Below, one piece after another: positions 1 through 64,000 of a DNA stretch of 64,000 nt (its first letter is position 1; the number at the start of each line of letters is the position of its first letter). The translations under genes were made by a program, and so were the position numbers. The stretch is from Comamonas odontotermitis (GTDB taxonomy: Bacteria > Pseudomonadota > Gammaproteobacteria > Burkholderiales > Burkholderiaceae_C): contig NZ_JACHKZ010000006.1 of the NCBI RefSeq assembly GCF_014207855.1, forward strand, positions 62,001-126,000. Reading direction: 5' to 3'. The notes below the pieces were generated by a model. That model was not told the origin of the DNA. It worked only from the letters and a program-made list of their open reading frames with translations, and did no database searches.

Positions 1-131
1 TCGGAACGGCGCCGCCATGTCGCCAGCTCGCCCTCTGCCAGCACTTTGTGGGCAAAACGCTCGCCCTGGCGTTCCAGGGTGGCGCGAATGCGGCGGATAT
101 CGCAGATGTCGGTACCAATGCCGTAGATCAT
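1..131 (-). CDS. acpS: Holo-[acyl-carrier-protein] synthase, N-terminal part (cut by window edge)
   Basis: Only the first 43 or so residues are present; the gene runs off the left edge. AcpS moves the 4'-phosphopantetheine arm of CoA onto a serine of acyl carrier protein in the cytoplasm. The visible N-terminus begins Met-Ile-Tyr-Gly-Ile-Gly-Thr-Asp-Ile, matching the conserved GTDI metal-binding segment of AcpS, followed by the usual [18 protein letters not shown] helix region. It lies 55 bp downstream of pdxJ on the same strand, the usual order in proteobacterial rnc-era-recO-pdxJ-acpS operons. Confidence 0.93.
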
Positions 132-186
132 GGTTCTGAAGAGAATCAGCCGCTAGCGCCCAATCAATGGGCGCAGATAGCTATGA

Positions 187-957
187 TTACAGGAGCACCC
201 CATCTGGGCGCGCCGCGAGAGACCGCAGGTAGGCGCGCACGGCTTCGGCGTAGCCCAGCTCCAACGCATCGGTCACGAAAGCATGACCAATCGAGACTTC
301 GAGCACGCCTGGCACATTGGCTACAAACGGAGTCAGGTTGCGCAGGCTCAGGTCGTGCCCCGCGTTCACGCCCAGGCCTGCTGCCTGCGCCGCCTGCGCG
401 GCTGCGGCGTATTGCCGAATCTGCACGCTCTGCTCTGGCGTGCCAAAGGCTGCGGCATAGGGCTCGGTGTACAGCTCCACGCGGTCGGCACCGACTGCCT
501 TGGCGGCAGCCATCTGCTCGGGGATCGGGTCCATGAACAGGCTCACGCGCACGCCCAGCGCCTTGCATTCGGCAATCAGGGGGCGAAGGCGTTCGGCATC
601 CTGGGGAAAGCTCCAGCCATGGTCGCTGGTGAACTGGTCTTCGCCGTCGGGCACGAAGGTGGCCTGGTGCGGGCGGTACTTGCGCACAAACTCCATCAGG
701 TTGTGGAAAGGATTGCCTTCGATGTTGAACTCGCGCGGCACGGGCCAGGTGGCAACAACCTCGGCCAGTTTCTCCACGTCATCGGCGCGGATGTGGCGCT
801 CGTCCGGGCGCGGGTGCACGGTGATGCCCTGGGCACCCGCTTCCAGGCACAGGCGCGCAGCGCGGGTGACGCTTGGAATCCCCAGGTGGCGGGTATTACG
901 GATCAGGGCAACCTTGTTGAGGTTGACCGACAAGGCGGTTTTCACGGGGGTGGTCAT
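187..957 (-). CDS. pdxJ: Pyridoxine 5'-phosphate synthase
   Basis: 256 residues, normal for the family. PdxJ condenses 3-amino-2-oxopropyl phosphate with 1-deoxy-D-xylulose 5-phosphate to give pyridoxine 5'-phosphate, the last ring-forming step of vitamin B6 synthesis. Family segments seen include [14 protein letters not shown] at the start, the HPRPDERHI motif, [15 protein letters not shown] and the C-terminal [13 protein letters not shown] chose the ATG at 955-957 because it overlaps the recO stop by four bases (ATGA), which suggests translational coupling; the open frame runs further upstream but only through recO sequence. Confidence 0.96.
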
Positions 958-1715
958 AGCGATTGGATGTCCATCATCAACTGGCGGGTACGCAGTACCG
1001 GCTGGCCGCAATGGTGTTGCAGCACAGCACGCAATTGTGCTTTTAACTCGCCCGCACACAACACGCAAGCCCTCAAGACATGCGGGTATGGATTTGCAGT
1101 GTGCAATGCGGCTTCCAGCTGCAGCCACTGGCTGCCGGAGAGGCTGGCCCGGTCATGCGGGGTGGCTTCGCGCAGACCCGCCTCGGGCACCAGCACATAG
1201 TGCACCTTCTCCCGCACAGGCTGCAGAGAAAGGGTCTGTACCGCCAGCGACGGCAGGTGGCCCAGCTCGCGCAACAGCAGCAGCTCGAAAGCACGCAATA
1301 CCGGCTCCAGCACCTCTCCGTGGTCTGTAGCCAACACCTGCACCACCCCGGCATACATATCGAACAGATTGGCAAACGGGTCTTCGCGCGCCAGAAGGCG
1401 CATCAAGAGCTCGTTCAGGTACAGGCCAGACAGCAACCCTTCGCCCACCGGCATGGTGTGGCCGCCCACCCATTCCGCACTTTTGAGCGTGTGGATGTCG
1501 GCGGCGCCGTCCCCCCCAATGCCCCACGAGAGCTTGAGCGGCTGCAGCGCCAGCAGCACCGGGCGAAAGCTGGAAGTTGGCTTTTTCACCCCTTTGGCCA
1601 CCAGCGCCACGCGCCCGCGGTGGCGCGTGAAGCACTCCAGGATCAGGCTGGATTCGCTCCAGTCATAGCGATGGAGGATGAAGGCGGGTTCGTCGTTGAC
1701 GCGTTTGACGGCCAT
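954..1715 (-). CDS. recO: DNA repair protein RecO
   Basis: 253 residues, usual length. RecO is a recombination mediator of the RecFOR pathway; it binds SSB and single-stranded DNA and helps load RecA at gaps. The N-terminal OB-fold region ([20 protein letters not shown], then [12 protein letters not shown]) is clear and the C-terminal helical part follows ([12 protein letters not shown]). I do not see a full four-cysteine zinc site. The gene is 105 bp downstream of era and overlaps pdxJ by four bases, so it is probably co-transcribed with both. Confidence 0.93.
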
Positions 1716-1820
1716 GGGCTTGCGGACAGAGCGCAGGATTCAATGCAAAACAGGCGGTGCGGGCGCCTGCGCTGGGCTACAGCTGCTGTACAGCCTTTCA
1801 AAAATAAGAACTACCAGTGC

Positions 1821-2879
1821 TTATTCGTAACCAAAGGATTTGACGCGCGCCTCATCGTCTGCCCAGCCGGATTTGACCTTGACCCATACTTCGAGGAACA
1901 CCTTGGCGCCCATGAGCTTTTCCAGCTCCTGCCGTGCCTCGGTGCTGATGCGCTTGAGCTTTTCGCCCTTTTCGCCGATCACCATGGCCTTGTGGCCGTC
2001 GCGCTCCACTACGATCGTCGCTGCAATGCGCATGAAGCGACCATGCGCCTTGCTTGGCTCTTCGTCGAACTTGTCGATGACCACGGTAGAGGTATAGGGC
2101 AGCTCATCACCGGTAAAGCGGAACAGCTTTTCGCGGATGGTTTCGGCGGCGAGAAATTTCTCGCTGCGGTCGGTCAGCTCATCTGCACCGTAGAACCAGT
2201 CCTGCTCGGGCAGGTATTTCTCGCAGATACCAAACAGGCGCTCGATATCGCCCTTGTTCTTGGCCGACATGGGCACGAATTCGGCAAATGGATGGCGCTC
2301 CTGCATGCCCTGCAGCCAGGGCGCGATCTCGTGGCGGCGATGCACGTTATCGAGCTTGTTGGCGATCAGCAAGGTGGGAATGCCGGGCTTGAACAGGCTC
2401 AGCACCTTGGCATCGGCCAGCGTGAAGCTGCCCGCCTCCACCACGAACAGGATCAGATCCACATCGCCAATCGCGCCCATGACGGTCTTGTTCAGCGATT
2501 TGTTCAATGCCGTGGAATGCTTGGTCTGGAACCCCGGTGTGTCGACAAACACAAACTGGGTGTTGTCCCGGCTGCGGATGCCCGTGATGCGGTGCCGCGT
2601 GGTTTGCGCCTTGCGCGAGGTGATCGAGATCTTCTGACCAACCAGAGCGTTCATCAGGGTAGACTTGCCCACATTGGGCTTGCCGACGATGGCGATCAGG
2701 CCGCAACGCTGGGGGCCGGCAGGGGCTGAGGCGGGCTCGGCGGCATCTGCACGCGCCACAGCCGAGCCAGGCTTGGCCGCAGCCAGCATCGCATCCAGAT
2801 CTGCCATGGACTGGCCCGATGGCAATTGGGAAGCATCCGCTGCGCCAGTGCCTTGCGGAGGTGTTTTTTTAGACGTCAT
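1821..2879 (-). CDS. era: GTPase Era
   Basis: 352 residues. Era is an essential GTPase that binds the 3' end of 16S rRNA and acts in 30S subunit maturation. The P-loop GKPNVGKS is at about residues 66-73, followed by switch sequences ending in DTPGF, a NKLD specificity motif and the C-terminal KH domain with the signature [12 protein letters not shown]. It has an N-terminal extension of about 58 residues rich in Ala, Pro and Ser compared with E. coli Era; an internal Met at residue 25 is a possible alternative start. The gene begins only a few bases after rnc ends. Confidence 0.96.
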
Positions 2880-2885
2880 AAAAGC

Positions 2886-3569
2886 TCAGCGGTGCTGGGT
2901 TTGCAATTGTTGCAGCATGATGGCGGCAGCCGCCTGCTCTGCTGCGCGGCGCGACGGACCCGCGCCCTGGCTCCTGGCCTGGAAGGCCGGCACGGAGCAG
3001 TCCACATGGAAAGTCTGCGCATGGGCTGCCCCCGTGGTGCCGGTCACCTCATACAGAGGCACCGACTTCTTGCGCGCCTGCAGCCACTCCTGCAGCGCCG
3101 TCTTGGCATCTTTGGAAGCAGCAGGCATATGCTGGGAAATCTCGACGCGCTCGTACAGATGGTGCACGATTGCTTCGGCCTGGGTGTAGCCAGCATCCAG
3201 ATACACTGCTCCGATGATGGCTTCTACCGCATCGGCCAGAATCGAGGGCCGCTCGCGCCCGCCGGACTTGGACTCGCCTTCTCCGAGGCGCAGCACCTTG
3301 GCCAGCTCCAGCCGCAAGGCGATCTGGTGCAGAGTGTCCTGCTTGACGAGGTTGGCACGGATACGCGAGAGATCGCCTTCGGGCGTGGTTTTGAGCTTCT
3401 GGAACAGCATGGTCGATACCGCCAGCCCCAGAACCGAGTCGCCCAAAAATTCGAGGCGCTCATTGTGCTCTGCACAAAAACTACGGTGCGTTACCGCTCG
3501 CTGCAGCAACGCACCGTTCGAGAAAGAATACTGCAGGCGTTCCTGCAATCGGCTGAGTTCTGATTCCAC
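2886..3569 (-). CDS. rnc: Ribonuclease III
   Basis: 227 residues, typical. RNase III cuts double-stranded RNA and processes the rRNA precursor. The catalytic signature NERLEFLGDSVLGL is near residue 35-48, with the second acidic site DAVEAIIGAVYLDAGY; a double-stranded-RNA-binding domain fills the C-terminal third and ends in AEQAAAAIMLQQL. The start is GTG, placed directly after the TAG stop of the upstream DUF4845 gene with no spacer, so translation is probably coupled. It is followed immediately by era, as in most bacteria. Confidence 0.96.
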   Translation of the reverse strand: MESELSRLQERLQYSFSNGALLQRAVTHRSFCAEHNERLEFLGDSVLGLAVSTMLFQKLKTTPEGDLSRIRANLVKQDTLHQIALRLELAKVLRLGEGESKSGGRERPSILADAVEAIIGAVYLDAGYTQAEAIVHHLYERVEISQHMPAASKDAKTALQEWLQARKKSVPLYEVTGTTGAAHAQTFHVDCSVPAFQARSQGAGPSRRAAEQAAAAIMLQQLQTQHR

Positions 3570-3944
3570 CTATTTCACACTATCGTTAAAACGGAAGACC
3601 AAGTACACCGGCCCGTACAGCGGAATGTCGCGCTCGTAGCTATACGACACCACAATCTTGCCTTCCTGGTCCTTGGCCACTTCCAGATCCTTGTCATTGA
3701 CCGAGGTCATGTCATCAATGGCCTGTGCCCGTGCATAAATGGCACGGACTTCCTGAACGGTTGTCCCTTGCCGGGCGGCCTTGATGGCAGCCTTCTTGAT
3801 GTTCATGTTCTCGATCACGATCGGGACGGCCTTGCTACCCACAATCGCCAACGCCACAATGATGAAACCCCAGAGCACCAAGCCAATGAATGACATTCCG
3901 CGCTGGCGGCTACGGGTTGCGGGTTGGATGGCTCGCATAAACAT
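3570..3944 (-). CDS. DUF4845 single-pass membrane protein
   Basis: 124 residues. A basic N-terminus with the short motif RQRGMSFIGLVLWGF is followed by one hydrophobic segment (about residues 17-40) and a soluble domain ending in YGPVYLVFRFNDSVK. The start resembles a type IV pilin or pseudopilin N-terminus, but cleavage is not established. The position between lepB and rnc is conserved in betaproteobacteria and gammaproteobacteria. The function is not known to me; context suggests only that it is co-expressed with signal peptidase I and RNase III. Confidence 0.85.
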   Translation of the reverse strand: MFMRAIQPATRSRQRGMSFIGLVLWGFIIVALAIVGSKAVPIVIENMNIKKAAIKAARQGTTVQEVRAIYARAQAIDDMTSVNDKDLEVAKDQEGKIVVSYSYERDIPLYGPVYLVFRFNDSVK

Positions 3945-3962
3945 TCCCTCTCAAAAGCTGTT

Positions 3963-4931
3963 CTAGTTAAATGATCCAATTCGCTTGATGTTACCGAAAT
4001 TCATCCAGACAAAAAAGGCTTTGCCCACAATATTGGCGTCTGGCACAAAGCCCCAGTAACGGGAATCCAACGAATTGTCGCGGTTATCCCCCATCATGAA
4101 GTAATGGCCCTCTGGCACCTTGCAGACCACGCCTTCCACCGAATAACGGCAGTTTTCCTTGTACTTGAAATCGGTCACGCCCTGGACGAAATTGGGCACA
4201 TCGGGGTTGATGATGGATCTGTGCGTCTTCTCGCCCAACTGCTCTTCGATCTGCTTGAAGTAGCGCATCGCATCCTGCTCAAAGTAATCAGGCTGGTTGG
4301 TGGTTGGCACAGGCTTGCCGTTGATCGTCAGCCGCTTGTTGATGTAGGCAACTTCATCACCGGGCACACCCACTACGCGCTTGATGTAGTCCATGCTGGG
4401 CTGGGGTGGGTAGCGGAACACCATCACGTCGCCACGCTGGGGAGCATTGCCTTCGGTGATCTTCTTGTTGAGGACCGGCAGGCGCACCCCATAGGTGAAT
4501 TTATTGACCAAAATCAGGTCACCCACTTGCAGGGTGGGAATCATCGAGCCCGATGGAATCTTGAATGGCTCGAACAAAAAGGAGCGCAGGATGAAAACCA
4601 CCGCAATGACCGGGAACAGACCTGCGGTCCAATCCAGCCACCAGGGCTGCATCAGAAGCCGCGTCTTGGCTTCTGCGACATCCGGGCCATCTACCTTCTG
4701 AATGCCCTGGGCAGCCAGTTGCGCATTGCGCTCTGCCGCCGATGATTCAAGCGCAGCAGCAGCAGCACGGCGCTTGGGCAAGAAATAGAAGCGCTCTGCC
4801 AGCCAGTAGGCTCCGGTCACCACAGTGGCCAGAAGCAGCAAAAGCGCAAAATTGCCTTCAATGGCACCCGAGTACCAGGCGCCCATATAGCCCACAAAAG
4901 CGGCCAGAATCAGTGTCGTCAGGATTGGCAT
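3963..4931 (-). CDS. lepB: Signal peptidase I
   Basis: 322 residues. LepB is an inner-membrane serine-lysine protease that removes signal peptides from proteins exported by Sec and Tat. Two hydrophobic segments lie near the N-terminus (about 1-45) and one at about 103-120. The catalytic serine is Ser129 in PSGSMIPTL, and the general base is Lys184 in MDYIKRVVGVPGDEV. The conserved box GDNRDNSLDSRYWG is near the C-terminus. It is 12 bp downstream of lepA, a standard arrangement. Confidence 0.97.
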   Translation of the reverse strand: MPILTTLILAAFVGYMGAWYSGAIEGNFALLLLLATVVTGAYWLAERFYFLPKRRAAAAALESSAAERNAQLAAQGIQKVDGPDVAEAKTRLLMQPWWLDWTAGLFPVIAVVFILRSFLFEPFKIPSGSMIPTLQVGDLILVNKFTYGVRLPVLNKKITEGNAPQRGDVMVFRYPPQPSMDYIKRVVGVPGDEVAYINKRLTINGKPVPTTNQPDYFEQDAMRYFKQIEEQLGEKTHRSIINPDVPNFVQGVTDFKYKENCRYSVEGVVCKVPEGHYFMMGDNRDNSLDSRYWGFVPDANIVGKAFFVWMNFGNIKRIGSFN

Positions 4932-4943
4932 ATTTGCTCTGAA

Positions 4944-6752
4944 TTATTCTTCCACTTGCAAGATTGCGAGGAATGCCTCTTGCGGCACTTCCACCGAGCC
5001 GATCTGCTTCATGCGTTTCTTACCAGCCTTCTGCTTTTCGAGCAGCTTGCGCTTGCGGGTGATGTCGCCGCCATAGCACTTGGCCAGCACGTTCTTGCGC
5101 AGCGCCTTGACAGTTTCTCGTGCAATGATGTTGGCACCAATGGCAGCCTGAATGGCCACGTCGAACTGCTGGCGGCTGATGATTTCGCGCATCTTGGCCA
5201 CCACAGCCCGGCCTCGGTACACCGACTGCGAGCGGTGCACGATGATGGACAGTGCATCGACCTTGTCGCCATTGAGCAAAATATCGACCTTGACCACGTC
5301 GGAGGCGCGGTACTCCTTGAACTCATAGTCCATCGAGGCATAGCCACGCGACACCGACTTGAGCTTGTCGAAGAAATCGAGAACGATCTCGCCCAGCGGC
5401 ATCTCGTAGGTCAGCATGACCTGGCGGCCGTGGTACTGCATGTTCATCTGCACACCGCGCTTCTGGTTGGCCAGGGTCATGACCGGGCCCACATAATCCT
5501 GCGGCATGTACAGGTGCACCGTCACGATAGGCTCGCGCACCTCTTCGATACGACCGGTCTCCGGCATCTTCGAGGGATTTTCCACATCGATGACTTCGCC
5601 GTCGCCCTTGACCACCTGGTAGACCACGCTCGGTGCAGTGGTGATCAGATCCTGATCAAACTCGCGCTCCAGACGCTCCTGCACGATCTCCATGTGCAGC
5701 AGGCCCAGAAAGCCGCAGCGGAAACCAAAGCCCAGCGCCTGCGACACTTCAGGCTCGAACTGCAGCGATGAATCGTTGAGCTGCAGCTTTTCCAGCGCAT
5801 CGCGCAGCTGGTCGTATTCGGACGCCTCAGTCGGGTAAAGGCCTGCAAACACCTGTGGCTTGATTTCCTTGAAGCCCGGTAGCGCTTCGCTCGCCGGGCC
5901 CAGGTTGTTGGGGAGCTTCTTTTCCAGCGTGATGGTGTCGCCCACCTTGGCGGCCTTCAATTCCTTGATACCGGCAATGATGTAGCCCACCTCGCCCGCC
6001 TTGAGCGACTCGCGTGGCTGGTTGGCGGGGGTGAAGACACCGACGTTGTTGGCTTCGTAGGCGGCGCCGCTGGCCATCATCTTGAAGCGCTCGCCCTTCT
6101 TCAGCTCGCCATCGACCACACGCACCAGCATCACCACGCCCACATAGCTGTCAAACCAGCTGTCGATGATCATCGCACGCAGCGGGGCATCGGGTCTGCC
6201 TTTGGGTGCGGGCACCTTCGCAACCACCGCCTCCAGAATCTCGTCCACACCCATGCCGGTCTTGGCCGAGCACGGAATGGCATCGCTCGCGTCAATCCCG
6301 ATCACGTCCTCGATTTCAGCCTTGGCATTGTCAGGATCAGCCTGGGGCAGATCCATCTTGTTGAGCACCGCCATCACTTCCACGCCCAGATCAAGCGCGG
6401 TGTAGCAGTTGGCCACAGTCTGCGCCTCCACGCCCTGCGAGGCATCCACCACCAGCAGCGCGCCTTCGCAGGCAGACAGGGAGCGGCTCACTTCGTAGGA
6501 GAAGTCCACGTGGCCGGGGGTATCGATCAAATTCAGGTTGTAGACCTGGCCATCCTTGGCCTTGTACTGCAACGCGGCTGTCTGCGCCTTGATGGTGATA
6601 CCGCGCTCTTTCTCGATGTCCATCGAGTCCAGCACCTGGGCCTCCATCTCGCGTTCGGCCAGGCCCCCGCAGCGCTGGATCAAGCGATCCGCCAGGGTGG
6701 ATTTGCCATGGTCAATGTGGGCAATGATGGAAAAATTACGAATGTGCTGCAT
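4944..6752 (-). CDS. lepA: Elongation factor 4 (LepA)
   Basis: 602 residues, normal for the family. LepA is a ribosome-binding GTPase implicated in initiation, ribosome biogenesis and back-translocation. The P-loop [14 protein letters not shown] sits at the start, with DTPGHVDF and [10 protein letters not shown] following, then EF-G-like domains and the LepA-specific C-terminal domain ([22 protein letters not shown]). I chose the ATG at 6750-6752 because the protein then begins [14 protein letters not shown] as in homologues; the frame is open further upstream without resemblance to LepA. It appears to be the first gene of the operon, with 190 bp of non-coding DNA upstream. Confidence 0.97.
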
Positions 6753-6942
6753 CAACAAACAACAATAGAAAGGCCGGAGAAGCACGCGCTTCCCAACGGC
6801 GGGCACGCCAAAGCGGCGGGCAAAGCCAGCCGAAAGCAAGCATTGTAGGCAAAAAGCAAAGCACCCCAAGCCTGCTGGCACGGCAAGTGCCTTTTCACCA
6901 TCCGAAAAACTCTCCTTGGGCTCCCCTTTGGCAGCCCAGTAC

Positions 6943-7314
6943 CTATGCCCCATGCGCACCGGCAATGACCTGCCCGATGGACAACTCATTGCCACTGGGA
7001 TCGGCTATCCGAAAATCGCGCATGCCATACGGGCGGTCTTGCAAAGGAACGACAATCCTGGCGCCAGCGTTCACGATGCCCTGGTAGCAGGTATCTATTT
7101 CAGAAACCCGCAGGTAGATATGCGAAGCACCCGCAGGGCTGGCCCCTGCGCGCTGAATCAACGTGATTTCCACCGAATCGCGGCAAACGGCAGCAATATC
7201 CGGGGGATCGCCCCAGGACCAGGCGATTCCAAATCCGAGCACACGCCGATAAAAGTCTATCGACTGCGGCAGATCTGTGACCGAAAAGATGGGAGAGACC
7301 GATTCGAATTTCAT
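6943..7314 (-). CDS. VOC-superfamily (glyoxalase/bleomycin-resistance fold) protein
   Basis: 123 residues, a single vicinal-oxygen-chelate domain. The layout is typical: a first beta-alpha-beta half with [19 protein letters not shown] and a second half with the [17 protein letters not shown] terminal motif, where the Glu is a usual metal ligand. Substrate cannot be predicted. I start at the ATG at 7312-7314 with AGAGG upstream; another in-frame ATG at 7345-7347 would add 11 residues. It stands alone between lepA and a DUF2501 gene. Confidence 0.8.
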
Positions 7315-7399
7315 GGGTACCGCCTCTGTCTGGATTGCCACCTGCATCTCCAAGCCGACTCGCTATTGGACTCGCTATGGATCATGCGGCGGCACCATG

Positions 7400-7432
7400 A
7401 AAAAAGCCAGCACGGTTTAAGACCTGCTGGCT
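7400..7432 (-). terminator. Rho-independent terminator of the DUF2501 gene
   Basis: An 8-bp stem AGCCAGCA/TGCTGGCT (7405-7412 with 7425-7432). On the minus strand it is followed by six T residues. It sits 38 bp past the stop of the DUF2501 gene. Confidence 0.8.
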
Positions 7433-7469
7433 GCTTTCTCCGTGGCCCGTGCCCCACGGTTACCCTGGC

Positions 7470-7952
7470 TTACAGCAGCGACTTGGCATTGTCGAGCACC
7501 AAATCACAGGCCTTTTCCTTGGCCTTGCCCTTGATGCTGTCGAGGCTGAACGACTGGCCATTGGCGCCCTTGATCATGCCTGCCAGCCCGCTGGCATACC
7601 CCTCGTCCTTGGGTTCTTCCTTCTGGCCCAGGCCAATCTTGCCGAGCAACTGGTTTTTCATCTGCGCGGCCTTGTCAGCGTTCAGGTAGTTGTTCTTCAT
7701 GCAGTAGGTGATGACGCCTGCGGCATTGCTTGCCGTGCCCGAGCCCGCGAGACCCAGGGTCGAGAGCGACGATGCGTCGCCACCACCCAGTGCACCGCTC
7801 AGCGCAGAAGCCGCCGATGATGAACTGCCGCTGGAGCCTGCAGCACCGCTCAACTGGCCCTTGACCGCATCGCCCAGCCCCGAAGCCTGGGCAGCAAAGC
7901 CCGCGCCGCCCAGCGCTGCCAGCAAGAAGGCGGAAATTGCAAGTTTCTTCAT
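7470..7952 (-). CDS. DUF2501 secreted protein (YjjA-like)
   Basis: 160 residues with a clear Sec signal peptide, MKKLAISAFLLAALGGAGFA followed by AQAS, predicting cleavage after about residue 23. A Ser/Gly/Ala-rich linker follows, then the DUF2501 region with CMKNNYLN, a KNQLLGK segment and the C-terminal KACDLVLDNAKSLL. Two cysteines in the mature part could form a disulfide. The family includes E. coli YjjA, whose function is unclear. The ATG at 7950-7952 is chosen because it directly begins the signal peptide; the frame is open far upstream but unlike any protein. Confidence 0.82.
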   Translation of the reverse strand: MKKLAISAFLLAALGGAGFAAQASGLGDAVKGQLSGAAGSSGSSSSAASALSGALGGGDASSLSTLGLAGSGTASNAAGVITYCMKNNYLNADKAAQMKNQLLGKIGLGQKEEPKDEGYASGLAGMIKGANGQSFSLDSIKGKAKEKACDLVLDNAKSLL

Positions 7953-8201
7953 GGTGTCGATCCTTTCCATTGGGTTGACGGGCCCGTTCCCGCCCAGGGT
8001 GGCTACCGTAGCACGAAGGCTGCCGCTGCAAATGTGGAAGTTTGCAAACCCCACACCAGCGTGTAAGAACCTGTAGGCGTCCCCGCGCTTTACCGCGCAT
8101 CTGTGCAACCTACCAGGCGCCTCTATGCACTGTCTTGTTTTTGACAGGGACAAGCGGCGTCGCTCCCGCATCATGCAACCACAGCAACAAGGAGATACGC
8201 A

Positions 8202-9116
8202 ATGGCAGACAAGATCGGCTTTATCGGCTTGGGGCGCATGGGCAAATCCATGGCTGCCAATTTGATAAAAAAGGGATTTGTGCTGAAGGTGCATGACCTG
8301 AACCAGACTGCGGTGGACGACCTGGCAGCCATGGGTGCTGAACCCGCGCCGGTGGCCAATATTGCACGGAATTGCTCCATTGTTGTCACCATGCTGCCAT
8401 CTTCGGTGGAGGTGGAACAGCTGGCACTGGCAGCCGATGGCATTTTTGCCAATGCGAGGCCGGGCACCATTTTGATGGATATGAGCACCATCGATCCACT
8501 GGCAACCGACAAGCTGGCGCGGCTCGCTGCGGCCAAGGGCCTTTCGGTGGTGGACGCGCCCGTGGGCCGCCTTGCCGAGCATGCGGATCGGGGTGAATCC
8601 CTCTTCATGGTGGGCGCGAGCGATACAGATTTTGCGCGGGTCAAACCGCTTCTGGATGCCATGGGCACCACTACACACCATTGCGGCCCGGTAGGCACGG
8701 GAGGCCGCACCAAGCTGGTCAACAATTACGTAGCCGTCAGCCTGACACAGGTGAACGCCGAGGCGCTGGCCCTGTCGCAGCGCTTTGGGCTGGACATCAC
8801 CAAAACCCTGCAGGTGCTATTGGGCACCTCCGCTACCAATGGACAGTTGCGCATGAACTTTGCCAACAAGGTGCTGGTGGGTGACACCACGCCCGGCTTT
8901 ACGATCGACCTGGCTCACAAGGACATGTCGCTGGTAGTGAACGCCGCGCACGCCGCAAAGGTGCCCATGCCCGTAGCCGCTGCCGTGCACGAAAGCTACA
9001 GCCTGGCGCGTGCCAGCCAGCATGGCAGCATCGATTTCTCCGGCATGGCTGATGTGGTGTGCGAGCTGGCCAAGATCGATAAGCCGCGGGTTCCCAAAGG
9101 TTGGACACCGGTCTGA
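8202..9116 (+). CDS. NAD(P)-dependent beta-hydroxyacid dehydrogenase (YihU-like)
   Basis: 304 residues of the 3-hydroxyisobutyrate dehydrogenase superfamily. The Rossmann motif GFIGLGRMGKSMAANL is at the start, and the catalytic lysine region is KLVNNYVAVSLTQ. The substrate loop reads DAPVGR instead of the usual DAPVSGG. DVPVGR occurs in E. coli YihU (3-sulfolactaldehyde reductase), so YihU-like specificity is possible, but no sulfoquinovose genes are nearby. A good ribosome-binding site, AAGGAG, lies 8 bp before the ATG. The gene is divergent from the DUF2501 gene and appears to be monocistronic. Confidence 0.87.
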   Translation: MADKIGFIGLGRMGKSMAANLIKKGFVLKVHDLNQTAVDDLAAMGAEPAPVANIARNCSIVVTMLPSSVEVEQLALAADGIFANARPGTILMDMSTIDPLATDKLARLAAAKGLSVVDAPVGRLAEHADRGESLFMVGASDTDFARVKPLLDAMGTTTHHCGPVGTGGRTKLVNNYVAVSLTQVNAEALALSQRFGLDITKTLQVLLGTSATNGQLRMNFANKVLVGDTTPGFTIDLAHKDMSLVVNAAHAAKVPMPVAAAVHESYSLARASQHGSIDFSGMADVVCELAKIDKPRVPKGWTPV

Positions 9117-9142
9117 ACCTGCACAGACGGAAACCCATCAAA

Positions 9143-9171
9143 AAGGCCTGCTGAGTCACTCAACAGGCCTT
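9143..9171. terminator. Bidirectional hairpin between convergent genes
   Basis: An 8-bp stem AAGGCCTG/CAGGCCTT (9143-9150 with 9164-9171). A short run of A before it gives T residues on the minus strand, so it best serves the YkvA-like gene, but it also lies 26 bp after the dehydrogenase stop. Confidence 0.65.
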
Positions 9172-9225
9172 GGCGCTTTACTGGCGGGCGCAATTTGCCA
9201 TTAAAAAGTAGCCAATGGAGAAAAC

Positions 9226-9516
9226 TCAACGCGCAGATGCGGTTCGCGCCTCCACACGCGCGCGCAGCGAAGCCAGCAACTCCTCTGGCAAGAACCTCCA
9301 GGCCAGCTGCAGCAGCAGATATGCGATCACGCCGTCATCCAGCCAGCCAAGTACGGGGATAAAGTCCGAGACCAGATCAATGGGACTGATCACATACAGC
9401 GCCGCCAGTACTGTTACCAGCTTGGCGAGCTTGGGCGCACGCGGATCACGCAGCACCGCCCAGGCAAGCAGTAATTCCTTGCGAAACATCGTCAGCAGGC
9501 GACCGAGCTTCCACAT
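9226..9516 (-). CDS. YkvA/DUF1232 family membrane protein
   Basis: 96 residues. The DUF1232 core is recognisable: a hydrophobic segment VLAALYVISPIDLVSDFIPVLGWLDD with the conserved SPIDLxxDFIPxxGxxDD pattern, followed by a second hydrophobic helix. Such proteins are small and membrane-associated with no assigned biochemical role. The gene converges on the YihU-like dehydrogenase. Confidence 0.85.
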   Translation of the reverse strand: MWKLGRLLTMFRKELLLAWAVLRDPRAPKLAKLVTVLAALYVISPIDLVSDFIPVLGWLDDGVIAYLLLQLAWRFLPEELLASLRARVEARTASAR

Positions 9517-9667
9517 GGCGCAGACTCCTTCAAAATGAAACGGACGAGACTCTAACGTGCGGGCCCGCCGGGGGATGACAAGAGCCTGTGTATATTTTTA
9601 CAACCCTCGATATTGGTGAACTTCGAGATCTCTGGATGAAACCAGCCTGTAGCGCATATTTCTGTAC

Positions 9668-9693
9668 AAAAAGCTCCTCATTTGATAGCAAAC
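9668..9693. repeat. Copy of the TTTGATAG intergenic repeat
   Basis: Contains AGCTCCTCATTTGATAGCAA, which matches the copy at 41256-41280 (AGCTCCTGTTTTGATAGTAA) at most positions. It lies just before the ATG of the L7/L12-like gene, where a Shine-Dalgarno sequence would be expected. Confidence 0.5.
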
Positions 9694-9701
9694 AACCGAT
9701 C

Positions 9702-10199
9702 ATGACATCTCACATCCGGCCCGACATCGAAGCCGCTTGGCGGCGCGGAGACAAGGTACAAGCCATCAAACAGCTGCGCGAAGCGACCGGCATGGGCCTG
9801 GCAGAGGCCAAAAACATGCTGGAAGACATGCTGGATGGCGAGCACGCCACCGTGGACAGCGCGACTCGCCAGCAGTTGGCTCCGGCCATCGAGGCAGCGC
9901 TCGCCCGAGGCGACAAGCTGGTGGCAATCAAATTGCTCAAGGACGCGACCGGCATGGGCCTGAAAGAAGCCAAGGACCGCATTGAATCTGGCGACCCGCA
10001 GCAGTGGCAGGCCGACTACCGCGAAAGCCATGCTGCCTCACCCACCAGTAGCACTCACCCCACACCCGGCGCAGCATGGCAACAGCCGGGTTACGAGCCA
10101 GGCCGCGTGCAAGGCGCATCTACCGGCCTGCTTGCACTCGCAGGGCTGGTGCTTGCGGGGCTGGCCGCTGCCGCTTGCTGGTACTTTGGACTGCCGTGA
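9702..10199 (+). CDS. Tandem ribosomal L7/L12 C-terminal-like domain protein with membrane anchor
   Basis: 165 residues. Two copies of a motif like the helical part of the ribosomal protein L7/L12 C-terminal domain are present: AIKQLREATGMGLAEAKNMLE (about residues 19-39) and AIKLLKDATGMGLKEAKDRIE (about 71-91). Both keep the ATGxGLxEAK core. A Pro/Ser/Thr-rich linker and one C-terminal hydrophobic helix (about 143-163) follow, so it looks tail-anchored with the repeats in the cytoplasm. It lacks the L12 dimerisation domain and is unlikely to be ribosomal L12. I see no strong ribosome-binding site. Function unknown. Confidence 0.75.
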   Translation: MTSHIRPDIEAAWRRGDKVQAIKQLREATGMGLAEAKNMLEDMLDGEHATVDSATRQQLAPAIEAALARGDKLVAIKLLKDATGMGLKEAKDRIESGDPQQWQADYRESHAASPTSSTHPTPGAAWQQPGYEPGRVQGASTGLLALAGLVLAGLAAAACWYFGLP

Positions 10200-10310
10200 C
10201 AGACGATGCGGCCGCAGCGACTGGCCGATCATCAAAAATTGCCCAAGCACTTCTCCTTGATAGCGCACTGAGCACTGTGCCCCGCCATCGCGTGACACAA
10301 TGGAGTCAAT

Positions 10311-10461
10311 TTATTCATAGAAGAATTAATTAAGCCATAAATCTATCTTTTATGAATAAATCCCATCATATTTTGCTCCAACCTCCTACAACAGCACGTG
10401 CAATCAGAATAATATATTCATAGATATGCAAAAATTTGAGAAAGCAGTAATATCTATGAAT
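10311..10461. promoter_or_regulatory. AT-rich hipBA control region with two inverted-repeat pairs
   Basis: Four half-sites of a TTCATAGAT-like motif form two inverted repeats. Pair 1 is TTATTCATA (10311-10319) with TATGAATAA (10351-10359). Pair 2 is ATTCATAGATAT (10416-10427) with ATATCTATGAAT (10450-10461), a perfect 12-bp match. The hipB ATG (10460-10462) overlaps the last half-site. The region is far richer in A and T than its surroundings. By analogy with HipB autoregulation these are probably HipB operators; that is inference. Confidence 0.7.
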
Positions 10462-10939
10462 GCCCCGCCAAAACACATCACCTGCCGACTATCCCCACGC
10501 GGTGCTCCAGCAGATTGAGCAGCTGGCGCACAACATCGCCATTGCGCGAAAGCGCCGTGGCGAATCGCAGGCGCAGTGGGCAAAGAAACTCGGAATCTCC
10601 CAGCCCACCATGGCTCGCATTGAGCGCGGGGATCCCTCTGTTGCCATGGCCTCGTACGTGATGTGCATGTGGCTGATCAACCAGGCCCAAGGTCTGGCCG
10701 ATCTGGTGGCACCCCTGAATGACCATGTGGCGCTGGAAAAGGAAGTGTCCAGGGTTCGCGTCAAATGCAGGCCCACAAGCTCGACCTACTCAGCGCCAGG
10801 GGCACGCAAACGCCCTGCAGCCAGCCCGGCCACGAGCCAGCCCCCCATCCGCGTGGCAGAGCCCGCCAAAGCCTGGTCCACGGCCCAGGGCCTGGCGGCA
10901 TTGATGGCCGGCCCCACCAACAAGAAGCGCGATGGCTGA
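10460..10939 (+). CDS. hipB: HipB-like antitoxin, XRE-family DNA-binding protein
   Basis: 159 residues. A helix-turn-helix of the XRE type occupies about residues 24-60 (IAIARKRRGESQAQWAKKLGISQPTMARIERGDPSV). The C-terminal half is low-complexity and rich in Ala, Pro, Ser and Lys, longer than E. coli HipB (88 residues). It overlaps hipA by eight bases, the normal toxin-antitoxin arrangement. It probably represses its own operon through the inverted repeats that overlap its start and neutralises HipA. The start could also be somewhat downstream, since no strong ribosome-binding site is visible. Confidence 0.82.
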   Translation: MPRQNTSPADYPHAVLQQIEQLAHNIAIARKRRGESQAQWAKKLGISQPTMARIERGDPSVAMASYVMCMWLINQAQGLADLVAPLNDHVALEKEVSRVRVKCRPTSSTYSAPGARKRPAASPATSQPPIRVAEPAKAWSTAQGLAALMAGPTNKKRDG

Positions 10940-12230
10940 ACGCAGCATTACCGCCCGCGGCTACCGGCCCCAGGACCAGTTGTATGTATGGGCCTTGGTG
11001 AACCCCGCAGCACCTGTGCTGGTAGGTGAGCTGGGCCTGTCACAGCTGGTGGCCGATTGCGCCACTTTCAGCTATGCACCGCAATGGTGGAACTTTCCAC
11101 TCAGCGAAGACCTGCCCATGGTGGCCAGCCAGCTTTTCAGTGCAGGCGAGTCGGCCAGCGCCCCCGGGGCGATAGATGACGCCCGCCCCGACCGCTGGGG
11201 CGAACGCATCATCCGGCATATCGACCGGCCCGCCCGGCTGTCGATTCTGGAAATGCTGCTGTTTGCCGGAGATGACCGTTTTGGGGCATTGGGTGTTTCT
11301 GTCTCGGCAGACCAATACATTCCACGCGCACTCGGCCCCTACCCCCGCCTGCAGGATGTGGCCCAGCTGGCAGCAGCAGTGGAAGACGTGCAGACCCAGG
11401 CCCCCATCACGCCCGACATTCAGCGCCTGGTGCAGCCCGGCGTCACCCTGGGCGGTGCGCGCCCCAAGGCCTTGCTGCAGTCAGAACAAGGCACCTGTGT
11501 CATCAAGTTCGGCGAGCTGGACGATCCGGTGGATACGCCTTTGATCGAACACGCCACCATGACTCTTGCCGCCAAAGCAGGCATCCAGTCGGCAGCCACG
11601 GGCGTGTTGCCGCTACCCCCACGTTACGGCAAGGCACGGCATGCGCTCACCATTGCGCGTTTTGACCGTGCAGGCCCGTACCGTGTGCATTGCCTGTCTG
11701 CCAAAACCGCGCTGCGTGCCGCAAACCTGCCCGAGAGCTACAGCGCCCTGGCCACCATATTGCTGCGCATGGGCCATCCCGAGCGGCAAGCGGCCATGCG
11801 CGAAGAGCTGTTCAAACGCATGGTGTTCAATATCCTGACGGACAACACCGACGACCACGAACGCAATCACAGCATCAGCCTGAATCTGGCTGATGGCTAC
11901 TACGACCTGACACCCGCCTACGACATGCTACCCAGCTTGCAGAACCTGGGCTACCAGGCAATGGCCGTGGGCCGCATGGGGGCGGAATCCTCTGTCGAAA
12001 ACGCACTGACTGAAATCAATGACTTCGGCATCAAAAAGCAACGCGCCCTAGCACTGGTTCAGCAGGTAGCCCAAGTGGTGGATGGATGGCACGCGCATTT
12101 TGAACAGTCGGGCGTGTGCGCTGCAGACATGGAATTGCTGCACGCCAGCATCGACCGTGACGCACTCCGCCTGCAACGCAAGGCCTACCTTGCTTGCGGG
12201 ACTTCGGTCGGTACCTTTATGCAATCTTGA
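10932..12230 (+). CDS. hipA: HipA-family serine/threonine kinase toxin
   Basis: 432 residues, close to E. coli HipA (440). HipA-type kinases inactivate translation, in E. coli by phosphorylating glutamyl-tRNA synthetase, and promote persistence. Visible features are the DARPDRWGERI motif near residue 80, the ATP-binding loop TLGGARPKALL near 175, the catalytic loop FNILTDNTDDHERNHS at about 299-314 and the metal-binding LTPAYDML at about 326-333. All expected catalytic residues seem intact, so it is probably active. The target in this organism is unknown; other HipA-like kinases modify other tRNA synthetases. Confidence 0.87.
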   Translation: MAERSITARGYRPQDQLYVWALVNPAAPVLVGELGLSQLVADCATFSYAPQWWNFPLSEDLPMVASQLFSAGESASAPGAIDDARPDRWGERIIRHIDRPARLSILEMLLFAGDDRFGALGVSVSADQYIPRALGPYPRLQDVAQLAAAVEDVQTQAPITPDIQRLVQPGVTLGGARPKALLQSEQGTCVIKFGELDDPVDTPLIEHATMTLAAKAGIQSAATGVLPLPPRYGKARHALTIARFDRAGPYRVHCLSAKTALRAANLPESYSALATILLRMGHPERQAAMREELFKRMVFNILTDNTDDHERNHSISLNLADGYYDLTPAYDMLPSLQNLGYQAMAVGRMGAESSVENALTEINDFGIKKQRALALVQQVAQVVDGWHAHFEQSGVCAADMELLHASIDRDALRLQRKAYLACGTSVGTFMQS

Positions 12231-12322
12231 TAGCATCCTGCGCAGTCTAGATGTGCGCTAAACGGCAGTTTTTCTACATTGGAGGCATCTCCACCAAGGG
12301 CTTGCGTCCCAAGCCTCCATGT

Positions 12323-13072
12323 ATGAAACCTGTTGCCATCCTCCAGCATGAAACCTCGCAAGGCCCCGGCGTACTGCTCGATCATCTGCGGCAGCGCGGC
12401 ATCTGCTGCGCACTGATTGCGCCCTGCGACGAGGGCAGCGCTCCACTGCATGCGCATGACTACTGCGGCATCGTCGTACTCGGCAGCAACCACGGCGCCA
12501 ATGAGCAGCTGCGCTGGATCGAGCAAGAACACTGCCTGCTGCAAAGCGCGCTGGCGGGTGGCGTGCCCGTGCTCGGCCACTGCTTTGGCGCGCAGATGCT
12601 GGCCCGCGCCATGGGTGCGCGCGTATGGCGCAACCCCTGCGCCAATATCGGGTGGAGCCGCGTCTGGGTCACCCCGCACGCGCAGGCGCGCATGGATTTG
12701 CCGGCGCAGGCCACCCTCTTCAACTGGCACTACGACACCTTTGAGATTCCGCAGGGCGCCACCCGCACCATGTACGGCAGCCACTGCCTGAACAAAGGCT
12801 TTGTGCATGGCCCGCACTGGGCTTTTCAGGGCCATCTGGAAGTCACAGCCCAGAGCGTGCGTAACTGGTGTGACGAAGGCGAGCCCGAGCTGCGCGAAGC
12901 GGGTGGCCCAGCCGTGCAGACCAGGGCGCAGATACTGGCGCAGTTGCCCATGCATATCAACCAATTGCACCAGATCGCAGAGCGAACCTACAGCGCCTGG
13001 ACTGCGCAGCTGCAGCGCCCGCGCCTGTTTTTCATGCCCAAGTGGGGAGAGGCGCGTCTGGCGCTGGCATGA
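12323..13072 (+). CDS. Class I glutamine amidotransferase-like protein
   Basis: 249 residues. The nucleophile elbow GHCFGAQMLARAMGA carries the catalytic Cys at about residue 88-90, and a His is present in NWHYDTFEIPQGA. This resembles stand-alone GATase1 proteins related to the GMP-synthase amidotransferase subunit and to gamma-glutamyl-type hydrolases such as PuuD. The partner or substrate is not evident. The ATG at 12323 is chosen because the protein then begins MKPVAILQHE, like homologues; the open frame extends 24 codons upstream. It follows hipA but has its own 92-bp spacer. Confidence 0.83.
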   Translation: MKPVAILQHETSQGPGVLLDHLRQRGICCALIAPCDEGSAPLHAHDYCGIVVLGSNHGANEQLRWIEQEHCLLQSALAGGVPVLGHCFGAQMLARAMGARVWRNPCANIGWSRVWVTPHAQARMDLPAQATLFNWHYDTFEIPQGATRTMYGSHCLNKGFVHGPHWAFQGHLEVTAQSVRNWCDEGEPELREAGGPAVQTRAQILAQLPMHINQLHQIAERTYSAWTAQLQRPRLFFMPKWGEARLALA

Positions 13073-13146
13073 CCGGGAGGGCTGTGGTGCCGTGCACCAG
13101 CTTCGGCGCCACCGCACTGCCCCTCCGGCCAACATCACACAAAGCA

Positions 13147-13174
13147 AAAGCCGGTGCATCGCTGCACCGGCTTT
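13147..13174. terminator. Bidirectional Rho-independent terminator
   Basis: A perfect 12-bp stem AAAGCCGGTGCA/TGCACCGGCTTT around the loop TCGC. It separates the convergent amidotransferase and serS genes, and the flanking A and T runs fit termination in both directions. Confidence 0.85.
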
Positions 13175-13201
13175 ACGGATTGGTGGGCAGGCTAAAAAGG
13201 C

Positions 13202-15635
<2,434 letters not shown>

Positions 15636-15637
15636 GC

Positions 15638-16123
15638 TCAAAGCACCCCGATCAGCTTGACTTCAAACGTCACCGGTTGGCTCGCCAGCGGGTGGTTGAA
15701 GTCAAATTGCACAGCACCATCGTCGCGCACCTGCAGGGCCACGCCCGCATAGGTGCCACTGCCATCCGGTGTAGGGAACTGCACTACGTCGCCCTGGGTG
15801 TACTGCTCCATCGGATCGCCCAGCTCATTGAGCAGCTTGCGAGCCACCCACTGCACCATGTCGGGATTGCGTTCGCCAAAGGCAACGCCAGCGGGCACAT
15901 GGAAGGTGGTGTGCGCACCCTCTGGCAGGCCCAGCAGCAGGTTTTCGACCTCAGGCGAGAGCTCGCCCATGCCCAGCGACAAAGTGGCGGGCTTGCCATC
16001 GAAGGTATTGATCACATCGCCCGCCGGGCCGGCCAGGCGGTAATGCAAGGTCAGAAACGATCCGGGTTGTACCACTGGCGCATCGGCAGGCAGCGGCGTC
16101 ACGGGGGCCATCGGAGTAGTCAT
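15638..16123 (-). CDS. fkpB: FKBP-type peptidyl-prolyl isomerase, SlpA/FkpB type
   Basis: 161 residues. The SlyD/SlpA-like layout is present: an FKBP half ([48 protein letters not shown]) and an inserted IF domain ([10 protein letters not shown] to [11 protein letters not shown]), ending [22 protein letters not shown]. It catalyses cis-trans isomerisation of prolyl bonds and acts as a cytoplasmic chaperone. No His-rich metal tail is present, which favours SlpA over SlyD. It is divergent from radC and followed two bases later by ispH. Confidence 0.92.
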
Positions 16124-16197
16124 GCAAATCCCTATAAACTGGTTCGTATTGTAGGTTGTAGGGTGAAACCCTGCACCAAAACCAACTCCGCTTGCCC

Positions 16198-16890
16198 ATG
16201 AAAGACCTGCCCCCTGACAGCCTGCCACGCGAAAAGTTGCTGGCACGCGGCCCCAGCGCCCTGACAGATGCCGAGCTGCTGGCCATTGTGCTGCGCACCG
16301 GCATGGCAGGCAAAGGCGTTCTTCAATGGGCGGGCGAGTTGCTGGCTCCTCGCACCGCTCAATCCAGAAGCAGTTTTGGTGGTTTGTCAGGACTGCTGCA
16401 AGCCAGCGACGCCGACTTGCGCGAAGTCAAGGGTTTGGGCCCTGCCAAGCGGGCCGAGTTGATGGCAGTACTGGAGCTGGCGCGCCGCGCCATGGCCCAG
16501 CAGTTGCAACAACGCACCGTGCTGGACGGCGCAGCCACAGTCAAAGCGTATCTGCAGCTGCATCTGGCCCACAAGCAGCATGAAGTGTTTGCCGTGCTGT
16601 TTCTGGATTGCCACCATCAGTTGATTGCGCTGGAAGAGCTCTTTCGGGGAACCCTGAGCCAGACCAGCGTCTATCCGCGAGAAGTGGTGCTGCGCGCACT
16701 GCACCACCACTGCTCGGCCGTGATTTTGGCGCACAATCACCCCAGCGGTCAGGTAGCGGCCAGCCCAGCCGACCGGCAACTGACGCAAACCCTGAAGGCC
16801 GCTTTGGCGCTGGTGGATGTGAGTGTGCTGGACCATATCATCGTTGCGCCTGGCGCCACGTTGTCGATGGCCGAGGAAGGTGAGATGTGA
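16198..16890 (+). CDS. radC: RadC family protein (UPF0758)
   Basis: 230 residues. An N-terminal helix-hairpin-helix-like region ([47 protein letters not shown]) precedes a JAB1/MPN domain with the metal motif [14 protein letters not shown]. The family was once linked to DNA repair but its role is unsettled. The ATG at 16198 gives the start [14 protein letters not shown]; an in-frame TTG lies two codons upstream. The stop overlaps the following smr gene by four bases. Confidence 0.9.
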
Positions 16891-17702
16891 GCAAACAGGA
16901 GAAAGCAGCAGCGGCTGCATCTCTCAAGGATTGGAAACAGTTGCGCAAGGCTCTTGCCACATTGGCAGGCGAGCAGGCTGCGCAACGCAAGGCCGAGGAG
17001 CAGGCTCGCCAGCAGGCACTTCGTCAAGCAGAGCGCGACCGCGAGCTTTTCCGCAGGGCGGTGGGAGCCGTGCGCCCATTGCCGCACAACAACCACGTCA
17101 CCCAGGACAATGTCCCCCCCGACCCACTGCCACTGCAGCACTGGGCGGATGAAGAACGCGTGCTGATCGAGGCCATGAGCGATGAATTCGATGCCAGCAC
17201 ACTGCTCGACACCGACGAGCAGTTGAGCTTTCGTCGCAGAGGCATTGGCCGCGATGTGGTGCACAAGCTGCGCGCAGGGCACTGGAGCATCCAGCGCCAG
17301 ATCGATTTGCACGGCATGCGGACCGACGAGGCACGCGAGGCACTGGGCAACTTCATCCGCCAGTCGCACCGCCAGGGCTTGCGCTGCGTGCGCGTGGTGC
17401 ACGGCAAGGGCCTGGGTTCGCCCGGGCGCATGCCGGTGCTCAAGGGCCGCGTCCACAGCTGGCTGGTGCAGAAAAACGAAGTGCTGGCTTTTGTGCAGGC
17501 ACGCCCTGCCGAAGGTGGTGCAGGAGCGCTGGTCGTACTGCTAAGACCATCACAAACCAATAGCAGCGCGGTAGCCGTAGCCGATGCCTTGCTGCAGATG
17601 CAAAAGCTGGCGCAAGAGTCTGCGCAGATGCCTGCACCCGATCCGGTGATGGAGCAGGTCGCTCTCTGGGCAGCACAGTTGCGCAGTTCCAGAAAATCCT
17701 AG
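16887..17702 (+). CDS. Smr domain protein
   Basis: 271 residues. A lysine/glutamate-rich N-terminal segment (about 1-60), probably helical, precedes an Smr (small MutS-related) domain at about 130-215 with the motif [19 protein letters not shown] and HGKGLGSPG. The Smr domain is a nuclease-type fold found in MutS2 and in ribosome-rescue nucleases such as SmrB. The start is GTG overlapping the radC TGA (GTGA), so the two genes are probably translated together. Confidence 0.87.
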
Positions 17703-17712
17703 CGACAGAAGC

Positions 17713-18828
17713 TCAGCCCTCGGGTTTGGCCAGCGGCAGGGGCGCGGAGAATGGATTCACCCAGCGCTGGTGCTCCTCCTGCAGCGGCAGGGCATCCTGC
17801 TCTTGTCCATAGATGCGGGCGATGCGCTCTTCCAGACGGGGGTGCGAGGCCAGCCAATCTGCGCCACCAAGGTGCCAGGCATCGTGCAGTGCATCGCTGT
17901 CCTCTACATCCACCAGCAGCATGTGCGCAATCAGGGGCGAGTGCAAGCCGGCGCCGCGGCGCATGCCGGGCAGGCTGTGCATGGCCGCTGCTTCGTGCGC
18001 GTGGTCCTGTTGCCACAGGGCCTTGCGCAGTGCACGGCCCAAGCCGTCGGGGTTGCGTGTCCACTGCACCGCCTGGGCGTCGGCCAGGTATTCGCGCTGA
18101 CGCGACACAGCCGCTTTGAGTGCCTGACCGGCCAACCAGCCTAGCCAGCCCACGGCCATCAATGGCCAGCCGAAAACAGGCACACCGCGTTCAGACCATT
18201 CCTCACCATAGTTGAACAGCATCTCCAGGCCAAACACGTAGCCCGCCAGCTCCATATTGAGCCGCGTATCACCTTCGTGCAGGTGAGACAGCTCATGCGC
18301 CACCACGCCCTTTAACTCATCCCGGCTCAGGTATTCCAGCGCTCCCATGGATACCACGATGACCGCATCCTTGGCCTCCCAGCTGGCAGCGAAGGCATTG
18401 AGAGACATATCGCGCGGGAGCACCATGGCCTGCGGCAGCCGGGCACCGGCGGCAATGCACAGCTCCTGCACGATGTTGGCGTACTGCTGCTCCGCATGCG
18501 ACAGCGCGGGCCGCGCTTCACGCGCGCCCAGCTGCCTTGCCAGATGCAGACCGCCCTGCCTGAGGTTGTCACGCTTGATCCAGGCACCGCCCAGCACCAT
18601 CAGGGTGACCAAACCGACATTGGTGGCCAGAAAGCCGGTGGGGTAGGTAACTGCGGCCTGCTCCAGCGTCAGCGGCGTAGTGGCCACCATCACCAGTGCC
18701 GGAGTCCAGAACACCAGGGCCAGCCCCAGATGCACCGACACCACGATGCCCAGCACCAATAGCAAAAAGGCCCCGAGGAGGCCTTTGGTGCTGCGCCGTG
18801 CGTCGGCCTGGAAATCCCAGAACTTCAT
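17713..18828 (-). CDS. M48 family metalloprotease
   Basis: 371 residues. Two N-terminal hydrophobic segments (about 15-52 and 63-82) and two more around 222-247 make it an inner-membrane protein. The zinc motif is HELSHLHEGD, with the third ligand in SRQREYLADAQA, so it should be an active HtpX-like zinc protease. It probably takes part in membrane protein quality control. It is 60 bp downstream of lemA on the same strand; LemA and M48 proteases are often paired. Confidence 0.9.
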   Translation of the reverse strand: MKFWDFQADARRSTKGLLGAFLLLVLGIVVSVHLGLALVFWTPALVMVATTPLTLEQAAVTYPTGFLATNVGLVTLMVLGGAWIKRDNLRQGGLHLARQLGAREARPALSHAEQQYANIVQELCIAAGARLPQAMVLPRDMSLNAFAASWEAKDAVIVVSMGALEYLSRDELKGVVAHELSHLHEGDTRLNMELAGYVFGLEMLFNYGEEWSERGVPVFGWPLMAVGWLGWLAGQALKAAVSRQREYLADAQAVQWTRNPDGLGRALRKALWQQDHAHEAAAMHSLPGMRRGAGLHSPLIAHMLLVDVEDSDALHDAWHLGGADWLASHPRLEERIARIYGQEQDALPLQEEHQRWVNPFSAPLPLAKPEG

Positions 18829-18860
18829 CGCTGCAAGATTTGAGAGATTTTTGGGCCGCA

Positions 18861-18894
18861 GCGCACAACCGGAGCGCGCCAGCAGCCATCAAAA
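18861..18894. repeat. Copy of the CAGCAGC(T/C)ATCAAAA intergenic repeat overlapping the lemA stop
   Basis: Contains GAGCGCGCCAGCAGCCATCAAAA, matching the copy at 20087-20124. The lemA stop codon (TCA on the plus strand, 18889-18891) lies inside it. Confidence 0.5.
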
Positions 18895-19482
18895 TTGAAC
18901 ACGAATGGCTTCGCGCTCCTGCGCGCTCTGCGTGGACTGCAGCATCGGCAACGCAGGAAATCCCAGCAGAGCCGCCACCACAACCGCCGGAAACGCCTTG
19001 GAGGCGTTATTGAACTCCAGAACCTGGTCGTTATAGGCCTGGCGAGCATAGCCAATGCGGTTTTCCGTACTGTTGAGTTCTTCGCTGAGCGAGCGCATGG
19101 TGGCGTCCGCCTTCAACTCCGGGTAACTCTCGCTCACCGCCATCAAGCGGCCCAGTGCGCCACCCAACGCGGTTTCTGCGGCCACCATGGCCTGCGTCAC
19201 CTCCGGCTTGCCGGGGGCGGTGCGCAATGCAGCAGCTGCTGCCTGGGCCTGCCCCCGCGCGCGAATGACTGCTTCAAGCGTCTGCGATTCATGCTCGAGG
19301 TATTTTTTGGCGACTGATACCAGATTGGGAATCAGATCGTAACGGCGCTTGAGCTGCACATCGATCTGCGCCAATGCGTTGGTGGTGCGGTTACGCAATT
19401 CCATCAAGCGGTTGTACACCATGATGCCCCACACGATCAGCACGGCCAATACCGCTGCCACCACCATCCAGGTTGTGTTCAT
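18889..19482 (-). CDS. lemA: LemA family protein
   Basis: 197 residues. One N-terminal transmembrane helix (about 4-24) is followed by a helical cytoplasmic or periplasmic domain with the family signature MELRNRTTNALAQIDVQLKRRYDLIPNLVSVAKKYLEHE and the C-terminal NDQVLEFNNASKAFPAVVVAALLGF. The biochemical role is unknown; the link to the downstream M48 protease suggests a membrane proteolysis function. The 166 bp upstream are unusually AT-rich and presumably hold the promoter. Confidence 0.93.
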   Translation of the reverse strand: MNTTWMVVAAVLAVLIVWGIMVYNRLMELRNRTTNALAQIDVQLKRRYDLIPNLVSVAKKYLEHESQTLEAVIRARGQAQAAAAALRTAPGKPEVTQAMVAAETALGGALGRLMAVSESYPELKADATMRSLSEELNSTENRIGYARQAYNDQVLEFNNASKAFPAVVVAALLGFPALPMLQSTQSAQEREAIRVQF

Positions 19483-19648
19483 GTTCCCTCACCCATCCTC
19501 TATATTTTTGGTGAGGCCATTATGGAGCCATGCGCACCTGAAAACAAAAAAATTCACACTTGAGAAATATCAGGTTTTCTGCATTTTGTTACTTTTATAT
19601 CTTTTCATTCATTTTTTTATCGAAGACGTTGATGTGTAGCAAAATTCA

Positions 19649-20053
19649 TCAAACGCCCCGGTTACGCATCCAGTCCGCAGTCTGGAAAAAGCTCTGCTGC
19701 AGACGCGCACGCAGCGTTTCGTCGACCCCCACATCGCCCATGGCCTGATTCATACATGCCAGCCACTGGTCACGCTCGGTAATACCGATGGAAAACGGCA
19801 TATGCCGCATCCGCAGGCGCGGGTGGCCAAAGCGGCTGATGTAATGATCGGGCCCGCCCAGCCATCCGCACAGAAACCAGAACAGTTTGTCGCGCGCATC
19901 ATCGAGGCTGCTGCCATGGGTGGCCCGCAGGTCCCGATAGCCTGGCTCCAGATCCATCAAATCGTAAAAGCGATCCACCAGGGCCCGTACCTGAGGCTCG
20001 CCGCCAATCCATTCAAACGGCGTATCAAAAGGGGGCTTTTCTTCAATTTCCAT
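19649..20053 (-). CDS. Group II truncated hemoglobin
   Basis: 134 residues, the typical size. The proximal histidine lies in the segment SRFGHPRLRMRHMPFSIG, the usual F-helix region of trHbII, with FYDLMDLEP at the B-helix and the DKLFWFLCGWLGGPDHY segment before it. The Trp at G8 (RDQWLACMNQAM) is conserved. Such proteins bind oxygen or NO and are linked to nitrosative or oxidative stress. It is a single gene between lemA and the FtsX-type permease, both on the same strand. Confidence 0.9.
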   Translation of the reverse strand: MEIEEKPPFDTPFEWIGGEPQVRALVDRFYDLMDLEPGYRDLRATHGSSLDDARDKLFWFLCGWLGGPDHYISRFGHPRLRMRHMPFSIGITERDQWLACMNQAMGDVGVDETLRARLQQSFFQTADWMRNRGV

Positions 20054-20086
20054 ATAGCAGCCAATTCAACTAAGATGAAATATACC

Positions 20087-20124
20087 GCCAGCGCTTGATG
20101 TACGAGCGCCAGCAGCTATCAAAA
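20087..20124. repeat. Copy of the GAGCGCCAGCAGCTATCAAAA intergenic repeat
   Basis: Contains GCCAGCGCTTGATGTAC followed by GAGCGCCAGCAGCTATCAAA. The two AGCGC parts could pair across the short centre. It lies between the permease stop (20141) and the trHb start (20053). Confidence 0.55.
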
Positions 20125-20140
20125 CGATACTGCGCAATGC

Positions 20141-22660
20141 CTATTCCGCGGCCTCGCGCAAAGTCACCACCACAGGCCGACGCAGGACTTCGCGCAACCC
20201 CCACCAGCCAGCCAGCAGGGCCAGAACTGCGCCACAGGCGCCACCGGCCAGCGGCACCCACCAGCGAGGCGTCCAGGCAAAGTCGAACACGTAGCGAGCC
20301 AGCGCCCAGCCTATGGCCACGGCCACCACGCTGGCCAGAACGCCTGCGAGCAAACCCACGCCCGCCAGCTCGGCGCGCTGCACCTGGCGCAGCAACTGCG
20401 CGCGCGCGCCCACCGCGCGCATGATGGCGAACTCCCGCGCCCGCTCCTCGCGCGTTGCGGTGATCGCGGCAAACAGAACCACCAGGCCCGCCGCCAGCGT
20501 GAAACCAAAGAGGAATTCCACTGCCCGGATGACCTGGTCCAGCACCCGCTGCAGCTGCGCCACCGTAGCGCGCAAATCGACATTGGTGATATTGGGAAAC
20601 TCACGCACCAGCGCATTGTCAAAGCCCGCTACATCAGGCGCGCGGTAGGCAGCCAGATAGGTCACGGCTACATCATCCACGTGCTCCAGCGGGTACATGA
20701 CAAAGAAGTTCGCGCGCATCGATCCCCAATCCACCTTGCGCAAGCTGGTGATGGTGCTCTCGCGCTTCACGCCGCCCATGTCGAACAGCAGACGGTCGCC
20801 CAGCTGGAGGCCCAAGGTCTTGGCAATGCCCTCTTCCACGCTGATGCCCTGCACATCGCCCGCCACCCAGCGGCCCTGCACCACCTGGTTGTGCTCTTGC
20901 AGGTCGGTGCTGTTGGAGATGTTGAACTCCCGGTCCACCAGGCGCTTGGCACGGTCTTCGGTATAGTCTTGCGGCCCTACGGCCTTGCCGTTGATCTGAA
21001 TGAGGCGGCCGCGAATCATCGGGTACCAATCCACCTTGCTGATACCCGCCTTGGCCAAGGCAGCACGGAAGGCATCGGACTGATCCGGCATGATATTGAT
21101 CACAAAACGGTTCATCGCATCGGGCGGCGTCGTCTGCCGCCAGGTCTGGATCAGGTCGGTACGCAAGAGCACCAGCAGCACCAGAGCCATCAGGCCTACA
21201 GCCAGACTGCTGATCTGCACCATCGCAAACGCAGGCCGCGCCGCCACCTGGCGCGTCGCCAGCACCAGCCACTGCGGCGCGGTTGCCTCATGCACGCAGC
21301 GGCGCAGCACGGCAATTGCCACTGCACTCAGCAGCGCGAACACCAGCACGGCTGCGGCAAAGCCGCCAACGGCAATACCGCCCAGCGCCCAGTCACCGCT
21401 CACCAGCATCAGCAGCGCAGCAAAACCAGCCATGCCCACCAGCAACACCGAGGCCGACGCCGGTCGCATGGCGCCCAACTCACGCCGCAGCACCCGCAGC
21501 GGTGGAACCTGGGCCAACTGCAACACCGGCGGCAGGCCAAAAGCCAACAGCAAAGTCATGCCCATGCCCAGCCCCACGCCAATCGGCCAGGCGCTCGCAG
21601 CCGGCAACTCCACCGCAAGCAACCCGGCCATCAAGCCGATGAACAGGTAGTGCATGGCAAAACCCAAAGCGACGCCAATCAGGCTGGCGGCCAGCCCCAC
21701 TGCAAAAAACTCCACCAGATAGGAGCCAGCAATAGCGCGCTGCGAAAGACCGAGCACGCGCATCAGCGCGGCGCTGCCCAGGTGTGCATTGGCAAAAGTG
21801 CGAGCTGCCAACGCCACAGCCACGGCAGAGAGCAAGGCAGCCAGCAAGGCCACCAGATTCAGGAATTTCTGCGCACGATTGAGCGTCTGCTCCATCTCCG
21901 GGCGGCCGCTTTGCAACGACTCCACCCGCACGCCATGGCTGTCCGGAGCTGCTACCTGCTGCTCCGCCCACTGCAGGAACTGGGCTGTGGCATCCGGCGC
22001 ACCGGCCACGGCATAGCGATACACCAGACGGCTGGCCGGCTGCACCAGGCCGGTCGCCTGCAAATCACTCCAGCGCATCATCACGCGCGGCGCAAAGCCC
22101 AGAAACCCGGCGCCCCGGTCTGGCTCAATGGAGATGATGCGGCCAATCCTGAATGCCTGGTCCCCCAGCCACAGCGATGCACCCATGCGCAGGCCCAATG
22201 CCTCCAGCAGACTGGCATCCACCCAGACCTCGCCTTGCGCGGGAATCCCCTCTGCAGGTGCGTCGGCTCCATCGATCGCCTGCGCAACACGCACCCGGCC
22301 ACGCAATGGATAACCGTCCTGCACGGCCTTGAGCCCTACCAGGCGGGTCTCGCCGCCATCCGCGTCAGCGGCCCGCCCCATGGTCGGAAAGCTCACCGTC
22401 GCCACGCCCTGTAAACCCAGCTGCGCTACCTTTTGCGAGAACGCAGCAGGCGTCGGGTTGTCGCTGACGATGACTACATCGCCACCCAGCAGTTGGCTCG
22501 CATCGCGCTGCAGTCCAGCCTGCAATCGGTCAGAGAAAAAACTAACCGAAGTCAAGGCAGCCACCGCCAACGCCACGGCTACCAACAACAAACGCAACTC
22601 ACCCGCGCGCCAGTCACGCACCAGGTTGCGCCATCCGAGTCCGAAAATCTTGTGTCCCAT
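20141..22660 (-). CDS. Large FtsX-domain ABC transporter permease (YbbP-like)
   Basis: 839 residues. An N-terminal transmembrane helix, a MacB-like periplasmic domain, and two groups of hydrophobic helices with FtsX domains (around 250-410 and 700-830) give the layout of YbbP-type permeases, about ten helices in all. FtsX-type permeases usually work with an ATPase on exported or lipid-linked substrates. Unusually, no ATPase (YbbA-like) gene is next to it in this window. The start MGHKIFGLGWRNLVRDWRAGEL is the family N-terminus; the frame is open for 81 more codons upstream. Confidence 0.88.
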   Translation of the reverse strand: MGHKIFGLGWRNLVRDWRAGELRLLLVAVALAVAALTSVSFFSDRLQAGLQRDASQLLGGDVVIVSDNPTPAAFSQKVAQLGLQGVATVSFPTMGRAADADGGETRLVGLKAVQDGYPLRGRVRVAQAIDGADAPAEGIPAQGEVWVDASLLEALGLRMGASLWLGDQAFRIGRIISIEPDRGAGFLGFAPRVMMRWSDLQATGLVQPASRLVYRYAVAGAPDATAQFLQWAEQQVAAPDSHGVRVESLQSGRPEMEQTLNRAQKFLNLVALLAALLSAVAVALAARTFANAHLGSAALMRVLGLSQRAIAGSYLVEFFAVGLAASLIGVALGFAMHYLFIGLMAGLLAVELPAASAWPIGVGLGMGMTLLLAFGLPPVLQLAQVPPLRVLRRELGAMRPASASVLLVGMAGFAALLMLVSGDWALGGIAVGGFAAAVLVFALLSAVAIAVLRRCVHEATAPQWLVLATRQVAARPAFAMVQISSLAVGLMALVLLVLLRTDLIQTWRQTTPPDAMNRFVINIMPDQSDAFRAALAKAGISKVDWYPMIRGRLIQINGKAVGPQDYTEDRAKRLVDREFNISNSTDLQEHNQVVQGRWVAGDVQGISVEEGIAKTLGLQLGDRLLFDMGGVKRESTITSLRKVDWGSMRANFFVMYPLEHVDDVAVTYLAAYRAPDVAGFDNALVREFPNITNVDLRATVAQLQRVLDQVIRAVEFLFGFTLAAGLVVLFAAITATREERAREFAIMRAVGARAQLLRQVQRAELAGVGLLAGVLASVVAVAIGWALARYVFDFAWTPRWWVPLAGGACGAVLALLAGWWGLREVLRRPVVVTLREAAE

Positions 22661-22857
22661 GGCCGAAACATAACTGATGCACGCTAATCCCCTGCAAGCG
22701 GCGGGCATCCGAGGCACACAACCAGTCCCTGCGCCGGGAAATCCAGAATCTCGCTTGCGAGGGAACGCCGCTATTTCATGCAGGGGCGCAGGGCCTTTGA
22801 ACAGCCGCACAAGCCAGTTACGATATGCAACACGCTTGCCGTCTAGAGTTTCATGCC

Positions 22858-23874
22858 ATGGATACGCTGCTTTCACAACTGGCCCACACTGTCTCAGAGG
22901 CACACAAACTCGAGGATCTGGCCCGCCCCATGCTGGAGATGCTGCAAAAACTCACCCAGCTCGAGTCGACGTACCTGACCCATATCGACCTGAACGAAGG
23001 AATGCAGCATGTGCTGTATGCCAGCAATACCCAGCGCCTGTACATTCCTGAAGGCCTGAGCGTCGCGTGGGAAGACACCCTGTGCAAGCGCGCGCTGGAA
23101 GAGCAATGCCCCTACAGCGCCGATGTCAGCGAAATCTGGGGCGATTCGCAGGCGGCGCGGGCACTGGGCATTCACACCTATGCCAGCACACCCGTGCGGA
23201 TGGCCAATGGTGCGCTGTTTGGCACCCTGTGCGCTGCCAGCGCGCATGCACTGCCCATTACCCTGGAAGCGCAGGATGTGATGCGCCTGTTTGCCCACCT
23301 GATTGCCCAGCAGGTGGAGCGCGAACAGCTGCTGGCCACCGTGCAGACCCAGAACGCCGCCCTGCTGCGCCTGGCCAGCACCGACGCATTGACCGGGCTG
23401 CCCAACCGCCGCGCCATGGCAGAGCAACTGGCACAACTGCTGGAACTGGCAGCACGCCAGCAATGCCATGTACTGGTGGCGATGATCGACATGGACGGCT
23501 TCAAAGCCATCAACGACCGGCACGGCCATGAGGCAGGCGATCACTTTTTGCAGCTGATCGCGCAGCAGCTGCAAGGCGCTGTCCGCGGCTCAGACCTTGT
23601 AGCCCGCCTGGGCGGCGACGAATTCGTATTTGCCGGCCTGGGCCCCCCGCTGTTGACCGACCCGGCAGCAGCTCTCCACGAGACGCAGTTGCGAATCTTT
23701 TCGAGCACCTTGTCCCCTGGGTTGCAGCTTGGGCCTGAGCTGGTGCTGCCCTATGGCGGCGCCAGCGTCGGCATTGTTGCTGTGGCTCCTGGCCAATGCA
23801 CACCGGATTCCGCCCTTCAGCAGGCCGATGCCCAGATGTACCAAACCAAACTGACGCGCAAGCAACGGCACTGA
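22858..23874 (+). CDS. GAF-GGDEF diguanylate cyclase
   Basis: 338 residues. A GAF-like sensor domain covers about residues 5-160 and a GGDEF domain follows. The active-site signature is intact (LGGDEFVF), and an RxxD inhibitory site (RGSD) lies five residues before it, so it should make cyclic di-GMP and be inhibited by it. DALTGLPNRRAM and DMDGFKAINDRHGHEAGD are the usual GGDEF helices. No membrane segment is seen, so it is soluble. A second ATG 11 codons upstream (22825) is possible. It is divergent from the FtsX-type permease. Confidence 0.9.
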   Translation: MDTLLSQLAHTVSEAHKLEDLARPMLEMLQKLTQLESTYLTHIDLNEGMQHVLYASNTQRLYIPEGLSVAWEDTLCKRALEEQCPYSADVSEIWGDSQAARALGIHTYASTPVRMANGALFGTLCAASAHALPITLEAQDVMRLFAHLIAQQVEREQLLATVQTQNAALLRLASTDALTGLPNRRAMAEQLAQLLELAARQQCHVLVAMIDMDGFKAINDRHGHEAGDHFLQLIAQQLQGAVRGSDLVARLGGDEFVFAGLGPPLLTDPAAALHETQLRIFSSTLSPGLQLGPELVLPYGGASVGIVAVAPGQCTPDSALQQADAQMYQTKLTRKQRH

Positions 23875-23966
23875 GCCAAGGCCCTCCGTCTGTGGCGCGC
23901 CTTGCCAGCCTATGCATAATCAGCTCCACCCAGAGGCAATTGCCGCCAAGCCCTGAGGGAGCACCC

Positions 23967-25181
23967 ATGAGAGCCATCAACACCAACTTCAGAATTCTTG
24001 CGTCGTCCGCACTGGGGTGGAGCGCCTGGTACCTGGCCGCCGCCTGCGCAATGCAGCCTGCATACGCTGCGCCAGAAGGCGTTGCCAGTGGCAGCTGCGA
24101 AGTGGTAGTTGCCGGCATCATGCGCACCAGCGACTACATCTACCGCTACGAAGGTGGATGCAAGAATGGCCTCGCCGAAGGCCAGGGCACCGCCAGCTGG
24201 CAACTGCGCCACGCACCCGATGCACCGCCCACCACCTGGAAGGGCCGATTCAGCCAGGGTGTTTTTCTGGAGAACAAGCACACCGTTGGTGCCCGCCGCG
24301 TGGACAACACCCGTGTCCTGCTCGATATGGGCTCCATGCCCGCACCCCAAGGGGCGCAACCGGGTCGCCTGTGGGCGGAAAGCCGCGTGGAAGGCAAGCT
24401 GCCTGCGTCGGCCTGCCAGCCTCTGGGGCTGCAGGTATCGGCCAACGGCAACCTGGCCGACGACGCCCTGGCGCGGGATTGGCTCGACCGGGCTTATGCA
24501 CACTGGCAATCCCTGTGCCCGGATGGCGCTGCGGCCGTCAAAGGCGGCTTTCTGCGTGTCAGCCTGCAGCGGGGCGGCGACTGGTCGCCAGATTCCAATG
24601 GCAATATTCCCAGCGGCGTGGTTCAAGCCACGAAGCAATTGCGCAAGCAGCCTCCCGAATGGTCCAGCTATCGCAATGAAGCCTCGCAACAACAGGCCCG
24701 TCTGCAGCAAGACCAGCAGGACGCCAAAGACCTGCAGGCCAACCGGGACCGCATCCATGCCTTTGCCAAGAAGACTGGCGCGGGCCAGTTGGTCTCGCTG
24801 GAAGCCTTGGAGAAAAACCCCTTCCGCTTTGACAAGCAGGTCATTCTGGTGGCTGTGCGCATGGCTGCCGCCCGCACCGCCACCGAGGCGGTGGTGCAAC
24901 CGGCCAGACGCACACGCGGCGACTGGTCGCGCGTGCTGCTGCGCGGAGCCATTGCTGAGTGGGACGCGCAAGGACGTGTGGCGGCGGTACGTGTCCATGG
25001 CCGCTCCACCGACAAGGCCACGGAAGACGCTGTGGTCTTGGAATTGGTGGAGAGCCAGCGCTGCAATGCGCCCAACTGCGAAGACTTTCTGCTGATGCCC
25101 GGCAGGCAATGGCTGCTCGATGAAAAATTCAGCACCCTCACCCCGCCCGGGAGCTTTCGCCTCGCCTTGAACCACCCCTGA
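23967..25181 (+). CDS. Secreted protein with a MORN-like motif
   Basis: 404 residues. An N-terminal hydrophobic segment ending PAYAAPEG is a plausible Sec signal peptide, though rather long (about 34 residues). A single MORN-like stretch YRYEGGCKNGLAEGQGTASW lies at about 60-80, and a Gln-rich helical part (NEASQQQARLQQDQQDAKDLQ) lies in the middle. I do not recognise a catalytic domain, so the function is unknown. GAGGGAG 6 bp before the ATG supports the start. It follows the GGDEF gene by 92 bp on the same strand. Confidence 0.72.
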   Translation: MRAINTNFRILASSALGWSAWYLAAACAMQPAYAAPEGVASGSCEVVVAGIMRTSDYIYRYEGGCKNGLAEGQGTASWQLRHAPDAPPTTWKGRFSQGVFLENKHTVGARRVDNTRVLLDMGSMPAPQGAQPGRLWAESRVEGKLPASACQPLGLQVSANGNLADDALARDWLDRAYAHWQSLCPDGAAAVKGGFLRVSLQRGGDWSPDSNGNIPSGVVQATKQLRKQPPEWSSYRNEASQQQARLQQDQQDAKDLQANRDRIHAFAKKTGAGQLVSLEALEKNPFRFDKQVILVAVRMAAARTATEAVVQPARRTRGDWSRVLLRGAIAEWDAQGRVAAVRVHGRSTDKATEDAVVLELVESQRCNAPNCEDFLLMPGRQWLLDEKFSTLTPPGSFRLALNHP

Positions 25182-25472
25182 CTATCGGGTTTGCTGCAAC
25201 CCCGCAGCCAGCGCACGGCCCGAGAGCGCCAGACTCACCAGCCAGCGGTTATCGGCCTGCCGCACCTTTACCCAACCCGGCCCGGCACTGGCATTGACGC
25301 CCAGGGCCACATCGCCCATCAGGCTCAACTCCCGCATCAGCACGCTCGCACTGGCGCCCAGATGCCTGGCAAGGCGCGGCAGCGAAACCTCTGCCCCCGG
25401 GGCATCCTGCAGATCCGCCAGGGCAAGCAGAATCCGGGCGGCCAGGGGCAAGGTGTCAGGCAGCGACGTCAT
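25182..25472 (-). CDS. Small winged-helix-like protein downstream of the YdeP-type enzyme
   Basis: 96 residues. The order of predicted helices and the segment SLPRLARHLGASASVLMRELSLMGD, then a short strand pair VKVRQADNRWLVSLALSGRALAAGL, look like a winged-helix fold. It overlaps the end of the molybdoenzyme gene by 17 bp, so the two are probably one transcription unit. It may be a regulator or assembly factor for that enzyme; the exact role is not known. Confidence 0.65.
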   Translation of the reverse strand: MTSLPDTLPLAARILLALADLQDAPGAEVSLPRLARHLGASASVLMRELSLMGDVALGVNASAGPGWVKVRQADNRWLVSLALSGRALAAGLQQTR

Positions 25473-27774
25473 GGGCGGTCGCAGCGCGCTCCAGCACTAC
25501 CGGAATCGATTTGGAAGTAGGCGTGCCCGCACGCTCTGCCACCGCCGTCAGGGGCACCAGCGGATTCGTCTCGGGATAGTAAGCCGCCAGATTGCCGCGT
25601 GGCGTATCGTAGGCCACCAGCTTGAATCCGTCCGCCCGGCGCTCCACGCCGTCGTTCCACACAGTACGGATGTTGACCCAGTCCCCGTCACGCATGCCCA
25701 ACTCGCGGATGTCTTCTGCATGGATGAACAGCACGCGGCGCTGGCCGAACACGCCCCGGTAACGGTCATCCATGCCATAGACCGTGGTGTTGTACTGGTC
25801 GTGCGAGCGTGTGCTCTGCAAGGTGAAGACGCGCTGCCCCGGCGAGCGCTCACGAGCCCGTTGCAGCGGCGTATTGCGGGGCAGTGCATGGGCCTGGAAA
25901 GTTGCCTTTCCCGTGGCGGTAGCCCACAGCCGCTCGCTGGCCGTATTGCGCAGACGGAAGCCGCCAGGCACCGCCACGCGCTGGTTGAAGCGGGCAAAAT
26001 CCGGGAAGACCTTCTCGATCTCGTCGCGGATCAGGGAATAGTCCCCCATCAGCGCCAGCCAGTCCACCTGGCTGCGCGCCCCCAACGTCGCATGCGCCAG
26101 GCGGGCAATGATCGCAGGTTCGGAGAGCAGGTGTTCGGACGCTGGCGGGTTGATGCCCATCGAGATGTGCACCATGCTCATCGAGTCTTCCACCGTCACG
26201 CCCTGCGCCCTGCCGTTTTGCAGATCGATTTCAGTGCGCCCCAGGCATGGAAGGATCAGCGCCTGCCGCCCATGCACCACATGGCTGCGATTGAGCTTGG
26301 TGGTGACATGTACCGTCAGATCGCAGCGCTGCAGTGCCTGCCAGGTGGCGACCGTGTCCGGCGTCGCGGCTGCAAAATTGCCCCCCAGCGCAAAAAACAC
26401 CTTGCCTTTGCCATCCCGCATAAGGGCAATGGCTTCTACCGCATCGACGCCATGCGCGCGCGGCGGCTCAAAGCCATACACATCGCCCAGGCGGTCCAGC
26501 AAGGTGGCAGACGGCTTTTCCCAGATACCCATGGTTCGATCGCCCTGCACATTGCTGTGGCCCCGCACGGGACAGGGCCCTGCGCCCGGCCGGCCGATGT
26601 GGCCGCGCAACAGCAGCAGGTTGGTGATCATCTGGATGGTGGCCACCGAATGCGCATGCTGCGTAATGCCCATGCCCCAGCAGGCGATGACGCTGGGCGC
26701 CCCGAGGTATACATCTGCAGCCGCGCGCATCTGCGCTTCGGTCAGGCCCGACATGGCTTCCAGCTCTGCCCAGCTTGCATCCTGCACGCTGGCAGCCAAT
26801 GCCTCCAGGCCCATGGTGTGCTCGGCGATGAAGGCGTGGTCGAGCACGCCTGGAGCCCCACTTGTATGCGCTGCCGCCTCTTGCTCCAGCACATGCTTAA
26901 CCATGCCGGTAACAGCCGCCAGATCACCGCCAATGCGCAACTGAAAATAATGCGTGCTGATGGGCGTTGAGCCCAGAGTTGCCATCTCCAGCTTGTCCTG
27001 CGGATCGGCAAAACGCTCCAGCCCGCGCTCGCGCAGCGGGTTAAAGCTGACGATGCGTGCACCGCGCTTGTGCGCAGCACGCAACTCGCCCAGCATGCGT
27101 GGGTGGTTGGTGCCCGGGTTCTGGCCAAAGATGAAGATGGCGTCCGCCTTTTCAAAATCAGCCAGCTCGACCGTGCCCTTGCCGACGCCGATCTGTTCGC
27201 GCATCGCCGTGCCGCTGGGCTCATGGCACATATTGGAGCAATCGGGGAAATTATTGGTGCCGTATTGCCGCACAAACAGCTGGTACAGAAACGCCGCCTC
27301 GTTGCTGGCCCGGCCCGATGTGTAGAAGATCGCCTGGTTCGGATCCGGCAGCGCATTCAGGTGCCTGGCGATGATGACAAAGGCTTCGTCCCAGGCAATC
27401 GGCTGGTATTTGTCACTTGTCGCGTCATACACCATCGGATGCGTGAGGCGGCCCTGGTCTTCGAGCCAGTAGTCGCTGTGCGCAGCCAGCTCCTGCACGG
27501 TATACCGCTCAAAAAGCTCGGGGCCTGCGCGACGGGCGGTGGCCTCTGCCGCCACGGCCTTGACACCGTTCTCGCAGAACTCGAAGGTCGATGCATGGTT
27601 GCGATCAGGCCATGCACAGCCGGGGCAGTCAAATCCATCGGGCTGGTTGGCAGACAGCAGCGTCTTGGCCCCTTTGAGCGCTATGTTCTGGTGCAGCAGC
27701 GCATTTTTTACGCTGTTGAGAGCGCCCCAGCCCCCGGCAGGGCCCGCATAGAAGGCAATTTTTTGTTCGTGCAT
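25456..27774 (-). CDS. FdhF/YdeP family molybdopterin oxidoreductase
   Basis: 772 residues. This is a molybdopterin-bis(guanine dinucleotide)-type enzyme. Family segments include DCPGCAWPD near the N-terminus, IFYTSGRASNEAAFLYQLF, FGQNPGTNHPRMLGE and the C-terminal dinucleotide-binding fold (QSTRSHDQYNTTVYGMDDRYRG, ELGMRDGDWVNI). It lacks the usual four-cysteine iron-sulfur motif, as in E. coli YdeP, which is linked to acid resistance. The true substrate is unknown. No FdhD or formate dehydrogenase subunits are close by. A LysR gene lies upstream on the same strand. Confidence 0.87.
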   Translation of the reverse strand: MHEQKIAFYAGPAGGWGALNSVKNALLHQNIALKGAKTLLSANQPDGFDCPGCAWPDRNHASTFEFCENGVKAVAAEATARRAGPELFERYTVQELAAHSDYWLEDQGRLTHPMVYDATSDKYQPIAWDEAFVIIARHLNALPDPNQAIFYTSGRASNEAAFLYQLFVRQYGTNNFPDCSNMCHEPSGTAMREQIGVGKGTVELADFEKADAIFIFGQNPGTNHPRMLGELRAAHKRGARIVSFNPLRERGLERFADPQDKLEMATLGSTPISTHYFQLRIGGDLAAVTGMVKHVLEQEAAAHTSGAPGVLDHAFIAEHTMGLEALAASVQDASWAELEAMSGLTEAQMRAAADVYLGAPSVIACWGMGITQHAHSVATIQMITNLLLLRGHIGRPGAGPCPVRGHSNVQGDRTMGIWEKPSATLLDRLGDVYGFEPPRAHGVDAVEAIALMRDGKGKVFFALGGNFAAATPDTVATWQALQRCDLTVHVTTKLNRSHVVHGRQALILPCLGRTEIDLQNGRAQGVTVEDSMSMVHISMGINPPASEHLLSEPAIIARLAHATLGARSQVDWLALMGDYSLIRDEIEKVFPDFARFNQRVAVPGGFRLRNTASERLWATATGKATFQAHALPRNTPLQRARERSPGQRVFTLQSTRSHDQYNTTVYGMDDRYRGVFGQRRVLFIHAEDIRELGMRDGDWVNIRTVWNDGVERRADGFKLVAYDTPRGNLAAYYPETNPLVPLTAVAERAGTPTSKSIPVVLERAATAHDVAA

Positions 27775-27857
27775 GGCAAGCGTCCCACCAGACAGGGCCA
27801 GTGAATGAATGCCCGCATTTCAGCCGCGCGATTGACTTTGGTCAAATTTCTTATCGC

Positions 27858-27869
27858 AATGCCGGCATT
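27858..27869. promoter_or_regulatory. Palindrome upstream of the YdeP-type gene
   Basis: AATGCCGGCATT is a perfect 12-bp palindrome in the 152-bp gap between the LysR gene and the molybdoenzyme gene. It is a candidate binding site for the adjacent LysR protein, although it is not the classic T-N11-A form. Confidence 0.35.
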
Positions 27870-27926
27870 CAATATAAAAATGTGAGCTGCCTGCCCTTGC
27901 AGGATAAGTGCCAATAACGAATTTAA

Positions 27927-28865
27927 TCAAGAATGCTGTAATGCGCCCGCATGGTGCTGGCACAGCGTGTGCCAGGTTGGCATTGCCATCAGCGCCAGTG
28001 CCGCCTGCAAGGCTGGCATGGCAGCCTGGGCCTGCTGGTAGATGAAAGCGACTTCGCTGTGCACTACGGGATCCACCAGCGGCGCAGCATGCACGCCCGG
28101 CATGTGGCGCACCGTGGCCAGCACTGCTCCGGGCACGATGCTGGCCAGCCCCCCGTCCAGCACCGCCTGCAACAGCGCCTGCACGGAATTGGTCTCCAGC
28201 ACCGGGCGCGGCTGCACATCCACGCAGGCAAATGCGCGCTGCACGATCTGTCGGTTGTGCATGTCGGGGGTCAACAGGCACAGCGCCTGCTCGCCTGCCT
28301 GCGCCCAGGGCATGGCCTCGTCCCAGTGCAGACCGGCCTGATCGCCATCCAGCTTGCGCAACAGGTAATAGTGCTCTTGGTACTGCGGCAGGCACTGTGT
28401 ACGTGGGCTGCGGATGCGGTCACTGTAGCCCAGCGCCAAATCCAGGCCCAGCGCTTCCAGCCCTCGCTCGATATCCGGTGAGCTCATCGAATGCAGCACC
28501 GGCAACACGCCAGGGTGCTGGCTGCGCAGCATGGTGGCAAAGCGCACCAGCATGGGCATGGCGGTGGGCACGGCCGCCATGCGCAGGTGGCCTTGCAAAT
28601 GCCCCGCCTGCGCGCTCAAAGACTGGCGCAGCAGCTCTTCTTTTTGCAGCATTTCGAGCCCGGTCTGCAGAACCTGCTCGCCCTCGGGCGTCAATCCTGC
28701 AAACACACGGCCCCGGCGAACGATCGCTACACCGAACTCCTGCTCCAGTGCACGCAAGGCATTCGAGAGCGCAGGCTGCGTGATGTGGCAGGCTTCGGCA
28801 GCCCGCGCAAAATGGCCATGCGCATTGAGCGCAGCCAGGTAGCGCATGGCCGCCAGAAGGTTCAT
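27927..28865 (-). CDS. LysR-type transcriptional regulator
   Basis: 312 residues. The N-terminal winged helix (MNLLAAMRYLAALNAHGHFARAAEACHITQPALSNALRALEQEFG) is typical, followed by a periplasmic-binding-protein-like effector domain. It lies directly upstream of, and in the same direction as, the YdeP-type gene and is the most likely regulator of it. Its start overlaps the apbC stop by one base (TGATG), so it may be translated with apbC. Confidence 0.88.
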   Translation of the reverse strand: MNLLAAMRYLAALNAHGHFARAAEACHITQPALSNALRALEQEFGVAIVRRGRVFAGLTPEGEQVLQTGLEMLQKEELLRQSLSAQAGHLQGHLRMAAVPTAMPMLVRFATMLRSQHPGVLPVLHSMSSPDIERGLEALGLDLALGYSDRIRSPRTQCLPQYQEHYYLLRKLDGDQAGLHWDEAMPWAQAGEQALCLLTPDMHNRQIVQRAFACVDVQPRPVLETNSVQALLQAVLDGGLASIVPGAVLATVRHMPGVHAAPLVDPVVHSEVAFIYQQAQAAMPALQAALALMAMPTWHTLCQHHAGALQHS

Positions 28866-29956
28866 CAGGTATTGCTGCTGACAGTGATAGTGGGGAACTT
28901 GCTGGAAAAGTCCTTGGCCTGCTGCGCAATCTTGACGGCAATGCTGCGCGCTACCTGGCGGTAGATGCCAGCTGCTTCGCTGGTGGGCGCTGCCACCACG
29001 GTCGGCGTGCCGCTGTCGGCCTGCTCGCGGATCTGCAACGACAGCGGCAGTGCGCCCAGGTAATCGAGCTGGAAGTCTGCCGCCATATGCTTGCCGCCAT
29101 CGGCGCCAAAAATATGTTCCACATGGCCGCAGTGGCTGCAGACATGCATGGCCATGTTCTCGATGACACCGAGAATGGGCACGCCCACCTTCTCGAACAT
29201 CTTGATGCCCTTCTTGGCGTCCAGCAGGGCAATGTCCTGCGGCGTAGTGACGATGACGGCCCCCGTCACCGGCACACGCTGGCTCAGCGTCAGCTGGATA
29301 TCGCCAGTACCGGGCGGCAGGTCGATCAGCAGATAGTCCAGGTCATTCCAGTTGGTCTGGCGCAGCATCTGCTCCAGCGCCTGCACGGCCATCGGGCCGC
29401 GCCAGATCATGGCCTGGTCCTGGTCCACCAGCAAGCCGATCGACATGACCTGCACGCCGTGGTTCTGCTTGGGCTCCATGGTCTGGCCGTCGGTGCTCTC
29501 GGGTTTGCCCGATACGCCCAGCATCATGGTCTGGCTGGGGCCGTAGATGTCGGCATCGAGGACGCCCACCCGCGCGCCTTCGGCTGCGAGCGCCAGCGCC
29601 AGATTGGCGGTGGTGGTGCTTTTGCCCACGCCGCCCTTGCCCGAAGCGACTGCAATGATGTTCTTGACCCCGGGCAGTAGCGGCACGCCACGCTGCGCAG
29701 CATGCGCCACCACCTTGCTGGAGATCGATACGGAGACGTTCTCGACGCCTTCCACGGCCTTGGCCGCAGCAATCAGCCGGGTGCGCAGACCGGCAAACAG
29801 GGTTTGCGCGGGATAGCCCAATTCCACATCAAAAGCCACATCGCCGCCGTCAATCTGCACATTGCGCACAGCGCGCGTGGCCACCAAATCCTTGCCCGTT
29901 TGCGGATCCTGCACACTGGCCAAAGCGGCCAGCAGCGCCTGTTGTGTAACTGCCAT
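28865..29956 (-). CDS. apbC: Iron-sulfur cluster carrier protein ApbC (Mrp)
   Basis: 363 residues. An N-terminal DUF59/MIP18-like domain (about 1-90) is followed by a P-loop ATPase with the deviant Walker A motif GKGGVGKSTTTANLAL and LLIDLPPGTGD. A CxxC motif, VCSHCG, is present in the C-terminal half, as expected for the cluster-binding ATPase. It carries and transfers [4Fe-4S] clusters. In many proteobacteria apbC and metG are adjacent and divergent; here metG is separated by about 4 kb. The start is the ATG at 29954-29956. Confidence 0.95.
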   Translation of the reverse strand: MAVTQQALLAALASVQDPQTGKDLVATRAVRNVQIDGGDVAFDVELGYPAQTLFAGLRTRLIAAAKAVEGVENVSVSISSKVVAHAAQRGVPLLPGVKNIIAVASGKGGVGKSTTTANLALALAAEGARVGVLDADIYGPSQTMMLGVSGKPESTDGQTMEPKQNHGVQVMSIGLLVDQDQAMIWRGPMAVQALEQMLRQTNWNDLDYLLIDLPPGTGDIQLTLSQRVPVTGAVIVTTPQDIALLDAKKGIKMFEKVGVPILGVIENMAMHVCSHCGHVEHIFGADGGKHMAADFQLDYLGALPLSLQIREQADSGTPTVVAAPTSEAAGIYRQVARSIAVKIAQQAKDFSSKFPTITVSSNT

Positions 29957-30046
29957 CGTAATTTCTATTCCTGAAACAGCAATCAGTATAGCGAAGCAGC
30001 GACAATCACAGCCTCGCCCGCCCGTGCGGAAAACCACTGTCTGTGA

Positions 30047-30643
30047 ATGGAAAGAGCTGCGCCCGTGAAACTGAAGATGGCCGAAAACTCCGTGTTTGCG
30101 ATTTTGCTGCGTTCGTCGTGGTGGATCAGTGTGGTGGTGGGGGCCATCATCGTGTTGCTGTGCCTGGCGCTGCTGCCCAAGGACATCCGATTTGTAGGCG
30201 CTGCCGGCAGCCTGCCGTTCTTCGTGATCGGCGCCATGGCTGCCAAACGGCAGTGGAACGCCCCCAGCAGCGCCGCTACAGAAGCCCTGCTGGCCCGCGC
30301 CGCCAGCCTGCCCGCCCGCGAGCTGCAGGCATGGCTCACACGCGCCTGGCAGGCAGAAGGCTATACCGTCACCACGCGCCAGCAGCCCGATGCCGACATT
30401 CAACTCGCTCGCAACGGCCAGCTGACCCTGGTACAAACCAAGCGCAGCAAGGCTGGTGTGCATGGCATCGAGCCCCTGCGCGCCCTGCACGATGCCGCGC
30501 AAAAGGCAGGGGCCTCCTGCGCGTACGTTTTGCTGCAGGGCGATTTGAGTGAAAACGCACGTTTGTTTGCGCGCGATCAAAAAATTACTGTGCTACAGAA
30601 CAACGAGCTGGCGGCACTTCTGCACAAAACGCCACAGCCCTAG
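30047..30643 (+). CDS. Membrane-anchored Mrr-like restriction endonuclease-fold protein
   Basis: 198 residues. Two hydrophobic helices lie at about 24-45 and 50-66, and the C-terminal half has a nuclease fold of the Mrr type. The active-site pattern is D (in PDADIQLARNGQ) followed by QTK (in LTLVQTKRSKAG). Such proteins may cut modified or foreign DNA, but a membrane-bound form suggests other roles such as DNA uptake or surveillance; neither is proven. It is divergent from apbC with 90 bp between. Confidence 0.78.
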   Translation: MERAAPVKLKMAENSVFAILLRSSWWISVVVGAIIVLLCLALLPKDIRFVGAAGSLPFFVIGAMAAKRQWNAPSSAATEALLARAASLPARELQAWLTRAWQAEGYTVTTRQQPDADIQLARNGQLTLVQTKRSKAGVHGIEPLRALHDAAQKAGASCAYVLLQGDLSENARLFARDQKITVLQNNELAALLHKTPQP

Positions 30644-30659
30644 CCAATGCAAGCACCTT

Positions 30660-30686
30660 AAAACGCCTCAACCAGAGGCGTTTTTT
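30660..30686 (+). terminator. Rho-independent terminator after the Mrr-like gene
   Basis: A 10-bp stem AAAACGCCTC/GAGGCGTTTT with the loop AACCA, then a six-T run. It lies 17 bp past the stop codon. Confidence 0.9.
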
Positions 30687-30773
30687 GTTTCCGAGCTCGC
30701 CTGCGGATCAACCAGCGCACCTAAAAGACAGTGCTTGCCAGCGCCGCTCTCTCACTTCGGCTATCGTGGCGCC

Positions 30774-31991
30774 ATGTCGACCGCATTGCACCACAGTCCG
30801 CATGACGCTCTCACCGCGATTGTTCTGTCTGGCGGCGGCGCCCGTGCCGCCTACCAGGTGGGAGTGCTCCAGGCCTTGTCGCGCCTGCGGCAAAACGCCG
30901 GGGAAGACCATGCGCCCACCCCCTTCCCGATTGCGGTCGGCACCTCTGCCGGCGCCATCAATGCCGCGGGCCTCGCCTGCGGCGCCGACCACTTCGACCG
31001 GGCCGTGCAGCGCCTCTCGCGCGTATGGCGAAACTTCTCAACCAGCCAGGTCTACCGCGCCGACGCCTTTGGTGTTGCGCGCAGCGGCGCGCGCTGGCTC
31101 AGCCTGCTGACCCTGGGATGGGCGCTGACCCGCTGGCACCACAGCAAACCACGCTCGCTGCTGGACAACACGCCGCTGCTGCAATTGCTGCAGGCCGAGC
31201 TGCCGCTCGAAAAAATTCCGCAGCTGCTGCACAGCGGCCAGCTGGCGGCGCTGGCCATCACCGCATCCAGCTATACCACCGGAGAGCACATCACCTTCTA
31301 CGAGACCGGCCCGCATGTGCCCGGCTGGTCGCGCCTGCAGCGCCGCGCCATTCAGGACCGCATCACACACCAGCACCTGATGGCGTCGTCGTCCATTCCG
31401 TTCATCTTTCCGCCCACCGAGCTGGACGTGCGCGGCCAATACAACTACCTGGGCGATGGCGCCATGCGCCAGACTGCCCCCCTGGCCCCTGCGGTGCACC
31501 TGGGCGCCCAACGCATCGTGGTGGTGGGCGTGGGCCGTTCGCACGAAGTGGTGAACCTGCCGCAAGGCGAGCACCCGCCCTTCCCCAGTCTGGCCCAGGT
31601 GGCAGGGCACGCGCTGTCCACTATCTTTCTGGACGCGCTTTCGCTGGATGTGGAGCGCGCCCAGCGCATCAACCACACCCTGAGCCTGATTCCGCCGCTG
31701 GAACAGGCGCGCAGCGCCTTGCGGCCTGTGGATCTGCTGGTCTTCACGCCTTCGCAGTCGCTGGACGCCATTGCGCTGGCGCACTTGCAAGAGCTGCCTA
31801 CACCGGTCCGCGCACTGCTGGGAGCCATGGGCGTCTCCGTCCACAACCACAGCATCGGCAGTGCAGCGCTGGCCAGCTACCTGCTGTTCGAACCCGGTTA
31901 CACCCGCGCACTGATCGCGCTGGGGCGCGCCGACACCATGGCGCGCCAGGAAGAAGTGCGCGCCTTTTTCGACTGGCCGAGCCGGCGCTGA
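30774..31991 (+). CDS. Patatin-like phospholipase
   Basis: 405 residues. The patatin signatures are intact: the oxyanion loop SGGGARAAYQVGVLQAL, the nucleophile GTSAG, and the acidic dyad region GDGAMRQTAP. It probably hydrolyses phospholipid acyl chains in the cytoplasm or at the inner membrane face. I start at the ATG at 30774 (MSTALHHSPHD), just upstream of the catalytic domain; the same frame is open further upstream through the preceding gene's end. Confidence 0.88.
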   Translation: MSTALHHSPHDALTAIVLSGGGARAAYQVGVLQALSRLRQNAGEDHAPTPFPIAVGTSAGAINAAGLACGADHFDRAVQRLSRVWRNFSTSQVYRADAFGVARSGARWLSLLTLGWALTRWHHSKPRSLLDNTPLLQLLQAELPLEKIPQLLHSGQLAALAITASSYTTGEHITFYETGPHVPGWSRLQRRAIQDRITHQHLMASSSIPFIFPPTELDVRGQYNYLGDGAMRQTAPLAPAVHLGAQRIVVVGVGRSHEVVNLPQGEHPPFPSLAQVAGHALSTIFLDALSLDVERAQRINHTLSLIPPLEQARSALRPVDLLVFTPSQSLDAIALAHLQELPTPVRALLGAMGVSVHNHSIGSAALASYLLFEPGYTRALIALGRADTMARQEEVRAFFDWPSRR

Positions 31992-32169
31992 GAACGCCAT
32001 CAAAACCCGGCGGCTGACAGACAGACCTGTTACGATAAGCCGTCTCTTGCAGGTCCTGCAGTGCCGTCTGTGAATTCTCCACGCATAGTGCGCGCCACGT
32101 GTGCGCCTTATTGCCCCGGCAGCCACGTTGCAACCTTGCAAGCCCATCTATCTTTGCAAGGGGTTGTTC

Positions 32170-33261
32170 ATGCAACGTCGCCACTTTCTCCAACTCTCCA
32201 GCATCGCTGCATCTGCAGGCAGCTTCGGCTCCGTCTTTGTGGCCATTCCCGCTGCGGCGGCCAACTGGCGCCAGTTCGAAGTCACTACCTTTGTCGACCT
32301 GAGTGAAAAAACCGCGCAGTCCAAGGTCTGGATTCCGGTACCCGCCGCCGAACTGCCGGGTTACCAGCGCACGGTGGATGTGTCCTTCAGCGCCCCCGGC
32401 GCCACCAAGGCCGAGCTGTTTGCCGTGCCCGGCACCGATGTCCGCATGATTGCCGTGCAATGGGCAGATGCCGCCAGTGCCCACACGGTAGAAGTCAAGA
32501 GCCGCATCGCCGTGCTGGACCGCGCCACCGACCTGGGTGCTGCCGGCACCGCCCGCAAGCTGCCCGCAGCGCAATTGCGCCCCTACCTGCAGCCCACATC
32601 GCTGGCCCCGCTGGATGGCATCGTGAAAGAGACAGCTGACAAAATCCAGGCCGAAGCAGGCAAGCCGCAGGATGCCATTGGCAAGGCCCGTGCCATCTAC
32701 GACTGGATGGTCGCCAACTGCACACGCGACGGCTCGGTGGCAGGCTGTGGCACCGGTGATGTGCGCTACACGCTGACCAGCGGCAACCTGTCGGGCAAGT
32801 GCGCCGACCTCAACGGTCTGTTCACCGCCCTCTCACGCGCCAGCGGCGTGCCTGCCCGCGACGTGTATGGCGTGCGCGTCGACGACTCGGTGCACGGCTT
32901 CAAGAGCCTGGGCAAGAGCGGTGACATCTCCAAGGCCCAGCACTGCCGCGCCGAGTTCTACGCCGATGGCTATGGCTGGATTCCTGTCGACCCTGCCGAT
33001 GTGGCCAAGGTTGCGCTGGAAGAACAGCCCGGCGGCCTGCCCAAGGATGCCCCCAAGGTGCGCGCCGCCCGCGCCATGCTGTTTGGCGGCTGGGAAGGCA
33101 ACTGGATGGCCTACAACACGGCAGCCGATGTGCGCCTGCCCGGCGCTGGCAAAGCCGTGGGGTTCTTCATGTACCCGCAAGGTGAAACGGCGCAGGGGCG
33201 CCTCGACAGCCTGGATCCAGCGCATTTCACCTACCGTATCACCTCCACCAAACTGGGCTGA
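32170..33261 (+). CDS. Secreted transglutaminase-like cysteine protease-fold protein
   Basis: 363 residues. The N-terminus QRRHFLQLSS, followed by a hydrophobic stretch and AAAANW, is a good Tat-type signal peptide. The transglutaminase-like core has the Cys in GNLSGKCADLNGLFTALSRASGVPARDVYG, the His in AQHCRAEFYADGYGW and the Asp in IPVDPADV. All three triad residues are present, so it is probably active; the substrate is unknown. The next gene, a TlpA-like thioredoxin with a similar signal, begins five bases later, which suggests a joint periplasmic function. Confidence 0.82.
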   Translation: MQRRHFLQLSSIAASAGSFGSVFVAIPAAAANWRQFEVTTFVDLSEKTAQSKVWIPVPAAELPGYQRTVDVSFSAPGATKAELFAVPGTDVRMIAVQWADAASAHTVEVKSRIAVLDRATDLGAAGTARKLPAAQLRPYLQPTSLAPLDGIVKETADKIQAEAGKPQDAIGKARAIYDWMVANCTRDGSVAGCGTGDVRYTLTSGNLSGKCADLNGLFTALSRASGVPARDVYGVRVDDSVHGFKSLGKSGDISKAQHCRAEFYADGYGWIPVDPADVAKVALEEQPGGLPKDAPKVRAARAMLFGGWEGNWMAYNTAADVRLPGAGKAVGFFMYPQGETAQGRLDSLDPAHFTYRITSTKLG

Positions 33262-33265
33262 CGCC

Positions 33266-33835
33266 ATGGCACCCGCCCCGCTGCACCGCCGCCGCTGCCT
33301 GCAACAGCTGGGCGGAGCGGCGGCCTGGCTCTCGGCCACGCTGGCGGCTCGCCAGGTGCAGGCGGCGCAGGATCTGGATCCGCGCGCGTTGGGCCACCTG
33401 GCCCCCTGGCCACCCGGCAAGCCCAGGCCGGAGCTGAAGGCGCTGGCCCTGGACGGCCAGCTGCGCAGCCTGGCCGACTACGCAGGAGCGCCACTCATCC
33501 TGAACTTCTGGGCCAGCTATTGCGCGCCCTGTCGCCTGGAGATGGCGCAGTTCAACCGCTTGCTGGAGCAATACCGCCCCCAGAGCTTGCGCGTGTTGGC
33601 CGTCAACCACGGCGAAATGCCTGCGCGCGTGCTGCAGTTTCTGCAAACCGTGCCTTTTCATGGCGAAGCATTGCTCGACCGCAGCCAGACGCAGTTGCCA
33701 GCCTGGGGCGGCATTGCCCTGCCAACCAGTTTCGTGCTCGATGCCCAAGGCCAGGTTCGCCTCTGGCATGTGGGTGAAATCGACTGGCTTGGCCCTCGCG
33801 CCCAGGCACAGCTGGCTGCGGTTTTGCGGGGTTAG
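33266..33835 (+). CDS. TlpA-like thioredoxin-fold protein
   Basis: 189 residues. A Tat-like or Sec signal (HRRRCLQQLGGAAAW...ARQVQA) precedes a thioredoxin fold with the active site WASYCAPCRLEM and the cis-Pro loop GGIALPTSFVLD. It is likely periplasmic and acts in thiol-disulfide exchange. It starts four bases after the transglutaminase-like gene stops, so the two probably form an operon; the oxidoreductase may keep the cysteine of its neighbour reduced, which is inference. Confidence 0.85.
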   Translation: MAPAPLHRRRCLQQLGGAAAWLSATLAARQVQAAQDLDPRALGHLAPWPPGKPRPELKALALDGQLRSLADYAGAPLILNFWASYCAPCRLEMAQFNRLLEQYRPQSLRVLAVNHGEMPARVLQFLQTVPFHGEALLDRSQTQLPAWGGIALPTSFVLDAQGQVRLWHVGEIDWLGPRAQAQLAAVLRG

Positions 33836-34004
33836 GCCGCACTTCTTATCCGCAAGAATCCCCTTTGGCGCCACAAACGCCTAAAATCCTTCGGTTCTGG
33901 TGCGCCGTTGGGCGCAGATGGCGCCCGTTCGCCGTTCACGTGGCCAGAACCGGTGCCCGGCCTTCGCCGCGCGCCCCTCAGTGATCAGAAAGTTCCGCAA
34001 CCCT

Positions 34005-36152
34005 ATGTCTCAACGAAAGCTCTTCGTCACCACCGCCCTGCCGTATGCCAACGGCAACTTCCACATCGGTCACATCATGGAATACATCCAGGCCGACACC
34101 TGGGTGCGTGCGCAACGAATGCAGGGCAATGCGGTCAACTTTGTCGGGGCCGATGACGCCCATGGCGCGCCCATCATGATTGCCGCCGAAAAAGCGGGCA
34201 AGACGCCCCAGCAGTTCGTGGCCGACATCGCTGCGGGCCGCAAGCAGTATCTCGACGGTTTTCACATCGCCTTCGACAACTGGAGCAACACCGACAGCCC
34301 CGAGAACCACGAGCTGTCCAAGCAGATCTACCTCGACCTGAAGAAGGCCGGGTTCATCGAGACGCGCACCATCGAGCAGTTCTTCGATCCCGAGAAGAAC
34401 ATGTTCCTGCCCGACCGCTTCATCAAGGGCGAGTGCCCCCGCTGCCATGCCAAAGACCAGTACGGCGACAACTGTGAGGTCTGCAGCTCGGTCTATGCGC
34501 CCACCGACCTGATCAACCCCTACTCCGCACTCTCGGGCGCCAAGCCTGTGATGAAGAGCTCCGAGCACTTCTTCTTCAAGCTCTCCGACCCGCGCGCCGT
34601 TGCGTTTCTGACCGAGTGGACGCAGGACGGCCAGCATGTGCAGCCCGAAGTAGCCGCCAAGATCAAGGAATGGTTCGGCGTGCGCACCAACCCGGACGGC
34701 ACGACCAGCGAAGGCCTGGACGACTGGGACATCAGCCGCGATGCGCCTTACTTCGGCATCGAGATTCCCGATGCACCCGGCAAGTACTTCTATGTCTGGC
34801 TGGACGCGCCCGTGGGTTACCTCGCCTCGCTCAAGAACCTTCTGAACCAGCGGGGCGAAGACTATGACGCCTATATGGCTGACCCCGATCTGGAGCAGTA
34901 CCACTTCATCGGCAAGGACATCATCACCTTCCATACGCTGTTCTGGCCCGCCATGCTCAAGTTCAGTGGCCGCAAGACGCCGACCAGGATCTGCGTGCAC
35001 GGCTTCATGACCGTCAACAACGGCGAGAAGATGAGCAAGAGCCGAGGCACCGGCCTCGATCCGCTCAAGTACCTGAGCCTGCAGATGAACCCCGAGTGGC
35101 TGCGCTACTACCTGGGCGCCAAGCTCAACGGCCGCAATGAAGACATCGACTTCAACCCCGAAGACTTCATGCTGCGCGTCAACTCCGACCTGATCGGCAA
35201 GTACGTGAACATTGCCAGCCGCGCTGCGGGTTTCCTGACCAAGCGCTTCGAAGGCAAGCTCGGTACCGTCAGCGAAGACGGCGTGGCCCTGCTGGCGGCC
35301 CTGCGCGAACAAAAGGATGCCATCGTGGCGGCCTACGAAGCCCGAGACACCGCCCGTGCCGCGCGTGAAATCATGCTGCTGTGCGACAAGGTCAACAGCT
35401 ATGTGGATGCCAACAAGCCCTGGGAACTGGCCAAGAAGGAAGGCATGGAGGCGCGCCTGCACGATGTGTCCACGACCTGCATCGAGGCCTTCCGCATTCT
35501 GACCATCTACCTCAAACCCATCCTGCCCGGCGTGGCTGCCGAGGTGGCCAACTTCCTCATCGTGCCACCCGAGACCTTTGCCGATGTGGCCAAGCCGCTC
35601 GGCCAGGGCCACCAGATTGGCGAGTACAAGCACCTGATGCAGCGCGTTGACCCCAAGCAGCTCGAAGCACTGTTTGAAGCACCGGCTGGCCAGGCCGCCC
35701 CTGCTGCCGAGGCCCCTGCCAAAGCCAAGAAGGCAGAGAAAAAAGCCGAAGCCGTGGTCGACCCAAACGCTCCCGGCGGAGAGCCGCTGGCCGAAACCAT
35801 CGGCATCGACGACTTTGCCAAGATCGACCTGCGCGTTGCCAAGATTCTGGAATGCAAGGCGGTGGAAGGCTCGACCAAGCTGCTGCAACTGACGCTGGAT
35901 GTGGGCGAAAAAGACGAAAGCGGCCAGCCCAGGACGCGCAACGTGTTCAGTGGCATCAGCAGCATGTACCAGCCCGAGCAACTGGTTGGCAAGCTGACAG
36001 TGATGGTTGCCAACCTCGCGCCGCGCAAGATGAAGTTCGGTCTGTCTGAAGGCATGGTGCTGGCGGCCAGCCATGCGGATGAAAAAGCCAACCCCGGCAT
36101 CTATGTGCTGGAGCCCTTCCCTGGCGCCGCGCCCGGCATGCGCATCCATTGA
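34005..36152 (+). CDS. metG: Methionine--tRNA ligase
   Basis: 715 residues. MetG charges tRNA-Met. The HIGH motif is FHIGHI near residue 20, the KMSKS motif is [10 protein letters not shown] near 345, and the zinc-binding knot is [17 protein letters not shown]. An Ala/Lys/Glu-rich linker (about 565-590) leads to a C-terminal EMAP-type tRNA-binding domain ([14 protein letters not shown]), which mediates dimerisation. The ATG at 34005 gives the family N-terminus [17 protein letters not shown]; the frame is open for 35 more codons upstream. Confidence 0.97.
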
Positions 36153-36544
36153 TGACGCGGCACCGTTCATCGGCCAAGCCTCTGCGCCTTGCGGCTGCAG
36201 GGGCTTTTTCAAGGCCGCGCCTGCCCGGAGGCAAACGCAGCTGTCTGAGCACCAGCGGCGCTGCACCATGGGCGTGCCTGGGCGCCCTTCTTCTTTGCAC
36301 CACCTTGTCAGGCTGCACCGTGGTGGCAGTGGGCGCAGCTGCAGTAGGTGTGGCAGCGGATGTGGCAATCGGCACAGCCAAGCTGGCTGGCAAGGGCGTA
36401 GGCGCTGCCTATGGCGCAATGACCGATGACAAACCAGACAACAGCGGCATCTCCATCAAGTACCGCGAAAGCGACCCCAACCACCCCTACCAGCCCGGCC
36501 CCGGTGCAAGCAATTCGCGCCCACCCGAAGAGGCATTGCCGTAG
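36152..36544 (+). CDS. Putative lipoprotein
   Basis: 130 residues. A long N-terminal stretch of basic and Gly/Ser-rich residues is followed by a hydrophobic segment and the lipobox LSGC at about residue 54, then a Gly/Ala/Val-rich segment. The charged C-terminal part ends HPYQPGPGASNSRPPEEALP. The start is uncertain: the ATG overlaps the metG stop (TGATG), and a shorter start would give a more normal signal peptide. The function is unknown. Confidence 0.6.
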   Translation: MTRHRSSAKPLRLAAAGAFSRPRLPGGKRSCLSTSGAAPWACLGALLLCTTLSGCTVVAVGAAAVGVAADVAIGTAKLAGKGVGAAYGAMTDDKPDNSGISIKYRESDPNHPYQPGPGASNSRPPEEALP

Positions 36545-36547
36545 GCC

Positions 36548-37498
36548 TTAGACGGGAACCGCCTCCTGCGGAACCGGCCATTCCTCTCCGGCGTACTCGT
36601 TGTCCGGCACCGTCTCTCCGGTGCACAGCCGGTGGCTCCACGTATCGAGCTGCACGCGCACCGATGCAGGCAGATCACCGCGCAGCTGCAGGCGCACCAG
36701 TGCGGGCTCTTCCAGGCCAAAGCGCCGCCGCTCGCCCAACGCCAGCTCGCCGCGCGCAAAGTCGGTCACCGCACGGAAAATGGCCTCGCCCGAATCGGCC
36801 ACCGCCGAGGCCACGAACACCTGCGGGTCGCGCGCCACCCAATCGAGCACATTGCCGATCTGTGCCACGCCTCGCGCGCGGCAAGCCGCCGTCACACCAC
36901 TGCGGCCACCATCGATCATGGCAAACAACACATCGGCACCAGCATCTGCCATGGTGTGGATGCACAACTCGGCCAGTTGCGGCTGGTGCTGGTGACCACA
37001 GAATTGGGTCAACAACCTCCCCTGCCAGCCTGCGGCACGCAGGCCATGCGCATAGGCTGCTCGGCCCAGCAGGCCAGGGCGCACGCGCTCGCCCGAGAAA
37101 TGCGCGGCCACGCCCGAGCGGCTGCATAACGCCGCCAGCACACCCGCCAGAAACGCGGACTGCTCCTGCTGTACCTCGTAGCGCGCCACCCGCGGCGCCT
37201 GCAGGCTGCCCTGGGTGATGGCAAAGCGCTGACCAGACCAGCGTTGCAGCGCACGCGCAACCGGCTCATCGCCCTGCCCACCATGGGCCACGATCAGATC
37301 AAACCCTTGCGCGCACAGCTGCTCCACCGCGGCCGTGCGCGCGGCTTCGTCGCGCGGCGCAATCCACAAAGGCGTGACATCGTGACCGGCAGCCAGGGCG
37401 CGCTGCACGCCCTGCAAACCTGCTTCGTTGAAGCTGCCTTGCCCCTGCGGGCCGAACAGGGCAACGGCCACCCGTGGGCGGCGAGCCAGAAAATTCAT
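36548..37498 (-). CDS. BMP-family (Med/PnrA-like) ligand-binding protein without signal peptide
   Basis: 316 residues. The N-terminus RVAVALFGPQGQGSFNEAGLQGVQRAL and the segments DLIVAHGGQGDEP and GADVLFAMIDGG show the basic-membrane-protein (BMP/PnrA) periplasmic-binding fold, which in relatives binds nucleosides. Unlike typical BMP proteins it has no signal peptide or lipobox and would be cytoplasmic as annotated. It overlaps the upstream Bug-type gene by four bases (ATGA), so the pair is co-translated. No ABC transporter genes are nearby. Confidence 0.75.
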   Translation of the reverse strand: MNFLARRPRVAVALFGPQGQGSFNEAGLQGVQRALAAGHDVTPLWIAPRDEAARTAAVEQLCAQGFDLIVAHGGQGDEPVARALQRWSGQRFAITQGSLQAPRVARYEVQQEQSAFLAGVLAALCSRSGVAAHFSGERVRPGLLGRAAYAHGLRAAGWQGRLLTQFCGHQHQPQLAELCIHTMADAGADVLFAMIDGGRSGVTAACRARGVAQIGNVLDWVARDPQVFVASAVADSGEAIFRAVTDFARGELALGERRRFGLEEPALVRLQLRGDLPASVRVQLDTWSHRLCTGETVPDNEYAGEEWPVPQEAVPV

Positions 37499-38469
37499 AA
37501 CGTCGCTCCCGTCGCCCGGGCCACACTGCCCCAGGCCGTTGATTGATCGCGCACCAGACGTGCAAACGCCTGCCGGTCCAGCGGCGGCTGCACAAAGCCC
37601 TGGGCCGTAAGGCTCTGGTGCACGCCGGTATCGGCCAGCGCCCGCTGCAGCGCTGCGTCCAGACGCTGCGCCACCGTCTCTGGCAGGCCCGCAGGTGCCG
37701 ACAGGCCCACATAGTTGTCGGCCACCAGTTGCGGCAAGCCCAGCTCGGCCACCGTTGGTACCTCGCTCGCCTGCGCCACGCGCTGTGCTGCCGTTACCGC
37801 CAGCAGTCGCACACGGCCCTCGCGGGCGAGCGGCAGGTTCTGCGGCAATGCATCAATGGCCAGCGGAATATGGCCTGCCAGCAGGTCCGAGCGCATGGGC
37901 CCTGCGCCCCGGTAGGGTACATGCGCCAATTGCAAGCCCTGCAGGCGTGCGAGCTCCGCTCCCACCAGGTGCCCCACCGACGCTGCCCCGCCACTGCCAT
38001 AGGGCACGGCCTGCGGCTGGCTGCGCAACCATTGCACCAATTCGGCAAAGCTGTGCACCGGCAAATCCTGCCGAACCACCAGTACGGTGGGAACCGAGCC
38101 GATGTAGCCCAGGTGCGTGAAGCTGTGCGCGGCGTCATAGGGAGGGCGCGCCATCAGGTGCGGCGAGATCGACAGCGCCGCCGAATTGGACAGCAGCAGC
38201 GTGTAGCCATCGGGTGCACTGCGAGAAACGGCCTGTGCTCCCAGCGTGGAGCCTGCACCGGGCCGGTTGTCGATGACCACCGGCTGGCCAAGCTGGGCCG
38301 ATAACAAGGGTGCCAGCAGGCGCGCAGCGATATCGCTGGCGCCGCCCGGCGGGAAAGTCACCACCAGCCGAATCGGCTTGCGCGGCCATTCGGCCGGAGC
38401 AGCCTGCGCGGCGCACAAGGCGGGTAGCGCGGCCAGGGCGCCCATCAACAAATGGCGGCGGTGCAGCAT
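37495..38469 (-). CDS. Bug/TctC-family periplasmic substrate-binding protein
   Basis: 324 residues. Signal peptide MLHRRHLLMGALAALPALCAAQA precedes the Bug fold: WPRKPIRLVVTFPPGGASDIAARLLAPLLSAQLGQPVVIDNRPGAGS is the standard opening, and PYGSGGAASVGHL and YRGAGPMRSDLLAGHI follow. These proteins bind carboxylates or related small molecules; many lack a cognate transporter, which is common in Comamonadaceae. The ATG at 38467-38469 starts the signal peptide. It is divergent from the SulP leader. Confidence 0.9.
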   Translation of the reverse strand: MLHRRHLLMGALAALPALCAAQAAPAEWPRKPIRLVVTFPPGGASDIAARLLAPLLSAQLGQPVVIDNRPGAGSTLGAQAVSRSAPDGYTLLLSNSAALSISPHLMARPPYDAAHSFTHLGYIGSVPTVLVVRQDLPVHSFAELVQWLRSQPQAVPYGSGGAASVGHLVGAELARLQGLQLAHVPYRGAGPMRSDLLAGHIPLAIDALPQNLPLAREGRVRLLAVTAAQRVAQASEVPTVAELGLPQLVADNYVGLSAPAGLPETVAQRLDAALQRALADTGVHQSLTAQGFVQPPLDRQAFARLVRDQSTAWGSVARATGATL

Positions 38470-38582
38470 GGATGGCAAATCCTCCAGAGAAAGCCGCCAT
38501 GCTACGAAGGCAGCGACTTCGGCACAAATGCGAATTTCGGCTATCGATCTGCAAAAATCTTCGGGTGTACACTGATTCAGCC

Positions 38583-38669
38583 ATGTCTCATGCACTGATC
38601 CTGCCGCTGTCGCGCCGCAGGCGTTTCATCACCCGGCTGCACCATTGCGGCCCTCCGGCGAAGTCCTGA
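38583..38669 (+). CDS. 28-codon leader peptide upstream of the SulP permease
   Basis: MSHALILPLSRRRRFITRLHHCGPPAKS: an ORF with four Arg codons in a row (including AGG), then His-His-Cys-Gly-Pro-Pro and a stop. It lies wholly upstream of and in another frame from the permease. A possible -10 element TACACT (38568-38573) is about 10 bp before the ATG, so the mRNA may be nearly leaderless. I see no strong ribosome-binding site. The bases directly after the Cys codon can pair with the permease ribosome-binding site, suggesting a regulatory leader. Confidence 0.6.
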   Translation: MSHALILPLSRRRRFITRLHHCGPPAKS

Positions 38670-38707
38670 ACCCCCTGCGTTTCAGTTCCACTTCTCCGGA
38701 GGTCAGA
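38652..38707 (+). promoter_or_regulatory. Hairpin that hides the SulP ribosome-binding site
   Basis: Left arm CCTCCGG (38652-38658) pairs perfectly with CCGGAGG (38696-38702), which contains the Shine-Dalgarno GGAGG. GAAGT (38660-38664) pairs with ACTTC (38690-38694), and CTGAA (38666-38670) with TTCAG (38681-38685). The left arm is made of the last codons of the leader ORF, directly after its Cys codon at 38646-38648. Free GGAGG is five bases from the TTG start at 38708. Confidence 0.6.
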
Positions 38708-40378
38708 TTGCACGTTCCTTTTTCATTCAGGCCGCGCCTCTTTGCGGCCTTGCGCGGCTATGACCGCACCCGTTTTCTGCAGGACCTGGGCGCTGGCCTC
38801 ACGGTCGCTGTGGTTGCCCTGCCGCTGGCGATGGCCTTTGCCATCGCCTCGGGCCTCAAACCCGAGGCGGGCCTCTTCACCGCCATCATTGCGGGTTTCC
38901 TGATTGCGCTGCTTGGCGGCAGTCGGGTACAGATCGGCGGGCCCGCTGGCGCCTTCATCGTCATCGTCTACGGCATCGTGCAACAGTATGGTGTGGCCAA
39001 TCTGATCATTGCCACAGCACTGTCTGGCGTGCTGCTGTTCGTTATGGGGTTGCTGCGGCTGGGCACATTGGTTCGTTTCATTCCAGTGGCGGTCATCATC
39101 GGCTTTACCAACGGTATTGCGGTGCTGATTGCACTGTCGCAGGTCAAGGACTTCCTGGGTCTTTCCATCCCCAAGATGCCGGGCGATTTCTTCGGCATCC
39201 TGGGGGCGCTGGGCAACCATCTGTCCACCATCAACCCCTGGGCCACCGGCGTCGCCGTGGTGTCGCTCACCGTGGTCGTGGGCTGGCAGCGCTGGCTGCC
39301 TGCAGCAGCGGGGAAAAGCGCCGGCATGGGGCGCTGGGCTGCACGGCTCGGCCGGGTGCCGGGCTCCATTGTTGCGCTGGTATTGACCACGGCCGTAGTG
39401 GCTGGCTTTGGATTGCCGGTGGAGACCATCGGCAGCCGTTTTGGCGGCATACCGGCGGCGCTGCCCGAACTCACGCTGCCAGCCTTCAGCTGGGAATCTG
39501 CGCGCTTTCTGCTGATGCCCACCATCACGCTGGCCTTGCTGGGTGCCATCGAGTCGCTGCTGTGCGCCCGTGTGGCCGACGGCATGATCGGTGACCGCCA
39601 TGACCCCAACCAGGAGCTGATGGCGCAGGGCATTGCGAATTTCGTCACGCCCTTCTTCGGCGGCATGCCCGCCACCGGCACCATTGCGCGAACGGTGACC
39701 AATGTGAAAAGTGGTGCTACCAGCCCCGTCGCCGGCATGGTGCACGCGTTGGTTCTGCTCTTGGTGATCCTGGTGGCGGCGCCGCTGGCCGCATCCATTC
39801 CGCTGGCCACGCTGGCTGCCATCCTGATGTTCGTGGCCTGGAACATGGGCGAGTGGCGCGAGTTCGCACGGCTCAGGACCTATCGCCTGCCTTATCGCAT
39901 CACGCTGGTGTCAGTCTTTTTGCTGACCGTGGTGTTCGATCTGACGGTCGCCGTGGAGTTCGGCATCTTTGCTGCCTGCATCACCTTCATCTACCGCATC
40001 TCCAGCCTCTCGCGTGCCGAACGCCTGACGGCCGCCGAGCAGCCCTTGCTGGTGGGGCTTGATGAACAGGTTCAGGTCTGGCGGCTTTATGGCGCCATCT
40101 TCTTTGGTGCAACCAAGCTGATCGAATCGCTCGAAGACCATCTGCCCGCGCGGGCATTGGTGGTGGATCTGAAGAATGTGATCTACGTGGACTCGACCGG
40201 CGGCGAGGCGCTCGAAGCGCTCAGCAAGGCCTGCAACGCGCACCGGGTGCGGCTCGTGGTCTCGGGCCTGGTGGGCCAGCCGCTCGACATCGCCCGGCGC
40301 ACCGGTCTGTACGAGCGGCTGCAGGCTGATCTGCAGCCCGATGTGGCAAGCGCCACGGCCGCTGCCGTGGCGACCTGA
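38708..40378 (+). CDS. SulP-family anion permease with STAS domain
   Basis: 556 residues. About ten to twelve hydrophobic helices carry the SulP signatures VALPLAMAFAIASGLKPEAGLFTAIIAGFLIALLGGS near the start, and a STAS domain lies at the C-terminus (about 440-540) with VDLKNVIYVDSTGGEALEAL. SulP proteins import sulfate or other anions such as bicarbonate. The start is set at TTG 38708 because GGAGG precedes it by five bases; no ATG fits. Its expression is probably controlled by the upstream leader ORF and hairpin, which supports sulfate as the substrate. Confidence 0.88.
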   Translation: MHVPFSFRPRLFAALRGYDRTRFLQDLGAGLTVAVVALPLAMAFAIASGLKPEAGLFTAIIAGFLIALLGGSRVQIGGPAGAFIVIVYGIVQQYGVANLIIATALSGVLLFVMGLLRLGTLVRFIPVAVIIGFTNGIAVLIALSQVKDFLGLSIPKMPGDFFGILGALGNHLSTINPWATGVAVVSLTVVVGWQRWLPAAAGKSAGMGRWAARLGRVPGSIVALVLTTAVVAGFGLPVETIGSRFGGIPAALPELTLPAFSWESARFLLMPTITLALLGAIESLLCARVADGMIGDRHDPNQELMAQGIANFVTPFFGGMPATGTIARTVTNVKSGATSPVAGMVHALVLLLVILVAAPLAASIPLATLAAILMFVAWNMGEWREFARLRTYRLPYRITLVSVFLLTVVFDLTVAVEFGIFAACITFIYRISSLSRAERLTAAEQPLLVGLDEQVQVWRLYGAIFFGATKLIESLEDHLPARALVVDLKNVIYVDSTGGEALEALSKACNAHRVRLVVSGLVGQPLDIARRTGLYERLQADLQPDVASATAAAVAT

Positions 40379-40442
40379 CGCAGCGCACCGGCAAAGGCGT
40401 CAGGTTATCTCCACCTGGCCTGCCCTGCCGGGCAGCGGGACC

Positions 40443-40937
40443 TCAGCGGTCCTGCAACACCACGGTGCTGCTGCTGCGCACTACCCTGCCATGCGCATCA
40501 AACACCACGGTGAACAGCATCTTGGTATTGGGCGGATCGATCCAATTCCAGTCCCACTCGGCCTCGTTCTTGAGCGGATAGCTGGCCCGCTTGGCGGGCT
40601 GGCCCAGCAGGCGACGGATTTCCTGCTGGTCCATGCCGGGGCGCACCTTGGCAAAGTAGTCCGGCGCCAGCACCTGGCGCAGAGCAGTCATCTTGCCGTC
40701 CTTGCCGATGGTGATCATGTAGTTCTGCGCGCCCATGGGCTGGCGGGTGTATTCGAGCGTGTGCGAGCCGTCGGCCTCATCCCAGATCTGGTTGGGCGGG
40801 CCGAATTTTTCGCGCACATCCTGTTCGGTCGAGACGAACTCCTCCAGTTCCTTGATGCGCTGTTGGTCACAGCCCACCAAAAACACGGTGGCGGCCACCG
40901 CGGCAGCGGCCATTGCAAGCTTGGTGACGAGGGACAT
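40443..40937 (-). CDS. BamE/SmpA-like outer-membrane lipoprotein
   Basis: 164 residues. The signal sequence with lipobox FLVGC is near residue 23, giving an outer-membrane-type lipoprotein. The first SmpA/OmlA-like fold has the segment VREKFGPPNQIWDEADGSHTLEYTRQPMG and a second copy-like stretch has PGMDQQEIRRLLGQPAKRASYPLKNEAEWDWNW. It resembles BamE, but a second BamE elsewhere is likely, so the exact role is open. I start at the ATG 40935-40937; the frame runs 15 codons further up. Confidence 0.75.
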   Translation of the reverse strand: MSLVTKLAMAAAAVAATVFLVGCDQQRIKELEEFVSTEQDVREKFGPPNQIWDEADGSHTLEYTRQPMGAQNYMITIGKDGKMTALRQVLAPDYFAKVRPGMDQQEIRRLLGQPAKRASYPLKNEAEWDWNWIDPPNTKMLFTVVFDAHGRVVRSSSTVVLQDR

Positions 40938-40980
40938 GGTCAGGTTCGGTAGAATCGAGGGAAAGAGGTAAATATAAGCC

Positions 40981-41187
40981 ATGTCATTCTTCCGCCGCCC
41001 CGACTACCAATCCGAAGTCACGCAGTTCATCAACAAGCTCAAGGAACAAAAACCTTACCTGGAAGCAGGCCAGCGTGAAGGCCGCTCGCTGCTGTGGGAC
41101 AAGGATCTCGACCGCGAAGAGCAGGCCGATTTCAAGGCCAGCCGCGTCGCTCAGAAGCCTTACGTCTACCAGACCAATCACGACTGA
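40981..41187 (+). CDS. DUF3460 protein
   Basis: 68 residues, all within the DUF3460 pattern: RPDYQSEVTQFINKLKEQKPYLEAGQREGRSLLWDK and the C-terminal VAQKPYVYQTNHD. The family is small, cytoplasmic and confined mainly to betaproteobacteria. Its function is unknown; it lies directly upstream of scpA, as commonly seen in the family Comamonadaceae. Confidence 0.88.
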   Translation: MSFFRRPDYQSEVTQFINKLKEQKPYLEAGQREGRSLLWDKDLDREEQADFKASRVAQKPYVYQTNHD

Positions 41188-41255
41188 TCTGCACAGGCCT
41201 TTAGCGGCAGCATTGCCTGCCAGGCGGCCGCCAGTGTATGGCTGGCAATTGCAGT

Positions 41256-41280
41256 CAGCTCCTGTTTTGATAGTAAGCAA
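41256..41280. repeat. Copy of the TTTGATAG intergenic repeat upstream of scpA
   Basis: Contains AGCTCCTGTTTTGATAGTAA, matching the copy at 9668-9693. It ends eight bases before the scpA ATG. Confidence 0.5.
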
Positions 41281-41288
41281 CACCTCGC

Positions 41289-42149
41289 ATGTCAACTTCC
41301 GGCGATCTGGACACTGCTGATTCGGCCGCCGCTGCGGCCGCTGCCAGTGCCATGCCCGAGGTGGTGGACCAGGTTGCCCTGGCACGCCTGTACGGTGAGC
41401 CGTTGTTTGCGCTGCCCACCGATCTGTACATTCCGCCCGATGCGCTGGAGGTCTTTCTGGAGGCCTTTGAAGGCCCGCTCGACCTGCTGCTGTACCTGAT
41501 CCGCAAGCAGAATTTCAACATTCTTGACATTCCGATGGTGGGTGTCACGCGCCAGTACCTGAGCTATGTGGACGAGATCCGCAGCCGCAACCTGGAGCTG
41601 GCAGCCGAATACCTGCTGATGGCCGCGATGCTGATCGAGATCAAGTCTCGCATGTTGCTGCCCCCCAAGAAGCAGGAGGGCAGCGACGAGGCGGAAGACC
41701 CCCGCGCCGAGCTGGTGCGGCGCCTGCTGGAATACGAACAGATGAAACTGGCCGCCCAGGGCCTGGGCGCTGCCCCGCAGTACGGGCGCGATTTCATCAA
41801 GGCGCAGGTGTTCATCGAGCAGGCCCTGCAGCCGCGCTTTCCCGACGTACAGATCGACGAGCTGCAGGCAGCCTGGCGCGACATTCTCAAGCGCGCCAAG
41901 CTGGTGCAAAGCCACAAGATCACGCGCGAAGAATTGTCGGTGCGCGAATACATGAGCGCCATTCTCAAACGCCTGCAAGGCCGCCGCTTTGTCGAATTTG
42001 AAGACATCTTCGAGCCCGAAAAGGGAAGCACCGTGCTAGTAGTGACCTTCATCGCACTGCTGGAGCTGGCCAAAGAGACGTTGATCGAGATCACACAGGC
42101 GGAGGCCTTCGCGCCCATCTATGTGCGCCTGTCGTACACGCCGGTGTGA
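41289..42149 (+). CDS. scpA: Segregation and condensation protein A
   Basis: 286 residues. ScpA is the kleisin subunit that, with Smc and ScpB, compacts and segregates chromosomes. The N-terminal kleisin motif is LEAFEGPLDLLLYLIRKQNFNILDIPMVGVTRQYLSYV, and the C-terminal winged helix holds LVVTFIALLELAKETLIEITQAEAFAPIYVRLS. ScpB is not adjacent in this window. The start has a repeat copy just before it rather than an obvious ribosome-binding site. Confidence 0.94.
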   Translation: MSTSGDLDTADSAAAAAAASAMPEVVDQVALARLYGEPLFALPTDLYIPPDALEVFLEAFEGPLDLLLYLIRKQNFNILDIPMVGVTRQYLSYVDEIRSRNLELAAEYLLMAAMLIEIKSRMLLPPKKQEGSDEAEDPRAELVRRLLEYEQMKLAAQGLGAAPQYGRDFIKAQVFIEQALQPRFPDVQIDELQAAWRDILKRAKLVQSHKITREELSVREYMSAILKRLQGRRFVEFEDIFEPEKGSTVLVVTFIALLELAKETLIEITQAEAFAPIYVRLSYTPV

Positions 42150-42163
42150 GCCGAGCGCCATTT

Positions 42164-42221
42164 ATGCATCAAAACACCCTGTAGCGCTCACCACCAAAGC
42201 GCTGGCAGCCATGCTTTTTAA
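42164..42221. repeat. Copy of the AGCGCTGGCAGC/ATCAAAA intergenic repeat
   Basis: Contains ATCAAAACACCCTGTAGCGCT and AGCGCTGGCAGCCATGCTTTT, an imperfect inverted arrangement of the same motif found at 14602-14646 and 20087-20124. It fills most of the gap between scpA and the tautomerase. Confidence 0.45.
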
Positions 42222-42242
42222 GCACATTACGGAGATACCACC

Positions 42243-42605
42243 ATGCCCCATCTGATCGTTGAGTACAGCAGCAATCTGGAAGGCTTTCCAGAGGCGCATG
42301 CGCTCGATGCGCTCAATGCCACCATCATTGCCTCCGGCCAGGTGCAGTACGAGCAGGATCTGAAAAGCCGCACCATCCGTACCGAGCAGTTCGTCATCGG
42401 CAACGATCCGACCGCCCTGCGCGGCTTTGTGCATGCCGAGCTGCGCCTGCTGGCAGGCCGCACGCCCGAAGTGAAGCGCGACCTGTCCGAGCGCATCGCA
42501 GCCGTGCTGCGCGAGCTCACACCCCACCCCGAGGGCATGCTGGTGCAGTTGAGCGTCGATATTGTCGACATGGACCGTGCGGCCTATTACAAAGGCACGC
42601 TGTAA
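42243..42605 (+). CDS. 5-carboxymethyl-2-hydroxymuconate Delta-isomerase family protein
   Basis: 120 residues, the normal length of the CHMI branch of the tautomerase superfamily. The mature N-terminus Pro-His-Leu-Ile-Val-Glu-Tyr is the catalytic proline site, and ALRGFVHAELRLLAGRTPEVKRDLSERIAAVL matches the core helix. In the homoprotocatechuate pathway this enzyme isomerises 5-carboxymethyl-2-hydroxymuconate, but no other pathway genes are here, so the native substrate is uncertain. Confidence 0.85.
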   Translation: MPHLIVEYSSNLEGFPEAHALDALNATIIASGQVQYEQDLKSRTIRTEQFVIGNDPTALRGFVHAELRLLAGRTPEVKRDLSERIAAVLRELTPHPEGMLVQLSVDIVDMDRAAYYKGTL

Positions 42606-42628
42606 GCAGCCCTCTGCGCACACCTGCC

Positions 42629-42652
42629 AAGGCCGCTCAAGCGGCCTTTTTT
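42629..42652 (+). terminator. Rho-independent terminator
   Basis: An 8-bp stem AAGGCCGC/GCGGCCTT with loop TCAA, followed by T residues to 42652. It ends the tautomerase transcript. Confidence 0.88.
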
Positions 42653-42674
42653 GCACCCCATGGCAGAGCGGGCG

Positions 42675-44495
42675 CTACAAAGCAGGTGTGTCTCCCCCCA
42701 CCTGCGCCGGAATCCAACCCCGCAGGCTGTTGATGAATGCCCAGGCCTCTACGCGCGGCACATCCACAAGGCGGATCACGCCTTCCTCCACACGGCCTGC
42801 ATCCAGCGCCACAGCCCGCCCCACCCCCGGCAGCAGGCCGCAGTGCAGGGCGGGCGTGATCCAGCGCCCATCGATCAGCGCAGCGATGTTGCCACGTGTG
42901 GTTTCGGTGATCTCGCCCGCCTCGTTCCACAGCACGGTGTCAAACACCGCGCTGTCCTGCGGAGCCCAGCGTTCGTAGTGCGCGCGGCGGCTGGTCTTGA
43001 AGCGCACCCATTCACTGTGCGCCTCGGCCAGCGGAGCGCCTGCCCACTGCAGCTGCACCTGCGCGGCTGATGGAGGGCAGGCAAAGGCTTCGCAGCTGAA
43101 AACGCCCTGCGCACCCAGCAGCAGTCGCACCCGCCACAAACCTTGCGGATGGGCTTGCGCCACCGCTTGCAATGCAGCCTGCGCTTCTGCCAGGCTCCAT
43201 GGATAGCCAAAGTGCGCGGCAGCCTCTGCCATGCGCTGCAGATGGCGCTCTCGGTGGCGCAGCTCACCTGCTTCCAGCGCCAGAGTCTCAATCAGATCAA
43301 ATGCCATGCTGGCTCGCTCCAGAAAAGCCCGTTTGTGCCCCCACTCACGCCATTCGCCCTCTGCGGTGGCGTCTGCGGTGATGCCGCTGCCAATGCCGCA
43401 TTGCAGTTGCCTGCCGCCGAGCACTACCGTGCGAATCGGAACATTGAACGTCGCGCGGATTCCGCCTGCGCCATCTGGGCGCACCACGCCCAGCGCGCCG
43501 CAGTACCACCCGCGCGGTCCGCTCTCCAGCTCGGCAATGGCCTGCATCGCCGCCCGCTTGGGCGCGCCGGTGACCGAGCCACAGGGAAAGAGCGCCGTGA
43601 ACACATCCAGCAGGCGCGTTCCCGCTGGCAAGCGCGCCCGCACATCCGATGTCATCTGCCACACCGTAGGCAATGCCTGCAGGCCGAACAGCTGCGGCAC
43701 CTGCACCGACCCCACTTCGGCCAAACGGCCCAGGTCGTTGCGCAACAGGTCGACAATCATCACATTCTCAGCCCGCTCCTTGATGGAACTGCGCAGCGCC
43801 TCGGCCTGCGCCGCATCCTGTGGCTGCGTCGCACCGCGCGGGGCCGTGCCCTTCATCGGCCGGGTCAGGATATCGCCCGCACCACTTGCTGGCCGGTGCC
43901 AGTCAAAGAACAATTCGGGCGATACCGACAGCACCTGCTCGCCCCCCATGTCGATGTGCAGGGCATAGCCGCCCGGCTGCGCGCGCTGCAAGGTGGCAAA
44001 CAGCGCAGCGCCATCACAAGCTGCGTCGCTCTGGCCTTGCAACTGCTGCGTGTAGTTGATCTGGTAGTAGCGCCCGTCTGCAATGGCGCGGTGGATACCG
44101 GTGATGCGAGCATCAAACGCATCTCGCGCCAGCGGGTTGTGCCAATGCAACGATGGCAGCGGCGGCATAGATACCTGATTGTTGGGTGCCAGCGCCTCTT
44201 GTACGCCATCCGCGTCGCAAACGGCAAACCACGCAAGGGGCCCGGGCCCGGCGGGGGCTTGTGTGGGCAAGCGGGGATCCAGGGCGGAAGCTGCCTCGTA
44301 ACGCAGGCCGCCGACACACCAGCAGTCAGCCAAAGCGGCCTGCTCTACTTCATGCAATACGGTGCGTAGCGAATCCGCATCGTGCGCGCTCAGCACCCGC
44401 AAAGGCGTGCGAAAGGCCGCCTGCAGGCGCTCTGCGTCGCCATACAGGGGCTGGCCCATATCGATCTGGGCAAAAAACGAAATGCTCTGGTCCAT
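42675..44495 (-). CDS. pabBC: PabB-PabC fusion (aminodeoxychorismate synthase component I plus aminodeoxychorismate lyase)
   Basis: 606 residues. The first two thirds form a PabB/TrpE-like chorismate enzyme: the lysine of the catalytic motif TRPMKGTAPRG, the ENVMIVDLLRNDLGR segment and the SVTGAPKRAAM segment are present. The last third is a class IV PLP lyase (PabC): RFKTSRRAHYERW holds the PLP lysine, with NEAGEITETTRGNI and GLLPGVGR. Together with a PabA amidotransferase, it would make p-aminobenzoate for folate. The start MDQSISFFAQ (44493-44495) is preceded by 24 codons of open frame that do not look coding. Confidence 0.9.
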   Translation of the reverse strand: MDQSISFFAQIDMGQPLYGDAERLQAAFRTPLRVLSAHDADSLRTVLHEVEQAALADCWCVGGLRYEAASALDPRLPTQAPAGPGPLAWFAVCDADGVQEALAPNNQVSMPPLPSLHWHNPLARDAFDARITGIHRAIADGRYYQINYTQQLQGQSDAACDGAALFATLQRAQPGGYALHIDMGGEQVLSVSPELFFDWHRPASGAGDILTRPMKGTAPRGATQPQDAAQAEALRSSIKERAENVMIVDLLRNDLGRLAEVGSVQVPQLFGLQALPTVWQMTSDVRARLPAGTRLLDVFTALFPCGSVTGAPKRAAMQAIAELESGPRGWYCGALGVVRPDGAGGIRATFNVPIRTVVLGGRQLQCGIGSGITADATAEGEWREWGHKRAFLERASMAFDLIETLALEAGELRHRERHLQRMAEAAAHFGYPWSLAEAQAALQAVAQAHPQGLWRVRLLLGAQGVFSCEAFACPPSAAQVQLQWAGAPLAEAHSEWVRFKTSRRAHYERWAPQDSAVFDTVLWNEAGEITETTRGNIAALIDGRWITPALHCGLLPGVGRAVALDAGRVEEGVIRLVDVPRVEAWAFINSLRGWIPAQVGGDTPAL

Positions 44496-44616
44496 GGTGG
44501 CGCCAGCATAGCGGCGCAGCCATGTCCCTAGAGCGTGTTCATGGTCTGTGCACAGCGCAGCCCACACGCGCTTGCGTCACAATAGCGCTCCTTCTGTTCT
44601 CACCTCCCTCACCCGC

Positions 44617-45243
44617 GTGTCCACCCACCGTGCCGTTTGCCCCCAATGCCTGCGCCCCCAGAGTGCCTGCATCTGTGCACTGGCCCAACCGGTGCCGACA
44701 GATACGCAAGTGCTGATCCTGCAACACCCGCTGGAAGTGCACGAAGCCAAAGGTACGGCGCGCCTGCTGCATCTGAGCCTTCCTGCCAGCAGGCTGGTGG
44801 TGGCGGAAGCATTTGACGAGGCCGAGCTCCAGCGCTGGCTGCACCAGCCCTGGGACGCCAGCGATGCGCCGCGCCAGGCGGTACTGCTCTATCCGCAGAC
44901 GCCCAGCGAGCCCGTTGCCAGCTTCTCCCCCGAAGACCCGCAGGCCCGGGCCACGCCATTGCGCCTGGTCGTCATCGACGGTACGTGGCGCAAAAGCCGC
45001 AAGATGCTGTATGCCAACCCAATGCTGGCCCAACTGCCGCGCCTGGCGCTGACCGATACGGGACCGGCGGCCTACACCATCCGAAAGGCGCAGCGGGAAG
45101 GACAACTGTCAACCATGGAGGCCGCAACGCATGCCCTGCAAGCACTGGAGGGCTGGCCTGCGCAGGCGTGGCAAGTCCAGGCACTGCAGCAGTCCTTTGC
45201 TGGGCTGATTGCGCAACACCAGCGGTTGCGGGCCCTGCACTGA
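44617..45243 (+). CDS. DTW-domain tRNA-uridine aminocarboxypropyltransferase
   Basis: 208 residues. The N-terminal CPQCLRPQSACIC set of cysteines and the DTW motif region (IDGTWRKSRKMLYANP) identify the TapT/TuaA family, which installs acp3U at position 47 of tRNAs using SAM. The start is GTG at 44617, giving VSTHRAVCPQC as in homologues; an earlier in-frame GTG would add 23 residues. It is divergent from pabBC, with 121 bp between the starts. Confidence 0.87.
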   Translation: MSTHRAVCPQCLRPQSACICALAQPVPTDTQVLILQHPLEVHEAKGTARLLHLSLPASRLVVAEAFDEAELQRWLHQPWDASDAPRQAVLLYPQTPSEPVASFSPEDPQARATPLRLVVIDGTWRKSRKMLYANPMLAQLPRLALTDTGPAAYTIRKAQREGQLSTMEAATHALQALEGWPAQAWQVQALQQSFAGLIAQHQRLRALH

Positions 45244-45352
45244 CTGGCGTGGCCTGCCTCCCACGCGACAAGCACAGCGCATATGCAAGCACGCACTCAG
45301 GGATACTGCGCCGCATAGCCCTCTGATTTCTCCCTGTTTCCGGAGCTTTTGC

Positions 45353-46882
45353 ATGCAGTTTTCCACTTTCTCGCTGACCGCAGCCGCCTTGTGTACCGCA
45401 GGGCTCGCCCAGGCTGCCTCTCCGTCTATATCAGCCATACAACAGGCCAGCCACGCCAGTCTGCGCGAATGGATCGACGTGCTGGCGATACCCAATGATT
45501 CCAACGTGGCCGCCGATATCCAGAAGAACGCGGACTGGTTCAAGGCAGCACTGGAAAAGCGCGGCTTTACCGCCAAACTGCTGCCCAACCAGAGCAAGCC
45601 CATGGTGCTGGCTACGCTGCCACCAGTGCTGGGCGCCACCAAGACCGTGCTCTTCTATGCCCACATGGATGGCCAGGCCGTCACTCCCGCCGAATGGCAG
45701 CAGGAGAGCCCCTGGAAGCCCGTGCTCAAGGAGCGCCAGGCCGATGGCGCATGGAAGGAGATTGCGCTCGACCAGTTGTACAGCGCGCAGCCCAACCCCG
45801 AGTGGCGCGTTTTCGGCAGGTCGTCGTCAGACGACAAGGCCCCCATCATCATGCTGATGGCCGCACTGGATGCATTGAAGCAACAAGGCTTGCCCCCCGC
45901 CACCAATATCAAGATCCTGCTCGATTCGGAAGAGGAAAAAGGCTCGCCCACCCTCGGCCAGGTCATCCAGGAGCATCTGGCCGATCTGCAGGCCGACGCC
46001 CTGCTGGTGCTCGACGGCCCCATGCACGCCAGCAATCGCCCGACCCTGGTGTTTGGCAATCGCGGCATCGCGCAGGCCACGCTCACAGTCTACGGCCCCA
46101 GCCAGGACCTGCACAGCGGTCATTACGGCAACTACGCCGCCAACCCGGCGTTCACGATGGCACAGTTGCTCACCTCGATGAAGGCACCCGACGGCCGCGT
46201 ATTGGTCAAGGGCTACTACGACGGCATCACACTGGATGCGCAGACCCAGGCCGTGATGAAGGCGGTTCCCGACGATGAAGCCGCGCTGCGCAAGCGCCTG
46301 GGCATTGCGCAGGCGGAAAAGGTGGGCAGCAACTACCAGGAGGCCATGCAGTACCCATCGCTCAATGTGCGCGGGCTGCAGATTGCCGATGTGGGTGCCA
46401 AGGCCCGCACAGTGGTGCCGGCGCAGGCCATTGCGGAACTCGACCTGCGCACCGTGCCCGAAACGCCACCTGAGCGCCTGCAGCAGTTGCTCAAGGCCCA
46501 TATCGAAGCGCAGGGTTTTCAGCTGGTCGATGGCGAACCCACGGCTGCGCAGCGCGCGCAGTACCCCAAGCTGGCCAGCCTGAAGATGGGAGGCGTGTCC
46601 GCATCGTCCACCGCCGTGCGCACCGATCTGGGCGCGCCCATCGGCAACTGGCTGCGCCAGGGCATGCAGCAGGCTTGGGGCGAGACGCCCGTGCAGATCC
46701 GCATGATGGGCGGCACCGTTCCCACGGGCGCTGCAGTGCAGGCGCTGAAAGTGCCTTTTGTGATCGTGCCCATGGTCAATGCCGACAACAACCAGCACAG
46801 CAAGAACGAGAACATGCGTCTGGGCAATTATTTCGACGGCATCAAGAGCCTGACCTACATCCTGACCCAGCCCTGGCAGTAA
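45353..46882 (+). CDS. Exported M20-family dipeptidase/peptidase
   Basis: 509 residues. A Sec signal peptide MQFSTFSLTAAALCTAGLAQA precedes an M20 metallopeptidase. Metal and catalytic residues are seen in YAHMDGQ, RSSSDDKAP and LDSEEEKGS, with a dimerisation domain DLHSGHYGNYAANPAF and the C-terminal metal ligand region NNQHSKNENMRLGNY. It probably hydrolyses peptides or N-acyl amino acids in the periplasm. It starts 109 bp after the DTW gene. Confidence 0.88.
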   Translation: MQFSTFSLTAAALCTAGLAQAASPSISAIQQASHASLREWIDVLAIPNDSNVAADIQKNADWFKAALEKRGFTAKLLPNQSKPMVLATLPPVLGATKTVLFYAHMDGQAVTPAEWQQESPWKPVLKERQADGAWKEIALDQLYSAQPNPEWRVFGRSSSDDKAPIIMLMAALDALKQQGLPPATNIKILLDSEEEKGSPTLGQVIQEHLADLQADALLVLDGPMHASNRPTLVFGNRGIAQATLTVYGPSQDLHSGHYGNYAANPAFTMAQLLTSMKAPDGRVLVKGYYDGITLDAQTQAVMKAVPDDEAALRKRLGIAQAEKVGSNYQEAMQYPSLNVRGLQIADVGAKARTVVPAQAIAELDLRTVPETPPERLQQLLKAHIEAQGFQLVDGEPTAAQRAQYPKLASLKMGGVSASSTAVRTDLGAPIGNWLRQGMQQAWGETPVQIRMMGGTVPTGAAVQALKVPFVIVPMVNADNNQHSKNENMRLGNYFDGIKSLTYILTQPWQ

Positions 46883-46930
46883 GCCCGGGCAACCGGCTGA
46901 CAACGGGCTGGCAACTGCCTGTCCATCAAA

Positions 46931-46957
46931 AAAGAGCCGCAGGTACTGCGGCTCTTT
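46931..46957. terminator. Bidirectional Rho-independent terminator
   Basis: A perfect 12-bp stem AAAGAGCCGCAG/CTGCGGCTCTTT with loop GTA, between two convergent genes; T-rich on both strands. Confidence 0.88.
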
Positions 46958-46994
46958 CCTCTTTTGGCGTGTGCTGCTGGGCAGCGCTGCCGGA

Positions 46995-48047
46995 TCAGCG
47001 CTGCGCTGGCACGCCGTTTTGCCACTGCGGCCAGTTTTTCACCACGGTATCGACAAATGTGCTGCCCACCACCGCCACATTCGCCACGGTCTCGGCAAAG
47101 CCGCCAGCGGTCTCTCCCGGCTTGGGATCGAGGTGTGCCTGCGTGGTCTCCTTGGGATTGCCCTGGTCGAAGTTGACCGAGCCGCGCAGGCTCAGGATGC
47201 GGTCGGTGCCGTGCGTGCGCTTCAGCACCAGCGCAATCGCCGCAGCCTCCATCTCGGTGGCAACGTAGTCGTCTGCGCCGTACAGCTTGGCAATGTACTG
47301 GGCTTCCCTCGACAGACCGGGCCCGTGGAAGAAGGTGTCGCCCGTGATGTGCGTGCCGACATGCACGCTCGGCGCCTTGCGCGCTGCAGCATCTGGGTAG
47401 CGCATGCGGTAGCGTTGGGCCGATTCGCTGTCCTGCAATGGCACGGCGCGCGTCATTGCGTATGCCGCCTGTACCAGTGCTGGGTTGAGCGCAAAGCGGC
47501 GGTAGTCCTCGTAGCCCTTGCGCGGCACAAAGACCGGTGCGCCCGGCTGGCCCTCCTCGGGTGCCCAGCGGTGACCCAGGTCGTAATCGACCAGCCAGCT
47601 GCCCCAGGTCACATCGCCAATCGTGCCACGCGAAGGAGGCGTGCCCGCCACGCCGCTGATGACGTAGTAGGCCTTGTCAAAGTTGAACTGCGGGTTGAGC
47701 ACGATCGCCTGCATCGATGCCGACGAGTTGACCTTGCCCATGCCCAGCACGCTGCCGCACACGCCATCGGTGTTGCAGTAGACCGGATTCAGCGCACCAG
47801 CCACGGCAATGGGCTGGGCATTGCGAAAGTAGCGCTCGTACCAGTGCTGGAACTCGCCCGCCCGATCGCCCGTGTTCTGACCGATCTCGAACATGGCCGC
47901 CACAAACACCTTGACCTGCACAGGCTGAGCCTGCTGGGCGGCGCTGGCTGCCTGGGATGGACGGTCTGTACTGGCGCAGCCTGCCAGCAAAACCGTGGCA
48001 CAGGCCACGGCGGCCACCTGGGCCGAAGCGGTGAATCGAAAGCGCAT
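46995..48047 (-). CDS. Purine nucleoside permease (NUP) family lipoprotein
   Basis: 350 residues. The signal sequence carries the lipobox LLAGC near residue 24, and the remainder is a single NUP domain (VQVKVFVAAMFEIGQNTGDRAGEFQHWYERYF, YYVISGVAGTPPSRGTIGDVTWGSWLVDYDLGHRW). NUP proteins are named for yeast purine nucleoside transport and resemble nucleoside phosphorylases; the bacterial role is uncertain. GGAG 6 bp before the ATG at 48045-48047 supports that start over the Met two codons earlier. Confidence 0.83.
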   Translation of the reverse strand: MRFRFTASAQVAAVACATVLLAGCASTDRPSQAASAAQQAQPVQVKVFVAAMFEIGQNTGDRAGEFQHWYERYFRNAQPIAVAGALNPVYCNTDGVCGSVLGMGKVNSSASMQAIVLNPQFNFDKAYYVISGVAGTPPSRGTIGDVTWGSWLVDYDLGHRWAPEEGQPGAPVFVPRKGYEDYRRFALNPALVQAAYAMTRAVPLQDSESAQRYRMRYPDAAARKAPSVHVGTHITGDTFFHGPGLSREAQYIAKLYGADDYVATEMEAAAIALVLKRTHGTDRILSLRGSVNFDQGNPKETTQAHLDPKPGETAGGFAETVANVAVVGSTFVDTVVKNWPQWQNGVPAQR

Positions 48048-48100
48048 GGACATCTCCAACGGGCAAATGCGCAGATTGTAGGGGCGCAAAGGCGCTGGGT

Positions 48101-49072
48101 TCAGGCTGACTCTGGCGCCATGGACTGCTTGAGCGCATCCACCAGCCACTCCACTTCCTGTACGGCAGCGCGGTGCAGCGGCAGCAGGGCCTGCAGCTCG
48201 AACGGAATCGAAAACGTCAGCGGCCGCACCACCATGCTGGCCCCGGCGGCACAGGCCCGCGCCGTGAGCGGATTGACGATGGCCACGCCCAGCCCTTGCT
48301 GCACCAGGGCGCAGACCGCAATGGCGCTGTGCGTCTCCAGCAGCATCTGGCGCGCCACCCCTGCATCGGCAAATACACGGTCGATCTGCATGCGGTAGGG
48401 ATCGCCTTCGGCCAGGCTGACAAAGGGCTGGCCCGCAAAATCCTGCGGCTGCAGCCGTGACTTCTGGGCCAATGCGTGCCCAGCCGGTAGCACAGCCACT
48501 TCATCGACCGCAGGCAGCGCCACCATGCGCACGCCGGGCGGCACCTCGCCCTGCTCGGTCAGGCCCAGGTCGTAGCGCTGTGCAGCCATCCACTCCTGCA
48601 GGAGCGGTGCCTCCTGGGTGGCCACACTGACAGCGACTGGCCCATGCACAGCCTGCATGCGGGCCAATGCCAGGGGCAGCAGGGCGTGGCTGAGCGCAGG
48701 CATGCTGAGCACGCTGATGCGCGCGCCTTGCGGCCTGCCCAGCGCAGCAGCGCGCTCGATCACCCGATCCAACCCCTGCCATGAGCGCTGCACCTCGTCC
48801 CACAATGCCAGCGCGCGCGCCGTGGGCCGCAGGCGCCCATGCACGCGCTCGAACAGCGCGTAGCCCAGCAATTGCTCCAGCCGCGCCAGCTCACGGCTCA
48901 CCGTGGGCTGTGATGTGAAGAGCAGGCCCGCAGCGCCCGTCACCCCGCCTGCCAGCATGATGGCGCGGAACACCTCGATGTGGCGATGCTGGATGCGTGG
49001 CGCCTCGGGCATGGAGCTGGCGGTATCGACGGAAGACTCGGCAGTGGAGTCCGCCTGGAAATGGCGAGGCAT
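48101..49072 (-). CDS. lysR: LysR-type regulator of lysA
   Basis: 323 residues. The winged helix is at about 28-88 (RHIEVFRAIMLAGGVTGAAGLLFTSQPTVSRELARLEQLLGYALFERVHGRLRPT), very like E. coli LysR, and the effector domain follows. It is divergent from lysA, so it most likely activates diaminopimelate decarboxylase expression in response to diaminopimelate or lysine. A Met at residue 21 (49010-49012) is a possible alternative start, since the first 20 residues look unconserved. Confidence 0.87.
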   Translation of the reverse strand: MPRHFQADSTAESSVDTASSMPEAPRIQHRHIEVFRAIMLAGGVTGAAGLLFTSQPTVSRELARLEQLLGYALFERVHGRLRPTARALALWDEVQRSWQGLDRVIERAAALGRPQGARISVLSMPALSHALLPLALARMQAVHGPVAVSVATQEAPLLQEWMAAQRYDLGLTEQGEVPPGVRMVALPAVDEVAVLPAGHALAQKSRLQPQDFAGQPFVSLAEGDPYRMQIDRVFADAGVARQMLLETHSAIAVCALVQQGLGVAIVNPLTARACAAGASMVVRPLTFSIPFELQALLPLHRAAVQEVEWLVDALKQSMAPESA

Positions 49073-49101
49073 GATGAAGGCGGCGGTATTGAATCCATAT
49101 C

Positions 49102-49112
49102 CATTATGAATG
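49102..49112. promoter_or_regulatory. Dyad in the lysR-lysA divergent region
   Basis: CATTATGAATG has CATT and AATG arms around ATG. It lies 30 bp from the lysR start in the AT-rich part of the 203-bp gap and may be part of a LysR site. The rest of the gap shows no clear element. Confidence 0.3.
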
Positions 49113-49275
49113 ACTTATTGAAAAACAAGTATTCGACTGGATAGATGAGTGCAGGCACACTGCAACTTTCTGGCGCAAAGGCAAGGATCGTTGCGTTTCA
49201 GGCTTTCAAGAATCCTGGCTTTCAATGCTTATCCGTCGAGCGCCGAAAGCTCCCATTTCCAGAGCAAACAACATC

Positions 49276-50538
49276 ATGAGCAACCCTTTCGCCCCCGATC
49301 TGCTGTGGCAACTGGCCGATGAGTTCGGCACGCCGCTGTGGGTGTATGACGCCACCACCATCCGCAACCGCATTGCCCAGCTTCAGGCGTTTGACACGGT
49401 GCGCTTTGCGCAAAAGGCCTGCTCCAACATCCACATCCTGCAGTTGATGCGCCAGCAGGGCGTGAAAGTGGATGCCGTCTCGCGCGGCGAAATCCTGCGC
49501 GCCATCGCGGCGGGCTTTCAGCCCGGTTTTGGCGAGCCTGCCGAGATCGTCTTTACCGCTGATGTGATGGACGAAGCCACGCTGGCAACCGTGGTGCAGC
49601 ACCAGGTGCCCGTCAACGCAGGCTCCATCGACATGTTGCACCAGCTGGGCCAGGCCTCGCCAGGCCATGTGGTGTGGCTGCGCATCAACCCCGGCTTTGG
49701 CCATGGCCACAGCAACAAGACCAACACCGGTGGCGAACACAGCAAGCACGGTATCTGGCACACCGATCTGACCCTGGCGCTGACCGTGATCGCCGAGCGC
49801 GGCCTCCGGCTTGCGGGCCTGCACATGCACATCGGCTCGGGTGTGGACTACGGCCATCTGCAGGAAGTGTGTGGCGCCATGGTGCAACTGGTGGAGCGCA
49901 CCAAGGCCGCAGGCCACGATCTGCAAGCCATTTCAGCAGGGGGCGGCCTCTCCATCCCCTACCGCGAAGGCGACGCCACCATCGACACCAGTCACTACTT
50001 TGGCCTGTGGGATGCCGCGCGCAAACAGGCCGAGGCCATTCTTGGCCACCACCTGGGGCTGGAGCTGGAACCTGGCCGCTTTCTGGTGGCCGAGTCGGGC
50101 GTGCTGCTGGGCACGGTGCGCGCCACCAAGAATGCGGGCAGTAACCACTTCGTGCTGGTCGACACCGGCTTCAACGAGCTGATGCGCCCCAGCATGTATG
50201 GCAGCTACCATGGCATGCATATCCAGCGCCGTGGCGTGGGCGTACTCCCCAACACAGGCAGCGGAGCGCGCGACGCCGTGGTGGCGGGCCCGCTGTGCGA
50301 ATCGGGCGACGTGTTCACCCAGGGCGACGGCGGCGTGGTGCTGCCACGCTCGCTGGGAGACGCACAAGTGGGTGATCTGCTCGTCATCCACGACACCGGC
50401 GCGTACGGCGCCTCCATGTCCAGCAACTACAACACCCGCCCGCTGGCGGCCGAGGTGCTGGTCGATGGCGGCAACGCCCGCCTGATCCGCCGCCGCCAGA
50501 CGGTAGATGAATTGCTGGCCCTGGAGCTGGGCTTATAA
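49276..50538 (+). CDS. lysA: Diaminopimelate decarboxylase
   Basis: 420 residues. LysA converts meso-diaminopimelate to lysine. The PLP lysine is in VRFAQKACSN (about residue 53), and the alanine-racemase-like barrel shows HMHIGSGVDYG, ISAGGGLSIPY and the ELEPGRFLV region; the C-terminal domain has the catalytic Cys in PLCESGD and the conserved YNTRP-type end SSNYNTRPLAAEVLV. I start at the ATG at 49276 (MSNPFAPDLL); no strong ribosome-binding site precedes it, and a short ORF ends on the same ATGA. Confidence 0.94.
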   Translation: MSNPFAPDLLWQLADEFGTPLWVYDATTIRNRIAQLQAFDTVRFAQKACSNIHILQLMRQQGVKVDAVSRGEILRAIAAGFQPGFGEPAEIVFTADVMDEATLATVVQHQVPVNAGSIDMLHQLGQASPGHVVWLRINPGFGHGHSNKTNTGGEHSKHGIWHTDLTLALTVIAERGLRLAGLHMHIGSGVDYGHLQEVCGAMVQLVERTKAAGHDLQAISAGGGLSIPYREGDATIDTSHYFGLWDAARKQAEAILGHHLGLELEPGRFLVAESGVLLGTVRATKNAGSNHFVLVDTGFNELMRPSMYGSYHGMHIQRRGVGVLPNTGSGARDAVVAGPLCESGDVFTQGDGGVVLPRSLGDAQVGDLLVIHDTGAYGASMSSNYNTRPLAAEVLVDGGNARLIRRRQTVDELLALELGL

Positions 50539-50924
50539 GGCAACCGGCCGGGTGCGGGCATGAACACCATGACCGTTCCCGGTGCCTGCGCGCCGGCAAA
50601 CGGCCAATGGCCCCCAAAAAACTGCGCTATCCGGTTGCGCAGACATGCATTGATGCGTCCGTGTTCCGCCGCGCAGACGCGCCAAAATGAAGCATTTGTT
50701 TACATCCAACAAATGCACCGCTAGAATTTTCAATTGACAGCACACATGTGCATGTGCCCGAGGAAGCCCCGTTTGGCGCCTCCAGCCCACAAGTGGCAAT
50801 TGATTGCAATTTATTGATTTTTCTATATCGATTATCGTATTTAATCGAGCGCTTCAATAACTGTAGATCGCCTGAGCGCGATCAAGTCGATGGGTCATAC
50901 GTACTAGGTACGGCGGGAACTAGC
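50539..50924. other. 386-bp non-coding region with a structured 5' leader
   Basis: No gene is seen. Notable structures are a 9-bp inverted repeat GCATTTGTT/AACAAATGC (50692-50716, seven-base loop), a TTGACA hexamer at 50734-50739, an AT-rich stretch at 50800-50850, a stem GATCGC/GCGATC (50866-50883) and a small stem CGTAC/GTACG (50900-50912) just before the start of the IPTL-CTERM gene. Confidence 0.6.
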
Positions 50925-52130
50925 ATGAGTCACTTCTCTATTTTTGGCATTCGCTCCAACCGCATTGCGGTCTATGGCGCGTTGGCTTCGGCGTTGGGCA
51001 TTGCCTCTGGCTCGTCGATTGCGGCCCCTTGCGTCAGCGGCGTTCCGTACACCACGGTGGGCGCCAACGATTGCCAGGTGCCTGCTGGCGTCACCTCCAT
51101 CTCGGTCTCTGCCACGGGCGCTGGCGGTGGAGGCGGCGTAGGCAAGGCGGGGGCGGCGGGCGCAATCGTTACCGGAACCATTTCGGTCACCCCAGGAAGT
51201 AACCTACCGCTGTTTGTCGGAGGCGGAGGCAAGGGATTCAACGCAGGGGCCGGTGGCGGCGGCTCAAGCAATGTGAATGCAGACGCCATCGGCAACCAGG
51301 TCATCGCTGGCGGAGGCGGCGGCGGGAGTTCTCAATTTGGCGCAAACCCCACTCCGGGCCTCAGTGGTCCCGGGCCTGGTGCCGCAGGAAATGGCGGCCC
51401 TGGAGGAAATGGCAACTTTTTGGGTGGCGACGGGGTTGGTGGCGCTGGTGGGATTGGCAACGGGACGGGAGCAGGTGGCGTGAATCCCGTCAACAGCCAA
51501 GCTGGTGGTGGTGGTGGCGGATTCGGTGGCGGCATCTCATCGGGTGGCGGCGGCGGAAGAGGAGGAGGCAGCGTCTCTGCGGGAGCGAATATCTCCTTTG
51601 CGGTCGCATCCAATGGAGGAGCGCTTCAGACCAATGGCGGTGATGGATCCATCACCTTGACGTTCACACCCGCTCCCGCACCGCAAGCCAGTGTGGCCTG
51701 CACGCCTTCGGAGTTGACCGATGCAGCCAACCAGATCAGCACCTGCACCGTGACGCTCAGCCTGGCCTCTGCACAGGCCATGGATGTCAACCTGAATCTG
51801 CCGGCTGCAAGCCCGCGCTACAGCACAACCTGCGCTTCGCCCATCACCGTGGCGGCCAATGCAACTTCTGCCTCCTGCACCATCACTGCGACGGCCAACA
51901 CGACGCCTGGCGATGGAGACGTCACTGCGCAGCTGTCCATTGCCGCGCCTACGCTTGCAGATGCCTACACCGTGTCGGGCTCGCCCGCACAAGTCGTTGT
52001 CAAAGACGATGACTCGCAAGCAGTGGCAGGGCCTACGCCTGTGCCGTCGCTGGGCGTATTGGGCCTGATCGCCCTGTCGTCTCTGCTTGCGATATTCGGT
52101 ATTACACGCAGCCGCAGGCGTTCAGCTTGA
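50925..52130 (+). CDS. Glycine-rich secreted protein with IPTL-CTERM sorting signal
   Basis: 401 residues. A signal peptide covers about residues 1-32 (IASGSSIAAP). Residues about 60-245 are very Gly-rich, with runs such as GAGGGGGVG and GGGGGGGFGGG, and the part after that has two repeated beta-type segments. The C-terminus is GPTPVPSLGVLGLIALSSLLAIFGITRSRRRSA, a variant of the IPTL-CTERM signal: short motif, hydrophobic helix and basic tail. These proteins are probably exported and sorted or anchored at the surface by an exosortase-like system; no such enzyme is in this window. Confidence 0.8.
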   Translation: MSHFSIFGIRSNRIAVYGALASALGIASGSSIAAPCVSGVPYTTVGANDCQVPAGVTSISVSATGAGGGGGVGKAGAAGAIVTGTISVTPGSNLPLFVGGGGKGFNAGAGGGGSSNVNADAIGNQVIAGGGGGGSSQFGANPTPGLSGPGPGAAGNGGPGGNGNFLGGDGVGGAGGIGNGTGAGGVNPVNSQAGGGGGGFGGGISSGGGGGRGGGSVSAGANISFAVASNGGALQTNGGDGSITLTFTPAPAPQASVACTPSELTDAANQISTCTVTLSLASAQAMDVNLNLPAASPRYSTTCASPITVAANATSASCTITATANTTPGDGDVTAQLSIAAPTLADAYTVSGSPAQVVVKDDDSQAVAGPTPVPSLGVLGLIALSSLLAIFGITRSRRRSA

Positions 52131-52150
52131 GCAAGCGCCAGCCCTGTTCA

Positions 52151-52174
52151 GCTATTCGGCTATTCGGCTATTTA
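52151..52174. repeat. Short tandem repeat of GCTATTCG
   Basis: Three units in a row: GCTATTCG, GCTATTCG and GCTATTTA. It lies 20 bp after the stop of the IPTL-CTERM gene. No function is evident; an 8-bp repeat like this could vary in copy number. Confidence 0.7.
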
Positions 52175-52196
52175 GCCCCATTGGCTGAGAACACCC

Positions 52197-52247
52197 TGTT
52201 TTGATGCCTTGCGCATGATAGAAGAGCGCCCGTAGCTATCAAAAACA
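52197..52247. repeat. Inverted-repeat copy of the TTTTGATAGC/GCTATCAAAA element
   Basis: Begins TGTTTTGATGCCTTGCGC and ends GAGCGCCCGTAGCTATCAAAAACA. The two sides pair imperfectly, so this copy looks like a complete palindromic element of about 50 bp. It directly precedes a terminator. Confidence 0.55.
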
Positions 52248-52251
52248 AAGC

Positions 52252-52279
52252 AAAACAGCACCGCAAAGGTGCTGTTTTT
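52252..52279. terminator. Rho-independent terminator
   Basis: An 11-bp stem AAAACAGCACC/GGTGCTGTTTT with loop GCAAA, then more T residues. It serves the IPTL-CTERM gene and, on the other strand, the M20 peptidase. Confidence 0.88.
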
Positions 52280-52337
52280 GTTTGGGCCAAGCTGCAGCGC
52301 CGATGAAGGGCAGCAGGCAGTTCAGCCGGCAAATCCC

Positions 52338-53738
52338 TTACTTCGACAGTTCCTTGACCAACTGGTAGAGGAACTCGCGCCCGTCGTACAGGCGCGGAAT
52401 CGCCACACGCTCGTCCAGGCCGTGGGCGCGGGCGTCGCTCGGCTCGGTAAAGATGCCTGAAACACCGTACATCGGAATGCCAGCATTGCGCATGAAGCGG
52501 CTGTCCGTGGCACCCGTGCTCATCACCGGCACCACGGGCACGCCCGGCCACATTTTTTCGGTCAGGCCCTCCACGGCCTTCATCACATCGGGACGCATGG
52601 GCGAAGCGGGGCTGCGCAGCGGCTGGTTGATCACCTTGAGCTTGACGCGATCGTTCTCGGCCAGCTTGCGCAGCTGTGCTTCCACCTCTGCCGGATCGTC
52701 GTGCGGCAGGATGCGGCAGTTGATAGTGGCGCGCGCGGCCTGCGGCAAGGCGTTGGCTGCGTGGCCACCGTTCACCTCGGTCGCCACGCAGGTCGTGCGC
52801 ATGGTGGCGTTGTACAGCGGTGATGCCGACAGGCGCTGCACGGCCTCGGGCGAGGGGTTGCCGCCCGCTACGGCCTTCATGTCTTCGGCCTGCTGGCCCT
52901 GGGCAAAACCGACGCTGCGCGCAAAATAGGTCTTGGTCACGTCCGAGAGCTTGACGGGGAAGTGGTAATTGCCCAGCGCGGTCAGCGACGCGCTCATGGC
53001 ATACACGGGGTTGGTGGCGGTGGGTACCGAACTGTGGCCGCCCTTGTCGGTGGCTTCAAGCTGGTAGGTGGCGTACATTTTTTCGGCCACCTGAATGCGG
53101 TTGAGCACGGGCTTGCCGTTTTCCAGCTGGCCGCCAGCGCCTTCGTTGATACCGTATTCGGCATCGATCAGCGGGCGCTGGTTGTTGACGAGCCAGAAAG
53201 CGCCGTTGCTGGGCACATCGCCCTGCTCTTCATCGGCAGTCAGGGTCAGCACGATGTCGCGGCTTGGGGTAAAGCCTTCGCGCTTGAGCTGGCCCAGGAT
53301 CGAGACGAAGGCAGCAGCCATGGCCTTGTCGTCGGAGGAGCCGCGCGCGGTGAAGTAGCCATCGTCCTCCTTGAGCTTGAACGGATCGCTCTTCCAGTCT
53401 TCGCGCTTGGCCTCCACCACATCGATGTGCGCCATCAAAAGGAGCGGCTTGCCCTGGCCGCTGCCCTTGTACTTGACGACCAGGTTGCCCTTCTTGGGGA
53501 AGGGCTCGAAGATCTGCATATCCGCTGCGGCAATGCCGTCTTCTGCCAGGCGCTTTTGCATGGCCTGCGCCGCTTCGGTGTTGTTGCCCACCGAGTTGGT
53601 GGTGTTGATCTCCACCAACTCCTTGTAGATGGAGTAAAAGCGCTTTTGCTCGGGCGTTTTGGCGCCGACCTGGGCCTGGGCACCAGTGGCAAGCAAGGCG
53701 CAGGCAGCAACCGCGAGCGCACGTTTGGAAAAGGCCAT
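52338..53738 (-). CDS. Exported M20/M25/M40 family metallopeptidase
   Basis: 466 residues. The signal peptide MAFSKRALAVAACALLATGAQA precedes an M20 peptidase: LLMAHIDVVEA, RGSSDDKAMAA and TADEEQGDVPSNGA hold metal and catalytic residues, with a dimerisation domain from about residue 215. It is most like exported carboxypeptidase/aminoacylase-type enzymes. The start is the ATG at 53736-53738. It is divergent from the second beta-hydroxyacid dehydrogenase gene. Confidence 0.88.
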   Translation of the reverse strand: MAFSKRALAVAACALLATGAQAQVGAKTPEQKRFYSIYKELVEINTTNSVGNNTEAAQAMQKRLAEDGIAAADMQIFEPFPKKGNLVVKYKGSGQGKPLLLMAHIDVVEAKREDWKSDPFKLKEDDGYFTARGSSDDKAMAAAFVSILGQLKREGFTPSRDIVLTLTADEEQGDVPSNGAFWLVNNQRPLIDAEYGINEGAGGQLENGKPVLNRIQVAEKMYATYQLEATDKGGHSSVPTATNPVYAMSASLTALGNYHFPVKLSDVTKTYFARSVGFAQGQQAEDMKAVAGGNPSPEAVQRLSASPLYNATMRTTCVATEVNGGHAANALPQAARATINCRILPHDDPAEVEAQLRKLAENDRVKLKVINQPLRSPASPMRPDVMKAVEGLTEKMWPGVPVVPVMSTGATDSRFMRNAGIPMYGVSGIFTEPSDARAHGLDERVAIPRLYDGREFLYQLVKELSK

Positions 53739-53956
53739 GGGTTCTCTCCTTGGTATAGGTTGTGGTGACATGGGGCTGCGATTCCTCTTGGCATGGCAAG
53801 CTGCAAATCGACAGCATCACCATTGCATTCTGCGGATGGCAGCTGCCATTGCGTAGTGCAGCCCGTCACCTATTTGACTGGTGCCCTGCCTGCCACGGCG
53901 CCCCTGCACGGGCAATGCGCTACGCTGTGCGGCATTGAATGCATCTGGAGATTGGC

Positions 53957-54847
53957 ATGGCTTCGCAAGCAACAACACCGACCGTTGGCCTGATCGGTGT
54001 GGGCCTCATGGGCCACGGCATTGCCCGCAATGTGGCAGCCAAAGGCTTTCCGCTGGTAGTGCTGGAGCACCCCGGCAACCAGCCGCTGACCGAACTGTTG
54101 CAGTTGGGCACCACCACCTGCCAGACGCCCGCAGAATTGGCGCGCCAGTGCGATGTGATCATTCTGTGCGTGACCGGATCGCCCCAGGTCGAAGCCGTGC
54201 TCACGGGAGATAAGGGCGTGCTGTCGGCCATCCGGCCCGGAGCCGTGGTGGTGGATTGCTCCACCGCCGTTCCTGCCTCCACGGTGCGCATGGCGCAGGC
54301 CGTGCAGGATGCGGGCGGCCAGTTCATCGACGCGCCGATGACCAAGACCTCCAAGGCCGCGCATGACGGCACCCTGAACCTGCTGGTAGGCGGAGACGCT
54401 GCCGTGCTGGCCAAGGTGCAGCCGGTGCTCGCAAGCTTCACCGAAAAAGTTACCCATGTCGGCGCCCTGGGCGACGGCCACCGCATGAAGCTGTTGCACA
54501 ACTTTGTCTCGGTCGGCCAGATGACCTTGTTGGCCGAAGCCACTGCCTGCGCCCGCAAGGAAGGCGTAAACATGCAGGCCTTCTGCGATGTGCTGGCAGG
54601 CGGGGGCGGTGCAGGCGTGGCGCTGGAGCGCCTCAAATCCTTCATCCTGGCAGACGACCCCTCGGGCATTGCCTTCTCCATCTCCAACGCCGCCAAGGAC
54701 CTGAGCTACTACGCCACGATGGCGCACGACGCCCGGGCCGCGAGCAAAGTGGCCGATGCCGCTTCTGCCACGCTCAAAGGCCAGGTGGAAGCCCAGCACG
54801 GCGACGCCATGCTGCCAGAGTTGATCGGGTTTCTGGCCCGGCAATGA
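53957..54847 (+). CDS. NAD(P)-dependent beta-hydroxyacid dehydrogenase
   Basis: 296 residues. The Rossmann motif is GLIGVGLMGHGIARNVAAKGFPLV; DCSTAVPAST and the catalytic Lys region KLLHNFVSVGQ follow. The substrate loop reads DAPMTKTSKAAHDG, different from both the standard DAPVSGG and the DAPVGR of its paralogue at 8202-9116, so the two enzymes probably act on different substrates. GGAG lies 7 bp before the ATG at 53957. The gene stands alone, with a strong terminator 72 bp after its stop. Confidence 0.86.
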   Translation: MASQATTPTVGLIGVGLMGHGIARNVAAKGFPLVVLEHPGNQPLTELLQLGTTTCQTPAELARQCDVIILCVTGSPQVEAVLTGDKGVLSAIRPGAVVVDCSTAVPASTVRMAQAVQDAGGQFIDAPMTKTSKAAHDGTLNLLVGGDAAVLAKVQPVLASFTEKVTHVGALGDGHRMKLLHNFVSVGQMTLLAEATACARKEGVNMQAFCDVLAGGGGAGVALERLKSFILADDPSGIAFSISNAAKDLSYYATMAHDARAASKVADAASATLKGQVEAQHGDAMLPELIGFLARQ

Positions 54848-54918
54848 CATCGATGGATTAACAGAAAACTGGCCGCCAGCGCAGACTACAAGCGCGCAGC
54901 AACTCCGTTTTGCATAGC

Positions 54919-54952
54919 AAAACGCCCGCCATGTACATGGCGGGCGTTTTTT
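54919..54952. terminator. Strong bidirectional terminator
   Basis: A perfect 32-bp palindrome (54919-54950) of the form AAAACGCCCGCCATGT with its reverse complement, then T residues to 54952. It separates the dehydrogenase and DUF4148 genes, which converge. Confidence 0.9.
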
Positions 54953-54984
54953 GTTGAAGCCGGGCGTGGGCCCGGCGATGCAGC

Positions 54985-55308
54985 TTACTCGCCAAAGGAG
55001 CCATTGCCCTGGGGCAGCTTGCCAGCGACCAAGGCCTGGTGGGCCTGGGCCTGCACTTCGGCACGGCTGAGGGTCGAGGTCTGGCGCTCGCCGCTGTAGG
55101 TATTGATGCGGTCGCCCACCAAAGGCATGGAGCCGTCGCGCTGCGCGGCAACCAGTTCTGCCTGCACCTGGGCACGGCTGAGCGTGCTGACCACGGCTTT
55201 GGGCGCAATGGCCTGATCGCCTTCAAATGGGTTGGCCTGTGCCACGCCAGCGCCCATCATCAGGGCAGCAGCCATTGCGGCCATCGAAAAGTTACGTGCG
55301 TTCTTCAT
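54985..55308 (-). CDS. DUF4148 periplasmic protein with two repeats
   Basis: 107 residues. A Sec signal peptide (MKNARNFSMAAMAAALMMGAGVAQA) is followed by two copies of a helical motif: TLSRAQVQAELVAAQRDG and TLSRAEVQAQAHQALVAG. DUF4148 proteins are small, exported and frequent in Burkholderiales; their role is unknown. I chose the ATG at 55306-55308 because AAAGGA lies six bases before it; another Met two codons upstream overlaps that site. Confidence 0.82.
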   Translation of the reverse strand: MKNARNFSMAAMAAALMMGAGVAQANPFEGDQAIAPKAVVSTLSRAQVQAELVAAQRDGSMPLVGDRINTYSGERQTSTLSRAEVQAQAHQALVAGKLPQGNGSFGE

Positions 55309-55612
55309 CTTCATTCCTTTGAGAGGTTCCGGCGGGCCCCTGCGGCGGGCCGGTTCGCTCAACGGGGCGGCGTATATCACCGTGTATGTTTCTCGTTGAT
55401 CGATGTATTCAGTGTATGTACGAGACCATTTCGGATAAATATGCCAAATCAGAATTTATTGTTCCATTTTCCATTCCAATAATTCGACGGCAACCTACGC
55501 TCCGGCCCCAGTCATGGCAGGCGCTGCTTTTTGGGATCGCTTGCATAAAACAAAAGAGCTGCTGACGCCCTTTCTGCAAGCGCCAGCAGCTCTTCTTTTG
55601 ACAGAACCAAAC
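55309..55612. other. 304-bp gap with DUF4148 promoter region and gpsA terminator
   Basis: No gene is seen. Near 55340 there is a GC-rich hairpin GGGCCC...GGGCC in the DUF4148 leader, then an AT-rich stretch at about 55380-55480 that probably holds its promoter. The 55554-55594 hairpin terminates gpsA. Confidence 0.6.
55554..55594 (-). terminator. Rho-independent terminator of gpsA
   Basis: An 11-bp stem AAGAGCTGCTG/CAGCAGCTCTT, T-rich on the minus strand after the stem. It lies 19 bp beyond the gpsA stop. Confidence 0.8.
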
Positions 55613-56626
55613 CTATTCAGCGCGCGGCTCACGCCCCATCAATGCCTGCACCACATCGCGCACCGGCATGCTGCCGTCCAGCAGCGCCACGGTGGTCTCG
55701 GTGATGGGCATCTCCACGCCCAGCTTCTGGGCGCGCTGCAGCACGGTGCGCGCGCTGTACACGCCTTCGGCCACATGGCCGAGCGACTGCACCGCATCGT
55801 GCAGGCTTTTGCCCTGTGCAAGCAACAGGCCGATCTTGCGGTTGCGCGACAGGTCCCCCGTGGCCGTCAGCACCAGATCGCCCAGGCCCGACAGACCCAT
55901 GAAGGTATCGTGCTGCGCGCCCAGGGCCACACCCAGGCGCGTCATTTCAGCCAGGCCGCGTGTCACGAGCGCCGCACGCGCATTCAGGCCCAGGTTCAGC
56001 CCGTCGCACAGGCCGGTGGCAATGGCCAGTACGTTCTTCACGGCGCCGCCCACTTCCACACCCGTGATGTCATCATTGGCGTACACCCGCAGGTTGTTGC
56101 CATGAAAGGCCGTCACCAGGGCGTCGCGCACATCTGCATGCTCGCTGGCAGCCACCAGGGCGGTTGGCTGGTGGCGTGCGACCTCCTGCGCAAAACTAGG
56201 GCCACTCAGCACACCAGCGTGCAGCTGCGCTGCGACCTGAGCGCAAACCTCGTTGCCCAGCAAGCCATGGCTGCCTGCGGGCGCGCCCTCCGGCACAGCC
56301 TCAAAGCCCTTGCTGAGCCATGCCACCGGCACCTGGCGGCCCTGCAGGCTGCCGTGCAGCATGGCAAGGCCACTGCGCAATGCGGCCATGGGCGTTCCCA
56401 GCACGATCAGATCGGCGCCCGCCACCAGTGGCTGCACATCACCACTGGCTACCTGCAGCCCCGCCGGGAAGGGAATGCCGGGCAGATAGCGGGTATTCTC
56501 ACCGGCAGCCTGCATCTGAGCAGCCTGTGCACCATCACGCGCCCACAACTGCACCGTATGGCGGGAGGCCGCGTTCATGGCCAGGGCCGTACCCCAGGCG
56601 CCAGCGCCGATAACTAGAATTTTCAT
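55613..56626 (-). CDS. gpsA: Glycerol-3-phosphate dehydrogenase [NAD(P)+]
   Basis: 337 residues. GpsA reduces dihydroxyacetone phosphate to sn-glycerol 3-phosphate for phospholipid synthesis. The Rossmann motif [11 protein letters not shown], the catalytic region [18 protein letters not shown], and [18 protein letters not shown] and [23 protein letters not shown] are all present. It is downstream of secB on the same strand, but a terminator at 56686-56719 lies between them, so it may also have its own promoter. Confidence 0.97.
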
Positions 56627-56685
56627 AGCAAACTACTGATACCAATCAAGGGTGATTGAGCATTTTTACCACAAGCGGATAGAAC

Positions 56686-56719
56686 AAAGGCCTTGCACCC
56701 GGGGGTGGCAAGGCCTTTT
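56686..56719 (-). terminator. Rho-independent terminator of secB
   Basis: An 11-bp stem AAAGGCCTTGC/GCAAGGCCTTT (56686-56696 with 56708-56718), 42 bp past the secB stop. Confidence 0.75.
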
Positions 56720-56760
56720 GTGTGCGGGGGCTGTGTGCAGCCCTGCTCCGCTTTGTGCAA

Positions 56761-57216
56761 TTACTGAACGGTCGCGTCGCCAGCGCCAGCAGCTTGGGCC
56801 TGCTGCTGCTCGTACATGGCCTGGAAGTTGATCTCTGCCAGGTGCACGGGCGGGAAGCCAGCACGGGTCACGATGTCTGCCACATTGCCGCGCAGGTAAG
56901 GGTAGACGATCTGTGGGCAGGCCACGCCAATCACGGCGCCCATCTGCTCTTCGGGGATGCCACGGATTTCGAAGATACCGGCTTGCTTGGCTTCGACCAG
57001 AAACACGGTCTTGTCTTCGATCTTGGTCTGCACGGTGGCAGTCACGGCCACTTCGAAGATGCCTTCGGCCACAGGGGTGGCTTCCACGCCCAGCTGGATG
57101 TCCACGCTTGGCTGGGTTTGTTCCAGCAGGATGCCTGGGGAATTGGGTTGCTCCAGCGATGCGTCCTTCAGGTACACGCGTTGAATCTGGAACACTGGAT
57201 TTTCTTGATCCGCCAT
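56761..57216 (-). CDS. secB: Protein-export chaperone SecB
   Basis: 151 residues. SecB keeps precursor proteins unfolded and hands them to SecA. Recognised segments are [21 protein letters not shown] at the start, [23 protein letters not shown], and [32 protein letters not shown] near the end, the SecB signature. I chose MADQENPVF (57214-57216). It lies in a rhodanese-grxC-secB-gpsA cluster, common in betaproteobacteria. Confidence 0.97.
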
Positions 57217-57381
57217 GGTGGTCTGTCTTTCGCTTGAAAAAGTGAATCGGGTGAACGTGCAATGCTGTACGAGCACCGCACGGTGTGCGCCCCTCTCGCA
57301 TGCAGTCTGCCATTATGCAATGGCTGGATGCTGCAGAAAAAATGCCCAGGCTTGCGCTTCCTGGCGGTTAGGGGTAGACGT

Positions 57382-57639
57382 TCAGGCGCCCAGCAACGGC
57401 ATCAGCCCGCCACGTTGATCCAGCGCAATCAGGTCATCGCAACCACCCACATGGGTATCGCCGATGAAGATCTGTGGCACCGTGCGCCGGCCCGTGGCCT
57501 GCATCATCACCTCGCGCTGCGCCGGATCGGTGTCGATGCGGATTTCTTCAATGTTCTCCACACCCTTGGACTTGAGCACTTGCTTGGCACGAATGCAGTA
57601 AGGGCAGACGGCGGTGGTATACATCTTGACGGCTTGCAT
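57382..57639 (-). CDS. grxC: Glutaredoxin 3
   Basis: 85 residues, the normal size. The active site CPYC is near residue 12, and the TVPQIFIGDTHVGGCDDL segment carries the cis-Pro and glutathione-binding site. It reduces protein disulfides and mixed disulfides with glutathione in the cytoplasm. I start at MQAVKMYTTAVCPYC (57637-57639). It is 165 bp upstream of secB and 180 bp downstream of the rhodanese gene. Confidence 0.95.
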   Translation of the reverse strand: MQAVKMYTTAVCPYCIRAKQVLKSKGVENIEEIRIDTDPAQREVMMQATGRRTVPQIFIGDTHVGGCDDLIALDQRGGLMPLLGA

Positions 57640-57819
57640 GGAGCGTTTTCCTCGCACTTGGCGTGCCGCAGCAATGGCGGCACACAGATAAAACAAAGGC
57701 GCTGGGCCAGAACCGGCCAGCACCCTCTATACAGGGGCAGATGGGGTCTGCAGCCCGAAAATCAAGCCCCGAAGCAGCCAGGAGTGCCCCCCCGTCACGC
57801 CTCGAAGCAAATAGGAGTC

Positions 57820-58227
57820 TCAGGCCTTTTCCACGGGCAGGTCCGCAGCGCGCCAGGCCTTCATACCACCAGCCAGGGCCTGCACGTTGGTGTAGCCCAG
57901 CTTGGTCGCCGCAGCCACGGCACCTTGGGCACGCTTGCCCTGCGCGCACACCAGAATCAGCGGCAGCGCCTTGTTCTTGACAGTTGTGGGCAGGCGCTCT
58001 TCCAGCTGCGCAAGCGGAATGTTCTTGGAGCCGGTCACGTGTCCGGCCGCGTACTCATCTGGCTCGGAGACATCCACCACCACAGCCTTTTCGCGGTTGA
58101 TCAGCTGCACCGCGTTGGTGGGCGCCAGCGTTCCGCCGCCCACACTTTTCATGGCAGGCATCGCCAGCAACGCCCCCGAGCCCAGCGCCAGCACGATCAG
58201 ATACCAGTTGTCGAGAATAAAGTTCAC
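57820..58227 (-). CDS. Membrane-anchored rhodanese-like protein
   Basis: 135 residues. A short N-terminal hydrophobic helix (NFILDNWYLIVLALGSGALLA) is followed by a rhodanese domain. VVVDVSEPDEYAAGHVTGSKNIPLAQLEERL is typical, and the active-site loop is LVCAQGKRAQ with the catalytic Cys. It may transfer sulfur or act as a phosphatase-like domain in the envelope. The start is GTG at 58225-58227, giving MNFILDNWY as in related proteins. It is the first gene of the cluster and divergent from gpmA. Confidence 0.88.
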   Translation of the reverse strand: MNFILDNWYLIVLALGSGALLAMPAMKSVGGGTLAPTNAVQLINREKAVVVDVSEPDEYAAGHVTGSKNIPLAQLEERLPTTVKNKALPLILVCAQGKRAQGAVAAATKLGYTNVQALAGGMKAWRAADLPVEKA

Positions 58228-58484
58228 ACCAAACCCTTGTCTTCTTGAATTGAGAACAGCCGACCATTTTAAAAGCGCTGCCATGCCAGTGGCACGCAAT
58301 AGCCTTTTGCCCGGCACACCGCACTGGCAGACTGCGCACTGCGGGCATTCGCTTGGGCCCTACAATCGGCCCCAATGTTTGCGCGCCCCATGCGCTGCCC
58401 ATGCCGATAAAACACCAAAAAGCATAGCAGCTTCTCTTTTCATGGCGGGCACAACCCCAGTTTTTATCATTGCATGAGGACACC

Positions 58485-59225
58485 ATGTACAAGCTCGTAC
58501 TGATCCGCCACGGCGAATCGACCTGGAACCTGGAAAACCGCTTTACCGGCTGGACCGATGTGGATCTGACCGACACCGGCGTTGCCCAGGCCAAGCAAGC
58601 TGGCCAGCTGCTGAAGGCCGAGGGCTATGACTTCGACGTCTGCTACACCAGCGTGCTCAAGCGCGCCATCCGCACCCTGTGGCACACCTTGGACGAGATG
58701 GACCGCACCTGGCTGCCCGTGCAGAAATGCTGGCAGCTCAACGAGCGCCACTATGGCGCCCTGCAAGGCCTGAACAAGGCCGAGACCGCCAAGAAGTTTG
58801 GCGACGAGCAAGTGCTGGTCTGGCGCCGCAGCTACGACACCCCGCCGCCCGCTCTGGAAGCCGGCGACCCGCGCAGCGAAAAGAGCGACCGCCGCTATGC
58901 CGGCGCCGAAAACCATGTTCCGCTGACCGAATGCCTCAAGGACACGGTCGAGCGCGTGGTGCCGTTCTGGAACGAGGCCATTGCCCCCACCATCAAGAGC
59001 GGCCAGCGCGTGGTGATCGCAGCACACGGCAATTCGATCCGCGCGCTGATCAAGTACCTGGACGGTGTCTCCGACAGCGATATCGTGGGCCTGAACATCC
59101 CCAATGGCATTCCGCTGGTGTACGAGCTGGACGACAAGCTCCAGCCCATCCGCCACTACTACCTGGGCGATGCCGAAGCCGCTGCCAAGGCCGCCGCCGC
59201 TGTGGCATCGCAAGGCAAGGCATAA
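58485..59225 (+). CDS. gpmA: 2,3-bisphosphoglycerate-dependent phosphoglycerate mutase
   Basis: 246 residues. GpmA interconverts 3- and 2-phosphoglycerate in glycolysis. The phosphohistidine motif [10 protein letters not shown] is near residue 8, with [17 protein letters not shown] and the second His in [18 protein letters not shown] start at [12 protein letters not shown] (58485); an ATG five codons upstream is less likely. A terminator follows at 59263-59292. Confidence 0.97.
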
Positions 59226-59262
59226 CAAGCGCACAAAGCATTGGCAGGATGCTGCTTTTGAG

Positions 59263-59292
59263 GGCTGTCTTCGTTCAGGAAGACAGCCTTTT
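59263..59292 (+). terminator. Rho-independent terminator of gpmA
   Basis: A 10-bp stem GGCTGTCTTC/GAAGACAGCC with loop GTTCAG, then TTTT. It lies 37 bp after the stop. Confidence 0.85.
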
Positions 59293-59487
59293 CATTTTTG
59301 ATAGCATAGAGTTCATATCTGGCATACGATAGACGCTTATTTGTGTGAATATTGGCAATGGATCAGCCGAACCGCAGCTCGTCGTTCGGAAAGTAAAGAC
59401 TTGTCACTGCACTGCGAAAGCCCATCGCGCTAAGCCCCGCCTAAGCGCTTCGGTGTATATTGGCGCGCTATAGAAAGTTTTGAGCAT

Positions 59488-60987
59488 ATGGGCCAAAAAT
59501 TGAAGATTGCCGGCTGGGTTTCACTGGGCGTGGTCGCCGGCGCGCTCACAACCGTCTCGTTGCAGACTGTGGCGCGGGGGGTGATGTCTCCGATGCCGCT
59601 GGAGGAAATCCAGCAACTGTCTGCCGTGTTTGGCCTCATCAAGACTGATTATGTCGAGCCGACGGACGACAAGAAACTGATCACCGATGCCATCTCCGGC
59701 ATGGTCTCGGGCCTGGATCCGCACTCGCAGTACTTCGACAAGAAGTCGTTCAAGGAATTCCAGGAAGGCACGAGCGGCAAATTCGTCGGCGTGGGCATCG
59801 AGATCACCCAGGAAGATGGCCTGATCCGCATCGTCTCGCCCATTGAAGGCTCGCCAGCCGACAAGGCCGGTATCAAGACCAACGATCTGATCACCAAAAT
59901 TGACGACACTGCCGTCAAGGGTCTGTCGCTGAACGAAGCCGTAAAGAAAATGCGCGGCGAACCCAACACCAAGGTGACCCTGACCATTCTGCGCAAGGAC
60001 GAGAGTCGCAGCTTCCCAGTCACCATCACCCGCGCCGAAATCAAGACCCAGTCCGTGAAAGCCAAGATGGTGGAGCCGGGCTACGGTTGGGTGCGCGTAT
60101 CGCAGTTCCAGGAGCGTACGGTGGACGACTTTGTGCGCAAGGTCGACGAGCTGTTCAAGCAAGACCCGAACATGAAGGGCCTGATCCTCGATCTGCGCAA
60201 CGACCCGGGCGGCCTGCTGGATGCGGCAGTTGCCATCTCGGCAGCCTTCCTGCCATCCGATGTCACGGTGGTATCGACCAACGGCCAGTTGGCCGAGAGC
60301 AAGGCCACCTTCCGTGCCTCGCCTGAGTTCTATGCCCGCCGTGGCAACGATCCGATCAAGTCATTGCCTCCGGCCATCAAGAAGATTCCATTGGTGGTAC
60401 TGGTCAACGAAGGCTCCGCCTCCGCGTCCGAAATCGTCTCTGGTGCGCTGCAAGACCACAAGCGCGCCACCATCATGGGTGCGCAGACCTTTGGCAAGGG
60501 TTCGGTGCAGACCGTGCGTCCGCTGGGCCCCGATACCGGCATCAAGCTGACCACGGCGCGCTACTACACGCCTAGCGGTCAGTCCATCCAGGCCAAGGGT
60601 ATCGTTCCCGACATCATGGTGGACGAAACCGCCGAGGGCGACCTGTTTGCAGCGTTGCGTACCCGCGAAGCCGATCTGGACAAGCATTTGGCCAGCGGCC
60701 AAGGCCCCGAAGTCAAGGACGCAGCCCGTGAAAAGGCGCGAGAAGAAGCCTTGAAGCGCCTGGACGAAGAAAGCAAGAAGCCCGCCTCCGAACGCCGCCC
60801 CCCTGAGTTTGGCTCGGACAAGGACTTCCAGCTGCAGCAAGCCCTGCATAAATTGAAGGGCGAGCCCGTACAGGTGAGCAAGACCAAGATCGAGCGCCCT
60901 GAAGAAAAGAAGGACGGCGAGAAGAGCGAATCGGACAAGCCGGGCAAGCCCGATGCCAAGAAGGAAGACGGCAAGCCCAAGCAGTAA
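59488..60987 (+). CDS. ctpA: S41-family C-terminal processing protease
   Basis: 499 residues. A hydrophobic N-terminal segment (about 5-30) acts as signal or anchor. The PDZ domain lies at about 95-185 and the S41 core after it, with the catalytic serine in NEGSASASEIVSGALQDH and the lysine in FGKGSVQTVRPL. C-terminal processing proteases trim periplasmic proteins. The last 100 or so residues are unusually rich in Lys, Glu, Asp and Pro and lack predicted structure. It is followed by moeB with 103 bp between. Confidence 0.93.
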   Translation: MGQKLKIAGWVSLGVVAGALTTVSLQTVARGVMSPMPLEEIQQLSAVFGLIKTDYVEPTDDKKLITDAISGMVSGLDPHSQYFDKKSFKEFQEGTSGKFVGVGIEITQEDGLIRIVSPIEGSPADKAGIKTNDLITKIDDTAVKGLSLNEAVKKMRGEPNTKVTLTILRKDESRSFPVTITRAEIKTQSVKAKMVEPGYGWVRVSQFQERTVDDFVRKVDELFKQDPNMKGLILDLRNDPGGLLDAAVAISAAFLPSDVTVVSTNGQLAESKATFRASPEFYARRGNDPIKSLPPAIKKIPLVVLVNEGSASASEIVSGALQDHKRATIMGAQTFGKGSVQTVRPLGPDTGIKLTTARYYTPSGQSIQAKGIVPDIMVDETAEGDLFAALRTREADLDKHLASGQGPEVKDAAREKAREEALKRLDEESKKPASERRPPEFGSDKDFQLQQALHKLKGEPVQVSKTKIERPEEKKDGEKSESDKPGKPDAKKEDGKPKQ

Positions 60988-61036
60988 GCCATAGGCGCAA
61001 TGCGCCTGCGACAATAAACCTCAAAAATGCCAACCG

Positions 61037-61073
61037 GGCCGGAAGCAGACACCCTGCTCCGGCCTTTGTTTTT
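61037..61073 (+). terminator. Imperfect Rho-independent terminator of ctpA
   Basis: A GC-rich stem GGCCGGAAGCAG with CTGCTCCGGCC and one bulge, followed by TTTGTTTTT. It ends 17 bp before the moeB ATG. Confidence 0.7.
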
Positions 61074-61090
61074 ACCGACAATAGCAGTCT

Positions 61091-61855
61091 ATGAACGACG
61101 ATCAACTGCTGCGCTATTCCCGCCACATCATGCTGGACGACATCGGCATTGAGGGACAGGAGAAATTTCTGGCTGCCCATGCCGTGATCGTGGGAGCTGG
61201 CGGCCTGGGCAGCCCCGCGGCACTCTACCTGGCATCCGCTGGCGTGGGCACCATCACCCTGATCGACGATGACAGCGTGGACCTGACCAACCTGCAGCGC
61301 CAGATCGCCCATACGACGGCGCGCGTCGGCCAGTCCAAGGTGGCATCCTGCGCCACGGCGCTGAAAGAAATCAATCCCGGCATCACCGTGCACTCGGTGG
61401 CAGAGCGCGTGGATGCACAAACACTCGCGCAGCATATCGGCCATGCCACCGTGGTACTGGACTGCACCGACAACTACCGGACGCGCCAGGCCATCAACAA
61501 AGCGTGTGTGATCCACGGCAAACCGCTGGTGAGCGGCGCCGCCATTCGCTTCGATGGGCAGATCAGCGTATTTGACCGGCGCCAGGCCCATGCCGCCTGC
61601 TATGCGTGCGTCTTCTCGCCAGAGGAGCAATTCGAGGAAATCAGCTGCTCCACCATGGGCGTCTTCTCGCCGCTGGTCGGCATCATTGGCACCATGCAGG
61701 CTGCTGAGGCACTCAAGGTGATCGCAGATATTGGCACCACACTCGACGGCCGCCTGATGATGCTGGATGCAAGGCATATGGAATGGAACACCATGCATAT
61801 ACGTGCCAATCCCCATTGCCCCGTATGCCAGGGGCAACATCACAGTGCCGGATAA
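61091..61855 (+). CDS. moeB: HesA/MoeB/ThiF-type adenylyltransferase
   Basis: 254 residues. The nucleotide-binding motif GAGGLGSPAALYLASAGVG and DDDSVDLTNLQRQIAH, the DCTDNYRTRQAINKAC helix and two CxxC pairs (ACYAC and CPVC) that bind zinc are all present. It activates the C-terminus of MoaD (molybdenum cofactor) or ThiS (thiazole). This subfamily cannot be separated safely from sequence alone; the YdeP-type enzyme in this window would need molybdopterin, which fits MoeB. Confidence 0.88.
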   Translation: MNDDQLLRYSRHIMLDDIGIEGQEKFLAAHAVIVGAGGLGSPAALYLASAGVGTITLIDDDSVDLTNLQRQIAHTTARVGQSKVASCATALKEINPGITVHSVAERVDAQTLAQHIGHATVVLDCTDNYRTRQAINKACVIHGKPLVSGAAIRFDGQISVFDRRQAHAACYACVFSPEEQFEEISCSTMGVFSPLVGIIGTMQAAEALKVIADIGTTLDGRLMMLDARHMEWNTMHIRANPHCPVCQGQHHSAG

Positions 61856-61920
61856 ACCCGCATGCTGGCGGCGCCGCAAGCCTCGCCAGCCCCCATCAAA
61901 GCCAATACCAGACTGGCATT

Positions 61921-61937
61921 TGTAGAAGTTGTCCTAC
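61921..61937. promoter_or_regulatory. GTAG/CTAC dyad upstream of the lone receiver gene
   Basis: TGTAGAAGTTGTCCTAC has GTAG and CTAC ends. It lies 86 bp before the ATG of the receiver gene. A role as a response-regulator binding site is speculation. Confidence 0.25.
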
Positions 61938-62022
61938 TCGGACCTTCCCTGCACACCGATGGAAAACGCCTATGGGCTTGGTATCATTGTTACAGCACGT
62001 CACAAACCTGTGTCTCAGAACA

Positions 62023-62409
62023 ATGCCACGCCGATTGAGAACCTATTTAGTAGAAGACAACAAGACGATCCGCGAGAACCTGATCGCCACTTTGGAGGAT
62101 TTGGCGGATGTGGAGACGGTAGGCCACGCCAGCACCGAGTCCGCTGCGGCGTCCTGGCTGCAAGACAATACCGCCGATTGGGATCTTGCCATTGTCGATA
62201 TCTTTCTGCAGGAAGGCAGCGGTCTGGGTGTGCTGGAAAAACTGCGCAAACGCAAGCCCGCGCAGCATCTCGTGGTGCTGAGCAATTACGCCACGCCCAA
62301 TATGCGTGATCGTTGCACACAGCTCGGGGCAAACCGGGTGTTCGACAAATCACAGGACATTGATGCGCTCATCGACTACTGCATGGAGTGCTCTTCCTCC
62401 ATACGCTGA
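62023..62409 (+). CDS. Single-domain response regulator
   Basis: 128 residues, a CheY-like receiver with no output domain. The phosphoacceptor is the Asp in DLAIVDIFLQEGSGLGVLEKL (about residue 53), with the acidic pair in VEDNKTIREN and the conserved Lys near FDKSQDID. A lone receiver usually works as a phosphorelay intermediate or by protein contact. It converges on a NarL-type regulator gene and is close to a CHASE3 kinase. The start is the ATG at 62023. Confidence 0.88.
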   Translation: MPRRLRTYLVEDNKTIRENLIATLEDLADVETVGHASTESAAASWLQDNTADWDLAIVDIFLQEGSGLGVLEKLRKRKPAQHLVVLSNYATPNMRDRCTQLGANRVFDKSQDIDALIDYCMECSSSIR

Positions 62410-62423
62410 CGAAGCACTCTCCT

Positions 62424-62460
62424 CCATAAAAAAATGCGGCACCGCCGCATTTTTTTATGG
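62424..62460. terminator. Bidirectional Rho-independent terminator
   Basis: A perfect 17-bp stem: CCATAAAAAAATGCGGC (62424-62440) with its complement (62444-62460) around the loop ACC. It separates the two convergent response-regulator genes. Confidence 0.92.
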
Positions 62461-62476
62461 CAAGCACGCTTGCAGC

Positions 62477-63109
62477 TCAGTCGATCAAACCATTCTTGAG
62501 CGCGTAATAGGTCAGGTCGCTGTTGGACGACAGGCCCATCTTCTCCATCAGGCGCGTGCGGTAGGTGCTCACCGTCTTGACACTCAGCGAGAGCTGATCG
62601 GCGATATTGCCTGCCGTCTCGCCCCGCGCCAGCTTCAGGAACACCTGGAATTCGCGCTCCGACAATTGCTCGTGCGGCGGTACATCATCCTTGCGATGCA
62701 ACTGCTGCGCCAGCAAATCTGCCACCGCCGGCGTCAGGTAACGTTTGCCCAGGGAAATGGTGCGTATGGCTTCGACGATCTCCGAAGGATCGCACTCCTT
62801 GTTCAGGTAGCCGCTTGCGCCTTGCCGGATCAGATTGATCGCGTAATGCGCCTCGGGGTAGCCGCTCAGTATCAGAATGCCCATGTCTGGCGCCTTGGCG
62901 CGCAGCATGGCCAGGGCGTCGATGCCGCTTTGTCCGGGCATCGACAGATCCATAATCAGCACGTCGATTTCTTCGTTGCGAACCAGATCGATGGCTTCAC
63001 GTCCGTTAGCGGCCTCGCCCACCACACGCAGATCCACATGCTCGGCCAGAAACTGCTTGAGGCCCGAACGGACAATGGCGTGGTCATCAACGATTCCTAC
63101 TTTGATCAT
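62477..63109 (-). CDS. NarL/FixJ-family response regulator
   Basis: 210 residues. The receiver domain has the acidic pocket VDDHAIVRSG and the phosphoacceptor Asp in VLIMDLSMPGQSGIDAL; the C-terminal LuxR-type helix-turn-helix is LSEREFQVFLKLARGETAGNIADQLSLSVKTVSTYRTRLMEKMGL. It is divergent from a CHASE3 histidine kinase gene with 118 bp between, a common two-component layout. I start at the ATG 63107-63109; the frame continues 19 codons upstream. Confidence 0.9.
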   Translation of the reverse strand: MIKVGIVDDHAIVRSGLKQFLAEHVDLRVVGEAANGREAIDLVRNEEIDVLIMDLSMPGQSGIDALAMLRAKAPDMGILILSGYPEAHYAINLIRQGASGYLNKECDPSEIVEAIRTISLGKRYLTPAVADLLAQQLHRKDDVPPHEQLSEREFQVFLKLARGETAGNIADQLSLSVKTVSTYRTRLMEKMGLSSNSDLTYYALKNGLID

Positions 63110-63171
63110 AAGCCTCCTTGCGTTGCGCACAGCAACAGGTATTACGAATCGCTGCCATGCATACACAGCAT

Positions 63172-63194
63172 AGCAATTGCTCTATTATGAATAG
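63172..63194. promoter_or_regulatory. Palindromes in the two-component divergent promoter region
   Basis: AGCAATTGCT (63172-63181) is a perfect palindrome, followed by CTATTATGAATAG (63182-63194) with CTATT/AATAG arms. They sit about 34-56 bp upstream of the kinase ATG. The NarL-type regulator may bind here. Confidence 0.35.
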
Positions 63195-63227
63195 CATAAA
63201 CGCAAACTCAAAAGAAAAGGATGCTTC

Positions 63228-64000
63228 ATGCGTTGGTCGCGCTTGCGCAAATGGGCCATCAGTCTGCCCGCCGCCTTCCTGGCGGCATTGGTTCTGATCA
63301 GCATTAATGAAGTCGGCTACTACCGCTCCAATGATTCGCTGCAGAACCTCAGCATCACCTTCCAGACCCGCACCACGCTTGACAAGCTGATGCAGCAGAT
63401 GGCGGATGCAGAGACCAGTGTGCGCGGCTATCTGCTAACCGGAGAGGACCGCTACCTCGACACTTACCACCAGGCGTCCACCAATGTGGACAATGCGGTC
63501 GATGAACTGCGCGCCATTTACAGCCTGTTTCCAGAAGACCTGCAGATCTCGTCGCTGCTTGGCCGGGAAGTTGCCAAGCGCATCAACGAAATGGACCTGA
63601 GCGTGCAATTGCGCAAAGGGGGCTTTGACAGCGCCTGGCGCCACCTCATCAATAGCCCGGACGGCAAGGCGTCGATGGAGCGGGTGCGCAGCCTGGGGGC
63701 CGAATTGGTGACCCACAGCAATGAACGCCGGGCGCACAACGAGGCAGAGATTGTGCGCTCGCTCGCCTTGTCCCGCATCGGGATCGCGGTCGTCAGTGTC
63801 ATCGGCCTGATTGCGTTCTATCTGTACCTGCGCCAATCCAATCGACTGACTGACCTGATGCTGCGCGAACAGAAAATGCTGCAGGACGAGCGCGACCAGC
63901 TGGAAAAGCAGGTGCGCCAGCGTACTGCGTCGCTGACGGAGCTGGCCACGCACCTGCAACAGGTGCGTGAGGACGAGCGCGCCCACCTGGCGCGCGAGCT
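63228..64000 (+). CDS. CHASE3-domain sensor histidine kinase, N-terminal part (cut by window edge)
   Basis: The first 257 residues are present. A transmembrane helix (about 10-28) and a second near 185-205 flank a CHASE3 periplasmic sensor with MQQMADAETSVRGYLLTGEDRYLD. A coiled coil (about 215-240) leads into a HisKA_3-type dimerisation segment LQQVREDERAHLARE, so it belongs to the NarX/NarQ-type kinases that pair with NarL regulators. The catalytic His and ATPase domain lie beyond the window edge. AAAGG lies 8 bp before the ATG at 63228. Confidence 0.85.
   Translation, partial: MRWSRLRKWAISLPAAFLAALVLISINEVGYYRSNDSLQNLSITFQTRTTLDKLMQQMADAETSVRGYLLTGEDRYLDTYHQASTNVDNAVDELRAIYSLFPEDLQISSLLGREVAKRINEMDLSVQLRKGGFDSAWRHLINSPDGKASMERVRSLGAELVTHSNERRAHNEAEIVRSLALSRIGIAVVSVIGLIAFYLYLRQSNRLTDLMLREQKMLQDERDQLEKQVRQRTASLTELATHLQQVREDERAHLARE

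Follow-up and report, generated by a model that had tools for sequence, protein, structure and literature searches.

A conserved Cys-Gly-Pro-Pro leader peptide upstream of SulP permease genes in Burkholderiales, a putative nascent-chain arrest element

A short open reading frame (ORF) upstream of a SulP permease gene in Comamonas odontotermitis probably encodes a leader peptide whose nascent chain arrests the ribosome and in this way controls translation of the permease, with a logic like that of SecM and a Cys-Gly-Pro-Pro end. The locus lies in a stretch of 64,000 nucleotides (contig NZ_JACHKZ010000006.1, positions 62,001 to 126,000), here called the window, and its features are collected in Table 1. 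An earlier note, made from the letters of the window, had described the leader ORF and its potential to hide the ribosome-binding site of the permease, and all of its coordinates proved correct base for base when checked against the window sequence. Both elements are borne out by comparison with relatives, where the arms of the hairpin coevolve and SulP genes lacking the leader show no such pairing. The ORF, which the note proposed to seek upstream of sulfur genes, was found at 66 distinct loci in front of SulP permeases (83 entries before duplicates were dropped), but also upstream of an unrelated hydrogenase-4-like complex in five more. Taken across genomes, the comparison indicates that the leader is real, conserved and not a product of chance.

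Table 1. Features of the leader and permease locus in the window.
Feature	Position	Strand	Remarks
metG (presumed; named by sequence)	34005..36152	+	2.4 kb from leader in window; close upstream in many relatives
-10-like box TACACT	38568..38573	+	ends 9 nt before leader ATG
Leader ORF, 28 codons/28 aa	ATG 38583 to TGA 38669	+	peptide MSHALILPLSRRRRFITRLHHCGPPAKS
Conserved core LSRRRRFITRLHHCGPP, putative arrest sequence	38607..38657	+	from codon columns and pN/pS
Single Cys codon TGC	38646..38648	+	
Gly-Pro-Pro codons GGC CCT CCG, putative stall site	38649..38657	+	kept in 66/66 loci
Left arm of sequestering hairpin (anti-Shine-Dalgarno) CCTCCGG-C-GAAGT	38652..38664	+	
Stem partners	CCTCCGG 38652-38658 with CCGGAGG 38696-38702; GAAGT 38660-38664 with ACTTC 38690-38694		
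Inner helix, left side CTGAA	38666..38670	+	
Inner helix, right side TTCAG	38681..38685	+	
Right arm ACTTC-T-CCGGAGG	38690..38702	+	
Shine-Dalgarno GGAGG of SulP	38698..38702	+	ends five bases 5′ of TTG 38708
SulP permease with STAS domain, TTG start, 556 aa	38708..40378	+	

The leader stop ends 38 nt 5′ of the permease start in the window. Two leader peptides searched against Pfam and NCBIfam gave no match, and the leader peptide likewise lacks the Pfam DUF2946 domain of CruR. Rfam 15 gave a single match in window positions 38200-39200, sub-threshold, at chance level and on the opposite strand inside SulP, and nothing up to E 0.1 in 20 relatives. Sites resembling a Shine-Dalgarno (SD) sequence are rare before the leader ATG (5 of the 52 loci with a single ATG), and a TANNNT box 4-12 nt before the ATG occurs in 17 of these 52 loci against 0.3 expected, which suggests a nearly leaderless mRNA start for the leader ORF in this branch; the TACACT box of the window has no -35 match, no SD and no full sigma-70 consensus match. 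The permease of the window carries the Pfam domains PF00916 and STAS, and its NCBIfam scores are all below the cut-offs (DauA, 464.5 against 614; sulP, 346.1 against 380.45; BicA, 265.3 against 880).

When 399 genomes from the family of the window were searched with a profile of eight leader peptides, at least 51 matched at E<=1e-4, the window's own genome counted, and the gene 3′ of the leader in these 51 is SulP in 47 (by blastx) and a hydrogenase-4-like operon in four. Such per-genome matches are lower bounds and absences are soft; one genome (G063) falls outside the listed profile matches and was found through its SulP gene. Family matches with E between 1e-4 and 0.0017 are mixed, four lying before SulP (G170, G332, G356 and G296) and one before a hydrogenase-like operon (G121), and the remaining three (G229, G250 and G243) look like chance matches. 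Among 349 genomes of the order, at least four outside the family carry the leader, in each case before SulP (L183-L186), one of these genomes (G726) being 87% complete with 7% contamination. Five further order-level matches (L187-L191; E 0.0018-0.0078), in which no SulP start was found, were taken as chance. The search of 274 genomes of the class gave no convincing match among the matches listed, the three weak ones besides the window (E 0.0018-0.0042; no SulP start) also being taken as chance, and tblastn of the 28-aa peptide against a plasmid collection gave no match.

Close SulP genes occur on 80 named contigs, in 78 of which the gene start is present, and 12 of these 78 bear the leader (six Achromobacter, one Comamonas and five other Burkholderiales records). 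In a sample of 150 genomes of the family, the leader is present in 17 of the 77 SulP orthologues, counted as SulP at >=53% identity with the gene start included; the prevalence counts leave out L022/G123, L097 and L102, where the gene start is missing, and the partial G104. Most SulP orthologues are therefore without a leader, and conservation of the ORF alongside the permease, by which the earlier note had proposed to judge its idea, is seen in part only: the ORF is strongly conserved where present but is carried by this minority of orthologues. HMM scores of the SulP-upstream regions are bimodal (>=29 or <=3.3), the single intermediate score of 13.9 belonging to a His-Gly-Pro-Pro variant, the SulP locus of G063 (L016). 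In a tree of 147 SulP rows, of which 65 carry the leader, its presence needs 14 changes against approximately 48 for shuffled labels, suggesting that the leader is inherited, with repeated gain or loss; eight of the 14 changes are forced by well-supported branches. The SulP protein of the window is nearer to six Achromobacter SulP proteins than to other sampled rows and groups with them (seven leader-bearing rows, support 100). Leader and permease may have been transferred together.

Across the 66 SulP-linked loci the leader shares a core of 16 codons, (S/T)RRRRFI(A/T)RLHHCGPP, in which Gly-Pro-Pro is kept in all loci, the second His in 65 and the Cys in 63. The wobble positions of Gly-Pro-Pro vary freely while the amino acids stay invariant, with Gly encoded by GGC (23), GGA (18), GGG (14) or GGT (11) and the first Pro by CCT (33), CCG (15), CCA (11) or CCC (7). 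The pN/pS ratio is 0.29 in the core, compared with 1.06 in the six codons after Gly-Pro-Pro and 1.11 in the eight codons before the core, and exceeds 1.6 when the core region is read in either other frame. In the last five core codons (HCGPP) changes are almost only silent (pN <=0.05, pS 0.49-1.14). At the level of codon substitution, these patterns demonstrate selection on the leader as a peptide, and they agree with the remark in the earlier note that the Arg run and Pro-Pro may slow ribosomes. The constraint stops exactly at the second Pro. Such an endpoint is expected of arrest at Pro-Pro, but not of a Cys-codon stall, a DNA-binding site or an element selected purely as RNA.

Predicted folding in the window is, taken alone, only moderately unusual (38577-38720: -48.7 kcal/mol, z -2.54, one of 200 shuffles as stable; 38640-38713: z -2.47, four of 200); the case rests on relatives. 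Duplex energies were computed between the stretch at and after Gly-Pro-Pro and the stretch before the permease start in 62 of the 66 loci, four being dropped because Gly-Pro-Pro lies more than 75 nt away. Own arm pairs average -19.8 kcal/mol against -15.0 (sd 0.38) for permuted pairs, and none of 5000 permutations reached the observed value. Related sequences inflate such a permutation test, and it was therefore repeated with one row per cluster, leaving 19 rows since 43 of the 62 loci fall in one single-linkage cluster; own pairs again paired more strongly (-18.25 against -13.93 kcal/mol; 0/2000 permutations). The same test on SulP genes without the leader (79 of 82 rows, three being dropped) gave no pairing signal, with -11.1 kcal/mol for own and -11.3 for permuted arms. 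Furthermore, the pairing registers shift together, as in L011 (CCTGCG/CGCAGG), L017 (CCAGGCA/TGCCTGG) and L121 (CTCTCCT/AGGAGAG). Locus by locus, own arms outdo 95% of foreign arms in 23 of the 62, and in six (L050, L139, L101, L185, L160 and L130) at least half of the foreign arms pair equally well. Judged by predicted pairing, these comparisons demonstrate that the arms coevolve, as the earlier note had expected of relatives, and sequestration of the permease ribosome-binding site by the hairpin is a well-supported prediction.

In the mechanism that we propose, the leader peptide would act in cis on the translation of SulP. On free mRNA, as coevolution and folding show, the permease ribosome-binding site is masked by pairing with the codons from Gly-Pro-Pro onward. 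The nascent RRRRFITRLHHCGPP would most likely slow or stop its own ribosome once Gly-Pro occupies the P site and Pro the A site. The paused ribosome would cover the left arm, the hairpin would open and the permease would be translated, although the geometry is modelled and the relief partial; a relieved pause, or a leader left untranslated, would let the hairpin close. The distance from Gly-Pro-Pro to the permease start, which was located by aligning with the SulP protein of the window, is 40-73 nt in 62 of the 66 loci and 95-144 nt in the remaining four, and the leader stop wanders, passing the permease start in 46 of the 66 and being out of frame with the permease in all 46. At the putative pause the peptide would be 25 residues long in the window and 21-37 in relatives, taking the nearest in-frame ATG as the leader start. 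It is too short to extend far beyond the exit tunnel, and since it would lie mostly within it, the cue is probably sensed at the ribosome itself.

The modelled cost of opening the start region, computed after the unpaired-probability result had been seen, averages 12.2 kcal/mol on free mRNA (62 loci), and is 7.7 kcal/mol with a ribosome at Pro-Pro (first Pro in the P site), 8.9 with Cys in the A site, 11.7 and 12.5 with the ribosome further upstream and 9.0 when the intervening bases are shuffled; even the opened region thus still costs 7.7 kcal/mol. The relief exceeds 5 kcal/mol in 26 of the 62 loci at Pro-Pro and in 17 at Cys. The probability that the SD is unpaired, obtained for 57 of the 62 loci as five want a recognisable SD, is 0.11 on free mRNA. 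A ribosome at Pro-Pro raises it to 0.19 and one with Cys in the A site to 0.22; shuffling of the intervening bases alone yields 0.21. In 51 loci the free value is under 0.3, and in none of these does it come to exceed 0.6. Release of the SD by a paused ribosome is as such partial in the model. Occupancy modelling does not separate a Pro-Pro from a Cys stall, the opening cost slightly favouring the former and the unpaired probability the latter.

The trigger proposed in the earlier note, a scarcity of Cys-tRNA that would stall the ribosome at the TGC codon, uncover the permease site and raise sulfate uptake, is unlikely. Retention of Cys in 63 of the 66 SulP-linked loci, the values modelled for Cys in the A site (8.9 kcal/mol; 0.22) and the occurrence of sulfate transporters in the SulP family are consistent with it, but there is a single Cys codon instead of the series of Cys codons expected of a cysteine attenuator, and it is replaced in three SulP-linked loci (His in L016, Ser in L169, Gly in L170) and in two of the five hydrogenase-type loci (Asn in L161, Ser in L166). 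A stall at the Cys codon would not need the invariant Gly-Pro-Pro that follows it, which is kept as amino acids together with the preceding Arg run. Nor does the hydrogenase-like operon have an evident sulfur role, and the note's label of a sulfate-type permease is not secured, as the sub-cut-off NCBIfam scores for DauA, sulP and BicA leave sulfate specificity unproven; attenuation of the transcriptional type is further opposed by the lack of an intrinsic terminator in 38440-38760. Mycobacterial polycysteine attenuators have a leaderless start and cysteine codons, and the present leader shares with them a Cys codon and, it would appear, such a start, but its one Cys codon is not invariant whereas Gly-Pro-Pro is. 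It is quite improbable that plain translational coupling, in which any passing ribosome melts the hairpin and the peptide sequence is unimportant, accounts for the arrangement. The hidden site and the position of the window's leader stop, 38 nt before the permease start, would suit such coupling; the strong amino-acid-level conservation that ends exactly at Pro-Pro, and a leader stop whose position is not conserved, do not.

A paused ribosome could also, instead of or besides opening the hairpin, block Rho-dependent termination. CruR (DUF2946), encoded by a copper-related upstream ORF of Bordetella, acts through Rho with arrest at a C-terminal RAPP, according to the available text of its description (PMC9426467), and no intrinsic terminator-like site was found in 38440-38760 of the window. 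For Rho control alone, however, a coevolving SD hairpin would be superfluous, and we hold this read-out to be very unlikely. CruR resembles the present leader in that an xxPP arrest motif (putative here) lies ahead of a transport gene; it is described, in the same text, as a predicted exported protein of 145 residues with CxxC and RAPP, compared with the 28 aa, one Cys and SD hairpin seen here. There is hardly any likelihood that the leader encodes a small protein with a function in trans and only happens to lie before the permease: selection at the peptide level would be expected of such a protein too, but the residues after Gly-Pro-Pro are unconserved, the spacing to the next start is fixed and the hairpin occurs only where the leader is present. 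Nascent-chain arrest at Pro-Pro remains the reading that we prefer, and it can be compared with known arrest peptides.

TnaC, SpeFL and ErmCL are very short leaders in which arrest occurs inside the tunnel and the downstream gene is induced; the leader described here shares their shortness but differs in motif, target genes and cue. A closer likeness is to SecM-secA and the RGPP/RAPP leaders, which are also upstream ORFs with a conserved x-G/A-P-P motif and an SD hidden in a stem, and here too the downstream SD is predicted to be sequestered by a stem overlapping the putative arrest site. In SecM and an RGPP leader, as far as the accessible text of the survey describes, the stem is opened and the SD freed by the stalled ribosome (PMC10987492); the motif list in that text also has HGPP and TGPP, so that other first residues have a precedent, and no CGPP was seen in it. 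RAPP peptides are described as stalling with Pro in the A site (PMC10951233, in the text available), and the Arg of the RAP motif as irreplaceable in ApcA, ApdA and ApdP in the available portion of a further paper, which cites HGPP within arrest sequences from random screening (PMC12992588). The motif of RAPP-like (RQH) leaders, R/Q/H-A/G-P-P, is matched by a single locus (L016, His-Gly-Pro-Pro), the first position being otherwise Cys (63 of the 66), Ser (one) or Gly (one), and with Cys in place of the RAP Arg a stall would be weaker or rely on other chemistry. Gly-Pro-Pro is often not near the C-terminus, as the ORF passes the permease start in 46 of the 66 loci. A localisation signal in the N-terminal portion is a further mark of RAPP-like leaders; the leader of the window is an Arg-rich peptide of 28 aa. 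RAPP-like leaders stand before sec and yidC genes (secA, secDF or yidC), whereas the at least 51 strong matches here head SulP (47) or the hydrogenase-4-like complex (four). The leader would appear SecM-like in anatomy, yet by motif and target it falls outside the RAPP-like family.

The literature searched, largely open-access, covered SulP leaders, cysteine and sulfate upstream ORFs, betaproteobacterial arrest peptides, polycysteine attenuators and RAPP, as well as SulP/Dab and Gly-Pro-Pro leaders in Achromobacter or Comamonas, and gave no description of the HCGPP leader among the matches listed. On comparative-genomic grounds, the observations argue for a family of arrest peptides of which that literature gave no account; its members end in Cys-Gly-Pro-Pro without the Arg held to be irreplaceable in the studied RAPP peptides and head transport and ion-pumping genes, not secretion genes.

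The five hydrogenase-type loci are L153, L154, L161, L162 and L166, the last with a weaker profile match (E 4.1e-4) and the other four within E<=1e-4; L255-L259 cover these five. Matches to hydrogenase 4 subunits B and F and to NuoH-, NuoC/D- and NuoB-like subunits were obtained in family searches run on L257 (which covers L166), with scores below the curated cut-offs, and the other four operons are homologous to it (69-77% identity of the first gene). By eye, the large subunit in L257 has no obvious Ni-binding CxxC pair near its start. A start codon at Gly-Pro-Pro+45 to +50, matching the SulP spacing, is present in L153, L154, L161 and L166, and none was found at the expected distance in L162. 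In those four loci it opens a small ORF of 19-24 aa (for example MKSFSPPFASLTCVLPGQP); its stop overlaps the initiation codon that follows, which belongs to the next gene or to a further short ORF. This second small ORF is perhaps a relay ORF or a relic of a lost gene start.

Two of the five hydrogenase-type genomes, G121 and G135, were included in the SulP survey and have no close SulP; the leader before a hydrogenase-like operon in such genomes suggests that it serves something that both systems share. The same leader before two unrelated systems offers a route to the substrate of this SulP group. The pairing of SulP with a NuoL-type complex recalls, by analogy, how inorganic carbon is taken up through BicA-like and NDH-1/DAB-like routes. 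A speculative and rather unlikely extension is that the peptide is an in-ribosome nascent-chain sensor for the ion of its target, such as bicarbonate/CO2 or sulfate; if true, a single sensor would serve both the SulP permease and the NuoL-type complex, which pumps protons.

Of 65 loci, 37 have the presumed metG upstream of the leader and in the same orientation. The metG stop and the leader ATG share bases as TGATG in L028, L031, L120 and L131, which suggests that in these loci the leader is co-transcribed with the methionyl-tRNA synthetase gene and coupled to it. Placement of the hydrogenase-like operon at the metG locus was considered and rejected, metG being upstream in one of the five loci (L259). 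In the window, two minus-strand genes (36548-38500), by eye encoding BMP-type and TctC-type binding proteins, stand between metG and the leader; as metG and the leader adjoin in many relatives, this gene pair looks like an insertion.
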